This document shows positions 1-64,000 of a DNA stretch of 64,000 nucleotides, one piece after another. The DNA is from Psychroserpens algicola (GTDB taxonomy: Bacteria; Bacteroidota; Bacteroidia; Flavobacteriales; Flavobacteriaceae), in NCBI RefSeq assembly GCF_014526325.1, contig NZ_JACNMJ010000001.1, positions 124,001 to 188,000 on the forward strand. The letters run 5' to 3'. A program made the translations under genes and the position numbers. Position 1 is the first letter of the stretch; the number at the start of each line of letters is the position of its first letter. The notes beneath the pieces were generated by a model. It searched no databases. It saw only the letters and a list, made by a program, of their open reading frames with translations, and was not told the origin of the DNA.

Positions 1-1165
1 GTTGTTTAGCCTGAGCTTCAGTTCTTGTAACATCAGCAGCTGCTCTATTAGTTCCTACATGAGGAATTAATATGTGACGCACCTTTGCAGAATCTGGAAC
101 TGTAGTTTCAGCGACTAATTTAGTCAACTTCATCATCCCGTTATCTTTGTAAGGTCCATATACGGCTCCAACATTTAAATTAAATAAGGTATCAGCTGCG
201 ACAGCTGGTAAAGCAGATTTCTTTACAAAAGAATCATTATAATTTTCATCAGATCCAGCTCTAAAATTCACATAATCTTCGAGGTTTTGAGCTTTAACCT
301 GTGCAAATGCTTTAATCGTATCATTTTGTCCATTTTCAAAAACGACCTTTCCGTCAATAAATGCATTAAAACTTGCCTTTAAGTCTTCTTCATCTTTTAA
401 ACTAGGAGCTTCTTTAAATTCGACATAAACAATATCACGAGAAGCTTCAACTTCAAACTTCTTTTTATTTTCATTAATATAAGCTTTGATATCTGCTTTA
501 GACACTTCTACTAAACTATCTGCTATTGTAGAGTAAGGAATTTGAACATATCTTAAATCTCTGGTTGAGTTTTCAAGAAGGTAGTCAACTTCTGCTTCAT
601 TTAGCGTTGCATTGACACTCGCCTGAATCATATTGAAATACGTTCTCTCTTTAGCACCAATAGCAATAGAGTTTTCATTGTTTACCCAATCATCATAATT
701 TAACTGAAAGTTTCCTAGTAAAGCTCTTTCAGGATAAATTGCTTTTAAGTTAGCAATGAACTCTGTTAATTTATTTTCATCAAAAAGTCCAGCTTCATTT
801 TGAAATTCAGGATATGCTGAAAAATTTTGTTTTAACAAATCTTTCATTTGATCTTGTTCTACGGTAAGTCCAAGCTCATTAAACTGAGTATTCATAATTG
901 CACGACGTACTTCTTGATCATAAACTCTATTCATGGTTTGTGTAGAAGTTGAGTTCGGAAGTTGTCTTTGCATGTTCTCAACTCTATTCATAAAGTCGAT
1001 TCTGTTAATGTTTTTACCATTAACTGTTGCAACTACATCTTGTGATCCACCAAATAATGCATCACTATTTCTGAATAAATCTGTAAGTACAAATGCGAAT
1101 AACGCCATTGCTATGATAAAAATCAAAAACAAAGAACGTTGTCTAATTTTATTTAAAACTGCCAT
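1..1165 (-). CDS. ppiD: Peptidyl-prolyl isomerase PpiD/SurA-like, partial (C-terminus beyond window)
   Basis: The minus-strand frame opens at the ATG at 1165-1163 and is still open at base 1, giving the first 388 residues. The N-terminus (MAVLNKIRQRSLFLIFIIAM) is a short cytoplasmic tail plus one membrane anchor at about residues 10-30, as in PpiD, a periplasmic chaperone that helps fold outer-membrane proteins. A long helical SurA_N-like region follows, and the RHILIPH start of the parvulin (PPIC) domain appears at about residue 363, just before the cut. Full Bacteroidota homologues are about 700 residues. It lies downstream of the CBS-domain protein on the same strand across a 177-bp gap, at the end of an envelope-related gene string. 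The PpiD-type assignment is firm; catalytic activity cannot be judged from the fragment. Confidence 0.88.
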   Translation of the reverse strand, partial: MAVLNKIRQRSLFLIFIIAMALFAFVLTDLFRNSDALFGGSQDVVATVNGKNINRIDFMNRVENMQRQLPNSTSTQTMNRVYDQEVRRAIMNTQFNELGLTVEQDQMKDLLKQNFSAYPEFQNEAGLFDENKLTEFIANLKAIYPERALLGNFQLNYDDWVNNENSIAIGAKERTYFNMIQASVNATLNEAEVDYLLENSTRDLRYVQIPYSTIADSLVEVSKADIKAYINENKKKFEVEASRDIVYVEFKEAPSLKDEEDLKASFNAFIDGKVVFENGQNDTIKAFAQVKAQNLEDYVNFRAGSDENYNDSFVKKSALPAVAADTLFNLNVGAVYGPYKDNGMMKLTKLVAETTVPDSAKVRHILIPHVGTNRAAADVTRTEAQAKQ

Positions 1166-1342
1166 TTTAGTGTATAATTTATCTAATAATAAGTGGGCGA
1201 AAATACCATTTTCTATCAAATAATGAAAGTAGATTTATGTTTTTATTCCCGATTTTTAATAGCTTTCATCGAATGTTTGTAAGGGAAACGCTATTTCCTG
1301 CATTCAGATTAAAAAACAAACACATCAATTTTATTAAATTTC

Positions 1343-2632
1343 TTAATCTTCTTCAATGATATCAAGAGATACGATATCAATTTTAGTTGAAGACACTTCG
1401 AGTATCGTAAATTTAAACTCACCTATTGTAACCACATCTTTTTCCTGAGGAATGCCTTCAGTTTCATTTACAATTAAACCTCCTATCGTTTCATAGGTTT
1501 CGTCTTTAGGTAAATCGAGTTTATAGGTTTCATTGATGTAATTCACTTCTAAACGTGCAGAAAATTTATAACTGGTATCACTTAACTTCTCTTCAATAAG
1601 TTCGACACTATCGTGTTCATCTTCTATCTCTCCAACCAGTTCTTCTACAATATCCTCAATAGTCATAATTCCAGCAGTACCTCCATATTCGTCGATAACT
1701 ACAGCCATACTTTTACGTTTTTTTGTTAAGATATTTAAAACATCTTTAACTAACATTGTTGCTGGCACATAGACGACCGGTTTAGTGACAGATTTGATGG
1801 ATTTAGGTTTTTTAAATAAATCAAACGAATGTACATAACCTAAAATATCATCAATACTTTCTTTATACACCAAAATTTTAGACAAACCAGAATCTATGAA
1901 CATCTCACTAATATTCTGGATGGTATCATTAACTTCTACAGCAGTAATTTCGGTACGTGGCACCATAACTTCACGCGCTTTCACTTCGGAAAATTCTAAT
2001 GCATTTTGAAAAATCTGAATTTCACTATCTACCTCATCATGCTCTTCTATAGACTGCATTTGCTCACTGATGTAATTTCCAAGTTCTACTTTAGTCATTG
2101 CAAGTTGCACATCATCACCTTCGGTTTTAAAAAAGCGCTTTAAAATGATATCAGATACCCAAATTATGAACGACGACAAGAACCAGAACAGCAAGAAAAA
2201 CAAATAGGCTGGAAAAGCAAAAATCTTCAAAAACGAATTGGCGTAGATTTGAAAGAAGACTTTGGGTAAAAACTCTGCTGTAATTAAAATAATTATAGTA
2301 GAAATTATTGTTTGTGTCAGGAGACTTAAATCGGTTAAAAGATAAGTGACAACCTGATATTGTGATGGCAACATGGTTTGAAACCAATTGACCAGCACAT
2401 CTCCCATTACAAATCCATAAATTACCAAGGCAATATTATTACCAATAAGCATGGTTGCTATAAACTTGGATGGTTTTTCGGTAAGCTTGGTTAAAATTCG
2501 AGCTAAAAAATCATCTTGTTTTTTCTCAATTTCAATGTGAATTTTGTTGGAAGACACGTAAGCGATTTCCATTCCGGAGAAAAAAGCCGAAAGCAATAGC
2601 ATAACAATAATGATTACAATGCTAAAGTCCAT
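1343..2632 (-). CDS. CNNM/CorC (hemolysin-family) membrane protein with CBS pair
   Basis: A 429-residue protein with the usual order of the family: an N-terminal DUF21/CNNM membrane domain (hydrophobic segments near residues 3-20, 58-78, 98-120 and 138-162), a CBS pair (about 222-275 and 283-338, the second with DEYGGTAG) and a C-terminal CorC_HlyC domain (about 345-429). Such proteins are linked to Mg2+/Co2+ transport or efflux; the older name hemolysin (TlyC) is misleading. In gliding flavobacteria the relative GldE sits beside gldD, but no gld gene is near here, so I do not call it gldE. It starts 5 bp after the 62-residue membrane protein and is probably cotranscribed with lptC and the genes before it. 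Confidence 0.85.
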   Translation of the reverse strand: MDFSIVIIIVMLLLSAFFSGMEIAYVSSNKIHIEIEKKQDDFLARILTKLTEKPSKFIATMLIGNNIALVIYGFVMGDVLVNWFQTMLPSQYQVVTYLLTDLSLLTQTIISTIIILITAEFLPKVFFQIYANSFLKIFAFPAYLFFLLFWFLSSFIIWVSDIILKRFFKTEGDDVQLAMTKVELGNYISEQMQSIEEHDEVDSEIQIFQNALEFSEVKAREVMVPRTEITAVEVNDTIQNISEMFIDSGLSKILVYKESIDDILGYVHSFDLFKKPKSIKSVTKPVVYVPATMLVKDVLNILTKKRKSMAVVIDEYGGTAGIMTIEDIVEELVGEIEDEHDSVELIEEKLSDTSYKFSARLEVNYINETYKLDLPKDETYETIGGLIVNETEGIPQEKDVVTIGEFKFTILEVSSTKIDIVSLDIIEED

Positions 2633-2637
2633 AATGG

Positions 2638-2826
2638 TTATTTGTTTCTATTTTCGAATTTTTTTCGAAACTTCTTTCTGAAGAAAAACATAAATATAGC
2701 TAACGCTGCAAATATAAAAGAGATAATAACTCTATTGCGATCTACACCTATATTAGATACTGCATCATAAATAAAAAGTACAGCAAAGAAAAGATAGATG
2801 TATTGAAAAAACTGAAGGATTTTCAT
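2638..2826 (-). CDS. Small two-helix membrane protein, unknown function
   Basis: A 62-residue frame with two strongly hydrophobic stretches (about residues 4-24 and 34-49) and a very basic tail (FRKKFRKKFENRNK), which predicts a helical hairpin with a cytoplasmic basic end. I do not recognise a named family. It sits between lptC (62 bp upstream) and the CBS-domain protein (5 bp downstream) on the same strand. That tight packing, more than the sequence, supports it as a real gene. A role beside its membrane neighbour is only a guess. Confidence 0.65.
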   Translation of the reverse strand: MKILQFFQYIYLFFAVLFIYDAVSNIGVDRNRVIISFIFAALAIFMFFFRKKFRKKFENRNK

Positions 2827-2887
2827 TTTAATTTTTAAGTATTACGATACAAAGATAACCATGTTTTGTTAACTATCTTATTTGGTT

Positions 2888-3457
2888 TTAATCTTTTAGT
2901 AACATATCACCTCTTCCTTCTAAAATGGTATAATTTTTAAACTTTGTATCTGAATCGAAAATATCACCATGACCATTATTAGCTGTAGCCGATTTGAGCT
3001 GTACAGGCAAATTTGTAAATAGCCATTCATTTTTTTGGTCATAGTATAATTGCTCCGCAAATAAGCTATCCTTTTGTGGTGTAATTAAAATTACGTTACC
3101 CTGAAGATCTATCAAATCGGTCGCATTATAAACGATGCCATAATCGGCAAGTACAATATTTTTTTGATTGTTTTCATCATAGAGTGACAAACGCAGGCCG
3201 TCTGGAAATTCTGAAAACGAAAAATCACGATTAGAATAATCCAGCATTTTCGGACTCTCTAAATTAGCGATTACGCGACCTATGGAATCTTCGGCTTCGG
3301 TATATTTTAAATTGATATTCTTAGCCTCACCAATAGGTTGATTTTGAAGCACACCTATTTGTTGTACTTCTTTAAAGTTGTTTTTACATGAAAAAAACAT
3401 AGTCACAACAATTGCTGTGACTATGTATATATTAGTATGTAAAACTTTCGTTTGCAT
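2888..3457 (-). CDS. lptC: LPS export component LptC
   Basis: A 189-residue protein with an N-terminal hydrophobic segment ending in FFSC (Cys24), which could be either a lipoprotein signal or the membrane anchor usual for LptC. The body is an LptC-like beta-jellyroll sequence, with alternating strands around residues 45-180 and motifs such as LDLQGNVIL and EGRGDMLLK near the end. LptC takes lipopolysaccharide from the LptBFG transporter and passes it to the LptA bridge. Its start directly abuts the stop of the TPR gene with no spacer, which predicts translational coupling. No other lpt gene is in the window. Flavobacterial LptC proteins are often annotated in this setting. Confidence 0.8.
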   Translation of the reverse strand: MQTKVLHTNIYIVTAIVVTMFFSCKNNFKEVQQIGVLQNQPIGEAKNINLKYTEAEDSIGRVIANLESPKMLDYSNRDFSFSEFPDGLRLSLYDENNQKNIVLADYGIVYNATDLIDLQGNVILITPQKDSLFAEQLYYDQKNEWLFTNLPVQLKSATANNGHGDIFDSDTKFKNYTILEGRGDMLLKD

Positions 3458-4840
3458 TTATAGGTTTGGAACTTTTACGCTTCCACCAATCCAGCATCCA
3501 ATGCTTATAGTTGATCCTGCATTACCTTCTGTAAAAATTTCAGATTTAGTAGGAGCATTAGCGTTATACGATGTAGCCGCTTGATTTGCTGCTCCTTTTA
3601 AACTAGGATCCACTCTTCCCGCTTTTAAAGCTTCTTGGGCAGCATACCAGAATACAGCTCTTTTGTTAAAGTTTGTGTCTCCACAGCTATTAGCACTCTT
3701 AGCGTACATTGCTGCAATTTGCAAGTGAGGTGTACCGTCTGAAGGGTTTAACTTCAATACTTCTCTATAATATTGTCTTGCTGCACCATAGCTTCCTCTC
3801 TTCTTGAAACCGTTTGCGATTTTCTTAGCTAATCTTGATTTCTTAAAAGCATCTGTCTCTAAATCATAAGCTTGCTTGATATAGCTGTCACCTTCTTTAT
3901 TTTTTCCTTCTTTGTACAAAATGGTAGCGACAAAATATTTGGTATCTGCAGATGGTGCTGTTGCATCATAAGCTTTTACTAAATCAATATAAAGCGGGTC
4001 ATCAGTACATTCTTTATTATACATTCTGCTTACAGCTCTTTTTAACCAAACTGCATCGTTTTTGTATGTAGGAAAATCTTTTTGGTACAGTGGAATTAAA
4101 TTCTCACAGTTTGCTAACTGTCCTAAATACGTATCTAAACTTCCAGCAATCTTATCATTAGCTTCAAGCTTTGCCTGGTAATAATCTTTGTACTTACCTT
4201 CTTTTTTACTTAACGTTGTTCCTGCTTCTTCTTTTTCGATTAATTTATTCAAAGACTTAGTATAACCTTCGTTTAAGTTTTCAAGTAATTCGTTAACATC
4301 ATCATACTTATCAAATACTTTTTGAAGTTCAAACTTACCAGCTTTAAATAAATCTACTGTTTTAGTAAAATACACATACAATCCTTTTGTGCTTGTAAAA
4401 TCTTTTGGGTATTGTTTGTACACCATATCAAAAGCCTCATAGATTTGCATATCTGTTAAACCTAAATCTTTTTGATTTTCGTATTTTAACAATGCTTTTT
4501 GCTCTGCGACTTCTCCAGCACTATATTTACTTGAAAAATGTTCGGCTCCTTTATCTAAAAGCACCATGTAATCTTCAATAAAACCTACCTTTTCAGCACC
4601 TGATGAATTTTCGATTTTATGATCTAATATTTTCTCTCCATACTTGTAGATAGACAAGTTAAACTTTGGGCACTTGTTTCTTACTTTCATCCAAGGCTCG
4701 AAAGCTTCATCGTATTTCTTACTCTTAACAAAGTCATTCATCAAGGTTAAGTTAAGCATACATTCTTCGTCTTGTTGTGCAAACCCAAAGTTAGTTGCTA
4801 AGAACAAAGCCGCTATGATTAATGTAATTCTCGTTTTCAT
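3458..4840 (-). CDS. Secreted tetratricopeptide-repeat protein
   Basis: A 460-residue protein with a Sec signal peptide (MKTRITLIIAALFLATNFGF, then AQQ, cleavage near residue 21). The rest is alpha-helical and rich in TPR-like units; the clearest is around residues 355-395 (YGAARQYYREVLKLNPSDGT...). The C-terminal 90 residues hold several Cys and small residues and end in a strand-like tail (GSTISIGCWIGGSVKV). Similar proteins are widespread in Flavobacteria as uncharacterised periplasmic TPR proteins. It lies between an outer-membrane barrel gene (17 bp away) and lptC (0 bp), so a role in envelope assembly is reasonable but inferred. Confidence 0.75.
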   Translation of the reverse strand: MKTRITLIIAALFLATNFGFAQQDEECMLNLTLMNDFVKSKKYDEAFEPWMKVRNKCPKFNLSIYKYGEKILDHKIENSSGAEKVGFIEDYMVLLDKGAEHFSSKYSAGEVAEQKALLKYENQKDLGLTDMQIYEAFDMVYKQYPKDFTSTKGLYVYFTKTVDLFKAGKFELQKVFDKYDDVNELLENLNEGYTKSLNKLIEKEEAGTTLSKKEGKYKDYYQAKLEANDKIAGSLDTYLGQLANCENLIPLYQKDFPTYKNDAVWLKRAVSRMYNKECTDDPLYIDLVKAYDATAPSADTKYFVATILYKEGKNKEGDSYIKQAYDLETDAFKKSRLAKKIANGFKKRGSYGAARQYYREVLKLNPSDGTPHLQIAAMYAKSANSCGDTNFNKRAVFWYAAQEALKAGRVDPSLKGAANQAATSYNANAPTKSEIFTEGNAGSTISIGCWIGGSVKVPNL

Positions 4841-4857
4841 CTTCTGTTTATTTTACG

Positions 4858-6162
4858 TTAGTTATATTTTCTTTTTTGGAACCATCTATCATTAAGTGAT
4901 AGACTTATGTTCACGTTGAAAAAGTTTTCTTGAATTAAATTCTGCTTATTAGTTCCTCGTCTTCCGAACTCAAAACCAATATTCGCATTTGAGAATACTT
5001 GTCCAATCGGTAATCCTACTCCAAAAGATATGCCAAACTCATTAATAGCCTCATTATTAATTTCTAAGCCTGTATTTTCAAAATGAAGTCCAGCCCTATA
5101 GGTTGCTCGCTTCCAGTAACTTGAAAACGATGTATAATCTGGAATATAAAAACCTCCAACTGAAAAATTTGAAGCGTTTACAAAATTAGCATTTTCTATT
5201 GAAACAATCGGATTTGAAAACTCACTTGTGGTTTGACTAGTAAATTCGGCTCCAATAAACCAATGTCTAGGCTTTCCTATTCCAGCTCCAAATGAAAGTC
5301 TAGAAGGCAATCTAAGATCGGTTTCATCAAGACCTTCTGATTCTAAATCGGCATCAAATTCATTAACAACAAATTCTTCTCCTGTAGATTGATTGATTAA
5401 AATTGTGGCAAAGGAACGCTCATTAATTGAAGACAAATCACTAACTGGCGAATATGTTGCTCCGGCTTGAAGTTCTAATTTGTCACTAATCATGGTTTTA
5501 TAGGTTAAACCTATATTGAAGTTTAAACCACTTAAATCTGAACGATTACTTTCTCTGGATTGATATTGAACAGGGTTACCATCTTCATCATACACGAATT
5601 CAATAACACTGTTTTGGATGTTTCCGAAGTTATAATTGGCATCAACACCAATGCTTAACTCATCTGTAATTCTGTAGCCGAGCCCTAAAAACGCTCTGTT
5701 AAGTCCTCCTTCTCCTCTATATCTATTTTGAATAATATCATCATCTGAATCTTCAAGTTTGTAACCTACAGATGTATAAGGCAGAAGTCCGAAACCAAAA
5801 CCAAATTTTCCCATCGGCATAGACAATGCTAAATAATCAAATGTAGTTGCATTAACTTTAGCTTCACCTGAATTAGTTTTTAAGTTTGAACTGCTATGAC
5901 TAGCACCTACTGAAAATTTTACTGGTCGACTTTCTTCATTATAGAACTTTAAATTAGGTCCAGCATAAGCTGCAGGGTTTCTCAAATTTACATGAATACT
6001 ATCAGTAAAAATGCTTAAACCACCCATACTTCTATTTTCGACTGTTCCTTTAAATTTTAAGCTTCCAATTCCGTAGAACGAATATGGAGACGCTGTCCCT
6101 TCTTGCCCATAAGATTGTAGTGCAAAAAAAGCGATGAAAACTATAACAAGTTTCTTTATCAT
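4858..6162 (-). CDS. Outer-membrane beta-barrel protein (FadL/PorV-like), unknown function
   Basis: A 434-residue protein with a signal peptide (MIKKLVIVFIAFFALQSYGQ) and a mature part made of alternating amphipathic beta strands, ending in a charged tail. The early region SPYSFYGIGSL and the 'NPAAY' motif (residues about 62-66) match flavobacterial FadL-like and PorV-like barrels. The start overlaps the coaX stop by one base (TAATG), a sign of translational coupling. It may move hydrophobic solutes or act as an outer-membrane assembly or secretion partner. Nothing in the sequence decides between these, so I leave it as an unassigned barrel. Confidence 0.75.
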   Translation of the reverse strand: MIKKLVIVFIAFFALQSYGQEGTASPYSFYGIGSLKFKGTVENRSMGGLSIFTDSIHVNLRNPAAYAGPNLKFYNEESRPVKFSVGASHSSSNLKTNSGEAKVNATTFDYLALSMPMGKFGFGFGLLPYTSVGYKLEDSDDDIIQNRYRGEGGLNRAFLGLGYRITDELSIGVDANYNFGNIQNSVIEFVYDEDGNPVQYQSRESNRSDLSGLNFNIGLTYKTMISDKLELQAGATYSPVSDLSSINERSFATILINQSTGEEFVVNEFDADLESEGLDETDLRLPSRLSFGAGIGKPRHWFIGAEFTSQTTSEFSNPIVSIENANFVNASNFSVGGFYIPDYTSFSSYWKRATYRAGLHFENTGLEINNEAINEFGISFGVGLPIGQVFSNANIGFEFGRRGTNKQNLIQENFFNVNISLSLNDRWFQKRKYN

Positions 6163-6893
6163 TATTGTGAGTTATATTCTAAAATAAAATTCAAACCTTC
6201 TAAAAGAAAATTTGAGTTGGCAAATATGCTATTTTTTAATTGGTTTGACAAGAATTTGGTATCTCCTCCTGTTAAAATAACTGTTAAATCTGAATATTTT
6301 TTAACATATTCATCAATTACACCATCAATTTCTTTCAAAACTCCAAACACTACACCAGAATGAATTGAATTTTGTGTAGAGTCTCCCAAAATGTCTTGTG
6401 GCATTTCTGTATCCAATAACGGCAAATTAGCGGTTAAATTATTGAGTGTTCTATATCGCAATCTAATTCCTGGAGAAATGGCTCCACCTAAATATTCATT
6501 TTTTGTATTGATAAAATCATAAGTAATACAAGTTCCGGCATCAATAACTAATACGTTATGATCTGGAAACTGTTCTACAGAAGCGCTTACCAGAGCAATA
6601 CGGTCAACACCTAAAGTTGTAGGAGTAGCATATAAATTTTTAAAAGGCAATTTAATATTATGAGATAATTCTATGACTGGAACCCTTTTTTTGAGTGCAT
6701 TAATAGAAGTTGATTTCAACTTTCCAACGGAAGACACTATTGCTTTATCAATATAATTAAGGTCACTGTTAAAGATATCAGACAGCATATTTTCAAAGTC
6801 ATCTAGCTTTCCAACCACCTTCTCTTTGAGTTTATTTTGATTGTAAACCGCAAACTTGACAAATGTATTACCAACGTCAATAATTAAATTCAT
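6162..6893 (-). CDS. coaX: Type III pantothenate kinase CoaX
   Basis: A 243-residue protein with the CoaX hallmarks: the P-loop-like DVGNT at residues 6-10, GVDR at 95-98 and DAGT at 118-121, followed by YLGGAISPG. It phosphorylates pantothenate in the first step of coenzyme A synthesis and belongs to the ASKHA fold. Type III enzymes usually need a monovalent cation and escape CoA feedback inhibition (family knowledge). It is the first gene of the minus-strand envelope string and overlaps the next start by one base. About 190 bp separate its start from the tRNA-Phe gene on the other strand, and its promoter must lie there. Confidence 0.93.
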   Translation of the reverse strand: MNLIIDVGNTFVKFAVYNQNKLKEKVVGKLDDFENMLSDIFNSDLNYIDKAIVSSVGKLKSTSINALKKRVPVIELSHNIKLPFKNLYATPTTLGVDRIALVSASVEQFPDHNVLVIDAGTCITYDFINTKNEYLGGAISPGIRLRYRTLNNLTANLPLLDTEMPQDILGDSTQNSIHSGVVFGVLKEIDGVIDEYVKKYSDLTVILTGGDTKFLSNQLKNSIFANSNFLLEGLNFILEYNSQ

Positions 6894-7033
6894 AAGTTGT
6901 ATAAAAGTGTTAAAACTACAAAATGAAGATTCATTTTCAGCTAGTAATTAACCAAATTATAACATTATTTTGAGCAAAACTCACGATTTGAGTAAAGAAT
7001 AAAATTTTTACATTAAATTTTTATTGTTTCTTT

Positions 7034-7063
7034 TTGTGAATATTAAAAATGAGTCTATATTTG
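7034..7063 (+). promoter_or_regulatory. Bacteroidota-type promoter of tRNA-Phe
   Basis: A TTG at 7034-7036 and TATATTTG at 7056-7063 (exact TAnnTTTG) are separated by 19 bp, matching the -33/-7 consensus of the Bacteroidota housekeeping sigma factor. Transcription should begin near 7070, about 15 bases before the tRNA. Confidence 0.8.
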
Positions 7064-7084
7064 CACTCGCATTTTTATGCAACT

Positions 7085-7160
7085 GGTGCCTTAGCTCAGT
7101 TGGTAGAGCAAAGGACTGAAAATCCTTGTGTCCCTGGTTCGATTCCTGGAGGCACCACCA
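7085..7160 (+). tRNA. tRNA-Phe (GAA)
   Basis: A 76-base cloverleaf. The acceptor stem is GGTGCCT (7085-7091) with AGGCACC (7150-7156), then discriminator A and encoded CCA (7158-7160). The D-arm GCTCAGTTGGTAGAGC is present, the anticodon loop is CTGAAAA with GAA at 7118-7120, and the T-arm contains GGTTCGATTCC. All stems pair. It stands alone between the coaX and ilvD units. Confidence 0.97.
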
Positions 7161-7162
7161 TC

Positions 7163-7193
7163 AAAAACCCGATTCAGATGAATCGGGTTTTTT
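7163..7193 (+). terminator. Rho-independent terminator after tRNA-Phe
   Basis: A 12-bp stem, AAAACCCGATTC (7164-7175) with GAATCGGGTTTT (7180-7191), four-base loop AGAT, and a run of T. It lies three bases after the tRNA CCA end. Confidence 0.92.
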
Positions 7194-7483
7194 GGTTATT
7201 ACACTTATTTTTATGGCTGGATTAGAAATATCACTTCAATTTCGAACAGCCATTTACCTCACACTTCTGCATAAAATGGATAAACCCTCACTAGCCTTAT
7301 AAATTTATTAATCAAAATTTCTACACTTGAACATCATAATAATACATTGTTAAAAAACTGATTATCAATATTATAAATAAATGTTCCCACAATTGAATTT
7401 AGCTTAATAGGCAAAAGTTAATCAACAAAATGTACCGCAAAAATTAATTTTAGTGCTGCAAATGATTTTGCCAAAATAAAACT
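7194..7483 (+). other. ilvD upstream region; weak candidate leader ORFs, no clear promoter
   Basis: These 290 bp lie between the tRNA terminator and ilvD and should hold the ilv operon promoter, yet no good TAnnTTTG box with a -33 partner was found; the best is TGATTTTG at 7464-7471, implausibly close to the start. A 29-codon ORF at 7213-7302 has seven Leu and two Ile codons. A short frame at 7327-7353 (TTG start) has four Ile codons in a row (ATC ATA ATA ATA) two codons before its stop. No GC-rich hairpin followed by T was seen, so an attenuator is possible but unproven. Confidence 0.3.
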
Positions 7484-9163
7484 ATGAGTCAATTAAACAA
7501 ATTTAGTAAGACAGTTACCCAGGATCCAACCCAACCAGCAGCTCAAGCCATGTTGCATGCCATTGGATTATCTAAAGAAGATTTTTTTAAACCTATTGTA
7601 GGCATTGCCAGTACAGGCTACGAAGGCAATCCTTGTAACATGCATTTAAATGATCTTGCAAAAAAGGTAAAAGAAGGCACTAAAAATGAAGATGTTGTAG
7701 GCTTAATTTTTAACACTATTGGCGTTAGTGATGGGATATCTATGGGAACACCAGGAATGCGTTACTCATTACCATCTCGTGATATTATTGCCGACTCTAT
7801 GGAAACCGTTGTTCAGGCAATGAGCTATGATGGACTGATAACGGTTGTGGGTTGCGATAAAAATATGCCTGGAGCTCTAATGGCTATGATTCGTTTAAAT
7901 CGTCCTTCAATACTAGTGTATGGAGGCACAATTGATTCAGGGTGTCACAATGGAAAAAAACTAGATGTAGTTTCAGCTTTTGAAGCTTGGGGAAGTAAAG
8001 TTGCAGGCACCATGACTGAAAACGAATATCAAAGTATTGTCGAGAAAGCCTGTCCTGGCGCAGGTGCTTGTGGCGGTATGTATACAGCAAATACAATGGC
8101 TTCAGCAATTGAAGCTTTAGGCATGGCTTTACCATTCAATTCTTCAAACCCTGCATTGAGCAATGCTAAACAACAAGAATCGACAAAAGCAGGAGAAGCA
8201 ATAAGAACTTTACTAGAGAAGGACATAAAACCTTCAGATATCATCACAAGAAAATCTCTTGAAAATGCTGTTAGATTAGTGACAATTCTAGGTGGCTCAA
8301 CAAATGCAGTACTTCACTTTTTAGCCATTGCAAGAGCTGCTCAAATTGACTTTACACTCAAAGATTTCCAAGACATTAGTGATAACACACCGTTTTTGGC
8401 CGATTTAAAACCTAGTGGAAAATACCTTATGGAGGATGTGCATGCTGTAGGAGGAATTCCCGCAGTATTAAAATACCTGTTAAAGAAAGGACTCATTCAT
8501 GGTGATTGCTTAACGGTTACAGGAAAAACAATTGCTGAAAACTTATTAGATGTTGAGGATTTAAAAGAAGGTCAGGATGTAATAAAACCTATCGAAAAGC
8601 CAATTAAAGTTTCCGGACATTTAAGAATGCTCTACGGAAATTTAGCAACCGAAGGAAGTGTTGCCAAAATCACTGGTAAGGAAGGTTTAAATTTCAGAGG
8701 AAAAGCTAAAGTTTTTGAAGGAGAATATGCTGCTAATGATGGTATTCGAAAAGGTAAAGTTGAAAAAGGAGATGTGGTGGTCATCCGATATGAAGGCCCT
8801 AAAGGTGGCCCAGGTATGCCTGAAATGCTAAAACCTACAGCTGCCATTATGGGTGCAGGTTTAGGGAAGGATGTAGCACTAATCACCGACGGAAGATTCT
8901 CTGGCGGAACACACGGGTTTGTTGTAGGACATATCACACCTGAAGCTCAAGAAGGCGGAACGATAGCTTTAGTTAAAGATGGTGATATCATCAGTATTGA
9001 TGCTGAAACCAATTCTATTTCATTAGAAGTTTCTGAAGTTGTCCTCCAAAAAAGACGTCAAAAATGGAAAGCACCAGAGTTAAAATTTGAACGTGGTGTG
9101 TTATATAAATATGCAAAAACAGTTTCATCAGCGTCAAAGGGCTGTGTTACTGATGAATTTTAA
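7484..9163 (+). CDS. ilvD: Dihydroxy-acid dehydratase IlvD
   Basis: A 559-residue IlvD/Edd-family enzyme that dehydrates 2,3-dihydroxy acids to 2-keto acids, the third common step of valine and isoleucine synthesis. The three Fe-S ligand positions are visible: Cys51 (GNPCNMH), Cys124 (VGCDKNMPG) and Cys196 (GAGACGGM). The [15 protein letters not shown] signature is near residue 472. Length is normal. It opens the ilvDBNCA operon; ilvB follows after 10 bp. The cluster type ([2Fe-2S] or [4Fe-4S]) cannot be told from these Cys alone. Confidence 0.96.
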
Positions 9164-9173
9164 AAGAGAGCTA

Positions 9174-10910
9174 ATGAAAGAAATTCAAACCATACAAAGT
9201 CAAACTAAAACTATAAAAACAACTGAGCGTATCTCAGGAAGTGAAGCCATCATAAAATGTTTATTAGCCGAAGGCGTTGATATTATTTATGGTTATCCAG
9301 GTGGCGCGATTATGCCAGTTTATGACGAATTATACAAGTATCAAGATGACATTCATCATGTATTAACCCGTCATGAACAAGGTGCAACACATTCTGCTCA
9401 AGGCTACGCAAGAATCTCTGGAAAAGTTGGTGTTGCAATAGCTACTTCTGGTCCTGGAGCAACAAACTTAATTACTGGTATTGCTGATGCTCAAATTGAC
9501 TCTACCCCAATGGTTTGCATAACAGGTCAGGTTGGCTCTCATTTACTTGGAAGCGATGCTTTTCAAGAAACAGATATTGTTGGAATTTCAACTCCAGTGA
9601 CAAAATGGAATCATCAGATCACAAAAGCATCTGAAATTCCTGAGGTATTTGCCAAAGCATTTTATATCGCTAAAAGCGGAAGACCTGGTCCGGTTCTAAT
9701 AGACATTACTAAAGATGCTCAATTTGAAGAGTTTGATTATTCATATGAAAAATGCACAGGAATTAGAAGCTACAAACCAGTTCCTGAAACCGATATAACA
9801 ACTCTTGAAACAGCAGCAGACTTAATTAACACAGCTAAAAAACCAATGGTAGTTTGGGGACAAGGTGTTATTTTAGGTGAAGCAGAAAACGAATTCAAAG
9901 CTGTGATTGAAAAAGCAGGATTACCTTCAGCTTGGACGATATTAGGTGCTTCTGCAATTCCGACGTCCCATCCCTTAAACGTAGGAATGGTAGGTATGCA
10001 TGGTAATTATGCACCAAATGTATTAACAAATGAATGTGATGTTCTGATAGCTATCGGAATGCGCTTTGATGATCGTGTAACTGGAAATTTAGCCACCTAT
10101 GCCAAACAAGCCAAGATCATTCATTTTGAAATCGATCCAGCCGAAGTTGATAAAAACGTAAAAACTGATGTCGCCGTATTAGGAGACGCTAAAACCAGTC
10201 TAAAAGCTTTACTGCCATTATTGAATGAAAATTCTCATACAGAGTGGCATCAAAAATTCAAAGATTTATATCAAATAGAATTTGATAAGGTTATCAAAAA
10301 TGATCTTTACCCAACCAAAGAAGGTTTGACCATGGGAGAAGTATTGAAAGAAATCAATATTCAAACTAAAGGTGAAGCTGCTATTGTTAGTGATGTCGGA
10401 CAGCATCAAATGATTGCTTGTCGCTATGCCGATTTTAATGTTTCTAAAAGCAATATTACATCTGGTGGCTTAGGAACTATGGGGTTCGCTTTACCTGCCG
10501 CAATAGGTGCTAAAATGGCTGCACCAGAACGAGAAGTCGTCATGATTGCTGGAGATGGCGGTTATCAAATGACCATACAGGAATTAGGTACGTTATTTCA
10601 ACAGCGAGTTCCTGTAAAAATTGTCGTTTTAAACAATGAATTTTTAGGAATGGTTAGACAATGGCAACAGTTATTCTTTGATAAACGCTACGCCTCTACC
10701 GAAATGGTAAATCCTGATTTTGTAGCCATTGCAAAAGGCTATCATATTGATGCAAAAAAAGTAACACAAAGAGATGATTTAAAAAGTGCTGTAACAGAAA
10801 TGATTGATTGTCAAGGCCCATATTTCCTGGAAGTATGCGTAGAAAAGGAAGACAACGTGTTTCCTATGATTCCAACGGGAGCAAGTGTTTCTGATATCAG
10901 ACTAGAATAG
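9174..10910 (+). CDS. ilvB: Acetolactate synthase large subunit IlvB
   Basis: Thiamine-diphosphate enzyme that condenses pyruvate with pyruvate or 2-ketobutyrate, the first common step of branched-chain synthesis. With the ATG at 9174 it is 578 residues, the family norm. An in-frame upstream ATG at 9087 lies deep inside ilvD and is rejected; AAGAGAG before 9174 supports the later start. The activating Glu is E68 (RHEQGATH). The diphosphate/Mg motif runs from GDGG at 460-463 to NN at 487-488. Three domains (TPP-binding N, central, TPP-binding C) are in the usual order. The partner IlvN begins 19 bp downstream. Confidence 0.96.
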   Translation: MKEIQTIQSQTKTIKTTERISGSEAIIKCLLAEGVDIIYGYPGGAIMPVYDELYKYQDDIHHVLTRHEQGATHSAQGYARISGKVGVAIATSGPGATNLITGIADAQIDSTPMVCITGQVGSHLLGSDAFQETDIVGISTPVTKWNHQITKASEIPEVFAKAFYIAKSGRPGPVLIDITKDAQFEEFDYSYEKCTGIRSYKPVPETDITTLETAADLINTAKKPMVVWGQGVILGEAENEFKAVIEKAGLPSAWTILGASAIPTSHPLNVGMVGMHGNYAPNVLTNECDVLIAIGMRFDDRVTGNLATYAKQAKIIHFEIDPAEVDKNVKTDVAVLGDAKTSLKALLPLLNENSHTEWHQKFKDLYQIEFDKVIKNDLYPTKEGLTMGEVLKEINIQTKGEAAIVSDVGQHQMIACRYADFNVSKSNITSGGLGTMGFALPAAIGAKMAAPEREVVMIAGDGGYQMTIQELGTLFQQRVPVKIVVLNNEFLGMVRQWQQLFFDKRYASTEMVNPDFVAIAKGYHIDAKKVTQRDDLKSAVTEMIDCQGPYFLEVCVEKEDNVFPMIPTGASVSDIRLE

Positions 10911-10929
10911 TTTTAATAAGACAAAGAGA

Positions 10930-11460
10930 ATGAGCATAGAAAAAAACTTATATACTGTTTCCATTTATACCGAAAACAACATCGGATTACTAAATCGTAT
11001 TTCGGCAATATTTCAACGCAGGCATATTAATATAGAAAGCTTAAACACATCTGTTTCGGAAATTGAAGGTGTTTCAAAGTTTACCATTTTGGTTCGAATG
11101 CACGAAGAACAGATTAAAAAAATTATCGGTCAGATTGAGAAACAGGTCGAAGTAATAAAAGCATATTACCATTCTGAAGAAGACACCATATACCAAGAGT
11201 CTTGTTTGTTTAAAATCAAATCAGATTTATTGTTTGATGAACGCCAAATTCAGAATATCATTAAAGAAAGTAATGCCAGAATTGTCACCGTTAATAAAGA
11301 ATTCTTTGTTCTAGAAAAATCGGGCAGAACACAAGAAATAGAATTATTATACAGAGAATTAAGTGCCTTTGGCATCATGCAATTTACACGTTCTGGTCGT
11401 ATTGCAGTTACCAAAGACGAGATGAAAATTTCAACAATGCTAAAAACATTTCAACATTAA
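10930..11460 (+). CDS. ilvN: Acetolactate synthase small (regulatory) subunit IlvN
   Basis: A 176-residue regulatory subunit. An ACT domain covers about residues 7-80 ([20 protein letters not shown] with the valine-binding loop region), then a C-terminal ALS_ss_C domain. It activates IlvB and gives valine feedback inhibition in the family. It lies directly between ilvB and ilvC, 13 bp before the latter, with no separate promoter apparent. Length matches the longer (about 160-180 residue) IlvH type. I use ilvN for the role; ilvH would be equally acceptable. Confidence 0.92.
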
Positions 11461-11473
11461 AAAAGAAAAGAAA

Positions 11474-12973
11474 ATGTCAAATTATTTTAACACATTACCA
11501 TTAAGAAACCAACTTGATCAATTAGGAAAATGTCGTTTTATGAATGCTTCAGAATTTGAAGATGGCGTCAACGCATTAAAAGGAAAGAAAATCGTCATTG
11601 TTGGTTGTGGTGCTCAAGGTTTAAATCAAGGACTAAATATGCGTGATTCTGGTTTAGATATCTCATATGCTTTACGTCAAGTAGCCATAGATGAGCAACG
11701 TGATTCATACAAAAATGCAATTTCAAATGATTTTAATGTTGGGACTTATGAGGAATTAATTCCGACAGCAGATTTAGTATTAAACTTAACTCCAGACAAA
11801 CAACACACCAATGTTGTGAAGGCTGTCATGCCATTAATGAAAAAAGGAGCAACCTTAAGTTATTCTCATGGCTTTAATATTGTTGAAGAAGGCACTAAAA
11901 TTCGTGAGGATTTAACCGTAATCATGGTCGCGCCAAAATGTCCTGGCACCGAAGTTCGTGAAGAATACAAACGTGGATTTGGTGTACCAACTCTTATTGC
12001 TGTTCACCCTGAAAATGACCCGGAAAATAAAGGTTGGGCTCAAGCTAAAGCTTATGCAGCTGCGACTGGCGGACATAGAGCTGGCGTTTTAGAATCGTCT
12101 TTTATTGCTGAAGTCAAATCTGACTTAATGGGTGAGCAAACCATTCTTTGCGGCTTATTGCAAACAGGAGCTATCCTATCGTTTGATAAAATGGTTGAAG
12201 AAGGTATTGAACCTGGCTATGCAGCAAAATTAATTCAGTTTGGATGGGAAACCATAACCGAAGCGTTAAAACATGGTGGTATTACTAACATGATGGATCG
12301 TTTATCAAATCCGGCAAAACTTAAAGCCTACCAATTATCTGAAGAATTAAAAGATATTATGCGTCCTCTATTTGAAAAACATATGGACGATATTATTTCT
12401 GGTCATTTCTCAAAAACCATGATGGAAGATTGGGCTAATGACGATGTCAACCTCTTAAAATGGCGAGCAGAAACAGGTGAAACTGCTTTCGAAAAAACAG
12501 CTTTAACGTCTGATCATATAAGCGAGCAAGAATATTTTGATCATGGTGTTTTATTAGTTGCTTTTGTCAAGTCTGGTGTAGAACTAGCTTTCGAAACCAT
12601 GGTAAGCGCTGGTATTATTGAAGATTCTGCTTATTACGAATCGCTTCACGAATTACCATTGATTGCAAACACCATTGCTAGAAAAAAATTATTTGAAATG
12701 AACCGTGTCATTTCTGATACAGCTGAATACGGTTGTTACTTATTTGATCATGCCTGTAAACCTTTATTGACAGATTTTATGAAAACTGTTGACACATCGA
12801 TTATTGGAACATCTTTTTCAAAATCAAATGGGGTTGATAATGTTGAATTAATTGCTGTAAATGATGCTATTAGAAATCATCCAATAGAAGCGGTTGGAAA
12901 GCGCTTACGTGCAGCTATGACAGCCATGAAGGTCATTAAATCAACAACCGTTGAAGACAGTGTATTAGCATAA
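11474..12973 (+). CDS. ilvC: Ketol-acid reductoisomerase IlvC (class II, long form)
   Basis: A 499-residue enzyme converting acetolactate or acetohydroxybutyrate to dihydroxy acids with NADPH and Mg2+. The N-terminal Rossmann domain has GCGAQG at 44-49. The length shows the class II form with a duplicated C-terminal knotted domain, as in E. coli (about 490), rather than the 330-residue class I form. Acidic metal-site motifs such as [15 protein letters not shown] (about 214-228) and the later [11 protein letters not shown] are present. Fourth gene of the ilv operon; 107 bp with repeat-like sequence separate it from ilvA. Confidence 0.96.
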
Positions 12974-12997
12974 ACAGAAATAGACTTAATGTCCTAC

Positions 12998-13040
12998 TCT
13001 TGTAAGAAGTTGAAACCAGTTTCGACAGGATTAATCAGAC
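12998..13040. repeat. Degenerate dispersed intergenic repeat between ilvC and ilvA
   Basis: The stretch containing GTTGAAACCAGTTTCGACAGG and then ATCAGACAGT looks like a worn copy of the flavobacterial intergenic repeat type built around 'TTCGACAGG...TCTGACA'. GAAAC and GTTTC form a small inverted repeat. Family membership is from memory of such genomes and is inferred. Confidence 0.4.
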
Positions 13041-13057
13041 AGTAAGTATAATTTGAT

Positions 13058-13073
13058 TCTCATAATCATGAGA
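13058..13073 (+). other. Small hairpin just before ilvA
   Basis: TCTCAT (13058-13063) and ATGAGA (13068-13073) form a perfect 6-bp stem around AATC, ending 7 bp before the ilvA ATG. There is no T tract, so it is not a terminator. It could affect ilvA translation or mRNA stability. Confidence 0.35.
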
Positions 13074-13080
13074 CATAATT

Positions 13081-14349
13081 ATGGAAAACACTACAACCAC
13101 ATACAAACCAGCCTTAAAAGCGATTGAAGCTGCTGCTGAAAAATTAAAAGGAATAGCTTCGATCACGCCTTTAATTAAAAACGCACATTATTCTAAGCAG
13201 TTTGGTGCTAATATTTTCTTTAAAAGAGAAGATTTACAAGAGGTGCGTTCGTATAAAATACGTGGTGCATATAATAAAATCTCATCCTTAACAGCCTCCC
13301 AAATAGAAAATGAAATTGTATGTGCTAGTGCTGGAAACCATGCTCAAGGTGTGGCTATTTCATGTAAACTATTAAAAATCAAGGGCACTATTTTTATGCC
13401 TTCACCAACACCAAACCAAAAAATTGAACAGGTCAAAATGTTTGGTGAAGACTACATCGATGTGATTTTGGTTGGCGATACCTTTGATGATGCCTATCAT
13501 GCTGCTATGGAGACATCTGAACGTTTAAACAAAACGTTTATCCATCCGTTTAATGATGAAAAAGTTATTGAAGGACAAGCAACTGTTGGCTTAGAGATTA
13601 TTGACCAAGCAAAAACACATCCTATTCATTATGTGTTTGTTCCTATTGGTGGTGGAGGTTTATCCGCAGGACTATCGAGTGTTTTTAAAATCTTATCACC
13701 TCAAACAAAAATCATTGGCGTCGAACCTAAAGGTGCACCATCCATGTTGACCTCCTTAAAAAACAATCGAAACACCGAACTTAAATCTATCGAAAACTTT
13801 GTAGATGGCGCAGCCGTAAAACGTGTTGGTGATTTAAATTTTGCTATCTGTAAAGAGACCTTAAGCGATGTGGTTACTGTTGATGAAGGTAAAATTTGTC
13901 AGACTATTTTAGATTTATATAATAAAGATGCCATTGTAGTAGAGCCTGCAGGTGCTTTGAGTATTTCTGCACTTGAGCAATTTTCAGATGACATTAAAGA
14001 TAAAAATGTCGTATGTGTAATTAGCGGCAGCAACAATGATATCACACGTACTGCAGAAATTAAAGAACGCGCTCTACTCTATGCAAATCTGAAACATTAT
14101 TTCATTATAAAATTCCCGCAACGTGCCGGAGCTTTACGTGAATTTGTGGTCGATATCTTAGGCCCAACAGACGACATTACCCATTTTGAATATACTAAAA
14201 AGGTAAATCGCGAAAATGATGTTGCTGTTGTTGGTTTAGAACTCAAGTCTCCTTCAGATTTAGAACCTTTAATTACTAAAATGAAACTTCATAATTTTTA
14301 TGGTGATTATCTAAACGATAAACCCGATTTATTTCAATTCTTAGTATAA
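13081..14349 (+). CDS. ilvA: Threonine dehydratase IlvA (biosynthetic)
   Basis: A 422-residue PLP enzyme making 2-ketobutyrate from threonine, the entry step to isoleucine. The PLP Lys is K59 (EVRSYKIRGAY), SAGNHAQG follows at about 91-98, and the phosphate-binding GGGGLSAG is near 189. After the catalytic core there is one ACT-like regulatory domain (about residues 330-422, FIIKFPQRAGALREFV). The E. coli enzyme has two such subdomains, so isoleucine control here should be of the short-form type. It is the last ilv gene and has no obvious terminator; gapN has its own promoter just after. Confidence 0.94.
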   Translation: MENTTTTYKPALKAIEAAAEKLKGIASITPLIKNAHYSKQFGANIFFKREDLQEVRSYKIRGAYNKISSLTASQIENEIVCASAGNHAQGVAISCKLLKIKGTIFMPSPTPNQKIEQVKMFGEDYIDVILVGDTFDDAYHAAMETSERLNKTFIHPFNDEKVIEGQATVGLEIIDQAKTHPIHYVFVPIGGGGLSAGLSSVFKILSPQTKIIGVEPKGAPSMLTSLKNNRNTELKSIENFVDGAAVKRVGDLNFAICKETLSDVVTVDEGKICQTILDLYNKDAIVVEPAGALSISALEQFSDDIKDKNVVCVISGSNNDITRTAEIKERALLYANLKHYFIIKFPQRAGALREFVVDILGPTDDITHFEYTKKVNRENDVAVVGLELKSPSDLEPLITKMKLHNFYGDYLNDKPDLFQFLV

Positions 14350-14356
14350 CTTAACA

Positions 14357-14386
14357 TTGACGTAAACCATTCAATAGATACATTTG
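14357..14386 (+). promoter_or_regulatory. Bacteroidota-type promoter of gapN
   Basis: TTG at 14357-14359 and an exact TAnnTTTG box, TACATTTG, at 14379-14386, with a 19-bp spacer. The predicted start near 14393 gives a 5' leader of about 34 bases. It separates the aldehyde dehydrogenase gene from the ilv operon in transcription. Confidence 0.78.
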
Positions 14387-14426
14387 GTACATTTATTTTT
14401 TAATGAAAACGTAAAAACAAGTGATT

Positions 14427-16019
14427 ATGACTTCAACATTTGTAGACATTCCTGAACAGTTTCAAATCAAAGACTTAACCCATCAATCCACCTATTTAGT
14501 TGATGGAAATCTAATAAAATGGGAAGGCGAAACGTCTGAAGTCTATTCCACAATTTCTTCAACTAAAGATTATAAACCAACCGTATTAGGAAGCATTCCT
14601 ACACTTACTGAAAAGGAAGCATTGAGCGCTTTAGATGCTGCTGTAAATGCTTACGACAAAGGGCAAGGCTTATGGCCAACAATGAAGGTAGCCGATAGGA
14701 TTGCTTGCATGGAAACGTTTGTCGAACAAATGAAATCCAAACGCGAAGAAGTCGTTAAATTATTAATGTGGGAAATCGGAAAAAACTTACCAGATTCTCA
14801 AAAAGAATTTGATAGAACTGTCGAATACATCTATGACACCATTGAAGATTATAAACAAATGGATCGCGATAGTGCCAAGTTTGAAAAACATGATGGTGTT
14901 CGAGCGCATATCAGAAGAGGTCCTTTAGGTGTTGTATTGTGCTTAGGTCCTTATAATTATCCTTTAAATGAAACCTTTGCCTTATTAATACCTGCCATCA
15001 TGATGGGTAACACAACTATCTTTAAACCTGCTAAACACGGTGTTTTATTATTAACACCATTGTTAGAGGCTTTTAGAAATAGCTTTCCTAAAGGTGTGGT
15101 TAATATTATCTACGGACGAGGACGTACTGTTGCATCTCCAATTATGCAATCTGGTAAAGTTGATGTATTAGCCTTAATAGGAAACAGCAAATCTGCAAAT
15201 GCCTTGCAAAACCAACATCCTAAAAGTAACAGATTGCGTCTAGTACTTGGTCTGGAAGCTAAAAACCCAGCCATTGTATTAAAAGATGCAGATCTGGATT
15301 TAGCTATCGACGAATGCATTGCTGGAGCGACCTCGTTTAACGGACAACGTTGTACCGCTTTAAAAGTGTTATATGTACATGAAGCCATTGTAGATGAGTT
15401 TAATAAGCGTTTTTCTGAAAAAGTAGATGCACTTAAATTTGGAAACCCATGGGAAAATGGTGCCAAACTAACGCCGTTACCTGAACCAGATAAACCCGCT
15501 TATATTCAAGAGTTGATTGATGATGCTCTGGCAAAAGGAGCTAAAATCATTAATAAAAAAGGTGGAAAAACTACCGAAAACTATATTTTCCCAGCTGTAT
15601 TATATCCCGTTTCAAAAGACATGCGTGTTTATGAAGAAGAACAATTTGGGCCAGTAATACCTGTTATTCCGTTTTCAGATATTGAAGAGCCTTTAGACGA
15701 CATGGCTGCTTCAAATTATGGTCAGCAAGTGAGTTTATTCGGAAAAGACATTAAAACCTTAGCACCTTTAATTGATACCTTGGTCAATCTAGTTTGCAGA
15801 GTTAATTTAAATAGTTCTTGCCAACGCGGACCAGATGTGTATCCGTTTACAGGAAGAAAAGATTCAGCAGTTGCAACACTGAGTGTGCACGATGCTTTAC
15901 GATCATTTTCTATTAGAACTTTTGTCGCATCAAAAGACAATGACTATAACAATGCTATTTTAAAAGATTTATTAGACTCCAGAGCTTCAAATTTTGTAAG
16001 CACTGATTATATACTTTAA
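14427..16019 (+). CDS. gapN: NADP-dependent glyceraldehyde-3-phosphate dehydrogenase (GapN-like ALDH)
   Basis: A 530-residue aldehyde-dehydrogenase-superfamily enzyme. From the ATG at 14427, the active-site residues are N177 (GPYNYP), E277 (LGLEAKNP) and catalytic C309 (NGQRCTA). The overall sequence fits the non-phosphorylating GAPDH branch, which oxidises glyceraldehyde 3-phosphate to 3-phosphoglycerate and makes NADPH. A GTG at 14421 in the same frame is rejected for the ATG. NADPH supply for the nearby IlvC, ArgC, ProC and GltBD steps is an attractive but inferred reason for its place here. Another aldehyde substrate cannot be excluded. Confidence 0.78.
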
Positions 16020-16108
16020 TGAAAAACAGTCTAATTATGAGATATTTATAATATTTAAGTCAATTATTTAGAATATCGTAAATCTTATAAGAAACTCGTT
16101 TTTAGGTA

Positions 16109-16138
16109 TTGTTGTTAAAAATTTAATATGTAGTTTAG
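16109..16138 (+). promoter_or_regulatory. Candidate promoter of the arginine leader/operon
   Basis: TTG at 16109-16111, a 19-bp spacer and TAGTTTAG at 16131-16138 (one mismatch to TAnnTTTG). The predicted start would fall at about 16141-16146, so the Arg-rich mini-ORF with ATG at 16143 could be almost leaderless. Confidence 0.5.
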
Positions 16139-16142
16139 CCAT

Positions 16143-16214
16143 ATGTTTACACTAAGACACAAATATAGAGTACCCAGACCCACAGGTCTTGATTTGACAA
16201 AACGCCGTCGCTAA
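16143..16214 (+). CDS. Candidate arginine leader peptide (23 residues)
   Basis: An ATG ORF of 23 codons plus TAA, upstream of the arginine operon. Six of the 23 residues are Arg: AGA at codons 5, 9 and 12, and the last three sense codons are CGC CGT CGC (16203-16211) immediately before TAA at 16212. A run of the end-product's codons next to the stop is the hallmark of ribosome-mediated attenuation. The ORF lies inside the loop of the 16162-16240 hairpin that precedes a T tract. I know of no described arginine leader of this kind in Flavobacteria; this is a proposal from sequence. No Shine-Dalgarno is visible, which is normal in this phylum. Confidence 0.6.
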   Translation: MFTLRHKYRVPRPTGLDLTKRRR

Positions 16215-16255
16215 TTCTTCTATTTAGCAAACTCTATATTCATTTTTATTTTTTT
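16162..16255 (+). terminator. Candidate attenuator: long-range stem with T tract in the arg leader
   Basis: AATATAGAGT (16162-16171) pairs perfectly over 10 bp with ACTCTATATT (16231-16240), followed at 16243-16255 by TTTTTATTTTTTT. The 59-base interior folds into two further hairpins: AGACC (16176-16180) with GGTCT (16185-16189), and GCTAA (16210-16214) with TTAGC (16224-16228). The Arg codon run and stop codon of the mini-ORF enter the second hairpin. A ribosome stalled on those codons would stop the closed structure from forming, while quick release would allow termination. The pairing is seen; the function is inferred. Confidence 0.55.
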
Positions 16256-16258
16256 ACT

Positions 16259-16445
16259 GTGTACAACTCAACATTTAAATATCAAACTCAATCCTTAATT
16301 ATCTCAACAGATAATCATAGCGTATTGCGTCCCATTTTGCGTCGTCGCCCTTAAGGGTGTACATCTATTTATGGAGCTTAGGTGAGTCCGGCTCTGCTTT
16401 CAAAAAACCAAAATCTTTACATATTTAACAAACACATCAATTACA
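16259..16445 (+). other. Second part of arg leader: further Arg-run frame and hairpins
   Basis: A frame from GTG 16259 to TAA 16352-16354 (31 codons; a TTG start at 16325 is also possible) ends Leu-Arg-Arg-Arg-Pro with CGT CGT CGC CCT before its stop. Within it ATTATCT (16298-16304) and AGATAAT (16309-16315) form a 7-bp hairpin. CCCTTAAGGG (16348-16357) is palindromic over the stop, and GAGC/GCTC (16374-16377 with 16391-16394) can pair. The last 50 bp before the GNAT start are A-rich and featureless. This may be a second, tandem sensing element, or a worn intergenic repeat. Confidence 0.35.
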
Positions 16446-17072
16446 ATGGAAATTGTTATTGCTAATAAATCGCATAGTATTTATGCAGACATTATTTGCC
16501 AAACTATTGCAGATGCCGCTTTAGTTAGAGGAACAGGAATTGCAAAACGCAAACCTGAATATATCATTACCAAACTGGAAAATGGCAATGCTGTGATTGC
16601 GTTAGATGGTGATAAGTTTGCAGGTTTTTGCTATATCGAACAATGGAGTCATGGGAAATTCGTAGCTAATTCTGGATTAATCGTTCATCCCGATTACAGA
16701 AATCTAGGCTTAGCCAAGCAAATTAAACAAGTCATTTTTGAGCATTCCAGATCAAAGTTTCCTGAGGCAAAAATATTCAGTATTACGACCGGACTTGCGG
16801 TTATGAAAATGAATAGCGATTTAGGTTACAAACCTGTTACGTTTTCAGAGTTGACCACAGATCAAACTTTCTGGAATGGCTGTCAGACTTGTAAAAACTA
16901 CGATGTTCTTCAACGAACAGAGCAAAAAATGTGCTTGTGTACAGGGATGCTATATGACCCTTCAAAAGAAACTAGTAACACACCCAAACATACTTATGAC
17001 AAAAAGGTATGGACCAGATTGAAAAACATTAAACAAACAAGATTCCTTAAAAAAGAAAAGAAAAATGAATAA
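16446..17072 (+). CDS. GNAT acetyltransferase-family protein; candidate N-acylglutamate synthase
   Basis: A 208-residue GNAT-fold protein. The acyl-CoA motif A (HPDYRNLGLAKQI) lies at about residues 80-92 with the R-N-L-G-L-A pyrophosphate loop. The C-terminal third carries CQTC and CLC clusters (about residues 145-148 and 164-166) that could bind metal, and a basic tail. It is the first gene of the arginine operon and overlaps argG by 8 bp. The operon has every other step from glutamate to arginine except the first acylation, and no argA or argJ is in the window, so an N-acylglutamate synthase role is the natural inference. Acetyl- and succinyl-CoA are both possible donors. Confidence 0.7.
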   Translation: MEIVIANKSHSIYADIICQTIADAALVRGTGIAKRKPEYIITKLENGNAVIALDGDKFAGFCYIEQWSHGKFVANSGLIVHPDYRNLGLAKQIKQVIFEHSRSKFPEAKIFSITTGLAVMKMNSDLGYKPVTFSELTTDQTFWNGCQTCKNYDVLQRTEQKMCLCTGMLYDPSKETSNTPKHTYDKKVWTRLKNIKQTRFLKKEKKNE

Positions 17073-18246
17073 CAAATTAGTCATCGCCTATAGTGGCGGT
17101 TTAGATACGTCTTACTGTGCCGTAAGTCTGAGTAAAGCTGGATATGATGTACATGCTGTAAGCGTAAATACAGGTGGATTTTCTGAGGAAGAAATTGCTT
17201 CAATAGAAAAAAACGCCTACAAAATGGGTGTGTCGACCTATAAAAACATAGACGCCATTTCATCGTATTACCATAAGGTTATTAAGTTTTTAATCTTCGG
17301 AAATGTGCTAAAAAACAACACCTACCCACTATCTGTTAGTGCCGAACGTATTATTCAAGCCATTGAAATTATTGAATATGCAAAAAGTATCGACGCTCAA
17401 TATATTGCTCACGGAAGCACAGGTGCCGGCAACGATCAGGTACGCTTTGACATGATTTTCCAAACCTTAGCGCCAAACATCAATATCATCACGCCAATTA
17501 GAGATGGTCAATTAACGAGACAACAAGAGATTGATTACCTCAAAGAAAACGGCATTGATATGTCTTGGGAAAAAGCGAAATATTCAATTAACAAAGGACT
17601 TTGGGGCACAAGCGTTGGCGGTTCTGAAACTTTAACATCGGAACAACCATTACCTGAATCAGCATTTCCTTCGCAATTAAAACATGTCGAAGACGAAAAA
17701 GTTACGCTTACATTTTCTAAAGGTGAATTGGTTGCTGTAAACGGAATAAAAAACAATCCAGAAGTCAATATTGAAGTGCTTAGCAATTTAGCTTCGGCTT
17801 ATGCTATTGGCAGAGACATTCATGTTGGAGACACTATTGTTGGTATTAAAGGACGTGTTGGTTTCGAAGCTGCAGCAGCCATCATTACAATTAAGGCACA
17901 TCATTTATTAGAAAAACATACGCTCACCAAATGGCAATTACAACACAAAGAGTACTTGGCTAGTTTCTACGGAATGCATCTTCATGAAGGTCAATATCTG
18001 GATCCCGTAATGCGAGACATGGAGGCCTTTTTACAAAGCAGTCAAGCAAAGGTTTCAGGCGATGTTTTTATCACACTTAAACCTTATCATTTTAATTTAG
18101 ATGGCATAGACTCTAAGCACGATTTAATGAATGCCCAATTTGGAAGTTATGGTGAAGAAAATAAAGGCTGGTCAGCTGATGAAGCGAAAGGGTTTATAAA
18201 AATTATAGGCAATCAAAACAAAATCTATCAACAAGTAAATTCTTAA
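17065..18246 (+). CDS. argG: Argininosuccinate synthase ArgG
   Basis: A 393-residue enzyme joining citrulline and aspartate with ATP. The PP-loop SGGLDTS is at residues 10-16 and the citrulline/aspartate-binding region HGSTGAGNDQVRF is near 112-124. Length fits the family (about 390-450). Its ATG overlaps the end of the GNAT gene by 8 bp, and argC starts 3 bp after its stop. Placement of argG before the early genes is common in Bacteroidota arginine clusters. Confidence 0.95.
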   Translation: MNNKLVIAYSGGLDTSYCAVSLSKAGYDVHAVSVNTGGFSEEEIASIEKNAYKMGVSTYKNIDAISSYYHKVIKFLIFGNVLKNNTYPLSVSAERIIQAIEIIEYAKSIDAQYIAHGSTGAGNDQVRFDMIFQTLAPNINIITPIRDGQLTRQQEIDYLKENGIDMSWEKAKYSINKGLWGTSVGGSETLTSEQPLPESAFPSQLKHVEDEKVTLTFSKGELVAVNGIKNNPEVNIEVLSNLASAYAIGRDIHVGDTIVGIKGRVGFEAAAAIITIKAHHLLEKHTLTKWQLQHKEYLASFYGMHLHEGQYLDPVMRDMEAFLQSSQAKVSGDVFITLKPYHFNLDGIDSKHDLMNAQFGSYGEENKGWSADEAKGFIKIIGNQNKIYQQVNS

Positions 18247-18249
18247 AGC

Positions 18250-19227
18250 ATGTTAGACATAGGAATCATTGGAGGCGCAGGTTACACCGCAGGAGAACTC
18301 ATTAGATTGTTGCTGAATCACCCAAAAGTCAACATCAATTTTATTTACAGCACCTCAAATGCTGGCAATAAAATATCAAAAGTGCATCAGGATTTGATAG
18401 GTAGCACAGATGTAGAGTTTACTAATAAAATTAATCCTAAAGTAGATGTGCTATTCTTATGTTTAGGACACGGAAATTCAAAAGCATTTTTAGAAAATAA
18501 TTCGTTTGCTGCAGACACTAAAATCATTGATTTAAGTAACGATTTCAGATTAACCAAAGACAATGTTTTTAAAAACAAAACTTTTATTTATGGCTTACCT
18601 GAATTGAATAAAGAAGCAATCACAAAAGCAAATTATATTGCCAATCCGGGATGTTTTGCTACGGCAATTCAATTAGCATTATTGCCATTAGCTAACGCCA
18701 AAATTTTACATGACGACATACATGTGAATGCCGTTACAGGAGCCACAGGCGCTGGCACTTCCTTATCGTCAACAACTCACTTTACATGGCGAGATAATAA
18801 CGTTTCACATTACAAAGCATTTATGCATCAGCATTTGGGTGAGATTAATCAGTCGGTGACATCATTGCAATCAACTTTTAATTCAGATATCAACTTTTTA
18901 CCAAACCGAGGAAATTTTTCCAGAGGAATTTTCGCCACATTATATACCAAATATGAAGGCAGCTTAAGTGAGGCCAAACAACTGTATTCAGAATTTTATA
19001 AAGCTGCAGCATTTACTGTAGTTTCAGACGAAGAGATTCATTTAAAACAAGTGGTAAACACAAACAAATGCATTCTTCATCTACACAAGCATGACAACAA
19101 ATTACTGGTAACCAGCATCATTGATAATTTGTTAAAAGGTGCTTCAGGACAAGCCATTCAAAACATGAATTTGATGTTTGGTTTTGAAGAAACTGAAGGC
19201 TTACAATTAAAGGCCAATTATTTTTAA
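18250..19227 (+). CDS. argC: N-acyl-gamma-glutamyl-phosphate reductase ArgC
   Basis: A 325-residue NADPH-dependent reductase making N-acylglutamate semialdehyde. The Rossmann motif GGAGYTAGEL is at residues 8-17 and the catalytic Cys is C135 (NPGCFATA). The family acts on N-acetyl substrates; given the ArgF' residue noted elsewhere, the acyl group here may be succinyl. Lies 3 bp after argG and 16 bp before proC. Confidence 0.94.
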   Translation: MLDIGIIGGAGYTAGELIRLLLNHPKVNINFIYSTSNAGNKISKVHQDLIGSTDVEFTNKINPKVDVLFLCLGHGNSKAFLENNSFAADTKIIDLSNDFRLTKDNVFKNKTFIYGLPELNKEAITKANYIANPGCFATAIQLALLPLANAKILHDDIHVNAVTGATGAGTSLSSTTHFTWRDNNVSHYKAFMHQHLGEINQSVTSLQSTFNSDINFLPNRGNFSRGIFATLYTKYEGSLSEAKQLYSEFYKAAAFTVVSDEEIHLKQVVNTNKCILHLHKHDNKLLVTSIIDNLLKGASGQAIQNMNLMFGFEETEGLQLKANYF

Positions 19228-19243
19228 AGACAACAAGAAAAAC

Positions 19244-20044
19244 ATGAAAATAGCAATCATAGGAACAGGAAACTTAGGAAAATCTATCGCCAAAGGATTA
19301 ATCACCAATAACGCAATCACCAGCTTGTATTTAACCAAGCGGAATCTAGACGCTATTCAAGAGTTTGATGGGTATAAAAATGTATATTTAACCACAGATA
19401 ACCTTGAAGCTGTTAAACATTCAGATATTCTGATTTTTGCAGTTCAGCCTGCCCATTTTGAGCATATTTTAAATGACATCAAACCGCATCTCACCGAAAA
19501 TCATGTGTTGATTTCAACCATTACCGGTTATGTGATTTCTAAAATCGAAAGTCAGCTTGGCACAAATCAATTTATCATTCGCGCTATGCCAAATACCGCC
19601 ATTGCCGTAGGCAAATCGATGACTTGTTTGTGTAGCAATACCAAAGGTGAAAAGCGCATTAAAATTGCTGAAGCTATTTTTAACCGATTAGGACATACAC
19701 TCGCCATTCCGGAATCTCAAATGCAAGCAGCAACTGTAGTGTGCGCTAGCGGAATCGCCTTTTGGATGCGTCTAATCAGAGCGACAACACAAGCTGCCAT
19801 TCAACTGGGATTTGATGCCAAAGAAGCTCAGGAATTAGCCATGTACACTTCCGAAGGTGCTGCCAATTTATTAATCACTAACGGAAATCATCCTGAGGAA
19901 GAAATTGACAGAGTCACCACTCCTAAAGGTTGCACAATTGAAGGCTTAAACGAAATGGAGCACAAAGGCTTAAGCTCATCTTTAATACAAGGCATGGTGG
20001 CATCGTTTCAGAAAATAAACAATATTAAAAAAGAACAGATATGA
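19244..20044 (+). CDS. proC: Pyrroline-5-carboxylate reductase ProC
   Basis: A 266-residue enzyme reducing pyrroline-5-carboxylate to proline. The dinucleotide motif GTGNLG is at residues 7-12, and RAMPNTAIAVG (about 113-123) and the C-terminal TTPKGCTIEGL region are diagnostic. It is embedded in the arginine operon, overlaps argD by four bases (ATGA), and so links proline output to arginine intermediates. proB and proA are not in the window. A housekeeping ProC elsewhere is possible. Confidence 0.93.
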   Translation: MKIAIIGTGNLGKSIAKGLITNNAITSLYLTKRNLDAIQEFDGYKNVYLTTDNLEAVKHSDILIFAVQPAHFEHILNDIKPHLTENHVLISTITGYVISKIESQLGTNQFIIRAMPNTAIAVGKSMTCLCSNTKGEKRIKIAEAIFNRLGHTLAIPESQMQAATVVCASGIAFWMRLIRATTQAAIQLGFDAKEAQELAMYTSEGAANLLITNGNHPEEEIDRVTTPKGCTIEGLNEMEHKGLSSSLIQGMVASFQKINNIKKEQI

Positions 20045-21171
20045 GTTTATTTAATGTTTACCCGCTTTTCGACATTACACCTGTAAAGGCTAAGGACGTG
20101 TATGTTTACGATGAAAACGGTGTTGAATACTTAGACTTATATGGTGGTCATGCTGTGATTTCTATTGGACATTCACATCCTAAATATGTCAAAAACATCA
20201 GCGATCAGGTTGCCAAACTAGGGTTTTACAGCAATTCGATTCAGAATCCGTTGCAAGTTAATTTAGCCGAAAAACTCGTACAATTATCTGGCTGTAAAGA
20301 TTACGAATTGTTTTTATGCAATTCTGGTGCTGAAGCCAATGAAAATGCCTTAAAATTGGCATCCTTTCACAACGGAAAGAAAAAAGTCATAGCCTTTAAA
20401 AACGGATTCCACGGTCGAACCTCAGCAGCCGTGGCTGCAACAGATAATGCAAAAATCATTGCACCAATTAACGCTCAGCAAGAGGTAGAACTATTAGACT
20501 TAGGTGATTTGGACGCTTTGGAAAAAGCATTAGCCAACAATGATGTTTGCGCTGTAATTATTGAATGTATTCAAGGTGTTGGTGGTTTGGATGAAAGTAC
20601 TGCCGAATTCTACGAAGGCATCGACAAACTTTGTAAAACCTACAATACCTGTTTTATAGCCGACGAAGTCCAATCTGGTTTTGGAAGAACTGGTGACTTT
20701 TTCGCCTTTCAGCAGTACAATGTCACTCCAGATATAATTGCTATGGCGAAAGGCATGGGTAACGGATTTCCGATTGGTGGAATTTTAATTCATCCGAATA
20801 TAAAAGCGTCTTTTGGTTTATTAGGCACCACTTTTGGCGGTAATCACCTAGCATGTGTTGCCTCGTCTACCGTTTTGGAAGTCATTGAATCAGAACAATT
20901 GCTGCAAAATGCAAAAGACATTTCTGCATATTTCATAGAGAAAGCACAAGGTATTTCAGCAATAAAACATCTAAAAGGACGTGGTTTAATGTTAGGTTTA
21001 GAATTCGATTTTCCTATTGCTGAACTTCGGAAAAAGTTAATCTTTAAGCATCAGATCTTTACCGGAAGCGCTAAAAACCCAAATCTAATTCGCATACTTC
21101 CGCCTTTAACCATTCAGAAAAAACATATTGACCAACTTTTTGAAGCTCTAAAAACTGAATTAGAAACGTGA
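20041..21171 (+). CDS. argD: N-acylornithine aminotransferase ArgD
   Basis: A 376-residue class-III PLP aminotransferase that makes N-acylornithine from the semialdehyde with glutamate as donor. The PLP Lys is K237 (AMAKGMGNGFPIGG), with NSGAEAN at 94-100 and DEVQSGFGRTG at 208-218. Length matches ArgD/AstC types. A plain ornithine aminotransferase (RocD) is less likely given the operon. Start overlaps proC (ATGA). A 61-bp gap with a repeat separates it from argF'. Confidence 0.93.
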   Translation: MSLFNVYPLFDITPVKAKDVYVYDENGVEYLDLYGGHAVISIGHSHPKYVKNISDQVAKLGFYSNSIQNPLQVNLAEKLVQLSGCKDYELFLCNSGAEANENALKLASFHNGKKKVIAFKNGFHGRTSAAVAATDNAKIIAPINAQQEVELLDLGDLDALEKALANNDVCAVIIECIQGVGGLDESTAEFYEGIDKLCKTYNTCFIADEVQSGFGRTGDFFAFQQYNVTPDIIAMAKGMGNGFPIGGILIHPNIKASFGLLGTTFGGNHLACVASSTVLEVIESEQLLQNAKDISAYFIEKAQGISAIKHLKGRGLMLGLEFDFPIAELRKKLIFKHQIFTGSAKNPNLIRILPPLTIQKKHIDQLFEALKTELET

Positions 21172-21224
21172 TTCAGAAGCATGCCATTTCAATTGAAAAA
21201 GGATTCAAATTCAGCTTGACCAAA
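21170..21224. repeat. Dispersed intergenic repeat (argD/argF' gap)
   Basis: The gap holds TGATTCAGAAGCATG near its start and GATTCAAATTCAGCTTGACC near its end. The reverse complement (GTCAAGCTGAATTTGAATC) resembles the GTCATTCTGAA...TTCAGAATC copies at 22193 and 22287, and the AATTCAGCTTGAC piece recurs at 22346. It appears to be one member of a palindromic family spread through this operon. Confidence 0.5.
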
Positions 21225-21232
21225 ATTAAACC

Positions 21233-22168
21233 ATGAAACATTACACCAACATAAAAGACATTAGCAACCTCACCGACACGATAAAGGAAGCTATTTTATT
21301 AAAAATGAATCCCTATGAGTTTTCAGATTTAGGACAACATAAAACGCTCGTTATGCTGTTTTTTAATGCCAGTTTACGTACGCGATTAAGTACTGAAAAA
21401 GCAGCTAAAAACTTAGGTATGAATGTTATGATTTTAAATGTAAATGACGCCTGGAATTTAGAGTTTGAGGATGGTACCATCATGAATGCAAATACTTCGG
21501 AACACATTAAAGAAGCCGCTCAGGTGATTTCACAATATGCCGATGTGATTGCTGTAAGAGCATTTCCGAGTTTAACAGACAAACAAAAAGATGAAAGCGA
21601 ATTGGTGATGAATAGCTTCATGACACACGCAACGGTTCCTATAGTAAATATGGAAAGTGCCACTGCACATCCTTTGCAAGCTTTAGCCGATGCGATTACT
21701 ATTTCAGAATTGACCGAAAAGGCGAAACCAAAGGTCGTTCTATCCTGGGCACCTCATCCTAAAGCATTACCTCAGGCTGTTGCTAATTCGTTTGTGGAAA
21801 TGATGCAAAACATGGCTATTGACTTAACCATTACACACCCTGAAGGTTACGAATTGAGTGAAGCAATCACAAAAAACACACCCATTATTTACGATCAAAA
21901 TGAAGCCTTAAAAGATGCCGATTTTGTCTATGTAAAAAACTGGAGCAGCTATAAAGACTATGGAAAAGTTCTAAATCAAGATGAAAACTGGATGATGACC
22001 AAAGTAAAATTAGGCCACGCAAAATTTATGCATTGTTTACCTGTAAGGCGTAATGTTGTGGTTGAAGATGCGGTTTTAGACAGTGAGCAATCTGTAGTGA
22101 TTCAACAAGCAAATAACAGAACCTTTGCTGCACAAATTGTATTGAAGCAAATTTTAGAAGAATTATAA
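21233..22168 (+). CDS. argF': N-acylornithine carbamoyltransferase ArgF' (predicted succinylornithine type)
   Basis: A 311-residue transcarbamylase of the N-acetyl/N-succinylornithine class, not ordinary OTCase. The carbamoyl-phosphate motif is SLRTR (47-51), the HPLQALAD motif is at about 146-153, and the HCLPVRR motif is near residue 270. At the position that separates acetylornithine (Glu92 in Xanthomonas) from succinylornithine enzymes (Pro90 in Bacteroides fragilis), this protein has Ser89, preceding Glu90-His91. Published mutants of that Glu to Ser, Pro, Ala or Val switch to succinylornithine, so I predict a succinylated substrate. The alignment is by eye. It makes N-acylcitrulline, which needs deacylation by ArgE. 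Confidence 0.92.
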   Translation: MKHYTNIKDISNLTDTIKEAILLKMNPYEFSDLGQHKTLVMLFFNASLRTRLSTEKAAKNLGMNVMILNVNDAWNLEFEDGTIMNANTSEHIKEAAQVISQYADVIAVRAFPSLTDKQKDESELVMNSFMTHATVPIVNMESATAHPLQALADAITISELTEKAKPKVVLSWAPHPKALPQAVANSFVEMMQNMAIDLTITHPEGYELSEAITKNTPIIYDQNEALKDADFVYVKNWSSYKDYGKVLNQDENWMMTKVKLGHAKFMHCLPVRRNVVVEDAVLDSEQSVVIQQANNRTFAAQIVLKQILEEL

Positions 22169-22179
22169 GATATGATAAT

Positions 22180-22352
22180 GACACACAGTAACGTCATTCT
22201 GAATTCATTTATTCATAGATATCTAATTTAAATAAAAGTATTCATGAATCTTTGATTTCAGAATCACATCAAAAAATAAAACACCGTCATTCTGAACTTG
22301 TTTCAGAATCACACACGAAAAACAAATAATGAAAAGCTATAACTAATTCAGC
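22180..22352. repeat. Cluster of palindromic dispersed repeats before argB
   Basis: This 199-bp gap has an intact hairpin unit, ATTCTGAA (22289-22296), CTTGT, TTCAGAAT (22302-22309), preceded by CGTC. A second copy begins GTCATTCTGAA at 22194 but its other half (TTTCAGAATCACA) comes about 50 bp later, as if interrupted by the AT-rich 22204-22250 segment. A third piece, AATTCAGCTTGACGAG, lies at 22346. No promoter box was found, so argB is probably read through from upstream. Confidence 0.55.
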
Positions 22353-22367
22353 TTGACGAGTAAAAGC

Positions 22368-23144
22368 ATGGAAACATTAAAAATCATAAAAATAGGCGGA
22401 AACATTATCGATGACGATACTGCGCTACACTTATTTCTGAAAGATTTCGCCACCCTAAAATCGCCTAAAATTCTGGTACATGGCGGCGGAAAATTAGCGA
22501 CAAAACTAGCACAGCAAATGCAAGTTGAAGTTAAAATGGTGGATGGACGACGCATAACTGACGCTGAGACTTTAGATATCATCACCATGGTGTATGCAGG
22601 AAAAATCAACAAGTCCATTGTAGCACAATTACAAGCTCACCAATGTAATGCTATTGGGTTTTCTGGAGCCGATGGCAACACCATAGTTTCCCAAAAAAGA
22701 CCTGTCACAACTATTGACTATGGTTTTGCTGGAGATGTAAAACAAGTCAATACAAAACCTTTAGAGTTACTGTTAAAAAACGATTTAACACCTGTATTTT
22801 GTGCGATGACTCACGATGAAAACGGACAATTATTAAATACCAATGCTGATACCATAGCTTCTGAATTAGCCATAGGCTTATCCGAAATTTTCAATGTAGA
22901 ATTGTATTACTGCTTCGAGAAAAATGGCGTTTTAAACGATGTAAATAACGACGACTCTGTTATCGAATTAATTACACCTGATACTATTCAGCAATTAATA
23001 GATGACCACATTATTTTTGAAGGTATGCTACCAAAAATTAAAAACTGTTTACATGCTGTTTCGAATCGAGTTTCAAAAGTTTGTATTGGCAAATCGGATA
23101 TGCTTTTCAATAAAAATAACAAACACACAACCATTACAAGATGA
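22368..23144 (+). CDS. argB: N-acylglutamate kinase ArgB
   Basis: A 258-residue amino-acid-kinase-fold enzyme phosphorylating N-acylglutamate. The first Gly-rich motif KIGGNIID follows the start and the second, HGGGKLATKL, is at about 40-49. I use the ATG at 22368; an in-frame TTG at 22353 falls in the repeat and is rejected. ArgB is often the arginine-feedback step in cyclic pathways, but the N-terminal helix that marks arginine-sensitive kinases is absent here, so feedback insensitivity is likely (inference). Its stop overlaps argE by four bases. Confidence 0.93.
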   Translation: METLKIIKIGGNIIDDDTALHLFLKDFATLKSPKILVHGGGKLATKLAQQMQVEVKMVDGRRITDAETLDIITMVYAGKINKSIVAQLQAHQCNAIGFSGADGNTIVSQKRPVTTIDYGFAGDVKQVNTKPLELLLKNDLTPVFCAMTHDENGQLLNTNADTIASELAIGLSEIFNVELYYCFEKNGVLNDVNNDDSVIELITPDTIQQLIDDHIIFEGMLPKIKNCLHAVSNRVSKVCIGKSDMLFNKNNKHTTITR

Positions 23145-24202
23145 TAGATAAATTAACAACAAGAGCAATTCAGCTGTTAAAAGCGCTCATTGAAACACCG
23201 TCCTTTTCTTCGGAAGAAGACAAAACTGCGCAACATATCGAGCAATGGTTTAGCCATCAAAACATCGCGTTTAAACGAACAAAAAATAACATTTGGGCAA
23301 CGAACAAATATTTTGACGACAGCAAACCCACACTATTATTAAACTCGCATCACGATACGGTAAAACCTAACAGCGGCTACACCAAAGACCCTTTTAAAGC
23401 TATTGTAGAAGACGGCAAATTATACGGCTTAGGGAGCAATGATGCTGGAGGTTGTCTGGTGAGTTTGTTGGCGGCTTTTGGGTATTTTTATAATAAAAAG
23501 AACCTAAATTACAATCTGGTGATAGTCGCTTCCGCGGAAGAAGAAAGTAGCGGAAACAATGGCTTAAACAGCATGTTAAGTGTCATTCCAAAAGTTGATG
23601 TCGCTATTGTAGGCGAACCTACTTTAATGAATTTAGCAGTGGCCGAAAAAGGCCTGGTGGTTTTTGATGCTGTTGTAAAAGGAACACCAAGTCATGCCGC
23701 ACATCCTAATGATGACAATGCAATTTACAATACGATTTCAGTTTTAGAATGGTTTAAAAATTATACGTTTGATAAATCATCTGAAGCGTTGGGCGATGTA
23801 AAATTAACCGTTACACAAATCAATGCCGGACAACAACATAATGCGGTTCCTGCAGATGTAAAATTAGTAGTTGACGTTCGAGTTAATGACAAGTACACAA
23901 ACCAAGAAATCGTTGCAATTTTACAAAAAGAAGCGCCTTGTGACCATATTATTCCGAGAAGCACAAAACTTAATTCGTCATCCATTCCTATCGATCATCC
24001 ATTAGTGATTGCAGGAATAGAAATTGGAAGGAGCACTTATGGTTCACCAACTCTATCAGACCAGGCTGTATTAAGTTGTCCATCTTTAAAATTAGGACCT
24101 GGTGATAGTACACGATCTCATTCTGCAGATGAATTTATTCATATCAATGAAATAGAAGAAGGCATTAAAATTTATATTAAATTATTAGAAAAGGTATTGT
24201 AA
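23141..24202 (+). CDS. argE: N-acylornithine/N-acylcitrulline deacylase ArgE (M20 family)
   Basis: A 353-residue M20 metallopeptidase. Metal ligands are in NSHHDTVKP (about 67-75), GSNDAGG (about 99-105) and the AEEESSG pair (about 131-137), followed by the dimerisation lid domain and the last His near HSADEF (about 327). In the context of ArgF', its substrate is N-acylcitrulline, releasing citrulline for ArgG. Overlaps argB by ATGA and precedes argH by 30 bp. DapE-type activity is unlikely given the operon. Confidence 0.9.
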   Translation: MIDKLTTRAIQLLKALIETPSFSSEEDKTAQHIEQWFSHQNIAFKRTKNNIWATNKYFDDSKPTLLLNSHHDTVKPNSGYTKDPFKAIVEDGKLYGLGSNDAGGCLVSLLAAFGYFYNKKNLNYNLVIVASAEEESSGNNGLNSMLSVIPKVDVAIVGEPTLMNLAVAEKGLVVFDAVVKGTPSHAAHPNDDNAIYNTISVLEWFKNYTFDKSSEALGDVKLTVTQINAGQQHNAVPADVKLVVDVRVNDKYTNQEIVAILQKEAPCDHIIPRSTKLNSSSIPIDHPLVIAGIEIGRSTYGSPTLSDQAVLSCPSLKLGPGDSTRSHSADEFIHINEIEEGIKIYIKLLEKVL

Positions 24203-24232
24203 AAAAGAGTCCAAAACAAAAAAAATCAAATT

Positions 24233-25507
24233 ATGAAACTCTGGGATAAAGGCATAAGTATCGACAAAAAAATTGAACAATTCACAGTTGGAAACGATAG
24301 AGAAATTGACTTACATATTGCAAAATACGATGTACAGGCATCCTTAGCACATGCCATCATGCTGGCGTCTATAGGGATTATTTCTTCGGAAGAATTACAG
24401 CAACTCAAAAACGGACTACACCTCCTTTCTGAAGCGATTGAAAATGGCACGTTTAGTATTGAGGCAGCATTTGAAGATGTACATTCAAAAATTGAATATG
24501 AACTAACACAATCCCTTGGTGAAGTTGGTAAAAAAATCCATACAGCACGCTCCAGAAACGATCAAGTTTTAGTGGCGCTTCACTTGTACTACAAAGACAA
24601 TTTAAATGAGATTCACCAAAAAACCAAAACACTTTTTGACACACTTCTTAGTTTAGCAGACACACATAAAAAGGCTTTACTTCCAGGATATACGCATTTG
24701 CAGGTTGCCATGCCTTCTTCTTTTGGATTATGGTTTTCGGCTTATGCAGAGTTACTGATTGATGATCTTTACGTTCTTAAGTCTGTTTCAAAAATTGTAG
24801 ACCAAAACCCTTTAGGTTCTGCAGCTGGTTATGGCAGCTCATTTCCTATTGACAGAACCATTACTACCAGAGAATTAGGCTTTGCTACCTTAAAATACAA
24901 TGTGGTTGCTGCACAATTGAGCAGAGGCAAAAGTGAACGTGCTATAGCAAGTGCTTTAGGAGGTTTGTGTAATACAATGTCTCGATTTGCTATGGATATT
25001 TGCCTATATATGAGTCAGAATTTTGGGTTTATCAGTTTCCCAGATGAACTAACTACAGGAAGTAGTATTATGCCTCACAAAAAGAATCCTGATGTATTTG
25101 AACTCATCAGAGGTAAAGCTAATAAGATTCAAGCTTTACATACTGAAATGCTCTTAATTACTAATAATCTTCCGAGTGGTTACCATAGAGATTTTCAGTT
25201 ACTGAAAGAAAACATCATTAATGCTTTTGAAGATGTAAAAGATATTTTAGACATTTTTAATTATGCCATTCAGCAAATTATAGTGCAAAATATTGACCTC
25301 AACGATGACAAATACAAATATTTATTTACAGTAGACAGCATCAATAATCTTGTTGTTGATGGAATGAGCTTTAGAGAGGCTTATCAAAACATAGGCAAGC
25401 AAGTACAAGATAACACCTATCAGCCAGACTTAGGAAAAGAGCATTCGCACATTGGCAGTATACATAATTTATGCTTAGATGACATTCGGAATAAGTTTCC
25501 AGAATAA
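24233..25507 (+). CDS. argH: Argininosuccinate lyase ArgH
   Basis: A 424-residue fumarase/aspartase-superfamily enzyme splitting argininosuccinate into arginine and fumarate. The signature GSSIMPHKKNPD lies near residue 281, TARSRNDQV is at about 103-111, and PGYTHLQ is near 147. Length is slightly short of the usual 450-460, mainly at the C-terminus, as in other Bacteroidota. It ends the arginine operon; a small AATTTTATAAAATT palindrome follows at about 25533, too weak to call a terminator. Confidence 0.94.
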   Translation: MKLWDKGISIDKKIEQFTVGNDREIDLHIAKYDVQASLAHAIMLASIGIISSEELQQLKNGLHLLSEAIENGTFSIEAAFEDVHSKIEYELTQSLGEVGKKIHTARSRNDQVLVALHLYYKDNLNEIHQKTKTLFDTLLSLADTHKKALLPGYTHLQVAMPSSFGLWFSAYAELLIDDLYVLKSVSKIVDQNPLGSAAGYGSSFPIDRTITTRELGFATLKYNVVAAQLSRGKSERAIASALGGLCNTMSRFAMDICLYMSQNFGFISFPDELTTGSSIMPHKKNPDVFELIRGKANKIQALHTEMLLITNNLPSGYHRDFQLLKENIINAFEDVKDILDIFNYAIQQIIVQNIDLNDDKYKYLFTVDSINNLVVDGMSFREAYQNIGKQVQDNTYQPDLGKEHSHIGSIHNLCLDDIRNKFPE

Positions 25508-25571
25508 AATTGTATTGAGATAGATTTCATTAATTTTATAAAATTTTTCTCATAAATAACCTATCATTTTA

Positions 25572-26963
25572 ATGAGCTACATTCAGCATTTAAAGTATAT
25601 TCAAGAGACAACTACGACTGACTTAAGATCACTTTCAAAGGTTGACATCATTAAGATAGAAAAGATTTTAAAAGCGCAACAACAGTTAAATCATGATTCA
25701 AAAAACACAGAAATAAAGCCATTCATTGACTCACTGTACAAAGAGCAAAAGGGATTGCTTTTTTTGTTAGACAATCCCAATTTAATAGCGATTTTATCAA
25801 ATAGTGCAAGCTTTAAAAAAGTCCATAAGATTAACTATAACCCAGAAGATGAAACACCTATACAACTATTTTTTAGCACCTATTTGGAACAGGATTTAAT
25901 TGGATGTTGCAATTTGGCTTTTTCTGAAGATCAATATGGAGTGGTTACCGAATTATTGTATTACCGAAACTTTCTTCCAGAATCTGTCATCCATCTCATT
26001 GAATCAAAAACAGAAACAAAACTCGACTACTTTTTAACTATTGCCGATAAGGTTGTTGAAAACCCTTCAATTTTAAGTGATTCATTTGTTGCCTTAGTCA
26101 AAACTCTGAATCTCGAACGACTAAACAGTAAAAAAAGACAGCTAATGTCTACAACGACATCTTATGCTTTTAAAGCATTAAATCGCTCAGGGTTAAGTCA
26201 TTTTTTTTATGTTATGACAACTGGATTAACTTGGATAGGTAGAGACGCTGAAACAGTTGAAGAAAAAATAGAAAAAAGTGAAGTTCTGAAAGACTTCAAA
26301 TTTATGTCGAAAATTCTGGCTGTAATCGGTATTCTGTTTATCTCAGTAGTCATTTATAAAAATGTAAAAGACAACGAGCGACAACAAGCCAAACAAACCT
26401 TAGAAGTAGATGCTTTTAAAAAAAGCATCTATGGCTATCTAACGCATTACGATTCAACTCAGATTAACAACCTAACACCATGGAAACTTAATACTTCAGG
26501 CCAACTGAATATCAATTATTTTAAACCCTCATTAAAGACAAACGCACTGACGAGGCAAGTCATGGTTGTTAACAATTCGGATTATGAATTGATTATTTTT
26601 CCAGATAGTGACTTGATGTCTCAATTTGGCCTGCCCTTAAACAGTTATTATATAAAGCCAAACGACTCTACACAAGCCAGCTTAATGTTCAGTAGAATAT
26701 ATGTTGGGAAACAACTCGCGTTATTTAAAACGACATCTTCTGATTTGGAATTAGACAAATTTTACAACACCTATTATTTAAGGCATTTACCTCGTTTTTC
26801 AGAACTACTTCCATCATCTGAAACTCTGATAAAAAAACGTTTTGAATTTGGAAAACGAATTGAACTATCTCAACGCAACGACAGTCTGCTTCTCGAAACC
26901 AATGGCCGATTTAGAATTGATGGTGCATCATACAACACTTTCCCTCTATGGGTCAAGAATTAA
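25572..26963 (+). CDS. Unknown protein with one central membrane helix
   Basis: A 463-residue protein I do not recognise. Residues 1-243 are hydrophilic and mainly helical, one membrane helix lies at about 246-262 (KILAVIGILFISVVIY), and residues 265-463 look like a mixed alpha/beta domain. No signal peptide is present, so the N-terminal half is probably cytoplasmic and the C-terminal half periplasmic. It follows argH by 64 bp, and its stop overlaps the stop of gltD on the other strand by three bases. Codon use looks like that of the neighbours. It may be part of the arginine unit by read-through, but nothing shows a metabolic role. Confidence 0.6.
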   Translation: MSYIQHLKYIQETTTTDLRSLSKVDIIKIEKILKAQQQLNHDSKNTEIKPFIDSLYKEQKGLLFLLDNPNLIAILSNSASFKKVHKINYNPEDETPIQLFFSTYLEQDLIGCCNLAFSEDQYGVVTELLYYRNFLPESVIHLIESKTETKLDYFLTIADKVVENPSILSDSFVALVKTLNLERLNSKKRQLMSTTTSYAFKALNRSGLSHFFYVMTTGLTWIGRDAETVEEKIEKSEVLKDFKFMSKILAVIGILFISVVIYKNVKDNERQQAKQTLEVDAFKKSIYGYLTHYDSTQINNLTPWKLNTSGQLNINYFKPSLKTNALTRQVMVVNNSDYELIIFPDSDLMSQFGLPLNSYYIKPNDSTQASLMFSRIYVGKQLALFKTTSSDLELDKFYNTYYLRHLPRFSELLPSSETLIKKRFEFGKRIELSQRNDSLLLETNGRFRIDGASYNTFPLWVKN

Positions 26964-28426
26964 ACTCGAGGCAAATCACTATCATCTTTCAATGGTAAGT
27001 GTGATTCTCCCATCAAATACGCATCTACATGATGCGCTGCCTGACGACCTTCTGAAATCGCCCAGACAATTAATGATTGTCCGCGACGCATATCACCAGC
27101 AACAAAAATCCCAGAAACATTAGTTGCATAGTCTTTAGTTGAAGCTTCAATATTGGTTCTAAAATCCATTTGTAAGCCAAACTGTTCGGCTAATGTTTTT
27201 TCGGCACCTGTAAAACCTAGCGCTAATAATGCTAAATCGCATTTCCACTCCTTTTCAGTACCTTCAATTTCCTTTAGTTGCGGACGCTCACCAGACGCAA
27301 ATATCCATTCGACTTCAACAGTTTTTAAGCCTGTTAAATTTCCATTCTTATCCCCTAAAAATTCTTTAGTCGAAATACTAAAAAAACGCTCTACTCCTTC
27401 TTGATGCGAAGATGTCGTTTTTAACTTCATAGGCCAATATGGCCAAGGTTGATGTGCTGGTCGCCCTTCAGTTGGTTTACTTAAAATTTCAAAATTTGTA
27501 ACCGATGTGGCACCATGACGGTTGGAGGTTCCTATGCAATCTGAACCTGTATCTCCTCCTCCAATAACTATAACGTTTTTCCCTTCAGCTGAAATCACAT
27601 CTTTAAAATCTACCAACCCATCAACATATTGATTGTTGAGTTTTAAAAAATCCATAGCCTGAGTGACACCTTTTAAATCTGATCCAGGAATAGGGATATG
27701 TCGTCTTACTGTAGCACCTCCACATAAAACAACAGCATCAAACTCGTCTTTAAGTGCATGTGCATCTATGTTTTTTCCGACATGTGCATTGGTTTTAAAT
27801 AGAATGCCCTCGTCTTCTAAGATTTTAATCCGTCTATCGATGACATGTTTTTCCATTTTAAAATCTGGAATCCCATAGCGTAATAAACCGCCAACTTTTT
27901 CGTCACGCTCAAAAACCGTTACCTTATGCCCTGCACGATTTAACTGTTGTGCAGCTGCCAAACCTGCAGGACCTGAACCTATAATTGCAACCGTTTTACC
28001 TGTTCGCGCTTGTGGAGGCTGAGCAGCAATCCAACCTTCTTTAAAAGCAGTTTCTACAATATTTTTTTCAATATTTTCAATAGTAACCGGATCTTCATTG
28101 ATACCTAGCACACAAGCTTCTTCACATGGCGCAGGACATAAGCGACCTGTGAATTCAGGGAAATTATTGGTTTTATGTAAAATTTCGGCTGCTTCTTTCC
28201 ATTTTCCCTTGTAAACTTTATCGTTAAAATCTGGAATAAAATTTCCTAGCGGACAACCACTATGACAAAATGGAATTCCACAATCCATACATCGTGCACC
28301 TTGATCTTTTAACTTTTGCTCATCTAAAGGAATGGTAAATTCTTTATAGTGCTTGATACGCTTCTCTGGCGTTATATAGCTTTCATTTTGACGCTTATAT
28401 TCTAAAAATCCTGTTGTCTTTCCCAT
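26960..28426 (-). CDS. gltD: Glutamate synthase small subunit GltD
   Basis: A 488-residue FAD/NADPH subunit of NADPH-GOGAT. Cys clusters for [4Fe-4S] centres lie at 46, 49, 54, 58 and 97, 101, 105 (CMDCGIPFCHSGC; CPAPCEEAC). The FAD motif GSGPAGLAAAQQL is at about 151-163 and the NADPH motif VIGGGDTGSDC at about 288-298. It takes electrons from NADPH and passes them to GltB. Lies 3 bp after gltB in one operon. Convergent with the gene at 25572, with overlapping stop codons. Confidence 0.95.
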   Translation of the reverse strand: MGKTTGFLEYKRQNESYITPEKRIKHYKEFTIPLDEQKLKDQGARCMDCGIPFCHSGCPLGNFIPDFNDKVYKGKWKEAAEILHKTNNFPEFTGRLCPAPCEEACVLGINEDPVTIENIEKNIVETAFKEGWIAAQPPQARTGKTVAIIGSGPAGLAAAQQLNRAGHKVTVFERDEKVGGLLRYGIPDFKMEKHVIDRRIKILEDEGILFKTNAHVGKNIDAHALKDEFDAVVLCGGATVRRHIPIPGSDLKGVTQAMDFLKLNNQYVDGLVDFKDVISAEGKNVIVIGGGDTGSDCIGTSNRHGATSVTNFEILSKPTEGRPAHQPWPYWPMKLKTTSSHQEGVERFFSISTKEFLGDKNGNLTGLKTVEVEWIFASGERPQLKEIEGTEKEWKCDLALLALGFTGAEKTLAEQFGLQMDFRTNIEASTKDYATNVSGIFVAGDMRRGQSLIVWAISEGRQAAHHVDAYLMGESHLPLKDDSDLPRV

Positions 28427-28429
28427 GGC

Positions 28430-31400
28430 TTAAGCTATTTCTAATTCTTCTTGTTCTAATCTTAATAAGGCTTGCTTATACTCTTCTGGAAGTACTTTTT
28501 TGAACTTCGGAAGATAGGTTTCCCAATCTGCAAGTAAGCGTTTAGCTAGCGGACTTGTAGTCGCGATATAGTGATTTTCTATCAGCTGCTTTAACTGATT
28601 GACATCCTCTTCGGAAGTTATAGGGTCAATATTTAAATCGGCCGAATTACAATGATCTTGAAAACTATTATCCTTATCCAAAACGTATGCAATGCCACCA
28701 CTCATTCCTGCTCCAAAATTTCGACCAACCTGGCCTAATATCACTGCAATGCCACCAGTCATATATTCACAACCATGATCTCCAATTCCTTCAACAACTG
28801 CTTTAGCACCTGAATTTCTTACACAAAAACGTTCGCCTGCTTTTCCGTTGATATAAACTTCACCTGCTGTAGCACCATATAAGGTTACATTACCTGTGAT
28901 AATATTATCTTCAGGAGTTATAGTACTTTTTGCCGGAACTTTAATAATCAATTTTCCGCCAGACAAGCCTTTTCCGAGGTAATCGTTTGTATTTCCATGT
29001 ACAGTCATACTTACACCTCGCGTAGTAAAAGCACCAAAACTTTGACCTGCCGAACCACTAAAGTCGATATTAATTGTATCTTCTGGTAAGCCCTGAGCAC
29101 CGTAAATTTTAGATATTTCATTACTCACAATCGCACCAACAGCTCTATCAATATTAGTAATAGGCAAATCTAAATGCGTTTGCTGTCTTCTAAATAAGGC
29201 TTGATGCGCTTGTTTGATAATTTTGAAATCTAAATGTGTTTCTAGATTATGATCCTGCTGCTTGGTGTTATACAATTTCACCATTTCGGAAACTTCAACT
29301 TTATGAAGAATCGGCGTTAAATCGATACCTGAAGCTTTATAATGTTCTATGGCTTTATTACGGTTTAATTTTTGAACCTGGCCAACCATTTCATTGATTG
29401 TTCTAAATCCGAGTTTTGCCATAATTTCTCGTAACTCCTGAGCCACGAAATACATGTAGTTAACGACGTGTTCTGGTTTTCCTTTGAATTTTTTTCGCAG
29501 TTCTGGATTTTGAGTTGCGATACCAACAGGACAGGTATTTAAATGACAAACTCGCATCATAATACATCCAGAAGCGACTAATGGCGCTGTTGCAAATCCG
29601 AATTCTTCCGCACCAAGCAAACATGCTATAGCAACATCACGACCCGTTTTTAATTGTCCGTCGCATTCTAAAACAATACGATTTCTAAGGTCATTCATTA
29701 CTAAGGTTTGCTGTGCTTCGGCAATACCAAGTTCCCAAGGCAAACCAGCATGACGTAAAGATGTTAAAGGTGACGCACCTGTTCCGCCATCAAAACCAGA
29801 AATTAAAATCACATCAGCTTTAGCTTTAGCGACACCAGCTGCAACGGTTCCTACGCCAACTTCGGAAACAAGCTTTACATTAATTCGCGCTTCTCTATTG
29901 GCCGATTTCACATCATATATAAGTTGAGATAAATCTTCAATAGAATAAATATCATGATGTGGTGGCGGAGAAATTAAGCCAACATAAGGTGTTGAGTTTC
30001 TAGTTTTAGCAATTTCCGGATTCACTTTAGCGCCAGGTAATTGTCCGCCTTCTCCTGGTTTTGCACCTTGAGCAATTTTAATTTGAATTTCGTTAGCATT
30101 TGTCAAATAATTTGAGGTCACACCAAAACGACCAGAAGCCACTTGTTTTATTGCCGAATTTCGCCAATCACCTTGCGAACTTTTATAGAACCGCTCCTGA
30201 TCTTCACCACCTTCTCCGGAATTAGATTTTCCACCAATCCTGTTCATCGCTACAGCTAAATTTTCATGAGCCTCTTTACTTATCGATCCATAAGACATTG
30301 CTCCCGTTTTAAAACGCTTAACGATTTCGGTCCAAGGCTCGACTTCCTCTAAAGGAATAGGATCAAATTGATCAAATTCAAACAAACCTCTTATGGTCAT
30401 TAAGTGTTTTGATTGGTTATTCACCAACTCTGAATACTCCTTAAATGTAGATGCTTTATTGGTTCTTACAGACTCCTGGAGCTTTGCCACAGTTAGTGGA
30501 TTAAACATGTGTTTTTCTTGTCCGCGTCGCCATCTGTAATCACCACCAATTTCAATATCAACATTGGTATCATTAACGTGAAAAGCTTTTTTATGACGTT
30601 TTACAATCTCTTGTTCGATTTCTCTTAAACCAATACCTTGAATACGTGTTGGCGTGTTTGGAAAATATTTTTCTACCGTTGCTGTATTAATTCCAATACA
30701 TTCAAACAACTGTGAACCACGATAGGAATTTAATGTCGAAATTCCGATCTTATTCATCACTTTTAAAATCCCTTTTCCTATAGCTTTATTGTAATTTTTA
30801 ATTGCTGTGAGGTATTCTAAATCGGTGACATCATTACTATTAATTTGTTCTTGAACAATTTCGTTGACGATATATGGATTTACCGCACTGGCACCAAATC
30901 CAAATAACAGCGCAAAATGATGTACTTCACGAGGTTCGGCAGATTCAATGATAAGACTTATTTTGGAGCGCTTTTTTAATTTATGTAAAGCATGGTTCAA
31001 GTAAGAACAGGCTAAAAGTGCTGGAATAGGTGCATGATTTTCATCGACATACCTATCAGATAGAATGATAATATTCGCACCTTCATCAATAGCTTTTGAC
31101 GCCTTAGTCACTAAGTTTTCCAATGCAACTTCCAGTTCATTCAAACCTCTGTTAACTTCATATAACATAGATATAGATTCGACCTTAAAATCTGGATTAG
31201 CATCGTAGTTTCTAATTTTATCTAAGTCATGCTTTGAGATAACTGGATTTTGAATTTTCAGCTTTTTACAATGCTCTGCATTAATATCAAATAAATTTAC
31301 ATCACTACCCAATGTAAGACTGATATCGGTTATCAATTCTTCACGAATTCCATCTAATGGCGGATTGGTAACCTGAGCGAATAATTGCTTGAAATAGTTA

Positions 31401-32929
31401 TAGATTAATTGCGGACGTTCAGATAAAATTGCAATTGGTGCATCGCTTCCCATAGACCCAATAGGTTCTTTGCCTAATTGAGCCATTGGTCTAATAATAG
31501 TATTTAAATCTTCTTGTGTATATCCAAAAACAATTTCTCGCTTTTTTAAATCTATTTCATCATAATGTATAGGTCCTTTTTTTGCTGAAATATCTCTTAA
31601 ATGAATCAAATTATCATCGAGCCATTGTCGGTAAGGATGCCTTGAAGCAATTTCTTCTTTTATTTCTTCATCATTAACGATTCGACCTTCATTCATATCT
31701 ACCAAGAACATTTTCCCTGGCTCTAAACGTCCATGAAACTCTACATTTTCAGGCTTAATATCAACCACTCCTGTTTCAGAAGACATGATTACATTTCCTT
31801 TTTTAGTTACAGTATAGCGCGATGGACGCAGTCCATTTCTATCTAAAACAGCACCAATATAATTACCATCTGTAAACGGAATAGATGCAGGTCCGTCCCA
31901 AGGCTCCATCAAACACGAATTATATTCGTAAAAGGCTTTTTTTGCATCAGACATATTAGGGTTTTTCTCCCAAGCTTCAGGTACTAACATCATCATGGCT
32001 TCAGGAAGCGAACGACCTGACATCAATAACAATTCAACAACCATATCCAATGTTGCAGAATCTGATTTTCCTTTTAAAATTGTTGGAATGATTTTTTTGA
32101 TATCATCACCAAAAGCATCGCTCTTCATGATTTCTTCACGAGAAAACATACGAGACACATTTCCTCTTAAGGTATTGATTTCACCATTATGACAGATATA
32201 TCTAAATGGCTGAGCCAAATCCCAGGTTGGGAATGTATTGGTAGAAAAACGTTGATGTACTAAAGCTAATCTCGTATCTAAAGCCGAATTGAACAAATCG
32301 AGATAATACTCATTAATATGCTCAGGTTTTAGTAATCCTTTATAAATGATAATTTTTGTAGATAAACTCGGTACATAAAAGAACTTAGATTCTGATAATT
32401 TAGAATCATATATAATATGCTCAGTAATTTTACGAGCAGCAAATAATTTTAAATTAAATTCCTTATCAGATTGGTCAGCATCAGATTTTCCTATAAAGAT
32501 TTGCTTTACAAATGGCTCAGTTTCTTTAGCAATTTCACCTAAGATATCACTATTAACCGGGACATCTCTCCAACCTATGAGTTTAAGACCTTGATTAGCG
32601 ATTTCTTTTTCAAATACATCTATACAGAATTGTCGTTGATTATCCTTTCTGGGAAGAAACACATTACTCACAGCATATTCACCTGGGTTTGGCAATTCAA
32701 AATCGCAAAATATTTTAAAAAACTTATGAGGAATATCAATTAAAATCCCTGCACCATCACCTGTAACACCATCAGAACTCACAGCACCTCGATGCTCTAA
32801 TTTCACTAAAATCTCAAGTGCTTTATGAATGATATCATTAGACCGTTTTCCTGTTAAACTACATATAAATCCTGCACCACAATTATCGTGTTCAAATTCT
32901 GGCAAATAAAGTCCTTGTTTCTTCAGCAT
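28430..32929 (-). CDS. gltB: Glutamate synthase large subunit GltB
   Basis: A 1499-residue enzyme making glutamate from glutamine and 2-oxoglutarate. The Ntn-type amidotransferase Cys is C17 ([10 protein letters not shown]), so the propeptide to be removed is 16 residues, rather short. Then come the central domain, the FMN synthase domain (with [12 protein letters not shown] and GQLPGAKV motifs), the [3Fe-4S] Cys set ([15 protein letters not shown]) and the C-terminal GXGXG beta-helix. Length is normal for bacterial GOGAT. It is divergent from the porin-PII-amt operon across a 441-bp regulatory region. Confidence 0.96.
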
Positions 32930-33122
32930 ATTTCAGAAAATTTAATGGTTTTTCAAACCTTATTAAACAACTAAGATATACCCTTGAATTCGATTAAAAA
33001 AAAAGCTGAAACACTTTTCATGAATTCACAAAACACCTCTGTTTAATTACACTATTTACAATTTGAAATGCTTTTAACTGAAAAATCAATAATGAAAAGA
33101 AATCAAAAAAAACACACTTTTA

Positions 33123-33142
33123 TTGCGAAAACGTTTTCGCAA
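33123..33142. promoter_or_regulatory. Perfect 20-bp palindromic operator
   Basis: TTGCGAAAACGTTTTCGCAA is identical to its own reverse complement, with the central CG typical of LacI-family operators. No LacI-family gene is in the window. It is 194 bp from gltB and 229 bp from the porin start. Confidence 0.65.
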
Positions 33143-33245
33143 AACAACAAAAATTAAACATTAATCAAATAATTAACCAATTCACCTATTTTTTTTCAAA
33201 AACAATATTGTTGATTTTTTAAAAAAATACGTTTAAATCATTTCA

Positions 33246-33317
33246 ACCCCTAAATTTTAGGGGTATAAAATTTCATATTCATAAAAATGAAATATTAACC
33301 CCTATTTTTTAATAGGT
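33246..33317. promoter_or_regulatory. Tandem palindromic activator sites, 52 bp apart
   Basis: Site 1 (33246-33264) is ACCCCTAAA-T-TTTAGGGGT, a perfect 9-bp inverted repeat. Site 2 begins ACCCCTA at 33298 with CCTATT/AATAGG pairing at 33301-33316. Both are followed by TATAAA. Their starts are 52 bp apart, about five helical turns. Relative to a start near 33346 the centres fall at about -38 and -91, typical for a class-II activator plus an upstream site. Confidence 0.6.
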
Positions 33318-33370
33318 ATAAATGCTTTTTATATAGTTTTATCGTTTTCAAACTATAAATACTAACTTTT

Positions 33371-34408
33371 ATGAAACATTTATTTACCCTCACATTACTG
33401 TTAACATCCATACTGTTAACTGCACAAGAATCTCAAGAAGAGACTTCTGAAAAAAAATTCTCAATATCTGGAAGTGTAGATGCATATTTTAGAACCAATC
33501 TCACTGGTCCTAATGAAGCTTTTGAAGATGGTGATGATACTTTTTTCCTTAACCCAGGAACATCTTTTGCAGACAGAAGTGGTTTTAGTCTTGGTATGGC
33601 TAACGCTATTATTTCTTACGATGGCGATAAAGTAGGTTTTGTAGCAGACTTAGTATTTGGACCCAGAGGTGAAGACGCAGTATTCTTATCAGCAGGATCA
33701 TCAAATATTGTCAACCAATTATACATGTATTACAATGTAAGTGAAAGTGTCACTTTAACCCTCGGAAACTTTAATACGTTTTTAGGTTATGAAGTAATTT
33801 CTCCAACTGGAAACTTTAACTACAGCACATCTTACATGTTTTCAAACGGACCATTTTCACACACAGGTCTAAAAGCTGACATAGCTTTATCTGATGACTT
33901 TTCATTAATGCTTGCCGTTATGAATAGTACTGATTTTACCGAAATTAACCTTGACGGAAGCTATACAGGTGGTCTTCAGTTAGGTTACAAAGATCAATAC
34001 TTAAATTTTGTTTATGGCGACCAAACAGGATCAAGCGGTTCTACGTTTCAGGTTGATTATACAGGTGGAAGCAATTTAAGTGACGACTTTTTCTTAGGAA
34101 TTAACGCGACATATAACGATACTGACGGAAGCGGTTTTTATGGTGCTGCATTATACCCACAGTATACCGTTTCAGAAACATTTGCCTTAGGCTTAAGAGG
34201 AGAATACTTTGGCGTTCATGCTGAGGATTTTGATGACGAAACTGTATTTGCCGCTACGCTATCTGCTAACTATAGTATAGACGACTTAACAATTATTCCA
34301 GAAATACGACTCGATAGCTGGTCGGAAGAATTCTATTTTGACAACGATTTAGAGCCAAGTAAAAGCCTGGCATCTTTCTTAGTAGCTGCCGTATACAAAT
34401 TTAACTAA
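33371..34408 (+). CDS. Outer-membrane porin-like beta-barrel protein in the amt operon
   Basis: A 345-residue protein with a signal peptide (MKHLFTLTLLLTSILLTAQ) and a mature region of alternating strands ending in a terminal strand (FLVAAVYKFN) with an aromatic penultimate residue, as in outer-membrane barrels. It resembles the flavobacterial 'outer membrane beta-barrel / porin' proteins (BBP2-like) found beside amt genes. It is followed after 13 bp by the PII gene and then amt, so a role in letting ammonium or small nitrogen compounds across the outer membrane, or expression under nitrogen limitation, is inferred. Substrate is unknown. Confidence 0.75.
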   Translation: MKHLFTLTLLLTSILLTAQESQEETSEKKFSISGSVDAYFRTNLTGPNEAFEDGDDTFFLNPGTSFADRSGFSLGMANAIISYDGDKVGFVADLVFGPRGEDAVFLSAGSSNIVNQLYMYYNVSESVTLTLGNFNTFLGYEVISPTGNFNYSTSYMFSNGPFSHTGLKADIALSDDFSLMLAVMNSTDFTEINLDGSYTGGLQLGYKDQYLNFVYGDQTGSSGSTFQVDYTGGSNLSDDFFLGINATYNDTDGSGFYGAALYPQYTVSETFALGLRGEYFGVHAEDFDDETVFAATLSANYSIDDLTIIPEIRLDSWSEEFYFDNDLEPSKSLASFLVAAVYKFN

Positions 34409-34421
34409 CACTAATAAAATT

Positions 34422-34760
34422 ATGAAAAAAGTTGAAGCAATCATCCGGAAATCAAAATTTTCCGCAGTAAAAAAAGCATTACATGAAGTAGGTGTGAATT
34501 TTTTCTCCTACTGGGATGTTACAGGATTAGGCAATGAAAAAGAAGGCCATGTTTACAGAGGTGTTTCGTATAGCACAAGTGACATTCAACGCCGCTACCT
34601 TTCTATAGTTGTGAATGACGATTTTGAAGACGTTACCATAAAAGCCATACTCGAAGCAGGTTCAACAGGAGATGTTGGCGATGGTAAAATATTCGTCTCA
34701 AACATAGAGGAAGTATACAGAATACGAACAGGAGAAAAAGGAGGAAACACTTTAAAATAA
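34422..34760 (+). CDS. glnK: Nitrogen regulatory protein PII (GlnK-type)
   Basis: A 112-residue PII-family protein directly upstream of amt, the classic GlnK position, where it blocks the transporter when nitrogen is plentiful. The C-terminal signature GDVGDGKIFVSNIEEVYRIRTGE (split here as GDVGDGKIF and YRIRTGE) is well conserved. The T-loop is divergent: NEKEGHVYRGVSY replaces RQKGHTELYRGAEY of E. coli, one residue shorter, but a Tyr (Y50) remains at the uridylylation position. Gln39 is replaced by Glu, so ATP/2-oxoglutarate binding may differ. Five bp precede amt. Confidence 0.9.
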   Translation: MKKVEAIIRKSKFSAVKKALHEVGVNFFSYWDVTGLGNEKEGHVYRGVSYSTSDIQRRYLSIVVNDDFEDVTIKAILEAGSTGDVGDGKIFVSNIEEVYRIRTGEKGGNTLK

Positions 34761-34765
34761 AACAC

Positions 34766-36007
34766 ATGGAATTACTTACTACAAATAATGTATGGATGAT
34801 GATCTGTACAGCACTCGTTTTCTTTATGCATTTAGGATTTGCATTCTTAGAAATCGGATTGACTCGTCAAAAAAACACTATTAATATCCTATTTAAAAAC
34901 ATCTTTATAATCACTATCGGACTTTTACTTTACTGTCTGGTCGGATTTAACTTAATGTATCCTGGTTTTGCTGATGGCGACATAGGCCTCTTTGGTTTTG
35001 CAGGTTTTGGATTAGATGCACCATTAACTGATGCTGGTGCATTAGATTTGGCTTATAACGAAGGCTACACGTATTGGACCGATTTCTTATTTCAAGGTAT
35101 GTTTGCAGCTACAGCAGCTACTATTGTATCTGGAGCTGTTGCTGAACGTATGAAAATTGGACCTTTTATGGTATTCACGATACTATATGTTGGTCTCATT
35201 TATCCAATTGCTGGGTCCTGGAAATGGGGAGGCGGTTTTTTACAAACATTAGAAACACCTTTTTATGATTTTGCTGGTTCAACATTAGTACACTCAGTTG
35301 GCGGATGGGCAGCTTTAGTTGCTGTTTGCTTATTAGGTTCTAGAATTGGAAAGTTTAAAGACGGAAAACTACAAGCAATACCTGGACATAATATTCCTTT
35401 AGCAACCGCTGGTGTCATCATTTTATGGTTAGGCTGGTTTGGATTTAATGGCGGCTCGGTATTATCTGCCGATCCAGGTCTAACCTCTTTAACCTTAGTT
35501 ACAACTTGCTTGGCCGCTGCTTCAGGTGGTGTTATTGCTGCACTAGTATCATTCATAAAATATAAAAATATGGATTTAACCATGTTTTTAAACGGAATTT
35601 TAGGTGGCCTTGTCGGAATCACAGCTGGTGCAGATCAAATGAGTCCAACAGATGCTATCATCATTGGAGCTGTTGCCGGAGCAATTATTGTATTTGCAGT
35701 ATCCTTAATTGATCGATTAAAATTAGATGATCCTGTTGGAGCTATTGCTGTACATTTAGTTTGTGGTATCTGGGGAACATTAGCTGTTGGAATCTTCGGA
35801 GAACTTGCCAGTGGTTCACAATTTGTTAGTCAGCTTATTGGTGTTGCCTCTTATGCAGGAATATGTATTATCTCTTCCTTCCTTATCATTTTTGTCATGA
35901 AGAAAACAGTAGGAATAAGAGTTTCAGAACGTGAAGAATTAGAAGGTCTTGATGCTCATGAACATGGTATGGATGCTTATCCAGACTTTAGATTAAATGA
36001 GCACTAA
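34766..36007 (+). CDS. amt: Ammonium transporter Amt
   Basis: A 413-residue polytopic membrane protein of the Amt/Rh family, with eleven expected helices. The pore His pair is visible in STLVHSVGGWAAL (about residue 176) and AVHLVCGIWGTLAV (about 331). The Amt signature with WGGGFLQ and NGGSVLS is intact. The cytoplasmic tail (about 385-413) is acidic. It conducts ammonium inward and is regulated by the PII protein encoded just before. There is no cleaved signal peptide, as is common in Bacteroidota. A strong terminator follows. Confidence 0.94.
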   Translation: MELLTTNNVWMMICTALVFFMHLGFAFLEIGLTRQKNTINILFKNIFIITIGLLLYCLVGFNLMYPGFADGDIGLFGFAGFGLDAPLTDAGALDLAYNEGYTYWTDFLFQGMFAATAATIVSGAVAERMKIGPFMVFTILYVGLIYPIAGSWKWGGGFLQTLETPFYDFAGSTLVHSVGGWAALVAVCLLGSRIGKFKDGKLQAIPGHNIPLATAGVIILWLGWFGFNGGSVLSADPGLTSLTLVTTCLAAASGGVIAALVSFIKYKNMDLTMFLNGILGGLVGITAGADQMSPTDAIIIGAVAGAIIVFAVSLIDRLKLDDPVGAIAVHLVCGIWGTLAVGIFGELASGSQFVSQLIGVASYAGICIISSFLIIFVMKKTVGIRVSEREELEGLDAHEHGMDAYPDFRLNEH

Positions 36008-36034
36008 GTTTGTTATTTTTATTAGTTAGGGAAT

Positions 36035-36063
36035 AAACCCTCTAATACTACATTAGAGGGTTT
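36035..36063 (+). terminator. Terminator of the porin-PII-amt operon
   Basis: Perfect 12-bp stem AAACCCTCTAAT (36035-36046) and ATTAGAGGGTTT (36052-36063) with loop ACTAC. It lies 28 bp after the amt stop. The T run is short on the plus strand. Confidence 0.8.
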
Positions 36064-36100
36064 GTTAGTATTGACATTTAATAAAGTAAATTGTGACATA

Positions 36101-36138
36101 AAAAAAATGCTTGGTAATTAATTGCCAAGCATTTTTTT
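36101..36138. terminator. Bidirectional terminator between amt and leuB
   Basis: TGCTTGG (36108-36114) and CCAAGCA (36125-36131) form the core stem, extended inward by AATTAATT and outward by runs of A and T, so it works in both directions. It lies 26 bp after the leuB stop on the minus strand. Confidence 0.9.
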
Positions 36139-36164
36139 ATCACTTATTACAATTCGAATATACC

Positions 36165-37283
36165 TCAAATAATTGTCGATTGCCCTAAGTGAATATTCTT
36201 AAAATTTCGATTACTATCGTTTGGATTAAAAATAAAATCTTCAATGAAATCTCCAACATTAGATGTTGTTATAGAATCAAATTCAGAATTAATATCAGGC
36301 GTTGTTATTTTTAGTTTAAGTGACTTATCAACGGCTAATCTAACCAGTTCAGCTTCGTTATAAAGTTCAAAATGATCCAATAACATTGCCGCAGATAAAA
36401 TTGACGCTATCGGATTGGCAATCCCTTTACCTTCAGCTTGCGGATACGAGCCATGAATTGGTTCAAACATCGCATGAGTTTCACCTACTGAAGCTGATGC
36501 CAGCAAACCTATTGAGCCACCAATTACACTTGCTTCATCACTAATAATATCACCAAACATATTTTCAGTCAAAATGACATCAAACTGTTTAGGGTTAAGT
36601 ATCATTTGCATTGCAGCATTATCAACAAATAAAAAATCTAAATCGACATCTTTATAATCAGCAGCAACTTCGGTAACAATTTTACGCCAGAGTCTTGAAC
36701 TTTCCAAAACATTAGCCTTATCAACCAAAGTTACTTTTTGCTTACGGGCTCTTGCTGCTTTAAATGCTAAATGTGCAATTCGTTCAATTTCTATACGCGA
36801 ATACTCACATAAATCTGATGCTGTATTTCCATCTTCACTCAATTCCTTTTTTCCAAAGTAAATTCCGCCAGTTAATTCGCGATAAATACTAATATCTGTG
36901 CCATCAATAATTGCCTTTTTTAAAGGTGACTTATCTAATAATGGCTTATAAGCTTTAACCGGTCTAATATTTGCAAATAACCCTAATTCCTTTCTCAATT
37001 TAAGCAATCCTTGTTCTGGTCGCACTTTTGCAGATGGATCGTTGTCATATTTAGGATGTCCGATAGAACCAAACAGAATAGCATCTGTCGATTTACATAA
37101 ATCTAAGGTTTTATCTGGTAGTGGATCACCATATTTATCGATTGCTATAGCACCAACATCTGCAGTTTTAAAACTGAATGTATGATCAAATTCTGAAGCT
37201 ATAGCTTTTAAAACCTTTACAGCTTGATTAGTGACCTCAGGACCAATTCCATCTCCTGGCAATACGGCTATTTTTAATTTCAT
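36165..37283 (-). CDS. leuB: 3-isopropylmalate dehydrogenase LeuB
   Basis: A 372-residue NAD-dependent beta-decarboxylating dehydrogenase making 2-ketoisocaproate. Motifs include PGDGIGPEV at the N-terminus, the substrate Arg set (RPEQGLLKLRKELGLFANIRP, broken here as RPEQGLL and GLFANIRP), RELTGGIYFG, and the metal/NAD region FEPIHGSYPQAEGKGIANP. Length is typical. Last gene of the leuACDB operon, 9 bp after leuD. Confidence 0.96.
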   Translation of the reverse strand: MKLKIAVLPGDGIGPEVTNQAVKVLKAIASEFDHTFSFKTADVGAIAIDKYGDPLPDKTLDLCKSTDAILFGSIGHPKYDNDPSAKVRPEQGLLKLRKELGLFANIRPVKAYKPLLDKSPLKKAIIDGTDISIYRELTGGIYFGKKELSEDGNTASDLCEYSRIEIERIAHLAFKAARARKQKVTLVDKANVLESSRLWRKIVTEVAADYKDVDLDFLFVDNAAMQMILNPKQFDVILTENMFGDIISDEASVIGGSIGLLASASVGETHAMFEPIHGSYPQAEGKGIANPIASILSAAMLLDHFELYNEAELVRLAVDKSLKLKITTPDINSEFDSITTSNVGDFIEDFIFNPNDSNRNFKNIHLGQSTII

Positions 37284-37292
37284 TTGTACTAT

Positions 37293-37880
37293 TTAATATG
37301 TTTTTTGAACTTCAAAAGCTTTAATTAATTCTGTTTTGCTCAACAAATAGTCAATATCATCATAACCATTAATTAAGCATGTTTTTTTATAAGGATCTAT
37401 TTCAAATGTTTCTGAAATAGCCCCTTCAATTCCTATAGTTTGCATTTCCAAGTTAACACTAATTTGTGTACCTGGATGTTTCTTAATGATACTCATAAGT
37501 TCTGCCAAAAATTGCTCAGACACCTGAATAGGTAACAAACCATTATTTAATGCATTTCCTTTAAAAATGTCAGCAAAGAAACTTGAAACAATAACTTTAA
37601 ATCCATATCCAACCAGAGCCCACGCTGCGTGTTCTCGACTTGAGCCACAACCAAAATTATCGCCAGCAACTAAAATACTACCCGAATACTTAGGGTCGTT
37701 TAATATAAAGGTACTGTTTTTTGACTGGTCTTCGTTGAAGCGCCAATCTCTAAAAACATTGTTACCAAAGCCTTTCTTATCAGTTGCTTTTAAAAAACGC
37801 GCAGGAATGATTTGATCGGTATCCACATTAGCGATATCTAATGGAATTGCAGTAGATGTAAGTGTTGTAAATTTTTCCAT
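37293..37880 (-). CDS. leuD: 3-isopropylmalate dehydratase small subunit LeuD
   Basis: A 195-residue swivel-domain subunit that pairs with Leu[17 protein letters not shown] (about residues 73-88) is the family signature, with [12 protein letters not shown] near 19-30. Length is normal. It begins one base after the leuC stop and so is probably translationally coupled. Confidence 0.96.
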
Positions 37881-37881
37881 A

Positions 37882-39279
37882 TTATACAGCTTCTAATGTT
37901 TCTATTGCTTTAGTAACATCAATAATTTTTCCAGCAACAGCAGTTGCAGCTGCCACTAACGGACTAGCTAAAATAGTTCTTGCCCCTTGCCCTTGACGAC
38001 CTTCAAAATTTCTATTGGAAGTAGATACACAATATTCACCTTGAGGTATTTTATCATCGTTCATTGCCAAACAAGCTGAACAGCCTGGCTGTCGCAGTTC
38101 AAAACCTGCAGCATCAAAAATGGTTTTTAAACCTTCATCTATAATTTGAGCCTCGACTTGCTTACTTCCTGGCACTAACCACGCTGTAACGTTATCGGCT
38201 TTTTGCTTGCCTTTAATATAGCTTGCCGCAACTCTAAAGTCTTCTATTCTGGAGTTAGTACAGCTTCCAATAAACACATAATTAATGGGCTTATTTATCA
38301 AACTTTCACCTGATTGAAAATTCATATAATCAAGTGACTTTTTAAACGAAGCGTCTGTTTCCTGTGGAATAGATTCTGAAATTTTAATACCCATTCCAGG
38401 ATTTGTTCCGTAGGTAATCATTGGCTCAATATCTTCAGCATCAAAAACATATTCTTTATCAAACTGAGCATCTTTATCTGTAGCCAAAGTTTTCCAATAC
38501 GCTACCTTTTTATCAAATTCGCTTCCTTTGGGTGCAAATTCTCTTCCTTTAATATAATCATAAGTAGTTTCATCTGGCGCAATCATTCCGCCACGAGCGC
38601 CCATTTCAATACTCATATTACACACAGTCATTCGGCCTTCCATGCTCATATTTTCAAAAACGTCACCAGCGTATTCACAGAAGTAACCTGTTCCAGAGTT
38701 AGTTCCTAATTTTGAAATAATATAAAGAATGACATCTTTAGGCAAGACACCATTCTTTAACTTGCCATTAACCGTGACTCGTAAACTTTTTGGTTTAGTA
38801 AGCAACAAGCACTGACTTGCAAAAACCTGTGCAACCTGACTCGTTCCAATCCCAAAAGCAATAGCACCAAAAGCACCATGTGTTGAAGTGTGACTATCTC
38901 CACAAACCATGGTCATTCCAGGTTGTGTAATACCTAATTCAGGCGCCATCACATGAACTATTCCATTATATTTATGACCTAACTCGTATAAGGTTATATT
39001 ATTAGCTTTACAATTTTCTGAAAGCTGAGCTAGTTGTTTTCTTGATAATTCATCCTTAACAGGTAAATGTTGATTCTGCGTTGGCGTATTATGGTCTGCA
39101 GTTGCTACTATTTGATCTGGTCGGAGGACAGGAATATTTCGTGCTTTTAATTCGTTAAATGCCTGAGGACTTGTAACCTCATGAATTAAATGCTTATCGA
39201 TGTATAAAATTTGTGGACCATTTGTAATAGAATCTACCACATGCGCATCCCATACTTTGTCAAATAAGGTCTTTCCCAT
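37882..39279 (-). CDS. leuC: 3-isopropylmalate dehydratase large subunit LeuC
   Basis: A 465-residue aconitase-family subunit. The [4Fe-4S] ligands are in GSCTNSR (about 345) and CSACLAMN (about 406-413). [20 protein letters not shown] is at about 130-149. It isomerises 2- and 3-isopropylmalate together with LeuD. Its start overlaps the last base of leuA (1 bp), part of the tightly packed leuACDB order. Confidence 0.96.
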
Positions 39280-40454
39280 TAGGCTGAAATTATTTGTTGA
39301 TACACATTGCTTGTCTCAATAATTTGATGAATATCATTATCATTAATTTCTTTCTTTTTATCTGCAAAACTCAAAAAATTAGCATAGACCTCATCCAGTT
39401 GAATTTTAGTTAATTCATAACCAACATGCTTTGCGCGATACGCTAATGCCGCTCGACCACTTCTTGCTGTAAGAACAATAGCCGATTCGGTAACACCTAC
39501 ATCTTTAGGGTCAATAATTTCATAGGTTTCACGATTTTTAATAACACCATCTTGATGAATTCCAGAACTATGAGCAAATGCATTAGCACCAACAATTGCC
39601 TTATTTGGCTGCGTATAAATACCCATGCTATCACTCACCAACTGACTCATACCATACAACATTGAAGTATTGATATTGGTATCTAAATTAAGGTAAGGAT
39701 GTTGCTTTAATACCATCACAACTTCTTCTAAAGCTGTGTTTCCGGCACGCTCACCAATACCATTGATTGTACATTCAATTTGTCGGGCACCATTGATAAC
39801 GCCTTCTATCGAATTTGCAGTGGCTAAACCAAGATCATTATGACAATGACATGATAATATTGCTTTATCAATACCTTTTACGTTTTCTTTTAAGTATTTA
39901 ATTTTTGCACCATATTCACTAGGCAAACAGTAACCTGTAGTATCAGGAATATTTAAAACTGTTGCTCCAGCTTTTATCGCAGCTTCACACACTCTTGCTA
40001 AATAATCGTTATCTGTTCTGCCAGCATCTTCAGCATAAAACTCAACATCTTCAACAAAAGATTTTGCATATTTAACAGCGCTCACTGCACGCTCGATAAT
40101 TGCATCTCTGTTGCTTTTAAACTTGTGTTTGATATGTGAATCAGACGTCCCTATTCCTGTGTGGATTCTAGCATTTTTAGCATAAGTCAGGGCCTGTGCA
40201 GCCACTTTAATATCATTTTCTACTGAACGGGTTAAACCACAAACCGTAGCATGTTTTACGATTTTTGAAATCGCTTCTACCGATTTAAAATCACCTGGAC
40301 TCGACACAGGAAAACCAGCCTCAATAACATCTACACCCAGTAAATCTAACTGTTTGGCGATAATGACTTTTTGATCGGTATTCAGTTTACAACCTGGTAC
40401 TTGTTCGCCATCGCGAAGTGTGGTATCGAAAATTTTTACGTTGGAATCAGACAT
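39279..40454 (-). CDS. leuA: 2-isopropylmalate synthase LeuA, short form without regulatory domain
   Basis: A 391-residue TIM-barrel enzyme condensing acetyl-CoA and 2-ketoisovalerate. DTTLRDGEQ is at 10-18, the metal-binding [12 protein letters not shown] near 202-213, and [14 protein letters not shown] near 230-243. The C-terminal LeuA leucine-binding domain (about 130 residues in E. coli) is missing: the protein ends just after the linker subdomain. Control by leucine must act otherwise or be absent. The leuCDB neighbours make citramalate or homocitrate synthase less likely. First gene of the operon; no clear promoter or Leu leader found in 40455-40601. Confidence 0.9.
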
Positions 40455-40601
40455 TTATCAAAATATATTTTTCTTTTGTCTTACGAATGTATATTTTGGA
40501 TTTGTTTTAACACATACAACTCTATTTAGTTTTACGATGTTCAAACAAAATTTAATTTATTATTAATCTGATTTTCAATATATTAAAACAACATTTGTTT
40601 G

Positions 40602-42146
40602 ATGACTAAGGACCAAAAAGATAATTTGTTTTTACTAATTAAATCGCTTTCAAAATCTGAAAAGCGACAATTTAAATTATATGTTGGTCGACTTGGCGTC
40701 AATTCGGATTCTAAATTCCTGAATCTTTTCAATCTCCTTGACAAATCAAATGTGTATGATGAGACTGTAATTTTAAAAAGCGGAATTGTAAAAAAACAGC
40801 AACTGGCTAATGTAAAGTCACATTTATACAAACAAATATTAATCAGTTTAAAACTCAATCCGTCACATCAAAATATCAGATCTCAAATTAGAGAACAATT
40901 AGACTTTGCATCGATCTTATACCACAAAGGACTGTATAAACAAAGCTTGAAAATCCTAGATAAAGCCAAAGATGTTGCCATTCAGAATGAAGAAAAAAAC
41001 CTGGCTTTTGAAATTGTAGAACTCGAAAAAATTATTGAAGCTCAATACATTACGCGAAGCATCAGTACCAGAGCCGATGAATTAGCTATTCAGGCTAAAG
41101 AATTAAGTTCACTTAATGTTATTGCCAGTAAACTTTCAAATTTATCACTTCAGCTTTACAGCATCATATTAAAAACAGGCTACGTAAAAAATGAAAAAGA
41201 AAGCGAGGAGGTAACTAAATATTTTAATGACCGACTTCCAAAAATCAAATTAGCACAACTCGGATTCAGAGAAAAACTCTGGCTTTACAAAGCACATTTA
41301 TGGTATAGTTTTTTATTACAGGATTTTTTAAACTGCTATAGATATGCAGCAAAATGTGTCGATTTGTTTTCGCAATATCCTAAGATGGTGAATCTGAATC
41401 CCGTGTTTTTCTTAAAAGCAAACAACTATTTACTGGAGTCTATTTTTTTTATCAAAAACAAACCTAAGTTTACAGAGGTTCTTTCTAACCTAAAATCGAA
41501 AGTCGAAGGTAAATCCTTCCCAAAAGACGAAAACGTTCAGGCTTTAACCTTTTTGTATTTCAATTTTCACGACATCAACAAACATTTTATTGATGGGAGT
41601 TTTCATGAAGGTTTGAAATTAATTCCGAGTATAGAAAAAAACTTAACACAGTACCAAAATCGTATTGACGAACATCATAAAATGATTTTTTATTACAAGT
41701 TTGCAAGTATGCATTTTGGAGCTGGAAACAATAAAGAATGCATCAAATATTTAGATAAAATTATTTCCAACAAATCCCTTTCTATGCGCGAAGATTTACT
41801 TTGCTTTTCGAGAGTTCTAAACCTTGTGGCACATTATGAGGCTGGACTAGACTACCATTTAGACACCTTATTGAGAACGACTTATAAGTTCTTAATCAAG
41901 ATGAATGAACTTCATGAGGTTCAAAAAGAAATGATCAAATTCATTAAAGGCTTACAAGATATTTATCCGCATGAACTTAAAAATGCTTTCATCGAGCTAC
42001 ATGCCACACTAAAACAATATGAAGATCATCCTTTTGAAAGACGTGCTTTTTTATATTTAGATATTATTTCGTGGCTAGAAAGCAAAATCACAAATACACC
42101 TGTCGATCAAATTATAAAGACTAAATATCTAGAAAACTACGCCTAG
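40602..42146 (+). CDS. Unknown alpha-helical (TPR-like) cytoplasmic protein
   Basis: A 514-residue protein, start at ATG 40602 (an in-frame TTG three bases before is ignored). It has no signal peptide or membrane segment. The sequence is helical throughout with repeat-like pairs (e.g. ASILYHKGLYKQSLKILDKA near 104-123 and FASMHFGAGNNKECIKYLDK near 366-385), suggesting TPR-type solenoid. It is divergent from leuA. Similar uncharacterised proteins occur in many Flavobacteria. I assign no function. Confidence 0.7.
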   Translation: MTKDQKDNLFLLIKSLSKSEKRQFKLYVGRLGVNSDSKFLNLFNLLDKSNVYDETVILKSGIVKKQQLANVKSHLYKQILISLKLNPSHQNIRSQIREQLDFASILYHKGLYKQSLKILDKAKDVAIQNEEKNLAFEIVELEKIIEAQYITRSISTRADELAIQAKELSSLNVIASKLSNLSLQLYSIILKTGYVKNEKESEEVTKYFNDRLPKIKLAQLGFREKLWLYKAHLWYSFLLQDFLNCYRYAAKCVDLFSQYPKMVNLNPVFFLKANNYLLESIFFIKNKPKFTEVLSNLKSKVEGKSFPKDENVQALTFLYFNFHDINKHFIDGSFHEGLKLIPSIEKNLTQYQNRIDEHHKMIFYYKFASMHFGAGNNKECIKYLDKIISNKSLSMREDLLCFSRVLNLVAHYEAGLDYHLDTLLRTTYKFLIKMNELHEVQKEMIKFIKGLQDIYPHELKNAFIELHATLKQYEDHPFERRAFLYLDIISWLESKITNTPVDQIIKTKYLENYA

Positions 42147-42232
42147 AACACCACAGTATTTCAATTTCTTTAATTTCAGCAAAATAGTAGCCATAAAAAC
42201 AGTAATTTAGTAAGCGTTGACTTATCAAGACA

Positions 42233-43249
42233 ATGACTCACGAATTTAAAAATATCGTATATCAGGCAAAACTCAATCAGCAAAACGGATTGAAAAACGT
42301 ACTCGCTACTGTAGTTCACCTCGAAGGATCATCTTACAGAAAACCTGGTGTGAGAATGCTTATTTCTGAAAACGGAACCATGGTTGGTGCTGTTAGTGGT
42401 GGCTGTGTTGAAAATGATATCAATACACGCGCGCAATCTGTGTTTGAAACCAACACGTCAAAAGTCATGACTTATGATGGTCGTTACCGTTTGGGATGCG
42501 AAGGCATTTTGTACATTTTAATTGAACCCTTTTATATTTCTGATGTGTTCTTAAAAGCCTTCCAGCATATTTTAGAGTCACGTCAAGAGTTTCAAATCCA
42601 GTCATATTATCAAAAAAAGGATGATGCTATCGGTGCTTTTGGAAGTTGCTTTTTAGTAGATAATAATCAAAGTTTTACCTTTTCCGAAGCTATACATCCA
42701 AAAAATAATGGCTTAGATGTCTTTTCTCAAAGCCTAAAACCAAGTCTCAAACTGCTTATTATTGGTGGCGAACATGATGCTGTAAAACTTTGTGTTATGG
42801 CGAATTTACTGGGTTGGGAAGTAGATATCATCACATCGATTAAGGATCCAAAATCTCTTTCCGATTTTCCTGGAGCCAAATCGGTTACGGCTTTAACGCC
42901 CGAAATCGCCGATTTACATATAGATTCGGAAACGATCGTTGTACTCATGACACATAATTATGTTCAGGATTTAAAATACCTTTTAAAACTAGAGCCTTTT
43001 CAACTTAAATACATAGGTATAATCGGATCTTCGAAACGGCGAAACCAATTGGAAAGCGAACTCTTAAATTATAATCCGGATATAAAGGAAGACTTCCTCA
43101 ATTCTATTTACAGTCCGGCAGGATTACACATAGGCGCCATTACACCAGAGGAAATCGCACTAGCAATAGTTTCTGAAATTTTAATGGTCATCAGACAAAC
43201 CAAGCCTATGTCCTTACGCTCTATAACTGTAAAATCAGTGAAAAAATGA
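42233..43249 (+). CDS. XdhC/CoxI-family molybdoenzyme maturation protein (copy 1)
   Basis: A 338-residue protein with an N-terminal XdhC_CoxI domain (about residues 12-80, with GSSYRKPGVRMLI and VSGGCVE) and a C-terminal Rossmann domain (about 178-320, LLIIGGEHDAVKL). XdhC binds molybdenum cofactor and inserts the sulfurated form into xanthine dehydrogenase-like enzymes. It overlaps the MobA-like gene by four bases and precedes the IorA/IorB pair, so it probably matures that enzyme. A second family member lies at 55706-56476. Confidence 0.88.
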   Translation: MTHEFKNIVYQAKLNQQNGLKNVLATVVHLEGSSYRKPGVRMLISENGTMVGAVSGGCVENDINTRAQSVFETNTSKVMTYDGRYRLGCEGILYILIEPFYISDVFLKAFQHILESRQEFQIQSYYQKKDDAIGAFGSCFLVDNNQSFTFSEAIHPKNNGLDVFSQSLKPSLKLLIIGGEHDAVKLCVMANLLGWEVDIITSIKDPKSLSDFPGAKSVTALTPEIADLHIDSETIVVLMTHNYVQDLKYLLKLEPFQLKYIGIIGSSKRRNQLESELLNYNPDIKEDFLNSIYSPAGLHIGAITPEEIALAIVSEILMVIRQTKPMSLRSITVKSVKK

Positions 43250-43839
43250 GAATTGCTACATTGATTCTTAGCGCTGGAAAATCCACCCGAATGGAAACTG
43301 CTAAACAGATATTAAAAGTTGGTGACACAACGCTTTTGGGACGAAGTATTGAACAAGCTTTACAATCGAAAGCTAACAATGTCTTTTGTGTGCTCGGTTC
43401 AAATTATGAGGTTATAAGTGATGCTATCAAATCATATGACGTGACACCTATTATCAATACAAACTACAACAAAGGTTTAAGCACTAGTATTTATGCTGGA
43501 ATTGACCACATCAAAGACAAAAATTTCGATGCTGTTTTAATCCTTCTTGGAGATCAACCTAAAGTAGATGCAGATTTCATCAACGTACTCATTGATTCAT
43601 TTGAAACCAGTCCTAATCAGATTTCAGCTTCGGGTTATTCGGGTAGCATCGGTGTTCCGGCGATATTTCCGAAGACTTATTACACACAGCTTCAAGACTT
43701 AAAAGGCGATAAAGGCGCAAAAGAACTCCTCAACAAATCGTACACTAAAGTAATTCCGATTAGCAATGACCAATTAATAGATATTGACACCAAAGAAGAC
43801 TACCATCAGTTCTTAAAATCTCTTGGCAAAACATCGTAA
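43246..43839 (+). CDS. mocA: MobA-like NTP transferase (molybdenum cofactor nucleotidyltransferase)
   Basis: A 197-residue nucleotidyltransferase. The N-terminal LILSAGKSTRMETAKQIL is the NTP-binding loop of the MobA/MocA family, and LGDQP (about 102-106) is the metal-binding acidic motif. In this setting it is best read as MocA-type, adding CMP to molybdopterin to give the dinucleotide cofactor used by XDH-family enzymes. Overlaps xdhC by ATGA and lies 91 bp before the [2Fe-2S] subunit gene. Confidence 0.82.
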   Translation: MRIATLILSAGKSTRMETAKQILKVGDTTLLGRSIEQALQSKANNVFCVLGSNYEVISDAIKSYDVTPIINTNYNKGLSTSIYAGIDHIKDKNFDAVLILLGDQPKVDADFINVLIDSFETSPNQISASGYSGSIGVPAIFPKTYYTQLQDLKGDKGAKELLNKSYTKVIPISNDQLIDIDTKEDYHQFLKSLGKTS

Positions 43840-43930
43840 TCAAAAAGCGTTAAGTTCAAACATAAAAATATCATTATCAGTTATTTTAAGGGAAATATTC
43901 TTTAACTTTAGCTGAATAATTCTAAGTTCT

Positions 43931-44392
43931 ATGGCAAGTTATAATTTAAAGATTAACGGAAAGGCGGTTGCTGTAACTGTCGATGACGATACACCGCTAC
44001 TTTGGGTGCTTCGTGACGAACTCAATTTAGTAGGTACCAAATTTGGCTGTGGCATTGCGCAATGTGGTGCTTGTACTGTACATCTCGATGGCACTGCTGT
44101 ACGAAGTTGTTCTATTCCTATGGCGAGTTTAGAAGGCGCAAATATCACAACTATTGAAGGATTATCAGATGACAAATTACATCCGGTTCAAGAAGCCTGG
44201 AAAGAGCTTGATGTTCCACAATGCGGATATTGTCAAGCCGGTCAAATTATGACGGCAACCTCATTTTTAAAACAAAATCCTAATCCTAATTCCGAACAAA
44301 TCAGAACTGCCATGAACGGCAATTTATGCAGATGCGCAAGTTATAATCGAATTGAAAAAGCAGTGGCTTTAGCTGCTAAAAAAATGTCTTAA
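43931..44392 (+). CDS. iorA: [2Fe-2S] subunit of an IorA-type molybdenum hydroxylase
   Basis: A 153-residue protein with two [2Fe-2S] domains: the plant-ferredoxin-like set GCGIAQCGACTVHLDG (Cys about 39-47) and C60s, then the helical set CGYCQAGQ and CRC (about 98-101 and 137-139). It is the small subunit of the two-subunit isoquinoline 1-oxidoreductase / aldehyde oxidase type, which lacks an FAD subunit. The partner gene starts 11 bp later. The true substrate is unknown. Confidence 0.87.
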   Translation: MASYNLKINGKAVAVTVDDDTPLLWVLRDELNLVGTKFGCGIAQCGACTVHLDGTAVRSCSIPMASLEGANITTIEGLSDDKLHPVQEAWKELDVPQCGYCQAGQIMTATSFLKQNPNPNSEQIRTAMNGNLCRCASYNRIEKAVALAAKKMS

Positions 44393-44403
44393 GCTAAGAA
44401 ATC

Positions 44404-46563
44404 ATGGAAAATCAAAACAAATTTACCTTAAGCAGACGAAACTTTATTCGTACATCTGCCCTGGCTTCTGGAGGCTTATTAATTGGATTCAATTTCTTAA
44501 CATCTTGTGGGGAAACGGCTGCACCTCCTGTCGATATTTCAAAATTAGATTTTAAAGATTTTAATGCCTTTATTAAAATTGCTGAAAACGGCTATGTCAC
44601 TATTTTTTCACCAAACCCTGAAATCGGTCAAGGCGTCAAAACATCTATGCCTATGATTATTGCTGAAGAACTAGACGTCCCATGGGATCATGTTTCAGTT
44701 GAACAAGGCGCTTTAGATACTACCAATTTTTCCAGACAAGTGGCTGGCGGAAGTCAATCCATACGTTTTGGATGGGATGCTCTGCGTCAAACTGGAGCTA
44801 CTGCAAAACAAATGCTCATTAATGCTGCTGCTGCAAAATGGGGTGTTGAAGCTTCTACGTGTTCGGCTTCTAACGGCATTATTAAAAATTCGAATGGTGA
44901 TGAATTAGGCTATGGCGATGTGGTTAATGAAGCAGCACATCTTGAAATTCCTGAAGATGTAGCATTGAAAACAACTAAAGACTATAAAATTATCGGGAAA
45001 GATGCGATTAATGTTGACATCGATGCAATCATAACAGGAAAACCACTTTTTGGTTTAGATTATGTCGCCGAAAACATGTCCTATGTTTCCGTAATTAGAC
45101 CTCCGGCTTTTGGTCAAAAAATAAACACATTTGATGATACTGCAGCTAAAGCTGTTAATGGTGTTTCTGAGGTTGTTCAGTTTGGTGATAAGATTGCCGT
45201 TTTAGCCTCAAACACTTGGGCTGCCATGAAAGGAAAAAAAACATTGAAAGTGCAATGGACCAACGACAGTAATTTGGAAAATACGGCTGATCATGATGCT
45301 GAATTATTTAAAATATTAGACGGAAAAAATCTTGAAATACGTCGAGAAGATGGCAATGTAAAACAGGCTTTTGCAGAAGCAGATAAGGTGTTAGAACGGA
45401 CTTACGAGTCGCCTTTTTTACCACACAACTGTATGGAACCTATGAATTTTTATGCCAATGTCACTGCTGATAAAGTGCATTTGGTTGGTCCTATTCAAAC
45501 ACCTGCAGGAACCGCAAGACGAATTGCTGATCTAATTAATCGCAGTGAAGAAGATATTCATCTGGAGATGACTAGAATGGGTGGCGGATTTGGCCGACGA
45601 CTCTATGGTGATTTTGCACTAGAAGCTGCCGAAATATCCAACCTCACAAAACAGCCTGTAAAAGTAATTTTCTCCAGAGAAGATGATATGGCTGCAGGTA
45701 TTTACAGACCTGCGATAAAATATCGAATTGCAGCCTCTATTAAAGACGGAAACGTGACAGGCTACCATTTAAAAGAAGCCGCCATCAACTCTAATATGTA
45801 TGGACTTATTCCGCATTTCTTTCCAGCTGGTGCGATAAAAAACTACAAAGTTGAATCTGGAAATTACCAAAGCAATATTACCACAGGAGCCTGGCGCGCC
45901 CCTTATACCAACTTTCTCGCATTTGCCGAACAAAGCTTCTTTGATGAGCTTGCCGAACTTCTGGAAACAGACCCAATTCAATTGCGTTTAGACTTGTTGA
46001 AAAACGTCAAGGATGGTGAAGATCCGAATATTCAATACTCTGCTAAACGAATGACAGACACTATAAATCTAGTGGCTAAAAAAAGTAATTGGGGCAATAC
46101 AAAAGACGGCATTTACCAAGGCTTTGCAGCGTATTACAGTCATAATACTCATGTTGCCGAAGTTGTTGATATCACCCTAAAAAATGGCTTACCTTTGGTT
46201 GAAAAAGTGACCGTTGCAGTCGATTGTGGTATCGTAGTGAATCCAACAGGTGCAAAAAATCAAGTTGAAGGTGGTGTTATTGACGGAATTGGACACGCCA
46301 TGTATGGTGATTTTTCATTTGAAAATGGCCAGCCTCAGCATGTTAATTTTAACACCTATCGTTTAATCCGAATGAAAGAAACACCTATTATAGAAACGTA
46401 TTTTGTTGACAACAACTTATCACCAACTGGTTTGGGAGAACCTGGATTACCGCCTGCTGGAGGCGCTTTGGCAAATGCTATTAAAGCAGCTACAGGACAA
46501 TTATTAACGAAACAACCTTTTGTAAAATCCATACAGAAATACGAAGCGAATCTTAAGGTATAA
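44404..46563 (+). CDS. iorB: Molybdopterin-binding subunit, IorB/aldehyde-oxidase type, Tat-exported
   Basis: A 719-residue large subunit. The N-terminus has a Tat motif (SRRNFIRTSALASGG) and hydrophobic stretch ending in LTSC, possibly a lipoprotein Cys, so the enzyme is probably periplasmic. Cofactor motifs include MGGGFGRRLYGDFA (about 394-407) and the catalytic Glu E679 (GLGEPGLPP). The FRGFG motif of true xanthine dehydrogenases is replaced by WRAPYTNF, so purines are unlikely substrates; small aldehydes or N-heterocycles are possible. Electrons leave through IorA, not FAD. Confidence 0.87.
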   Translation: MENQNKFTLSRRNFIRTSALASGGLLIGFNFLTSCGETAAPPVDISKLDFKDFNAFIKIAENGYVTIFSPNPEIGQGVKTSMPMIIAEELDVPWDHVSVEQGALDTTNFSRQVAGGSQSIRFGWDALRQTGATAKQMLINAAAAKWGVEASTCSASNGIIKNSNGDELGYGDVVNEAAHLEIPEDVALKTTKDYKIIGKDAINVDIDAIITGKPLFGLDYVAENMSYVSVIRPPAFGQKINTFDDTAAKAVNGVSEVVQFGDKIAVLASNTWAAMKGKKTLKVQWTNDSNLENTADHDAELFKILDGKNLEIRREDGNVKQAFAEADKVLERTYESPFLPHNCMEPMNFYANVTADKVHLVGPIQTPAGTARRIADLINRSEEDIHLEMTRMGGGFGRRLYGDFALEAAEISNLTKQPVKVIFSREDDMAAGIYRPAIKYRIAASIKDGNVTGYHLKEAAINSNMYGLIPHFFPAGAIKNYKVESGNYQSNITTGAWRAPYTNFLAFAEQSFFDELAELLETDPIQLRLDLLKNVKDGEDPNIQYSAKRMTDTINLVAKKSNWGNTKDGIYQGFAAYYSHNTHVAEVVDITLKNGLPLVEKVTVAVDCGIVVNPTGAKNQVEGGVIDGIGHAMYGDFSFENGQPQHVNFNTYRLIRMKETPIIETYFVDNNLSPTGLGEPGLPPAGGALANAIKAATGQLLTKQPFVKSIQKYEANLKV

Positions 46564-46576
46564 TAAGAAAAGTAAA

Positions 46577-47356
46577 TCAAATTTTAATTCTGAAACAATC
46601 CGCCATCATCTTGTAAAGTTCTGGGTGCTTTCGTTTCATGAGTTTAGGGTTTTCAAAAAAATATTCTGATGCCACCGCAAAAAACTCCGCTTGTTTGGTA
46701 CCACCATAAGCTCTGATATCAGATGTATCTTTATTAATGGCTTCCATTTCATCATGAACTAATTTCAACCACGGAATTGTATACGCATTCTGCATTAATA
46801 CTTCAGGAATTCCATCGACATTATCATCCATTTTATCAATTAAATGTACAAATTCGTGAATGGCGGTATTGCGTTTATCATTAGCATTTTTAAATCCGTG
46901 ATACAACGCTTTTCTAGATAAAATCATCTTCTTTTCTAAACGCCCTGTACCTACAACACCTGCTATTCGTTTAGATTTACTTTGATCTGAAAACTGAAAA
47001 TCTTCATTAAAATTGTCTGGATAAAGTATTATACCACTAAGCGTTGGGTAATGCCATTCAGCAAACGAAAACACAGGAATTACAGCACTCGATGCAATTA
47101 AAATCTTATCTAATTCTTCTATTTCAAATCCGACACTATCTATATAAACTTCGCTCAAAAATTGCATCATCCTAGTTTGAAAACGCTTCTGTTCACTTGG
47201 TTCTAAGTTTTTATAATACCTGACTTCTTTAAGCAATATAGCATGCCAATGACTAGGAAATTGCTCGATATTTCTGGAGTATTTCTTATAAAAGACATAC
47301 ACAACAAAAACTAAAAGCAAAATAAAAACAAGAATATACAGCATAAAAACAGTCAA
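46577..47356 (-). CDS. MtfA-like zinc peptidase, membrane-anchored
   Basis: A 259-residue protein with an N-terminal membrane helix (about 3-22) and the zinc motif H167-E-F-V-H171 (AIHEFVHLID), followed by a possible third ligand in FAVASEYFFENP. It matches the MtfA/DUF980 (glucose-regulated metallopeptidase) family, which in E. coli binds the Mlc repressor. Here there is no pts gene, so that role is not implied. It is on the opposite strand to its neighbours, tail-to-tail with iorB (13 bp). Confidence 0.8.
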   Translation of the reverse strand: MTVFMLYILVFILLLVFVVYVFYKKYSRNIEQFPSHWHAILLKEVRYYKNLEPSEQKRFQTRMMQFLSEVYIDSVGFEIEELDKILIASSAVIPVFSFAEWHYPTLSGIILYPDNFNEDFQFSDQSKSKRIAGVVGTGRLEKKMILSRKALYHGFKNANDKRNTAIHEFVHLIDKMDDNVDGIPEVLMQNAYTIPWLKLVHDEMEAINKDTSDIRAYGGTKQAEFFAVASEYFFENPKLMKRKHPELYKMMADCFRIKI

Positions 47357-47449
47357 TTAAATAAGACTTCTAAACTAATGATTTTCACTCGTATTAAGCT
47401 TAAATCTAACAAAAAATGAATATCTTTTCAGTACCATAATCGACCAACA

Positions 47450-48904
47450 ATGAAAAAGTCATATATTGATATTCACTGCCATCCTTCTTTAAAACCTTAC
47501 GGAAAGAGCTTTAAGTACACGCCTACAAAACAAAACAATTTAAATGCTGGCAGAAAAAATTCCATTTGGCATTATAGTCCGCCAAACTTTATAGAGCGAC
47601 AATTCAATAAATTACTCACGCTAACAAAATTCACACAAACCGATTTAACCGCGTTAGCCAAAGCCGATTGTAATATTGTGGTAATTTCCCTGTATCCTTT
47701 TGAAAAACATTTCCTCAAAGACAAAATGCTCGGTGTAAAATTTATTCCAGATTTGCTCGTTAATCTCGCTGCTGGTGTAAGCCAGAAACGCATTGACAAC
47801 CTAAGAAATCACAACAGCTATTTTCAAGATTTAAATGATGAATATAACTTTTATAAGCAGCTTAACAATTTCGCTCAGGTTATCGATGGGATTACGTTTA
47901 CCTATCGCTTGGTAAGCAATTATACTGACATATCCACAAACATTACTACCTCGACCAATAACAGAAAAATCATCAGTCTCGTCCCAACTATAGAAGGAGC
48001 TCACGCTTTTGAAACTGGGCTACACAAAGACAAAGACACTGCTGATGAAACTACTGTTTTAAAACATATAGACACTGTAAAAAACTGGGAACACAAACCC
48101 TTTTTTATCACTTTAGCGCATCACTTTTACAATGAAATTTGTGGCCATGCTAGAAGCATCAGTATTGGATTGATTAAGGACAATCAAAATCGCGGACTTA
48201 ATAAAGACATCACTCCTTTGGGCTTTAAAGTCATAGATAAATTATTAGATGATTCTGATAATAAACGCATCCTTATTGATATTAAACACATGAGTACTGC
48301 TTCCAGAAAAACGTACTATCATCTATTAGAAACTACTTATGCAAATCAGAACATTCCAATTATAGTCAGCCATGGCGCAGCAAACGGCAGAAGGTCCATT
48401 GTTGAATGGGATGTTTCAGATTCTAAATTTAGCAAGCATTTTAGACAAGATGATATTAACATTTATGATTCAGAAATCTTGCGTATTGCAAAATCAAAAG
48501 GTATTTTTGGTTTGCAATTAGATGAAAGACGCATTGCGAGCAGAAAAGCAATTGCAAGTTCGAGAATATACTGGCCAAGCAAAAAAAGACGCTATAAAAA
48601 TAAATCCAATTTAATCTGGAGGCAAATTCGGCACATTGCTGAATTACTAGATAAAAACGGCTTGTTTTGTTGGGAAACTGTAGCAATAGGCTCAGATTTT
48701 GACGGTATCGTTAATCCGATAAAAGGACTTTGGACAGCCGAAAATCTTGAGGACATTAAACCTTATCTCATCAAAAAAGCTGAAGAATACCTTAATGCGT
48801 ATCAATCGAACTTGCAACCACAAAATCAAATTTCTGCAACCGAAATTATAGATCGCGTGCTATTTATAAATGCTAACGAATTCTTGAAAACAAACTTCAA
48901 ATAA
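47450..48904 (+). CDS. Amidohydrolase-like protein of the M19 (membrane dipeptidase) family
   Basis: A 484-residue protein. The metal motif DIHCH (residues 7-11) is at the very N-terminus; further conserved pieces are LAHHFYNEICGH (about 223-234), LIDIKHMS (about 279-286), IVSHGAANG (about 304-312) and IGSDFDG near 418. These fit the M19 dipeptidase branch of the amidohydrolase superfamily, with inserts making it longer than the usual 350-400. No signal peptide. Lies 27 bp before the guanine-deaminase-like gene; whether it works in purine breakdown or on dipeptides is open. Confidence 0.75.
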   Translation: MKKSYIDIHCHPSLKPYGKSFKYTPTKQNNLNAGRKNSIWHYSPPNFIERQFNKLLTLTKFTQTDLTALAKADCNIVVISLYPFEKHFLKDKMLGVKFIPDLLVNLAAGVSQKRIDNLRNHNSYFQDLNDEYNFYKQLNNFAQVIDGITFTYRLVSNYTDISTNITTSTNNRKIISLVPTIEGAHAFETGLHKDKDTADETTVLKHIDTVKNWEHKPFFITLAHHFYNEICGHARSISIGLIKDNQNRGLNKDITPLGFKVIDKLLDDSDNKRILIDIKHMSTASRKTYYHLLETTYANQNIPIIVSHGAANGRRSIVEWDVSDSKFSKHFRQDDINIYDSEILRIAKSKGIFGLQLDERRIASRKAIASSRIYWPSKKRRYKNKSNLIWRQIRHIAELLDKNGLFCWETVAIGSDFDGIVNPIKGLWTAENLEDIKPYLIKKAEEYLNAYQSNLQPQNQISATEIIDRVLFINANEFLKTNFK

Positions 48905-48931
48905 AACATCAAATTTCAGAAGAGAACAACT

Positions 48932-49405
48932 ATGACTGATAAAGAACAATTTATGAAAGAAGCTGTAAATGCAGCATTAAAAGGAATGAACAACAACGAA
49001 GGCGGCCCATTTGGTTGTATCGTTGTTAAAGATGGAAAAATTGTAGGACGTGGCAATAATAAGGTAACCTCAACAAACGACCCAACAGCACATGCCGAAG
49101 TAACCGCGATAAGAGATGCCTGTAAAAACCTGGATTCTTTTCAATTAGATGGTTGCGAAATTTACACCTCATGCGAACCTTGCCCAATGTGCTTAGGTGC
49201 TATTTACTGGGCACGACCAGACAAAGTATATTACGGCAGTAATCAGGTAGATGCCGCAAATATTGGTTTTGATGACGAATTTATCTACAAGGAAATTCCG
49301 CTACCATACGACAAAAGAAGTATACCCTTTGAGCAACTGGCACGTGACATTGCTTTAGAACCCTTTCAGGAATGGACAAAAAAAGAAGATAAAACGGAGT
49401 ACTAA
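48932..49405 (+). CDS. guaD: Nucleoside/guanine deaminase (GuaD-like)
   Basis: A 157-residue zinc-dependent CDA-fold deaminase. The zinc and catalytic residues are H54-A-E56 and C84-P-M-C87. The length and TSCEPCPMCLGAIYWA context match Bacillus GuaD, which converts guanine to xanthine. It lies 3 bp before xdhA, whose product oxidises xanthine, so the two steps are encoded side by side. A tRNA adenosine deaminase (TadA) is the main alternative, made less likely by the operon. Confidence 0.86.
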   Translation: MTDKEQFMKEAVNAALKGMNNNEGGPFGCIVVKDGKIVGRGNNKVTSTNDPTAHAEVTAIRDACKNLDSFQLDGCEIYTSCEPCPMCLGAIYWARPDKVYYGSNQVDAANIGFDDEFIYKEIPLPYDKRSIPFEQLARDIALEPFQEWTKKEDKTEY

Positions 49406-49408
49406 TCT

Positions 49409-50818
49409 ATGATTACATTCATCCTAAATAACAAAACCATAAGAACTACAGAGCATTCAGGGATGACCTTATTGGATTTTGTACGCTATGAGCAACGTCT
49501 AACTGGTACCAAAATTGGCTGTCGTGAAGGTGATTGTGGTGCTTGCACTGTTTTGGTTGGCACACTAAGTCAAAACTCAATGACCTATCAAAGTATAACG
49601 TCTTGTATTTCGCCTTTAGGAAATGCGCATGGCAAGCATATTGTAACGGTTGAAGGTACCAATCTAAAAGACAAATTAACTAAGGCTCAAGAGGCCATGA
49701 AAGCAAATTACGCGACACAATGCGGATTTTGCACACCTGGCTTTGTGGTTGCGCTTACGGGTTTTGCATTGTCAAATTCTGAACATAATTACAACACTGC
49801 TCTGGATGCTATTAGCGGAAACATTTGTAGGTGTACTGGTTATAAAGCGATTGAAAAAGCAGCGTATCAGCTTGTTGACAACTTAGAAAATCAAGACAAA
49901 CACACTGTCAATTGGCTGATTAATAATGAATTTATTCCAGACTATTTTGAAACTATTCCGCAGCGTATAAAAGATATTGAGGCTAAAGACTTCAACCAAC
50001 CACAAGGCAAATTTGTGTCTGGCGGAACCGATCTCTATGTACAACAAGCGGACCATCTAGCAGATAATGAAGTACATCTTATTGCAGCTAAGGATAAATT
50101 AAAAGGCATCACGATTGAAGATAAGAACTGTACCATTGGCGCAAACTCTACAGTGTCTGATTTATGGAATCATGCTGAAATTAACAGCTACTTTCCAAAA
50201 CTAAAACAACATCTTAAACTCGTGTCATCTGAGCAAATTAGAAATATGGCTTCATTTGGTGGCAACCTCGTAAACGCCTCTCCTATTGGTGATATGACTA
50301 TTTTCTTTTTAGCTTTAAATAGTGACGTCACCATTTCAAATGACCATGGAAATGAGCGCACAATGCCACTTAAACATTTCTATCAAGGCTACAAAACCTA
50401 TGATTTAAACGACGGTGAACTCATCAAAAGCATTCATTTTAAATTACCAACGAATAGTACATTTTTCAATTTTGAAAAAGTCTGCAAACGAACCCATTTA
50501 GATATTGCAAGTGTCAATTCTGCAATACACCTCACCATTGAAAATAATAACATTTCAGAAGCCCATGTATCTATTGGTGGTGTTGCAGCTATTCCAAAGT
50601 ATTTACATGAAACTTCAACATTTTTAATTGGCAAACCCTTGACTTCAGAAACAGTAATAAATGCCAATGCTGTACTTCAGGATGAAATCGCACCTATCAG
50701 TGATGTTCGAGGAACAAGTGACTACAAACGACTGTTAGGTCGGCAATTATTTTTTGCTCATTTTACGGCTTTATTTCCGAAGCAATTCACCTTAAACGAT
50801 TTTGTTCAGCATGCATAA
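49409..50818 (+). CDS. xdhA: Xanthine dehydrogenase small subunit XdhA (Fe-S and FAD)
   Basis: A 469-residue subunit. N-terminal [2Fe-2S] ligands are C38, C43, C46 (GCREGDCGACTV) with a second set in QCGFCTPGF and CRCTGY (about 109-150). An FAD_binding_5 domain (about 190-360, with FVSGGTDLYVQ and NLVNASPIGD) and a CO_dh flavoprotein C-terminal domain follow. It passes electrons from XdhB to NAD+. It overlaps the xdhB start by 8 bp and follows guaD by 3 bp. Confidence 0.93.
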   Translation: MITFILNNKTIRTTEHSGMTLLDFVRYEQRLTGTKIGCREGDCGACTVLVGTLSQNSMTYQSITSCISPLGNAHGKHIVTVEGTNLKDKLTKAQEAMKANYATQCGFCTPGFVVALTGFALSNSEHNYNTALDAISGNICRCTGYKAIEKAAYQLVDNLENQDKHTVNWLINNEFIPDYFETIPQRIKDIEAKDFNQPQGKFVSGGTDLYVQQADHLADNEVHLIAAKDKLKGITIEDKNCTIGANSTVSDLWNHAEINSYFPKLKQHLKLVSSEQIRNMASFGGNLVNASPIGDMTIFFLALNSDVTISNDHGNERTMPLKHFYQGYKTYDLNDGELIKSIHFKLPTNSTFFNFEKVCKRTHLDIASVNSAIHLTIENNNISEAHVSIGGVAAIPKYLHETSTFLIGKPLTSETVINANAVLQDEIAPISDVRGTSDYKRLLGRQLFFAHFTALFPKQFTLNDFVQHA

Positions 50819-53144
50819 ACACAACTCAAATAAGGCCTTAGACTCAAAACTGAATGCGGTTTCCATGTCGATTAAACAAAGTATTAAAAACTTAGATTCG
50901 TATACGCATGTTCGCGGCAAATCCTTATATGTTGATGATGTGAACATTAGACAAGGCACTTTTCATGCTGTTGTTTTTGATTCGCCAAAAGCTCACGGAC
51001 ATATAAAACATATCGATTATTCTAAAGCCGAAGCACTTGAAGGTGTTGTCCGTATTTTTACTTATAAAGATATTCCTGGTAAAAATCAGATTGGCGGCAT
51101 CATTCCTGACGAACCTTTATTTGCAGAAGACGAAGTTCATTTTTGGGGCATGCCCATTGCTTTAATCGTTGCTGAAACTGAATTTATTGCACGAAAAGCC
51201 CGAAGTTTAATCGACATCGATATTGAAGAATTACCTGTTATTACTAGAGCTAAACAAGCCAAAGCGAAAGGAAGTTTTATCAACGCGCCACGATCATTTA
51301 GCTTAGGCGATACCGAAAAAGGATTTGCAGCTTGTGATTATATTTTTGAAGGCGAAACCTTCTCTAACGGCCAAGAGCATTTATATATCGAAGCTCAAGG
51401 TGCCTATGCCGAACCTTTAGAAAACGGAAACATAAAAATCACCTCATCAACACAAGGCCCAACAGCTGTTCAAAAAACAACGGCTCAGGTTTTGGGTGTT
51501 GCCATGCATAAAATTGAAGTGGATGTCACGCGCCTTGGTGGTGGATTTGGCGGCAAAGAAGATCAGGCTACTCCTTGGGCTGTCATGGCGGCTTTAGCGA
51601 CGTATCACCTTAATCAGTCGGTAAAACTAATACTGAATCGTCATGACGATTTACGAATGACAGGCAAGCGTCATCCTTATGAAAGTACTTATAAAATTGG
51701 CCTATCCAAAGATTTGAAAATCCTGGCTTACGAGGCTGAGTTTCTCCAAAACTCTGGTGCTGCTGCCGATTTATCACCTGCTATTGCTGAGCGCACCTTA
51801 TTTCATGCGACCAATAGTTATTTTGTTCCTAATGTAGAAACCACTGTCATTAGCTGTAAAACAAATTTACCACCTAACACTGCCTTCCGAGGTTTTGGTG
51901 GTCCGCAAGGTATGTTCGTCATCGAATCTGCCATCGCCAAAGCGGCTCATGAAATTGGCGTAACGCCCAGACAAATTCAGGAAGCGAATCTTTTAGATGA
52001 AAATGACACCTTTTCCTATGGTCAAATTGCAAAACAGGTCGAGGCAAAAAACACATGGAATTCTGCAACAGCCATATATAATATTGAAGCTTTAGAGCAA
52101 GAGGTTGAAGACTTTAACAAACAGCATTCAGACTTTAAAAAAGGCCTGGCGTTGATGCCTATTACTTTCGGAATTTCATTCACCAACACACCCATGAATC
52201 ATGCACGTGCTTTGGTTCATATTTATCTCGACGGAAGTGTTGGTATTAGCACAGCTGCTGTCGAAATGGGACAAGGCGTAAATACCAAAATGATGCAAAT
52301 TGCAGCACAAGTATTTTCGATTCCTATAGAACACATAAAAATTGAAACCACCAATACAACACGAGTTGCAAACACCTCGCCTTCTGCTGCAAGTTCTACG
52401 GCCGATCTTAACGGAAAGGCAACTTTAAAAGCTTGTAACGCACTACTCCAACGATTAATACAAGTCGCTTCAGAAGATCTGGATGTTTCCGAAGATACAA
52501 TTGAACTAAAAGATGGATTTGTTTATTGCAATGGTAAAAAATCAGAATTATCATGGACAACACTCATCAGTAAAACTATGCTAAAACGTGTTGCACTGAC
52601 TGAAAATGCCCATTATGCAACTCCTGAAATTCATTTCGATAAAACTAAAGAAAAAGGCCATCCGTTTGCCTATCATGTTTACGGAACCGCCATCATTACA
52701 ACCACAGTAGATTGTACACGTGGCACCTATGAATTTGATTCGGTTAAAATTGTACACGACTACGGAAAAAGCATGAGTGAAGGTATTGATTTGGGACAGG
52801 TTGAAGGCGCTTTAGCTCAAGGAATTGGCTGGATGACCATGGAAGAAATTGCCTATAACGATGATGGTAAGTTACTTTCAAATGCGTTGTCTACTTATAA
52901 AATTCCGGATATTTTTTCGGTACCAAAAGAGGTTGAAGTGATTCCCGTTGAAACTAAAGGTCACGACTTGGCGATTTTAAAATCGAAAGCTGTTGGTGAA
53001 CCGCCTCTAATGTATGGCATTGGTGCTTATTTTGCGATTCAAAATGCTATCAAAGCTTTTAATCCCAATTATAATTTAAAGTTTCATGCACCTATGACAC
53101 CCGAAAAAGTATTACTAAGTTTATACGACAATCAGCCAATATAA
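50811..53144 (+). CDS. xdhB: Xanthine dehydrogenase large subunit XdhB (molybdenum)
   Basis: A 777-residue molybdopterin subunit that hydroxylates hypoxanthine and xanthine. GGGFGGKEDQ (cofactor Gln) is at about 241-250, the substrate Arg motif FRGFGGPQG near 358, and catalytic Glu E730 in VGEPPL. All purine-specific residues look intact, unlike IorB. Start at the ATG at 50811; a TTG at 50802 and a later ATG (MSIKQ) are alternatives. No signal peptide, so cytoplasmic. Its maturation factor could be either XdhC-family protein. Confidence 0.93.
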   Translation: MHKHNSNKALDSKLNAVSMSIKQSIKNLDSYTHVRGKSLYVDDVNIRQGTFHAVVFDSPKAHGHIKHIDYSKAEALEGVVRIFTYKDIPGKNQIGGIIPDEPLFAEDEVHFWGMPIALIVAETEFIARKARSLIDIDIEELPVITRAKQAKAKGSFINAPRSFSLGDTEKGFAACDYIFEGETFSNGQEHLYIEAQGAYAEPLENGNIKITSSTQGPTAVQKTTAQVLGVAMHKIEVDVTRLGGGFGGKEDQATPWAVMAALATYHLNQSVKLILNRHDDLRMTGKRHPYESTYKIGLSKDLKILAYEAEFLQNSGAAADLSPAIAERTLFHATNSYFVPNVETTVISCKTNLPPNTAFRGFGGPQGMFVIESAIAKAAHEIGVTPRQIQEANLLDENDTFSYGQIAKQVEAKNTWNSATAIYNIEALEQEVEDFNKQHSDFKKGLALMPITFGISFTNTPMNHARALVHIYLDGSVGISTAAVEMGQGVNTKMMQIAAQVFSIPIEHIKIETTNTTRVANTSPSAASSTADLNGKATLKACNALLQRLIQVASEDLDVSEDTIELKDGFVYCNGKKSELSWTTLISKTMLKRVALTENAHYATPEIHFDKTKEKGHPFAYHVYGTAIITTTVDCTRGTYEFDSVKIVHDYGKSMSEGIDLGQVEGALAQGIGWMTMEEIAYNDDGKLLSNALSTYKIPDIFSVPKEVEVIPVETKGHDLAILKSKAVGEPPLMYGIGAYFAIQNAIKAFNPNYNLKFHAPMTPEKVLLSLYDNQPI

Positions 53145-53149
53145 TACTT

Positions 53150-53719
53150 ATGAGCACACAAGTTAACGAGTTGGTTTTTGAGACGTTTCCAGAGTTAGAA
53201 AGTGAACGCCTGCAATTTAGAGCTTATAACTTAAATGATGCAAAAACATTGTTAGACCTTAGAAGTCATCAGGCAGTTTCCAAATATATGGATACTGCAA
53301 TTCCGACTTGTACCGAAGATACCGAAAAACGCATCAAAGGCTATCATACAGCATTTGAAGAACGCCAAGGTATTACTTGGGCAATCATCGAAAAAAACAG
53401 TGGGAAACACATTGGCGATTTTGGTATTTGGCGTATTGATAAACAAAATTCCAGAGGTGAAATTGGATACATTTTACATCCCGAGTATTGGGGAAAGGGA
53501 TTTATGACTGAGACGCTAAACACTTTAATCCGTTTTGGATTTCGCAAACTAAACCTTCATAGCTATGCAGCCAATGTCAATACTGAAAATGAAAACTCTA
53601 AAGCGTTGTTACTTAAATTCGGTTTTAAATTAGAAGCGTATTTTAGAGAAAATTTTTATTATGATGGTCGCTTTTTAGATAGCGAAATTTATTGCTTACT
53701 AGAATCCGACTTAAACTAA
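53150..53719 (+). CDS. GNAT acetyltransferase, RimJ/RimL type
   Basis: A 189-residue acetyltransferase: ESERLQFRAYNLNDAKTLLD is the family N-terminus, and the acetyl-CoA motif LHPEYWGKGFMTETL is at about 111-125, with YAANVNTENENSKALLLKFGF near the end. Such enzymes acetylate ribosomal proteins or small amines. It is 5 bp after xdhB and may simply be the last gene of that operon. The substrate is unknown. Confidence 0.83.
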   Translation: MSTQVNELVFETFPELESERLQFRAYNLNDAKTLLDLRSHQAVSKYMDTAIPTCTEDTEKRIKGYHTAFEERQGITWAIIEKNSGKHIGDFGIWRIDKQNSRGEIGYILHPEYWGKGFMTETLNTLIRFGFRKLNLHSYAANVNTENENSKALLLKFGFKLEAYFRENFYYDGRFLDSEIYCLLESDLN

Positions 53720-53804
53720 AACTGCTATCGCACTATACTATAAAAAATCCAACATTCTTAAAGGCGCATTAATTTATAGTGCTGGAGATACAATTGCAGC
53801 TTTA

Positions 53805-54215
53805 TTGCTGAATGAATTTTCATGGTATCGTCTCTTGGGAATGATGTGTATTGGCGCTACAATTTACGCCTTTGAAATCCCAAACTACTTTGATTGGATT
53901 GTCAAAAAAACGCATTTTTTAAAGGGGATTAAGGCGACTTTAAGCAAAACGCTTTTGGCAATCTTGTATTTTAATCCGCTGTGGATAGCCAGACATTTAG
54001 TATTTATTAAATTATTTTCTGGTCAATTTGAGTCTATTGGCTGGTCGCTTTTAGAGATTGCCTTTTGGTCGTTTTTGGCTAATATTCTGATTTCATTTGT
54101 GGCCAATTACATCATTCAGAATCGCTTTAAACTCAAATGGCGTTTTTTGGGATCTGCGATATTTTCGGCTTTAATGGCGATTTATTACGCCTTAAGTGAA
54201 ACGCTGTTTAGCTAA
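53805..54215 (+). CDS. Small membrane protein; 5' end uncertain (coding sequence extends upstream of first start codon)
   Basis: From the first possible start (TTG 53805) this gives 136 residues with about four hydrophobic segments. The same frame is open back to 53715, just inside the end of the GNAT gene, and reads like protein (ILKGALIYSAGDTIAALL), with the GAGD-like stretch resembling the Mpv17/PMP22 fold. No ATG, GTG or TTG is found between 53715 and 53804, so either a rare start (ATC 53727 or ATT 53754) is used, or the start codon was lost. Function unknown; the Mpv17 likeness is weak. Confidence 0.5.
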   Translation: MLNEFSWYRLLGMMCIGATIYAFEIPNYFDWIVKKTHFLKGIKATLSKTLLAILYFNPLWIARHLVFIKLFSGQFESIGWSLLEIAFWSFLANILISFVANYIIQNRFKLKWRFLGSAIFSALMAIYYALSETLFS

Positions 54216-54219
54216 CACA

Positions 54220-54705
54220 TCACTTCAATAGCTTTAAATCGGTTGTATTTAAAAGTGAATATTCGGTAATGTCATAATGCTTTATAATATCATCAATTAA
54301 ATAATCACGTACAACCAGAATGAGATGTTGCGTTTGATCCTGCTTATATGTTGTAATTAATGTTTGAGCTGCAGCATGCAAACCTTCATTCTTTAACTCC
54401 AGCTTTCCTAATTCATCAAGGATGAGATATTGAAATACTCTAGATTTCGCAGCTTCTAGCAGGTATTCATTGGCAGTCTTAAAAGCAGATTTTAAAAACT
54501 TAAAACTTCCTATGGCAATGACCTCTTCAGTTTTAAGTTCAGTTTCAAATTCAAATTTGGTTTTAGACTTTAGTTCTAAAAAATAGCGTTTTCCATCACT
54601 TCCATCAGGACAAAGCAATCCGTCAACATCAGTTCTAGAGGCACACCAATCTAATAAGGCTGTTGTTTTTCCTGAACGAATGGCTCCTTTGAGAATATAA
54701 ATCAT
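54220..54705 (-). CDS. THEP1-like P-loop NTPase
   Basis: A 161-residue P-loop protein. Walker A is GAIRSGKT (7-14) and the Walker B region LILDELGKLEL (about 94-104) is typical of the THEP1/DUF2478 nucleoside-triphosphatase family. There is no ABC signature. It overlaps the membrane protein gene by four bases and is the last gene of a three-gene operon led by an XdhC-family gene. DUF2478 relatives are found near molybdate and Mo-enzyme genes (from memory), which fits this setting. Its direct role is unknown. Confidence 0.78.
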   Translation of the reverse strand: MIYILKGAIRSGKTTALLDWCASRTDVDGLLCPDGSDGKRYFLELKSKTKFEFETELKTEEVIAIGSFKFLKSAFKTANEYLLEAAKSRVFQYLILDELGKLELKNEGLHAAAQTLITTYKQDQTQHLILVVRDYLIDDIIKHYDITEYSLLNTTDLKLLK

Positions 54706-55709
54706 TCCGAAGGGATTTTAAAATGAATACAATTTGAAATACTATTTGCCATAAAATGTTTAAATCGGGTATAGCCCTTTAAATGCTTGGTATCACGCCA
54801 AGAGTACGAAATAATTTGCCTGAAATACGGAAATAGATCCATCGCATTACTGATATCTTCTTTATACTGTGACTCTTTTTTGCTGAGATATTTTTGAACC
54901 AGTTTCAATAAAAAAGGTCCGATAACCAGATACCAAAGCAATAATATTAAGAAGCTACGCAACATCAGATACACGCCTTTTTTCCAACCCAATAAATCGC
55001 CTCCAAAAAAAGGAAAAGCTAACACCATACCAGCAATGGTTATCAACCACACCCAAATCACTTTGGTTTTAAATTTTACTTTTGAAGGGCTGGCATTTTG
55101 AGTCAAATCTTCGGGTTCAATATAAAAATCACCGTCTTTATGTTGCGCTATAATTTCAATTAAACTCTTTATAAACAATCCGGCAAGAATACCACAAATA
55201 CCATACACCAAAAGATAAAGTGTCACTAATAATGAAGTGGTAGACGTTTCTGAAACAAAATTCATCTTGCTCTGAACCCAGGCACCATAAATATTGATAG
55301 CATCCCAGAGTGCCGTTCCGTAGACAATGGTAAGTATTAATAACTTCTGAAGTGCCGATTCTAAAAATGTCACCATTCCTAAAATCACTAAGGTAACCCC
55401 TTTCCATGAAAATTTAGAAAACAAAAATGCGCCAAATATAGCCTGAAAACTCACAGCAACATAGGCACCAAATGGTGAATACGGACTTACAGCCATCTTT
55501 ATAATTAAAACAATAAGCAATGCTTTTAATATAGCTTGCCATTTATTTTCGGCATAGTAAGCAATTAAACTAATGAGCAAAATAGCAATGCCGCCAACAA
55601 TTAAACCCGTAAAAGGCGTATTGAACACATGCAAAAATCCACCAAGACCCGACTCGTTTAAAGCCCAGAGCGCTGTTAATTTATCAATGATAGATTTGTT
55701 GTTCTTCAT
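54702..55709 (-). CDS. Polytopic membrane protein of unknown function, coupled to XdhC and NTPase
   Basis: A 335-residue protein with about seven to eight hydrophobic segments. Residues 25-200 (FTGLIVGGIAILL..., SPYSPFGAYVAVSFQAIFGAFLF) recall ECF-transporter S-components, and a further pair of helices lies at about 215-275. The last 60 residues are hydrophilic and basic. I do not recognise a named family. Four-base overlaps on both sides (with the XdhC-family gene and the NTPase gene) show strict coupling of the three. A transport or cofactor-delivery role linked to molybdoenzymes is inferred only. Confidence 0.65.
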   Translation of the reverse strand: MKNNKSIIDKLTALWALNESGLGGFLHVFNTPFTGLIVGGIAILLISLIAYYAENKWQAILKALLIVLIIKMAVSPYSPFGAYVAVSFQAIFGAFLFSKFSWKGVTLVILGMVTFLESALQKLLILTIVYGTALWDAINIYGAWVQSKMNFVSETSTTSLLVTLYLLVYGICGILAGLFIKSLIEIIAQHKDGDFYIEPEDLTQNASPSKVKFKTKVIWVWLITIAGMVLAFPFFGGDLLGWKKGVYLMLRSFLILLLWYLVIGPFLLKLVQKYLSKKESQYKEDISNAMDLFPYFRQIISYSWRDTKHLKGYTRFKHFMANSISNCIHFKIPSE

Positions 55710-56476
55710 TTCTTATAATGCACTTCAAGCAACTGCGCAGCAACATCAATCGCTATTTCTTTAGGAGAATCACCACCAACTTGTAAGCCTATCGGACAAA
55801 CAACAGTGTTCATACCGTCCTCAATATTCATATCTTTCACCAACATATTATGAAAACGTACACGTTTGGTTTTACTCCCAATCAATCCTAAAAATTTGGT
55901 TTCATTTTGGAGTGCCATAGCAATAATTTCAAAGTCGATCGAATGATCATGAGTCAAGACCAACACATAGCAATTCTTTCCCCAATATACTGCGTCTCTA
56001 AAGGTTTTAAAATCGTTCACAGATACTTGATTCAAAATAATACTTTCGTCTAATGTCAGTTGTTCAAACCAGTCTTCCCGCGAATCTATAAGATGAACGC
56101 GAAAAGGCGTATCTACTAAAATTTTGGCGATTTCTTGTCCGATATGTCCAGCACCAAATAAAAATAATTCAGGAGATTGATTCATAGGTTCTATAATAAA
56201 TTCAACTTTTCCGCCACAGCATTGTTCAAACTCAGGACCCAATGTATAACTCGATTCTATAATTTGATTCTCACGAAGTGCCTTTATCGCTTCATCGGTC
56301 GCTAAAAACTCGAGTTTTCCACCACCAATGGTTCCATAAAGTGTTTGGTCTTTTGTAATCAGCATTCGAGACCCAACCACGCAAGGTGTTGAACCTAAGC
56401 ACTTCGTAACCGTCACCAAAGCAACAGGTTCGCGTTTGCGTTTAAATTCAGATAATAAATCAATCCAGTTCTTCAT
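55706..56476 (-). CDS. XdhC/CoxI-family protein (copy 2)
   Basis: A 256-residue protein with an N-terminal XdhC_CoxI domain (LVTVTKCLGSTPCVVGSRML at about 19-38, and TIGGGKLE at about 49-56) and a C-terminal Rossmann domain (LFLFGAGHIGQEIAKIL at about 105-121). A Cys pair (EQCCGG, about 85-90) may help bind the cofactor. It is the first gene of a minus-strand operon with the membrane protein and the NTPase, and is divergent from the arsenosugar genes. It is likely to serve XdhAB or IorAB maturation. Sequence clearly differs from copy 1 at 42233. Confidence 0.85.
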   Translation of the reverse strand: MKNWIDLLSEFKRKREPVALVTVTKCLGSTPCVVGSRMLITKDQTLYGTIGGGKLEFLATDEAIKALRENQIIESSYTLGPEFEQCCGGKVEFIIEPMNQSPELFLFGAGHIGQEIAKILVDTPFRVHLIDSREDWFEQLTLDESIILNQVSVNDFKTFRDAVYWGKNCYVLVLTHDHSIDFEIIAMALQNETKFLGLIGSKTKRVRFHNMLVKDMNIEDGMNTVVCPIGLQVGGDSPKEIAIDVAAQLLEVHYKK

Positions 56477-56575
56477 GCTAAGCCTAAACAGGTTTTAAAA
56501 GTAAGACTTTTTTACTGCAAACCATATTTCGTTTTTGTGATAAAAAATAAATTAGCTTTCTGCTAAATTTTCTGT

Positions 56576-56583
56576 TAAGTTTG
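56576..56583 (+). promoter_or_regulatory. Candidate -7 element of the arsenosugar-type genes
   Basis: TAAGTTTG is an exact TAnnTTTG box, 73 bp before the ATG at 56656. No TTG lies at the usual 19-bp spacing, so the -33 element is weak or absent. Confidence 0.5.
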
Positions 56584-56655
56584 ATAATTAATAGCGACAA
56601 AAACTCGACATCTCTTTTTTACGTAAATAATAATAACCACTGAAATTTTAAAACC

Positions 56656-56991
56656 ATGTCAAAAACATATTACGATCCTGCCGACCTTAGAAAGTTTAGC
56701 AAAATCACCGAATGGAGTGAAGAATTAGGCAACAAATTCTTTGAATATTACGGAAAAGTTTTTGAAGATGGCGCACTTACAGCTCGTGAAAAATCCTTAA
56801 TCGCCTTAGCTGTAGCGCATACAGAGCAGTGCCCTTATTGCATTGACGCCTACACCAAAGACGGTTTGCAAAGAGGTGTGACCAAAAACGAAATGATGGA
56901 AGCCATTCATGTTGGTGCTGCGATAAAAAGCGGAGCAACCTTGGTGCATGGCGTTCAAATGATGAATAAAGTAAATAAATTAGACGGTTAA
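56656..56991 (+). CDS. Carboxymuconolactone-decarboxylase/peroxidase-like protein of arsenosugar clusters
   Basis: A 111-residue AhpD/CMD-fold protein with the redox pair C59-P-Y-C62 in TEQCPYCIDAY. It fits the arsenosugar-biosynthesis-associated peroxidase-like family (TIGR04169, from memory), and the next gene is the ArsS radical SAM protein, the usual partner. It probably acts as a small peroxidase or disulfide reductase. It opens the cluster, with a candidate promoter upstream, and a palindromic repeat lies just after its stop. Confidence 0.85.
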   Translation: MSKTYYDPADLRKFSKITEWSEELGNKFFEYYGKVFEDGALTAREKSLIALAVAHTEQCPYCIDAYTKDGLQRGVTKNEMMEAIHVGAAIKSGATLVHGVQMMNKVNKLDG

Positions 56992-56998
56992 TAGTTTA

Positions 56999-57072
56999 GC
57001 GTTACCACAAGGGTCAGGCTCTCGGCAGTCGCTCTCTTCGAGGAGCTCCAACAAAGCCTCCATCCTTAACGC
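56999..57072. repeat. GC-rich REP/MITE-like element bounded by GCGTTA/TAACGC
   Basis: The 74-bp stretch is GC-rich against AT-rich surroundings. It begins GCGTTA (56999-57004) and ends TAACGC (57067-57072), exact inverted repeats, and contains GGGTCAGGCTCTCGG and CTCTTCGAGGAG with local pairing. This resembles the dispersed 'GCGTTAAGGAT...CTGACCC...AACGC' palindromes of flavobacterial genomes. It sits in the gap before arsS. Confidence 0.6.
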
Positions 57073-57107
57073 AAATGGTAATACTTAAGCTTAACCTTAG
57101 CATAGCT

Positions 57108-58172
57108 ATGACAAAAGTAAAAACCCAATCCCTACAAAAAAAAGGAAGCGATTTAGCGCAAAGTAACAGGCAGCTTGAAATTTTATCTAACGGTATTTTC
57201 CAAAATGGCGAACTCCCGACGTTTAAAGCTAAAATTTCTGAAACGAGCCAGTTTCCACTTAAAGCTAAAAAGCTTGAAATTCTGCAAATTAATGTAGGTT
57301 ACATGTGCAACCAAGTCTGCGAGCATTGTCACGTCGATGCTGGTCCAGACCGAAAAGAAATCATGACGCGAGACACGATGAGACAGTGCTTAGAGGTCAT
57401 TAAAAATTCTGGTGCACATACCCTAGATTTAACTGGAGGCGCACCCGAAATGAATCCAGATTTTAGATGGTTTGTCGAAGAAGCGGCCAAAGTTGGGATT
57501 AAAGATTTTATTGTACGCTCTAATTTAACCATTATCAGAGCCAATAAAAAATATTACGATTTACCCGAATTTTTCAAAAAACACAATGTTCATGTCGTGA
57601 GTTCAATGCCACACTGGACACGTGGTAAAACCGACAAACAACGTGGTGATGGTGTTTTTGACAAATCGATAAAAGCCTTGCAAGAACTCAATGCAGTAGG
57701 CTACGGAATGCCCGATAGCAATTCGAGATTAGATCTGGTATATAATCCGTCAGGTGCCTTTTTACCAGGTGATCAAATGTCTATGGAAAAAGATTTTAAA
57801 AAGGCTTTGATGGAAGATTTCGGCATCCAATTTCACAATCTTTTTGCGATTACCAATCTTCCTATCGCACGTTTTCTGGATTATTTAATTGCTTCAGAAA
57901 ACTATGAAGATTATATGTATCAACTGGTTGATGCCTACAATCCTGCTGCTGTAAAAAATGTAATGTGTACCAATACCTTATCTATAAGTTGGGATGGTTA
58001 TTTATTTGATTGTGATTTTAATCAAATGTTAGAACTGCCTGTAAACAGTAAGGCCAAGCATATATCAGAATTTAACGAAGAATTATTAGAAGGACGTAAT
58101 ATCGTCATTTCACAACATTGTTACGGTTGTACTGCTGGTGCAGGCAGTAGCTGCCAAGGTGTTGTTGCTTAA
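57108..58172 (+). CDS. arsS: Arsenosugar biosynthesis radical SAM protein ArsS
   Basis: A 354-residue radical SAM enzyme from the ATG at 57108. The cluster motif is C67-NQV-C71-EH-C74 (MCNQVCEHCHVDAGPD). A C-terminal Cys set (CSISWDGYLFDCDFNQ-like region and GCTAGAGSSCQG, about 340-352) fits the auxiliary domain of the family (TIGR04167). It is thought to move the 5'-deoxyadenosyl group of SAM onto methylated arsenic to build arsenosugars. An in-frame ATG at 57075 lies beside the REP element and is rejected. The transferase gene follows after 3 bp. No arsM methyltransferase is in the window. Confidence 0.9.
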   Translation: MTKVKTQSLQKKGSDLAQSNRQLEILSNGIFQNGELPTFKAKISETSQFPLKAKKLEILQINVGYMCNQVCEHCHVDAGPDRKEIMTRDTMRQCLEVIKNSGAHTLDLTGGAPEMNPDFRWFVEEAAKVGIKDFIVRSNLTIIRANKKYYDLPEFFKKHNVHVVSSMPHWTRGKTDKQRGDGVFDKSIKALQELNAVGYGMPDSNSRLDLVYNPSGAFLPGDQMSMEKDFKKALMEDFGIQFHNLFAITNLPIARFLDYLIASENYEDYMYQLVDAYNPAAVKNVMCTNTLSISWDGYLFDCDFNQMLELPVNSKAKHISEFNEELLEGRNIVISQHCYGCTAGAGSSCQGVVA

Positions 58173-58175
58173 TCT

Positions 58176-58859
58176 ATGAATAACAAAACAGCCATATTAA
58201 TCTTTGCAAATTCTGCCAGATTTGAAGCGCAGCAAAAACCGTTTCAATCGTCAGAGGTATTGTTCAATGCACTTAATGCACACACCTTAAAGATTGCAAA
58301 AAAAACAGGGCTGCCTTATTTTTTATCTTCTGAAACCAACCAGATTGGATCAACCTTTGCCGAACGATTTACAAATGCGATTCAAGCAGTATACAACCAA
58401 GGTTTTACATCGGTGATTAGTATTGGAAATGACACACCACACTTACAGTCTGAACACATTTTAAAAGCCGCACATCGCTTACAAGACAAGGCTATTGTTT
58501 TGGGGCCATCAAAAGATGGCGGTTTCTATTTAATGGGATTACAGCAATCGTATTTTAATTCTGAGACCTTCTTAACGTTACCATGGCAAACCTCGGGATT
58601 GCGTCAAAGTTTTTCGAGAGCAATGGCGTCGCAACAGTTAGACGTTTCATATCTAGAGCAACTTTCAGATATTGATACCATTTCAGATATACGACCAATT
58701 CTTGAGAGTTTCCGAAGGCTTTCAGCAACCCTAAAACAACTTTTACAACATTATATTTCAGTAGTAAAAAAGAGGATTAACTCATTTTTTATTGCTATTG
58801 AATCGCCTTTACAAACCCTTCAGTTTAATAAAGGTTCTCCACAATTACTTCATTTATAA
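58176..58859 (+). CDS. DUF2064/TIGR04282-type glycosyltransferase of arsenosugar clusters
   Basis: A 227-residue GT-A-like protein. ILIFANSARFEAQQK is the N-terminal loop, IGNDTPHL (about 88-95) replaces the usual GxDxP motif, and GPSKDGGFYLMGL (about 111-123) is the clear family signature. The C-terminal 60 residues are helical and basic. It is the third and last gene of the short arsenosugar-type cluster. Its partner TIGR04283 transferase and the DUF547 gene, seen in fuller clusters, are absent here. Confidence 0.8.
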   Translation: MNNKTAILIFANSARFEAQQKPFQSSEVLFNALNAHTLKIAKKTGLPYFLSSETNQIGSTFAERFTNAIQAVYNQGFTSVISIGNDTPHLQSEHILKAAHRLQDKAIVLGPSKDGGFYLMGLQQSYFNSETFLTLPWQTSGLRQSFSRAMASQQLDVSYLEQLSDIDTISDIRPILESFRRLSATLKQLLQHYISVVKKRINSFFIAIESPLQTLQFNKGSPQLLHL

Positions 58860-58870
58860 AAGCCATAAAT

Positions 58871-58892
58871 TTCTGATTCTTTCAGAATAATT
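58871..58892 (+). terminator. Weak terminator after the transferase gene
   Basis: TTCTGA (58871-58876) and TCAGAA (58882-58887) form a 6-bp AT-rich stem, loop TTCTT, then TAATTTT. Too weak to stop transcription fully, so SusC may be partly read through. Confidence 0.35.
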
Positions 58893-58916
58893 TTCACCCT
58901 TTACTAATCTAATTAA

Positions 58917-61900
58917 ATGAAGCAAATCTATGTTTGCATCTTGCTATTACTGTCTGGTTTTAGCTATGCACAAATCACAATCACAGGCACAATCACAAGT
59001 GAACTTGACGGGAAACCTCTGGCCTATGTAAATATTAGTTCCACCTCTGGAAGCGGCACCATCTCTGATGAATTTGGCAAGTATGAAATCGAGGTAGCAT
59101 CTCCTGAAGATCAAATCCGCTATTCGTATTTAGGATACCATCTCATTATTGCTGTGGTTGGCAATCAAACAGTCATAAATATCACGATGACCGAAGACAC
59201 CTCATCTTTAGATGAAGTAGTCATTACGGCACTTGGTCTCGAACGCGAAACTAAAGAATTAGGTTATGTTGTTCAAGAACTAAATTCTGAACGCTTGACC
59301 GAAGTTAAAACCGTAAATTTCTTAGATAATATTGCCGGTAAACTTGCAGGTGTTACCATTTCACAAGGTGCCACAGGTGTTGGTTCTTCTTCAAAAATTA
59401 CGATTCGTGGTGAATCATCGTTTTCTAATAATAATCCGTTATTTGTAGTTGACGGTACACCAATTAATAATGAAACTGTTTTCAATTTTACCAACGAAGC
59501 TGCTGCTGGTTTTCAGGAAGTTGACTTCGGAAATGGTGCTATGGAAGTTAATGCAGACGATATCGAATCGGTGACTGTTTTAAAAGGTGCTAATGCTGCA
59601 GCACTTTATGGCACAAGAGCTTCAAACGGTGTTATCGTCATAAAAACGAAAGATGGGCAAAACACAAAAGGTCTTGGTATTAGTTTTAACACCTCACTTT
59701 TTGTAGATACGGCTTTTCGACTGCCTGATTTTCAAAATCGATATGGTCAAGGGCAATCTGGAGCTTTTGAATATGTTGACGGTTTAGGAGGTGGTATCAG
59801 TGACAACATCACCTACTCATGGGGACCAGAACTGGATGCTGGAATATTAATTCCGCAGTTTGACAGTCCGGTACAACTCGCCAACGGCACTTTTGTTCGT
59901 GGTGGTGATACGGCATTATATTCTGGATTACCTATAACGGCCACGCCTTTTCAATCCCATCCAGACAACCTTAGAGATTTCTATCAAACTGGTGTGACTA
60001 CTATTAATAATGTATCCATTTCCAACGGATTTGAAACTGGAAATTACCGCTTATCCTTTACCGATTTACGTAGCGAATCTATCATTCCGGGAGTGAATCT
60101 CGACCGACAAACTGTGGCAGCAAAGTTGAACTTTGAACCGTCTAAAAACACGACGATAAACACTTCAATAAACTACACCAATTCTAATAGTGATAATCGA
60201 CCTTCAAATGGTTATGGAAGTGAAAACGTCAACTATTCGCTAGTAGCCTGGGGACCACGCTCCTTAAATATTAATAGTCTGAAAAACTACTGGCAACCTG
60301 GTTTAGAAGGTGTTCAGCAATACTCGTTTAACTATACCTTTTTTGACAATCCGTATTTTATTCTGTTAGAAAACAGAAATGCTTTTGAACGTGATCGTAT
60401 CTTCGGAAACATTAATGTTAAGCATCAAATCACCGAACATCTAAGCCTCTCGCTACGTTCGGGAATGGACTATAGTAGTGAAACGCGACAGTTCAGGCGT
60501 AATTTCAGCAGCAACCGATTTCAAAATGGTGCGTATGCTGAACACGATGTTAAGTTTAGAGAAATTAATACCGATTTTTTAATTAATTATAACAATCAAT
60601 TTGGAGCTATTTCTTTTGATGCTTCTCTTGGCGGAAATCGTCTCGATCAAAATGCTTCAACCAAACAATTACAAACCGTAAATTTAGCACAACCCGGAAT
60701 ATTTAGCTTAAACAACGCAGCATCTCCAATTGAAGCTTTTGAATTTGAAAGCAAAAAACGTATCAATTCACTTTATGGACTCATCAAACTAGGCTATAAA
60801 GACTTTCTCTTTTTAGATATAACAGGACGAAATGATTGGTCTAGTGCTTTGGCAACGCCATTTTCGGTTGATGGAACATCTTTCTTTTACCCTTCGGTAT
60901 CTACAAGTTTTATAGTCTCAAATGTGACTGAATTGCCAAAAGCTATATCATTTGCAAAATTAAGAGCCAGTATTGCTCAGGTTGGTAACGACACTGGCGC
61001 CTATCAAACGTCAGGAGCGTTTGTGGCTCAAACCCCTTTTAATGGGCAACCAACTTTTAGCGATCAAAATTTTATTCCGAATGCTAACTTAAAACCCGAA
61101 CAAACCACCTCGTTTGAAATTGGTACAGATTTACGATTCTTTAAAGACCGTTTAAAATTTGACCTAAGCTATTACAATGCAACGACTAAAGATCAAATCA
61201 TCTCCTTACCTATTGCAATTTCTTCTGGATACAACCAACAAGTCGTAAACGGCGGAAAAGTAAATACGCAAGGTGTCGAAATCATAATGGGAATTACGCC
61301 TGTAAAAACTCAAAAATTTAGATGGAACAGTCTCTTCAACTTTGCCACAAGTCGTGCTACGATTAAAGATCTACCGCAGGCGGATGGCCGTTTGACACTA
61401 GCTTACAGCCGAATTTATGACAGTGCCAACCAAACGGTATGGTTCCAGGTTGAAGAAGGCGGACGCCTTGGTGACATCTACGGAACAGGATATCTAAAAA
61501 ATGAAAATGGCGATTTTATAATTGATGATAACGGTCGCTTTATAGCTGATAATGACCTTAAAAAATTAGGAAATTATAATCCTGATTTCACCTTAGGATG
61601 GTCAAATAATTTCACTTATAAAAACTGGAATTTGAGTTTCCTGTTCGACTGGAGACAAGGCGGCGAAATAGTGTCACGAACCCGAGCACTCGGCAATGTT
61701 GGTGGCCAGTTAGCCGAAACCGCTTTTAGACCAGAAGATGGCATTATCGCCCAAGGCGTTAACCAAACGACGGGATTACCTAATACGGTTTCGGTTTCTG
61801 CTGAAAGTTATTACCGCCAGTTTTATGATAGAAACCATGAAGAAAACAATATTTATGACGCCTCTTTTTTAAAACTTCGACAGTTTTCAATTGGTTATGA

Positions 61901-62111
61901 TTTTAAGCTGAAAGAGGGATTTTTGGGACTTAAAGAAGGTGCCGATTTAAGTTTATCGATCATCGGAAACAACCTTTTTGTCATTACTGAGAATCCACAT
62001 TTCGACCCAGAGCAACTTGCCGTTCAAGGCAATAATTTTGTGAGTGGCGTTGAAGATATGAGTTATGCGACGTCACGTAGTATCGGATTTAAAGCTGGGT
62101 TTAATTTCTAA
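58917..62111 (+). CDS. SusC/RagA-family TonB-dependent outer-membrane transporter
   Basis: A 1064-residue TonB-dependent receptor. Signal peptide (MKQIYVCILLLLSGFSYA), then a CarboxypepD_reg-like domain (about 20-100, ITGTITSELDGKPLAYVNI), the plug domain (about 110-240, with SGxxVxIRG-type SSKITIRGES and the SusC-type VLKGANAAALYGTRASNGVI) and a 22-strand barrel ending in GFKAGFNF. It forms a pair with the SusD gene that follows. Substrate is not shown; the neighbouring arsenosugar cluster is suggestive only. No sigma/anti-sigma or polysaccharide-degrading genes are in view. Confidence 0.9.
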   Translation: MKQIYVCILLLLSGFSYAQITITGTITSELDGKPLAYVNISSTSGSGTISDEFGKYEIEVASPEDQIRYSYLGYHLIIAVVGNQTVINITMTEDTSSLDEVVITALGLERETKELGYVVQELNSERLTEVKTVNFLDNIAGKLAGVTISQGATGVGSSSKITIRGESSFSNNNPLFVVDGTPINNETVFNFTNEAAAGFQEVDFGNGAMEVNADDIESVTVLKGANAAALYGTRASNGVIVIKTKDGQNTKGLGISFNTSLFVDTAFRLPDFQNRYGQGQSGAFEYVDGLGGGISDNITYSWGPELDAGILIPQFDSPVQLANGTFVRGGDTALYSGLPITATPFQSHPDNLRDFYQTGVTTINNVSISNGFETGNYRLSFTDLRSESIIPGVNLDRQTVAAKLNFEPSKNTTINTSINYTNSNSDNRPSNGYGSENVNYSLVAWGPRSLNINSLKNYWQPGLEGVQQYSFNYTFFDNPYFILLENRNAFERDRIFGNINVKHQITEHLSLSLRSGMDYSSETRQFRRNFSSNRFQNGAYAEHDVKFREINTDFLINYNNQFGAISFDASLGGNRLDQNASTKQLQTVNLAQPGIFSLNNAASPIEAFEFESKKRINSLYGLIKLGYKDFLFLDITGRNDWSSALATPFSVDGTSFFYPSVSTSFIVSNVTELPKAISFAKLRASIAQVGNDTGAYQTSGAFVAQTPFNGQPTFSDQNFIPNANLKPEQTTSFEIGTDLRFFKDRLKFDLSYYNATTKDQIISLPIAISSGYNQQVVNGGKVNTQGVEIIMGITPVKTQKFRWNSLFNFATSRATIKDLPQADGRLTLAYSRIYDSANQTVWFQVEEGGRLGDIYGTGYLKNENGDFIIDDNGRFIADNDLKKLGNYNPDFTLGWSNNFTYKNWNLSFLFDWRQGGEIVSRTRALGNVGGQLAETAFRPEDGIIAQGVNQTTGLPNTVSVSAESYYRQFYDRNHEENNIYDASFLKLRQFSIGYDFKLKEGFLGLKEGADLSLSIIGNNLFVITENPHFDPEQLAVQGNNFVSGVEDMSYATSRSIGFKAGFNF

Positions 62112-62121
62112 AAAAAAGATT

Positions 62122-63564
62122 ATGAAAAACATTAAATATATATTCATTTTACTAAGTTTTTTCGCAACCCTAAGTTGTACTAAAGACTTCGAAGACATTA
62201 ATACCAATCCGAATGCTCCAGGAATAGTACAACCCAGTTTACTACTTCGTCAGGTCATTTACGATTTTGGTGAAAATATGAGTTACGAAGGCTTTGTGGC
62301 TGGCGATTTACTTTCACAACATCGAACCGCTTTAGATTTCAACCTGTTTGATCGGCATGCTTTAAAATCACCACAATTGGGTGGTAATCCGTGGCCAGTT
62401 TTTTACACAAATCTTCGGGATAATGAGATTATATTAAACCAAGCCAGAACCGTTGAAACCTTTTCGGTTTATGAGGGTCCAGCACTCATTTTAAAAGCCT
62501 ATATGGCTGCAGGTTTAACCGATTTATTTGGTGATGTTCCTTATTTTGAAGCTTTTAATGGCGTCAATGGAACTGTAACACCTGCTTACGATTTACAAGA
62601 AGACATTTACTTGGACGACAACGGGATTTTAGATAATCTCGACAAAGGCATTACAGCCATCGAAAATTACACCGATGTTATTCCGCTGGAAGGTGATATA
62701 TTATTTGATGGTGATTTAAACGCCTGGATACGGTTTGCTAATTCATTAAAAATAAAACACCTACTTCGTATATCTCAGCAAGTGGATGTTTCCGAAGCGC
62801 TTCAAACTATTTTTAACGACGGAAACTATATTATTTCTAACGATCAAAATGCCATTTTTAATTTCACCAATACAGATCCTAACAGTTTTCGGTTAGCGCA
62901 GTTGCGCATTGGCGACTTTAATAATTTTGTCTTGTCTGAAACTATGGAAGACCTTTTAACCGATTTAAATGACACAAGAATTGAAACACTTTTCAGACCC
63001 TTTTCAAATTCGGATGCAAATGAGTTTAACGGATTACTAAACGGAATTGACCCTTCGGAAACTACGGTAGCTTTAGCCGATTATTCCTTAGCTGGAACTA
63101 TGTTTCGCGAAGACACATCGACACTAGATGCTAATTTTATAACCGCTTGGGAAGTTCAATTTGCACTGGCCGAAGCGGCTGCTAGAAATCTCATTGCAGC
63201 AGATGCTCAAGCACTTTATGAACAAGGTGTGGTACTCGCCTTCGATTACTGGAATACCGAAATGCCTTCAAATTATTTAACAGGAAATGCGGCCTTCAAT
63301 GCTCCTGATACTACACCTGTACAGCAAATCATCACACAAAAATGGATTGCCAATGTGATTAATGGTTATGAAGGCTGGATTGAATATCGCAGAACAGGAT
63401 TTCCAGCATTGCGAACTATTTCAGCAAGTTTCAATAATGATATTATTCCGACTCGTATGCCTTATCCCGCTGAAGAAGAAGCTTTAAATAACGAAAATTA
63501 TACAGTTGCTGCGGCTGCAACCAATGATAACAGTATTAATGTTCCCGTTTGGTGGAATGAATAA
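62122..63564 (+). CDS. SusD/RagB-family surface lipoprotein
   Basis: A 480-residue protein, start at the ATG at 62122; an upstream in-frame ATG at 62065 lies inside SusC. Lipoprotein signal with Cys19 (FFATLSCTKDFEDINTNPNAPG). The next region fits the SusD-like_2 family rather than classic SusD. It forms the lid on the SusC barrel and binds the incoming ligand. Starts 10 bp after SusC. The transporter gene that follows begins 5 bp after its stop, so the three form one operon. Confidence 0.88.
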   Translation: MKNIKYIFILLSFFATLSCTKDFEDINTNPNAPGIVQPSLLLRQVIYDFGENMSYEGFVAGDLLSQHRTALDFNLFDRHALKSPQLGGNPWPVFYTNLRDNEIILNQARTVETFSVYEGPALILKAYMAAGLTDLFGDVPYFEAFNGVNGTVTPAYDLQEDIYLDDNGILDNLDKGITAIENYTDVIPLEGDILFDGDLNAWIRFANSLKIKHLLRISQQVDVSEALQTIFNDGNYIISNDQNAIFNFTNTDPNSFRLAQLRIGDFNNFVLSETMEDLLTDLNDTRIETLFRPFSNSDANEFNGLLNGIDPSETTVALADYSLAGTMFREDTSTLDANFITAWEVQFALAEAAARNLIAADAQALYEQGVVLAFDYWNTEMPSNYLTGNAAFNAPDTTPVQQIITQKWIANVINGYEGWIEYRRTGFPALRTISASFNNDIIPTRMPYPAEEEALNNENYTVAAAATNDNSINVPVWWNE

Positions 63565-63569
63565 ATAAT

Positions 63570-64000
63570 ATGGAAACACTACACTGGCAATGGACCTTAA
63601 TAATCGTATCAAGTTTGATACTGTTCTTGGTGTCGCCTTTAGCAAAAACCAGAGATCAGTTTTTTAAAGCTGTAAACAACCGAAAAGCACCCAATACGTT
63701 AGTACTTACTGGTAGTTTAATTATCTCATGGATTTTTGCTAAAAGTATCACCAATGCAGCAAATCTCGGACTCGATTTTGGGATAGTTGGTGGTGTGGCT
63801 TATGCTGGTTATTATTTGTCGTTTGCGGTTGCCGGACTTCTTATTTACCAGATGCGAACTAAAGGTGGTTTTGAAAGTATTCATCAGTTTTTAAGTTCGA
63901 AATTTGGAAAAGGTGCAATGGCCATTTTTTCTATTCTTATTGCTATTCGGTTGTTTAATGAAGTATGGAGTAACACCATGGTTATTGGAAGTTATTTTGG
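63570..64000 (+). CDS. Sodium:solute symporter family protein, partial (cut by window end)
   Basis: The first 143 residues from the ATG at 63570; the frame is open at base 64000. They hold hydrophobic segments at about 8-20, 46-62, 72-95 and 115-135, and the sequence reads like the N-terminal helices of the SSF (solute:sodium symporter) family (NLGLDFGIVGGVAYAGYY, GGFESIHQFLSSKFG). It follows the SusC/SusD pair by 5 bp and is likely to move the same substrate across the inner membrane. Substrate unknown. Confidence 0.75.
   Translation, partial: METLHWQWTLIIVSSLILFLVSPLAKTRDQFFKAVNNRKAPNTLVLTGSLIISWIFAKSITNAANLGLDFGIVGGVAYAGYYLSFAVAGLLIYQMRTKGGFESIHQFLSSKFGKGAMAIFSILIAIRLFNEVWSNTMVIGSYF

What the first reader, a model, noticed from the sequence alone, without database searches (positions are those of the whole stretch)
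16143..16255. Candidate arginine attenuator: leader peptide ending in Arg-Arg-Arg-stop inside a terminator-like fold
Seen: a 23-codon ORF upstream of the arginine operon has six Arg codons, the last three (CGC CGT CGC) directly before TAA. A perfect 10-bp stem (16162-16171 with 16231-16240), followed by T5-A-T7, encloses the Arg codons, with two inner hairpins. Known: amino-acid operons in other phyla use such leaders. Inferred: stalling on Arg codons blocks the fold and allows read-through into GNAT-argG. CGC codons are unexpected in such AT-rich DNA, which adds weight. I am not aware of a described arginine leader of this kind in Flavobacteria.
Basis: partly seen in the sequence, partly recalled or inferred. 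Interest (0 to 1): 0.85.

Follow-up and report, generated by a model that had tools for sequence, protein, structure and literature searches.

The report
Two-part leader of arginine operon

Summary
In detail: ORF1 (ending Arg-Arg-Arg-stop), the perfect 10-bp stem and the T5-A-T7 tract are at the stated coordinates. Relatives support an arginine attenuator: an Arg-rich ORF1 in 89 of 123 leaders, terminal Arg codons 90% CGN against 31% earlier in the same ORF, and an outer stem in the consensus folds of five clades.

It is only half of the leader. A second ORF (16259-16354, ending LRRRP-stop) starts just after the U-tract. Of 877 small ORFs in the window, only these two end RRR or RRRP. ORF2's frame is open for at least 28 codons in 116 of 116 anchored leaders, against 9 and 7 in the other frames. 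It ends inside a conserved two-hairpin RNA (16344-16404), matched in 184 of 299 family genomes. Of 59 loci examined, 50 lie before GNAT-argG. Rfam has no match. ArgR was not found in 35 of 35 genomes. In 17 of 26 inspected leaders ORF2 stands without a detectable ORF1.

Best reading: two arginine-responsive gates in series. How the second acts is not shown.

The parts
16143..16214 (+). Leader ORF1, 23 codons, MFTLRHKYRVPRPTGLDLTKRRR-stop
   Evidence: Arg-rich ORF at the same place in relatives
16162..16171 (+). 5' arm of the outer (terminator-like) stem, inside ORF1
   Evidence: perfect 10 bp with 16231-16240; clade-specific versions in relatives
16176..16189 (+). inner hairpin over ORF1 codons (AGACC/GGTCT)
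   Evidence: a hairpin at the Arg codons in 4 of 5 clade consensus folds, not in the window's own clade consensus
16210..16228 (+). inner hairpin over the ORF1 stop codon (GCTAA/TTAGC)
   Evidence: in 4 of 5 clade consensus folds
16231..16240 (+). 3' arm of the outer stem
16243..16255 (+). U-tract (T5-A-T7), conserved in the alignment of 81 leaders
16259..16354 (+). Leader ORF2, 31 codons, GTG start, ends Arg-Arg-Arg-Pro-stop
   Evidence: TTG, ATG or GTG at codon -29 in 66 of 111 distinct leaders
16344..16362 (+). Hairpin I: 5' arm is the last Arg/Pro codons of ORF2, with the stop codon in the loop
   Evidence: minimum-energy fold; core pairs almost invariant; one extension pair (columns 9:26) ranks third in the covariation scan, barely above background
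16373..16395 (+). Hairpin II: GGAGCT-TA-GG-TGAGT-CC-GGCTCT; conserved A-GG-UGNGU-CC top on a covarying lower stem
   Evidence: columns 43:66 and 47:62 are the two top covarying pairs
16396..16404 (+). conserved single-stranded tail, consensus NCUUUCAAA
16446..17072 (+). first gene of the operon, GNAT-family acetyltransferase
17065..25507 (+). rest of the arginine operon: argG, argC, proC, argD, argF-like N-acetylornithine carbamoyltransferase, argB, argE/dapE-like, argH

Best explanation
This is the regulatory leader of the arginine operon in Flavobacteriaceae that lack ArgR, built as two arginine-responsive gates in series. It sits between the arms of the AU-rich outer stem and over the inner hairpins, so the terminator-like fold before the U-tract cannot close and transcription continues. 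When arginine is plentiful, ORF1 is finished, the fold closes and transcription stops near 16255. Gate 2 lies only in read-through RNA: ORF2 ends in Arg codons and Pro-stop that form the 5' arm and loop of hairpin I, just before the conserved hairpin II. Ribosome occupancy at the end of ORF2 decides whether hairpin I forms, and so how hairpin II and its tail are presented, most likely to a trans-acting factor. This tunes expression of the operon. Shown by sequence comparison: both ORFs, the CGN bias, the conserved RNA element, the arginine-operon context and no detectable ArgR. Inferred: stalling on uncharged tRNA-Arg, termination at the U-tract, and every functional step of gate 2.
For: Two adjacent RRR/RRRP-ending ORFs, the only ones among 877 small ORFs in the window. 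ORF1-like Arg-rich ORF in 89 of 123 leaders; of the other 34, 26 were inspected with relaxed criteria, giving 8 more, 1 doubtful and 17 none. CGN share of Arg codons at the ends 0.90 (ORF1, n=89) and 0.88 (ORF2, n=116), against 0.31 and 0.18 earlier in the same ORFs and 0.28 in GNAT of 80 loci. Consensus folds of five clades all have the outer stem; 2, 4, 3, 6 and 2 pairs have a change on both sides (no shuffle control). Outer helix of at least 7 bp in 32 of 88, against 13.3 expected. ORF2 frame open in 116 of 116, against 9 and 7. pN/pS 0.76 in frame, against 0.89 and 1.10. Hairpin II: 0 of 500 shuffles reach the covariation score, 5 of 500 reach the 4 doubly changed pairs; its pairs are the top two in a scan of all column pairs. 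Model R1 in 81 of 81 sources, 184 of 299 family genomes and 7 of 7 GNAT loci of the genus. 50 of 59 examined loci lie before GNAT-argG. ArgR not found in 35 of 35 genomes.
Against: No RNA or ribosome data. The outer stem is AU-rich, lies 2 nt from the U-tract in the window, and in the Olleya-type clade pairs with the U-tract itself, unlike a strong intrinsic terminator. By duplex energy the arms are only modestly better than shuffles (median z -0.8, 13 of 89 below -2). The inner hairpins are not in every clade consensus: the Arg-codon hairpin is missing in one of five, the stop-codon hairpin in another. No antiterminator pairing was found; the one tested in the second element is at chance. The second element is not more stable than shuffles in the window (z -0.21). 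Hairpin I has little covariation: its core pairs hardly vary, and the third-ranked pair (24.2) is close to pairs outside the structure (about 22). The ORF2 pN/pS interval (0.65-0.88) overlaps that of one other frame (0.76-1.09). The tail after hairpin II has only three U in a row, so gate 2 is probably not an intrinsic terminator, and its output is unknown. 17 of 26 inspected leaders show no ORF1. Genus g127 (probably Flavobacterium) has GNAT but no such element in 11 of 11 genomes. At least 2 of the 184 R1-positive genomes (G148, G275) are chance matches.
Confidence: 0.6

Rival explanations
1. Classical single attenuator: only ORF1 and its terminator regulate; ORF2 and the hairpins are a spacer or a transcript-stability element.
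For: ORF1, its Arg codons, the outer stem and the U-tract recur in relatives. Peptide-level constraint on ORF2 is weak.
Against: ORF2 and the hairpins occur where no ORF1 was found and are matched in 184 of 299 family genomes. ORF2 has its own CGN-Arg enrichment at the end.
Confidence: 0.16
2. ORF2 is a termination-arrest peptide like TnaC or SpeFL: free arginine or ornithine, or the RRP end itself, blocks release at Pro-stop, and the parked ribosome controls RNA folding or Rho access.
For: The stop codon directly follows CGC-CCN in 79 of 111 distinct leaders; F at -3 and R at -6/-5 recur. [quoted passage not shown] that TnaC also ends Arg-Pro-stop is recalled. No U-tract follows hairpin II as a rule.
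Against: 27 of 111 read Leu after RP and stop later. pN/pS of 0.76 is mild for an arrest peptide. Arg at -5/-6 and the CGN bias are explained by codon-based stalling.
Confidence: 0.15
3. Hairpins I and II are a metabolite-binding riboswitch or a protein operator, and ORF2 is only the host reading frame.
For: Near-invariant A and UGNGU loop over a varying lower stem. No Rfam family.
Against: The structure overlaps the ORF2 stop codon, and the ORF2 frame is kept in 116 of 116 anchored leaders. Small size. No ligand or protein known. The Cys-rich tail of GNAT is equally present where the hairpin is absent.
Confidence: 0.15

Closest known systems
Ribosome-mediated transcription attenuators of amino-acid operons (trp, his, thr, leu type)
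   Same: short leader ORF with codons of the end-product amino acid, overlapping RNA folds, U-tract, upstream of the biosynthetic operon
   Different: two such ORFs in series; the second ends inside a conserved RNA element with no regular U-tract; no antiterminator identified; arginine, in genomes without detectable ArgR
Leader-peptide elements noted in Flavobacterium psychrophilum (PMC9723704) and the Bacteroid-trp motif RF01692 (listed in PMC2864571)
   Same: leader-peptide or cis-regulatory control of amino-acid operons in the same phylum
   Different: the section and passages read name elements before pheA, hisG and four other genes, and attenuation before amino-acid operons in general, but not arg; no Rfam family matches this leader; genus g127, probably Flavobacterium, has a different arg leader
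carA leader of Pseudomonas aeruginosa (as reported in PMC4997734, passages)
   Same: leader peptide and arginine-responsive control before a gene of arginine metabolism
   Different: there arginine control involves ArgR and the attenuation is described as pyrimidine control
TnaC and SpeFL arrest peptides
   Same: Arg-Pro before the stop codon (TnaC ending recalled), possible ribosome parking at the stop codon
   Different: ORF2 stands before biosynthetic genes and is rich in CGN Arg codons; ligand untested
uORF plus structured RNA motifs of the survey PMC8632094
   Same: short ORF embedded in a conserved RNA structure before a biosynthetic gene
   Different: that paper's main text contains no 'Flavobact', 'Bacteroid' or 'argG'

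Membership tests
ribosome-mediated transcription attenuator | leader ORF with a run of codons for the regulated amino acid, conserved in relatives | tested here: met
ribosome-mediated transcription attenuator | terminator: stem followed by a U-tract after the leader ORF | tested here: inconclusive
   U-tract conserved; stem recurs with different sequences but is AU-rich, offset from or overlapping the U-tract, and weak by energy
ribosome-mediated transcription attenuator | mutually exclusive antiterminator pairing | tested here: inconclusive
   the one candidate tested, in the second element, is at chance; no systematic search was made for ORF1
ribosome-mediated transcription attenuator | read-through rises when the amino acid is limiting | not testable with these tools
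   needs Term-seq or reporters
TnaC/SpeFL-type arrest peptide | conserved residues upstream of a fixed stop codon | tested here: inconclusive
   stop directly after RP in 79 of 111, Leu in 27; pN/pS 0.76
TnaC/SpeFL-type arrest peptide | ligand-dependent stalling at the stop codon | not testable with these tools
   needs toeprinting
known Rfam cis-regulatory RNA (incl. Bacteroid-trp RF01692, Flavo-1 RF01705) | match to a covariance model | tested here: not met
   two matches at E 2.6 and 4.3 in 14000-20000, neither in the leader
riboswitch | conserved unpaired nucleotides on a covarying scaffold | tested here: met
   hairpin II
riboswitch | direct ligand binding | not testable with these tools
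   needs in-line probing or ITC
ArgR/ARG-box regulation | ArgR (PF01316) encoded in the genome | tested here: not met
   0 of 1 own genome and 0 of 34 others; the control search rings in 9 of 14 named genomes, Bacteroides ihuae among them

The most novel reading that the evidence does not exclude
ORF2 with hairpins I and II is a new class of arginine-sensing element, in which termination at Arg-Arg-Pro-stop inside an RNA hairpin is the signal and the near-invariant A-GG-UGNGU-CC hairpin is the receiver. It acts without an intrinsic terminator, is the shared core in the family, and is in many lineages doubled by an upstream attenuator (ORF1).
Probability: 0.3. Interest if true: 0.85.

Novelty: new variant of a known kind. 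Interest (0 to 1): 0.64.

Why it matters
It would show how a large bacterial family without detectable ArgR controls arginine synthesis. It offers a compact leader with two candidate arginine-dependent ribosome-stalling sites, and supplies a conserved RNA hairpin of unknown partner without a match in Rfam 15. Lineages with and without a detectable ORF1 allow the division of labour to be tested. The preference for CGN over AGA Arg codons at both leader ends raises a testable question about which tRNA-Arg isoacceptor reports arginine shortage.

Tried and rejected
Alternative linker pairing (UUCUA with UAGAA, competing with hairpin II) as antiterminator: complementarity at chance, mean 4.32 against 4.42 bp in shuffles, 94 distinct rows. 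RNAalifold on the first MAFFT alignment gave only a 4-bp CGCC:GGUG helix with no covariation; I judged that gaps in the hairpin loops had broken the register and built a model from 27 sequences with 4-nt loops.

Second copies of the element in the genome: matches to CTTAGGTGAGTCCGG with up to 3 mismatches (13 forward, 15 reverse) are no more frequent than the reversed control (16 and 13), and the one read closely (L092) lies inside a coding ORF. Three further stretches fetched were not read. Weak second R1 hits and other low hits (L147, L148, L150-L155, all below 27 bits) have no GNAT or argG nearby and are taken as chance; true leaders reach down to 26.2 bits (L146), so the score ranges touch. 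G567, the only hit outside the family in the order sample, lacks GNAT and argG.

Hairpin II as binding site of the GNAT protein via its CxxC...CxC cluster: the cluster is equally present in GNATs of genomes without the hairpin; no support. Hairpin II as an intrinsic terminator: consensus tail has only UUU; of the 12 leaders without a found ORF1 printed, only L112 and L127 have five or more T right after the hairpin.

Selected or dropped rows: alignment A1 holds 68 of the window plus 80 loci; L032 and L033 were missed by a regex and the rest left out were duplicates or near-duplicates, but R1 later found all 81. A4 used 100 sources chosen by me: 70 of those 81 (11 near-duplicates left out) and 30 others, without the low-scoring L131 and L134-L146, so it leans to strong matches. 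ORF2 counts drop 7 of 123 leaders without a regex anchor: L063, L131, L135, L138, L139, L143, L145; the anchor demands CGCC[CT], so Arg at position 0 and nearly all Pro at +1 are fixed by construction. The 123 leaders are not fully deduplicated (111 distinct of 116). R1 contexts were examined for 59 loci, not for all 184 genomes. Of one search's 115 genomes without a match, 95 are not listed and were not examined. One search was a poor paper search: its one useful term occurs in none of the 8 papers listed.

The best-explanation confidence was lowered from 0.62 to 0.60 on checking, because not every clade consensus has all three ORF1 helices and hairpin I covariation is near background.

Full report
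OBSERVATION. All coordinates of the finding hold: ORF1 16143-16214 with six Arg codons, the last three before TAA; a perfect 10-bp stem 16162-16171/16231-16240; U-tract 16243-16255; two inner hairpins in the minimum-energy fold (-22.7 kcal/mol, z -2.5, 3 of 200 shuffles as good). Of 877 ORFs of 15-40 aa on both strands of the window, two end RRR or RRRP. They are ORF1 and ORF2 (16259-16354), with 44 nt between them.

SURROUNDINGS. Downstream lie GNAT, argG, argC, proC, argD, an N-acetylornithine carbamoyltransferase, argB, an ArgE/DapE-type deacylase and argH. Upstream are an aldehyde dehydrogenase and a threonine dehydratase (Pfam), the latter at the end of what I read as an ilv operon (my reading). 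No Rfam family matches the leader. ArgR (PF01316) was not found in this genome or in 34 others, 31 with an R1 match and 3 of genus g127. The control search rings in Bacteroides ihuae.

RELATIVES. 80 loci with a GNAT relative were fetched, and with those a set of 123 leaders was collected (not fully deduplicated). ORF1: an ATG ORF just before the U-tract with at least 2 Arg in its last 10 codons in 89 of 123, and at least 3 in 84. Of the other 34, 26 were inspected with GTG/TTG starts allowed: 8 have such an ORF, 1 is doubtful, 17 have none; 8 were not inspected. RNAalifold on five clades of 9-14 leaders gives an outer stem with its 5' arm inside ORF1 and its 3' arm at or in the U-tract in five of five, a hairpin at the Arg codons in four (not in the window's clade consensus), and a hairpin on the stop codon in four (not in the Flaviramulus-type clade). 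Pairs with a change on both sides, over the whole consensus: 2, 4, 3, 6 and 2; no shuffle control was run there. The longest outer helix is at least 7 bp in 32 of 88, against 13.3 expected with shuffled 5' arms, and at least 8 bp in 13 against 4.1. By duplex energy the excess is small: median z -0.8, 13 of 89 below -2.

ORF2. The frame that leads into CGC-CCN of hairpin I has at least 28 open codons in 116 of 116 anchored leaders (7 of 123 dropped for want of an anchor), against 9 and 7 in the other frames. At codon -29 the start codons TTG, ATG and GTG occur 28, 20 and 18 times in 111 distinct leaders. R is commonest at -6 (74), -5 (66) and -1 (83), F at -3 (71); the R at 0 is fixed by the anchor. 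The stop codon follows the CCN codon directly in 79 of 111, and Leu in 27 (RPLG-type ends, many in Polaribacter). pN/pS is 0.76 (bootstrap 0.65-0.88) in frame, against 0.89 (0.76-1.09) and 1.10 (0.91-1.36), from 36 disjoint pairs: a translated but weakly constrained peptide. CGN share of Arg codons: 0.90 in the last ten codons of ORF1 and 0.88 in the ten codons of ORF2 before the hairpin CGC, against 0.31 and 0.18 earlier in the ORFs, 0.28 in GNAT of 80 loci and 0.56 in 12 window genes. CGG is 1 of 360 and 0 of 349 at the two ends. That CGU, CGC and CGA share one tRNA-Arg is recalled knowledge.

RNA ELEMENT. The stretch from ORF2's end to the tail of hairpin II is the best conserved part of the leader. 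Hairpin I (16344-16362) uses the last Arg/Pro codons as its 5' arm, with the stop codon in its loop. Hairpin II (16373-16395) has a varying lower stem (GAAC/GTTC, GAAT/ATTC, GAGC/GCTC; outer pair A-U, G-U, G-C, U-A) under a near-invariant A-GG-UGNGU-CC top, and is followed by NCUUUCAAA. On 100 chosen elements (99 distinct) 98.8% of cells pair. Four pairs have double changes (5 of 500 shuffles reach that); 56 cells have them (0 of 500); the covariation score is 0.199 against 0.104 (0 of 500); further pair types 11 against 9.6 (45 of 500). That alignment was fitted to the model, so it leans towards the structure. The first count, on a MAFFT alignment of 27, agrees (score 0.141 against 0.085, 0 of 500). 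In a scan of all column pairs of the 100-row alignment, two hairpin II pairs rank first and second (63 and 52). A pair that extends hairpin I and was not in the model ranks third (24.2), close to pairs outside the structure (about 22). Hairpin I therefore rests mainly on conservation and folding. The window's element is not more stable than shuffles (z -0.21).

DISTRIBUTION. Model R1 finds the element in 81 of 81 sources (27 of them used to build it) and in 184 of 299 family genomes at E up to 0.01, at least two of which (G148, G275) are chance. In an order-wide sample it is found in 23 of 296 genomes at E up to 0.001, 22 of them in the family; 19 of the 20 no-match genomes listed are of genus g127 and 253 more are not listed. 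Of 59 loci whose context was examined, 50 carry GNAT and argG downstream, 1 argG only, and 8 neither; these 8 all score below 27 bits, while the weakest true leader scores 26.2. In the genus, 7 of 23 genomes have GNAT, and 7 of 7 GNAT loci have the element. Of 20 family genomes outside g127 without an R1 match that I checked, GNAT is present in 2 (G055, G202) and argG in 3 (also G072). So in that sample absence of the element mostly goes with absence of the operon. In genus g127, 11 of 11 genomes checked have GNAT and no R1 match at that locus. Nine of these leaders (L168-L176) show a different short ORF right behind a TAnnTTTG promoter-like box (my reading). That g127 is Flavobacterium is inferred from its size and number.

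EVOLUTION. In 17 of 26 inspected leaders no ORF1 was found upstream of ORF2. In three of them (L058, L059, L133) a promoter-like TACATTT(A/G) lies just upstream of ORF2 (my reading of the printed sequence). ORF2 with the hairpins therefore looks like the shared core, and ORF1 with its terminator like an optional module. Gain or loss was not tested on a tree.

MECHANISM. Gate 2 is open. The tested competing pairing is at chance and no regular U-tract follows, so neither a classical antiterminator nor an intrinsic terminator is supported. A ribosome at the end of ORF2 would cover hairpin I and leave hairpin II free. The invariant top of hairpin II suggests a partner that reads its sequence. A bulged A two G-C pairs below a small loop resembles the MS2 operator; this resemblance is recalled and only a lead.

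PRIOR WORK. PMC9723704 (section 19 read in full, other passages by search) reports strong clues for leader-peptide attenuation before amino-acid operons in F. psychrophilum and names elements before pheA, hisG, ftsY, acsA, alaS and rimP, not arg; supplements could not be read. PMC2864571 (passages) lists Bacteroid-trp (RF01692) and Flavo-1. PMC8632094 (passages) has uORF-embedded RNAs, with no mention of Flavobacteria. PMC7366714 (passages) notes leader-peptide-like sORFs in Bacteroides. PMC4997734 (passages) reports a carA leader peptide in P. aeruginosa. PMC8429421 (passages) gives the TnaC mechanism. Searches that could have shown a described arginine leader in this group found none in the held library (one search was uninformative). 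The 2017 survey of 224 candidate RNAs is not held. The kind (leader-peptide control) is known; the two-gate form with this RNA element appears undescribed within those limits.

Noticed in passing
L168-L176, upstream of GNAT: Genus g127 (probably Flavobacterium) has an unrelated leader ORF before GNAT-argG (for example MNNNNLNITPISRTNRPSTSPEVRMLLV in L170) with a conserved ACTTC-TCCC-GAAGT hairpin just before a CGG Arg codon, although CGG is avoided at the leader ends of the R1 group.
   Followed up: partly
window 16446-17072: GNAT proteins of this operon carry a C-x2-C...C-x-C cluster in all 27 aligned and usually a basic C-terminal tail, with only weak similarity to solved GNATs (PA4794); substrate unknown, possibly the N-acetylglutamate synthase of the pathway.
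   Followed up: partly
L177, about 60-200 nt upstream of GNAT: A divergent leader with ORF2-like end RRRLLA-stop, a GACGTCGCC/GGCGT hairpin and a second hairpin whose loop lacks the UGNGU consensus (R1 20 bits): the architecture is kept and the sequence changed.
   Followed up: no
L010 and L013, between hairpin II and the GNAT start: A short palindrome (ATTCCTG...CAGGAAT) is inserted there; a sequence beginning alike is seen in L015 and L017.
   Followed up: no
window 7161-7483: No obvious leader peptide before the ilv-like operon (starts 7484) behind tRNA-Phe, so leader-peptide control may not be shared by every amino-acid operon here.
   Followed up: partly
L185, L186 (genomes G039, G072): argG operons in which the recognised GNAT is missing and a different reading frame seems to precede argG; an R1-like match of 23 bits lies about 690 nt upstream of argG in G039 (L149).
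   Followed up: no
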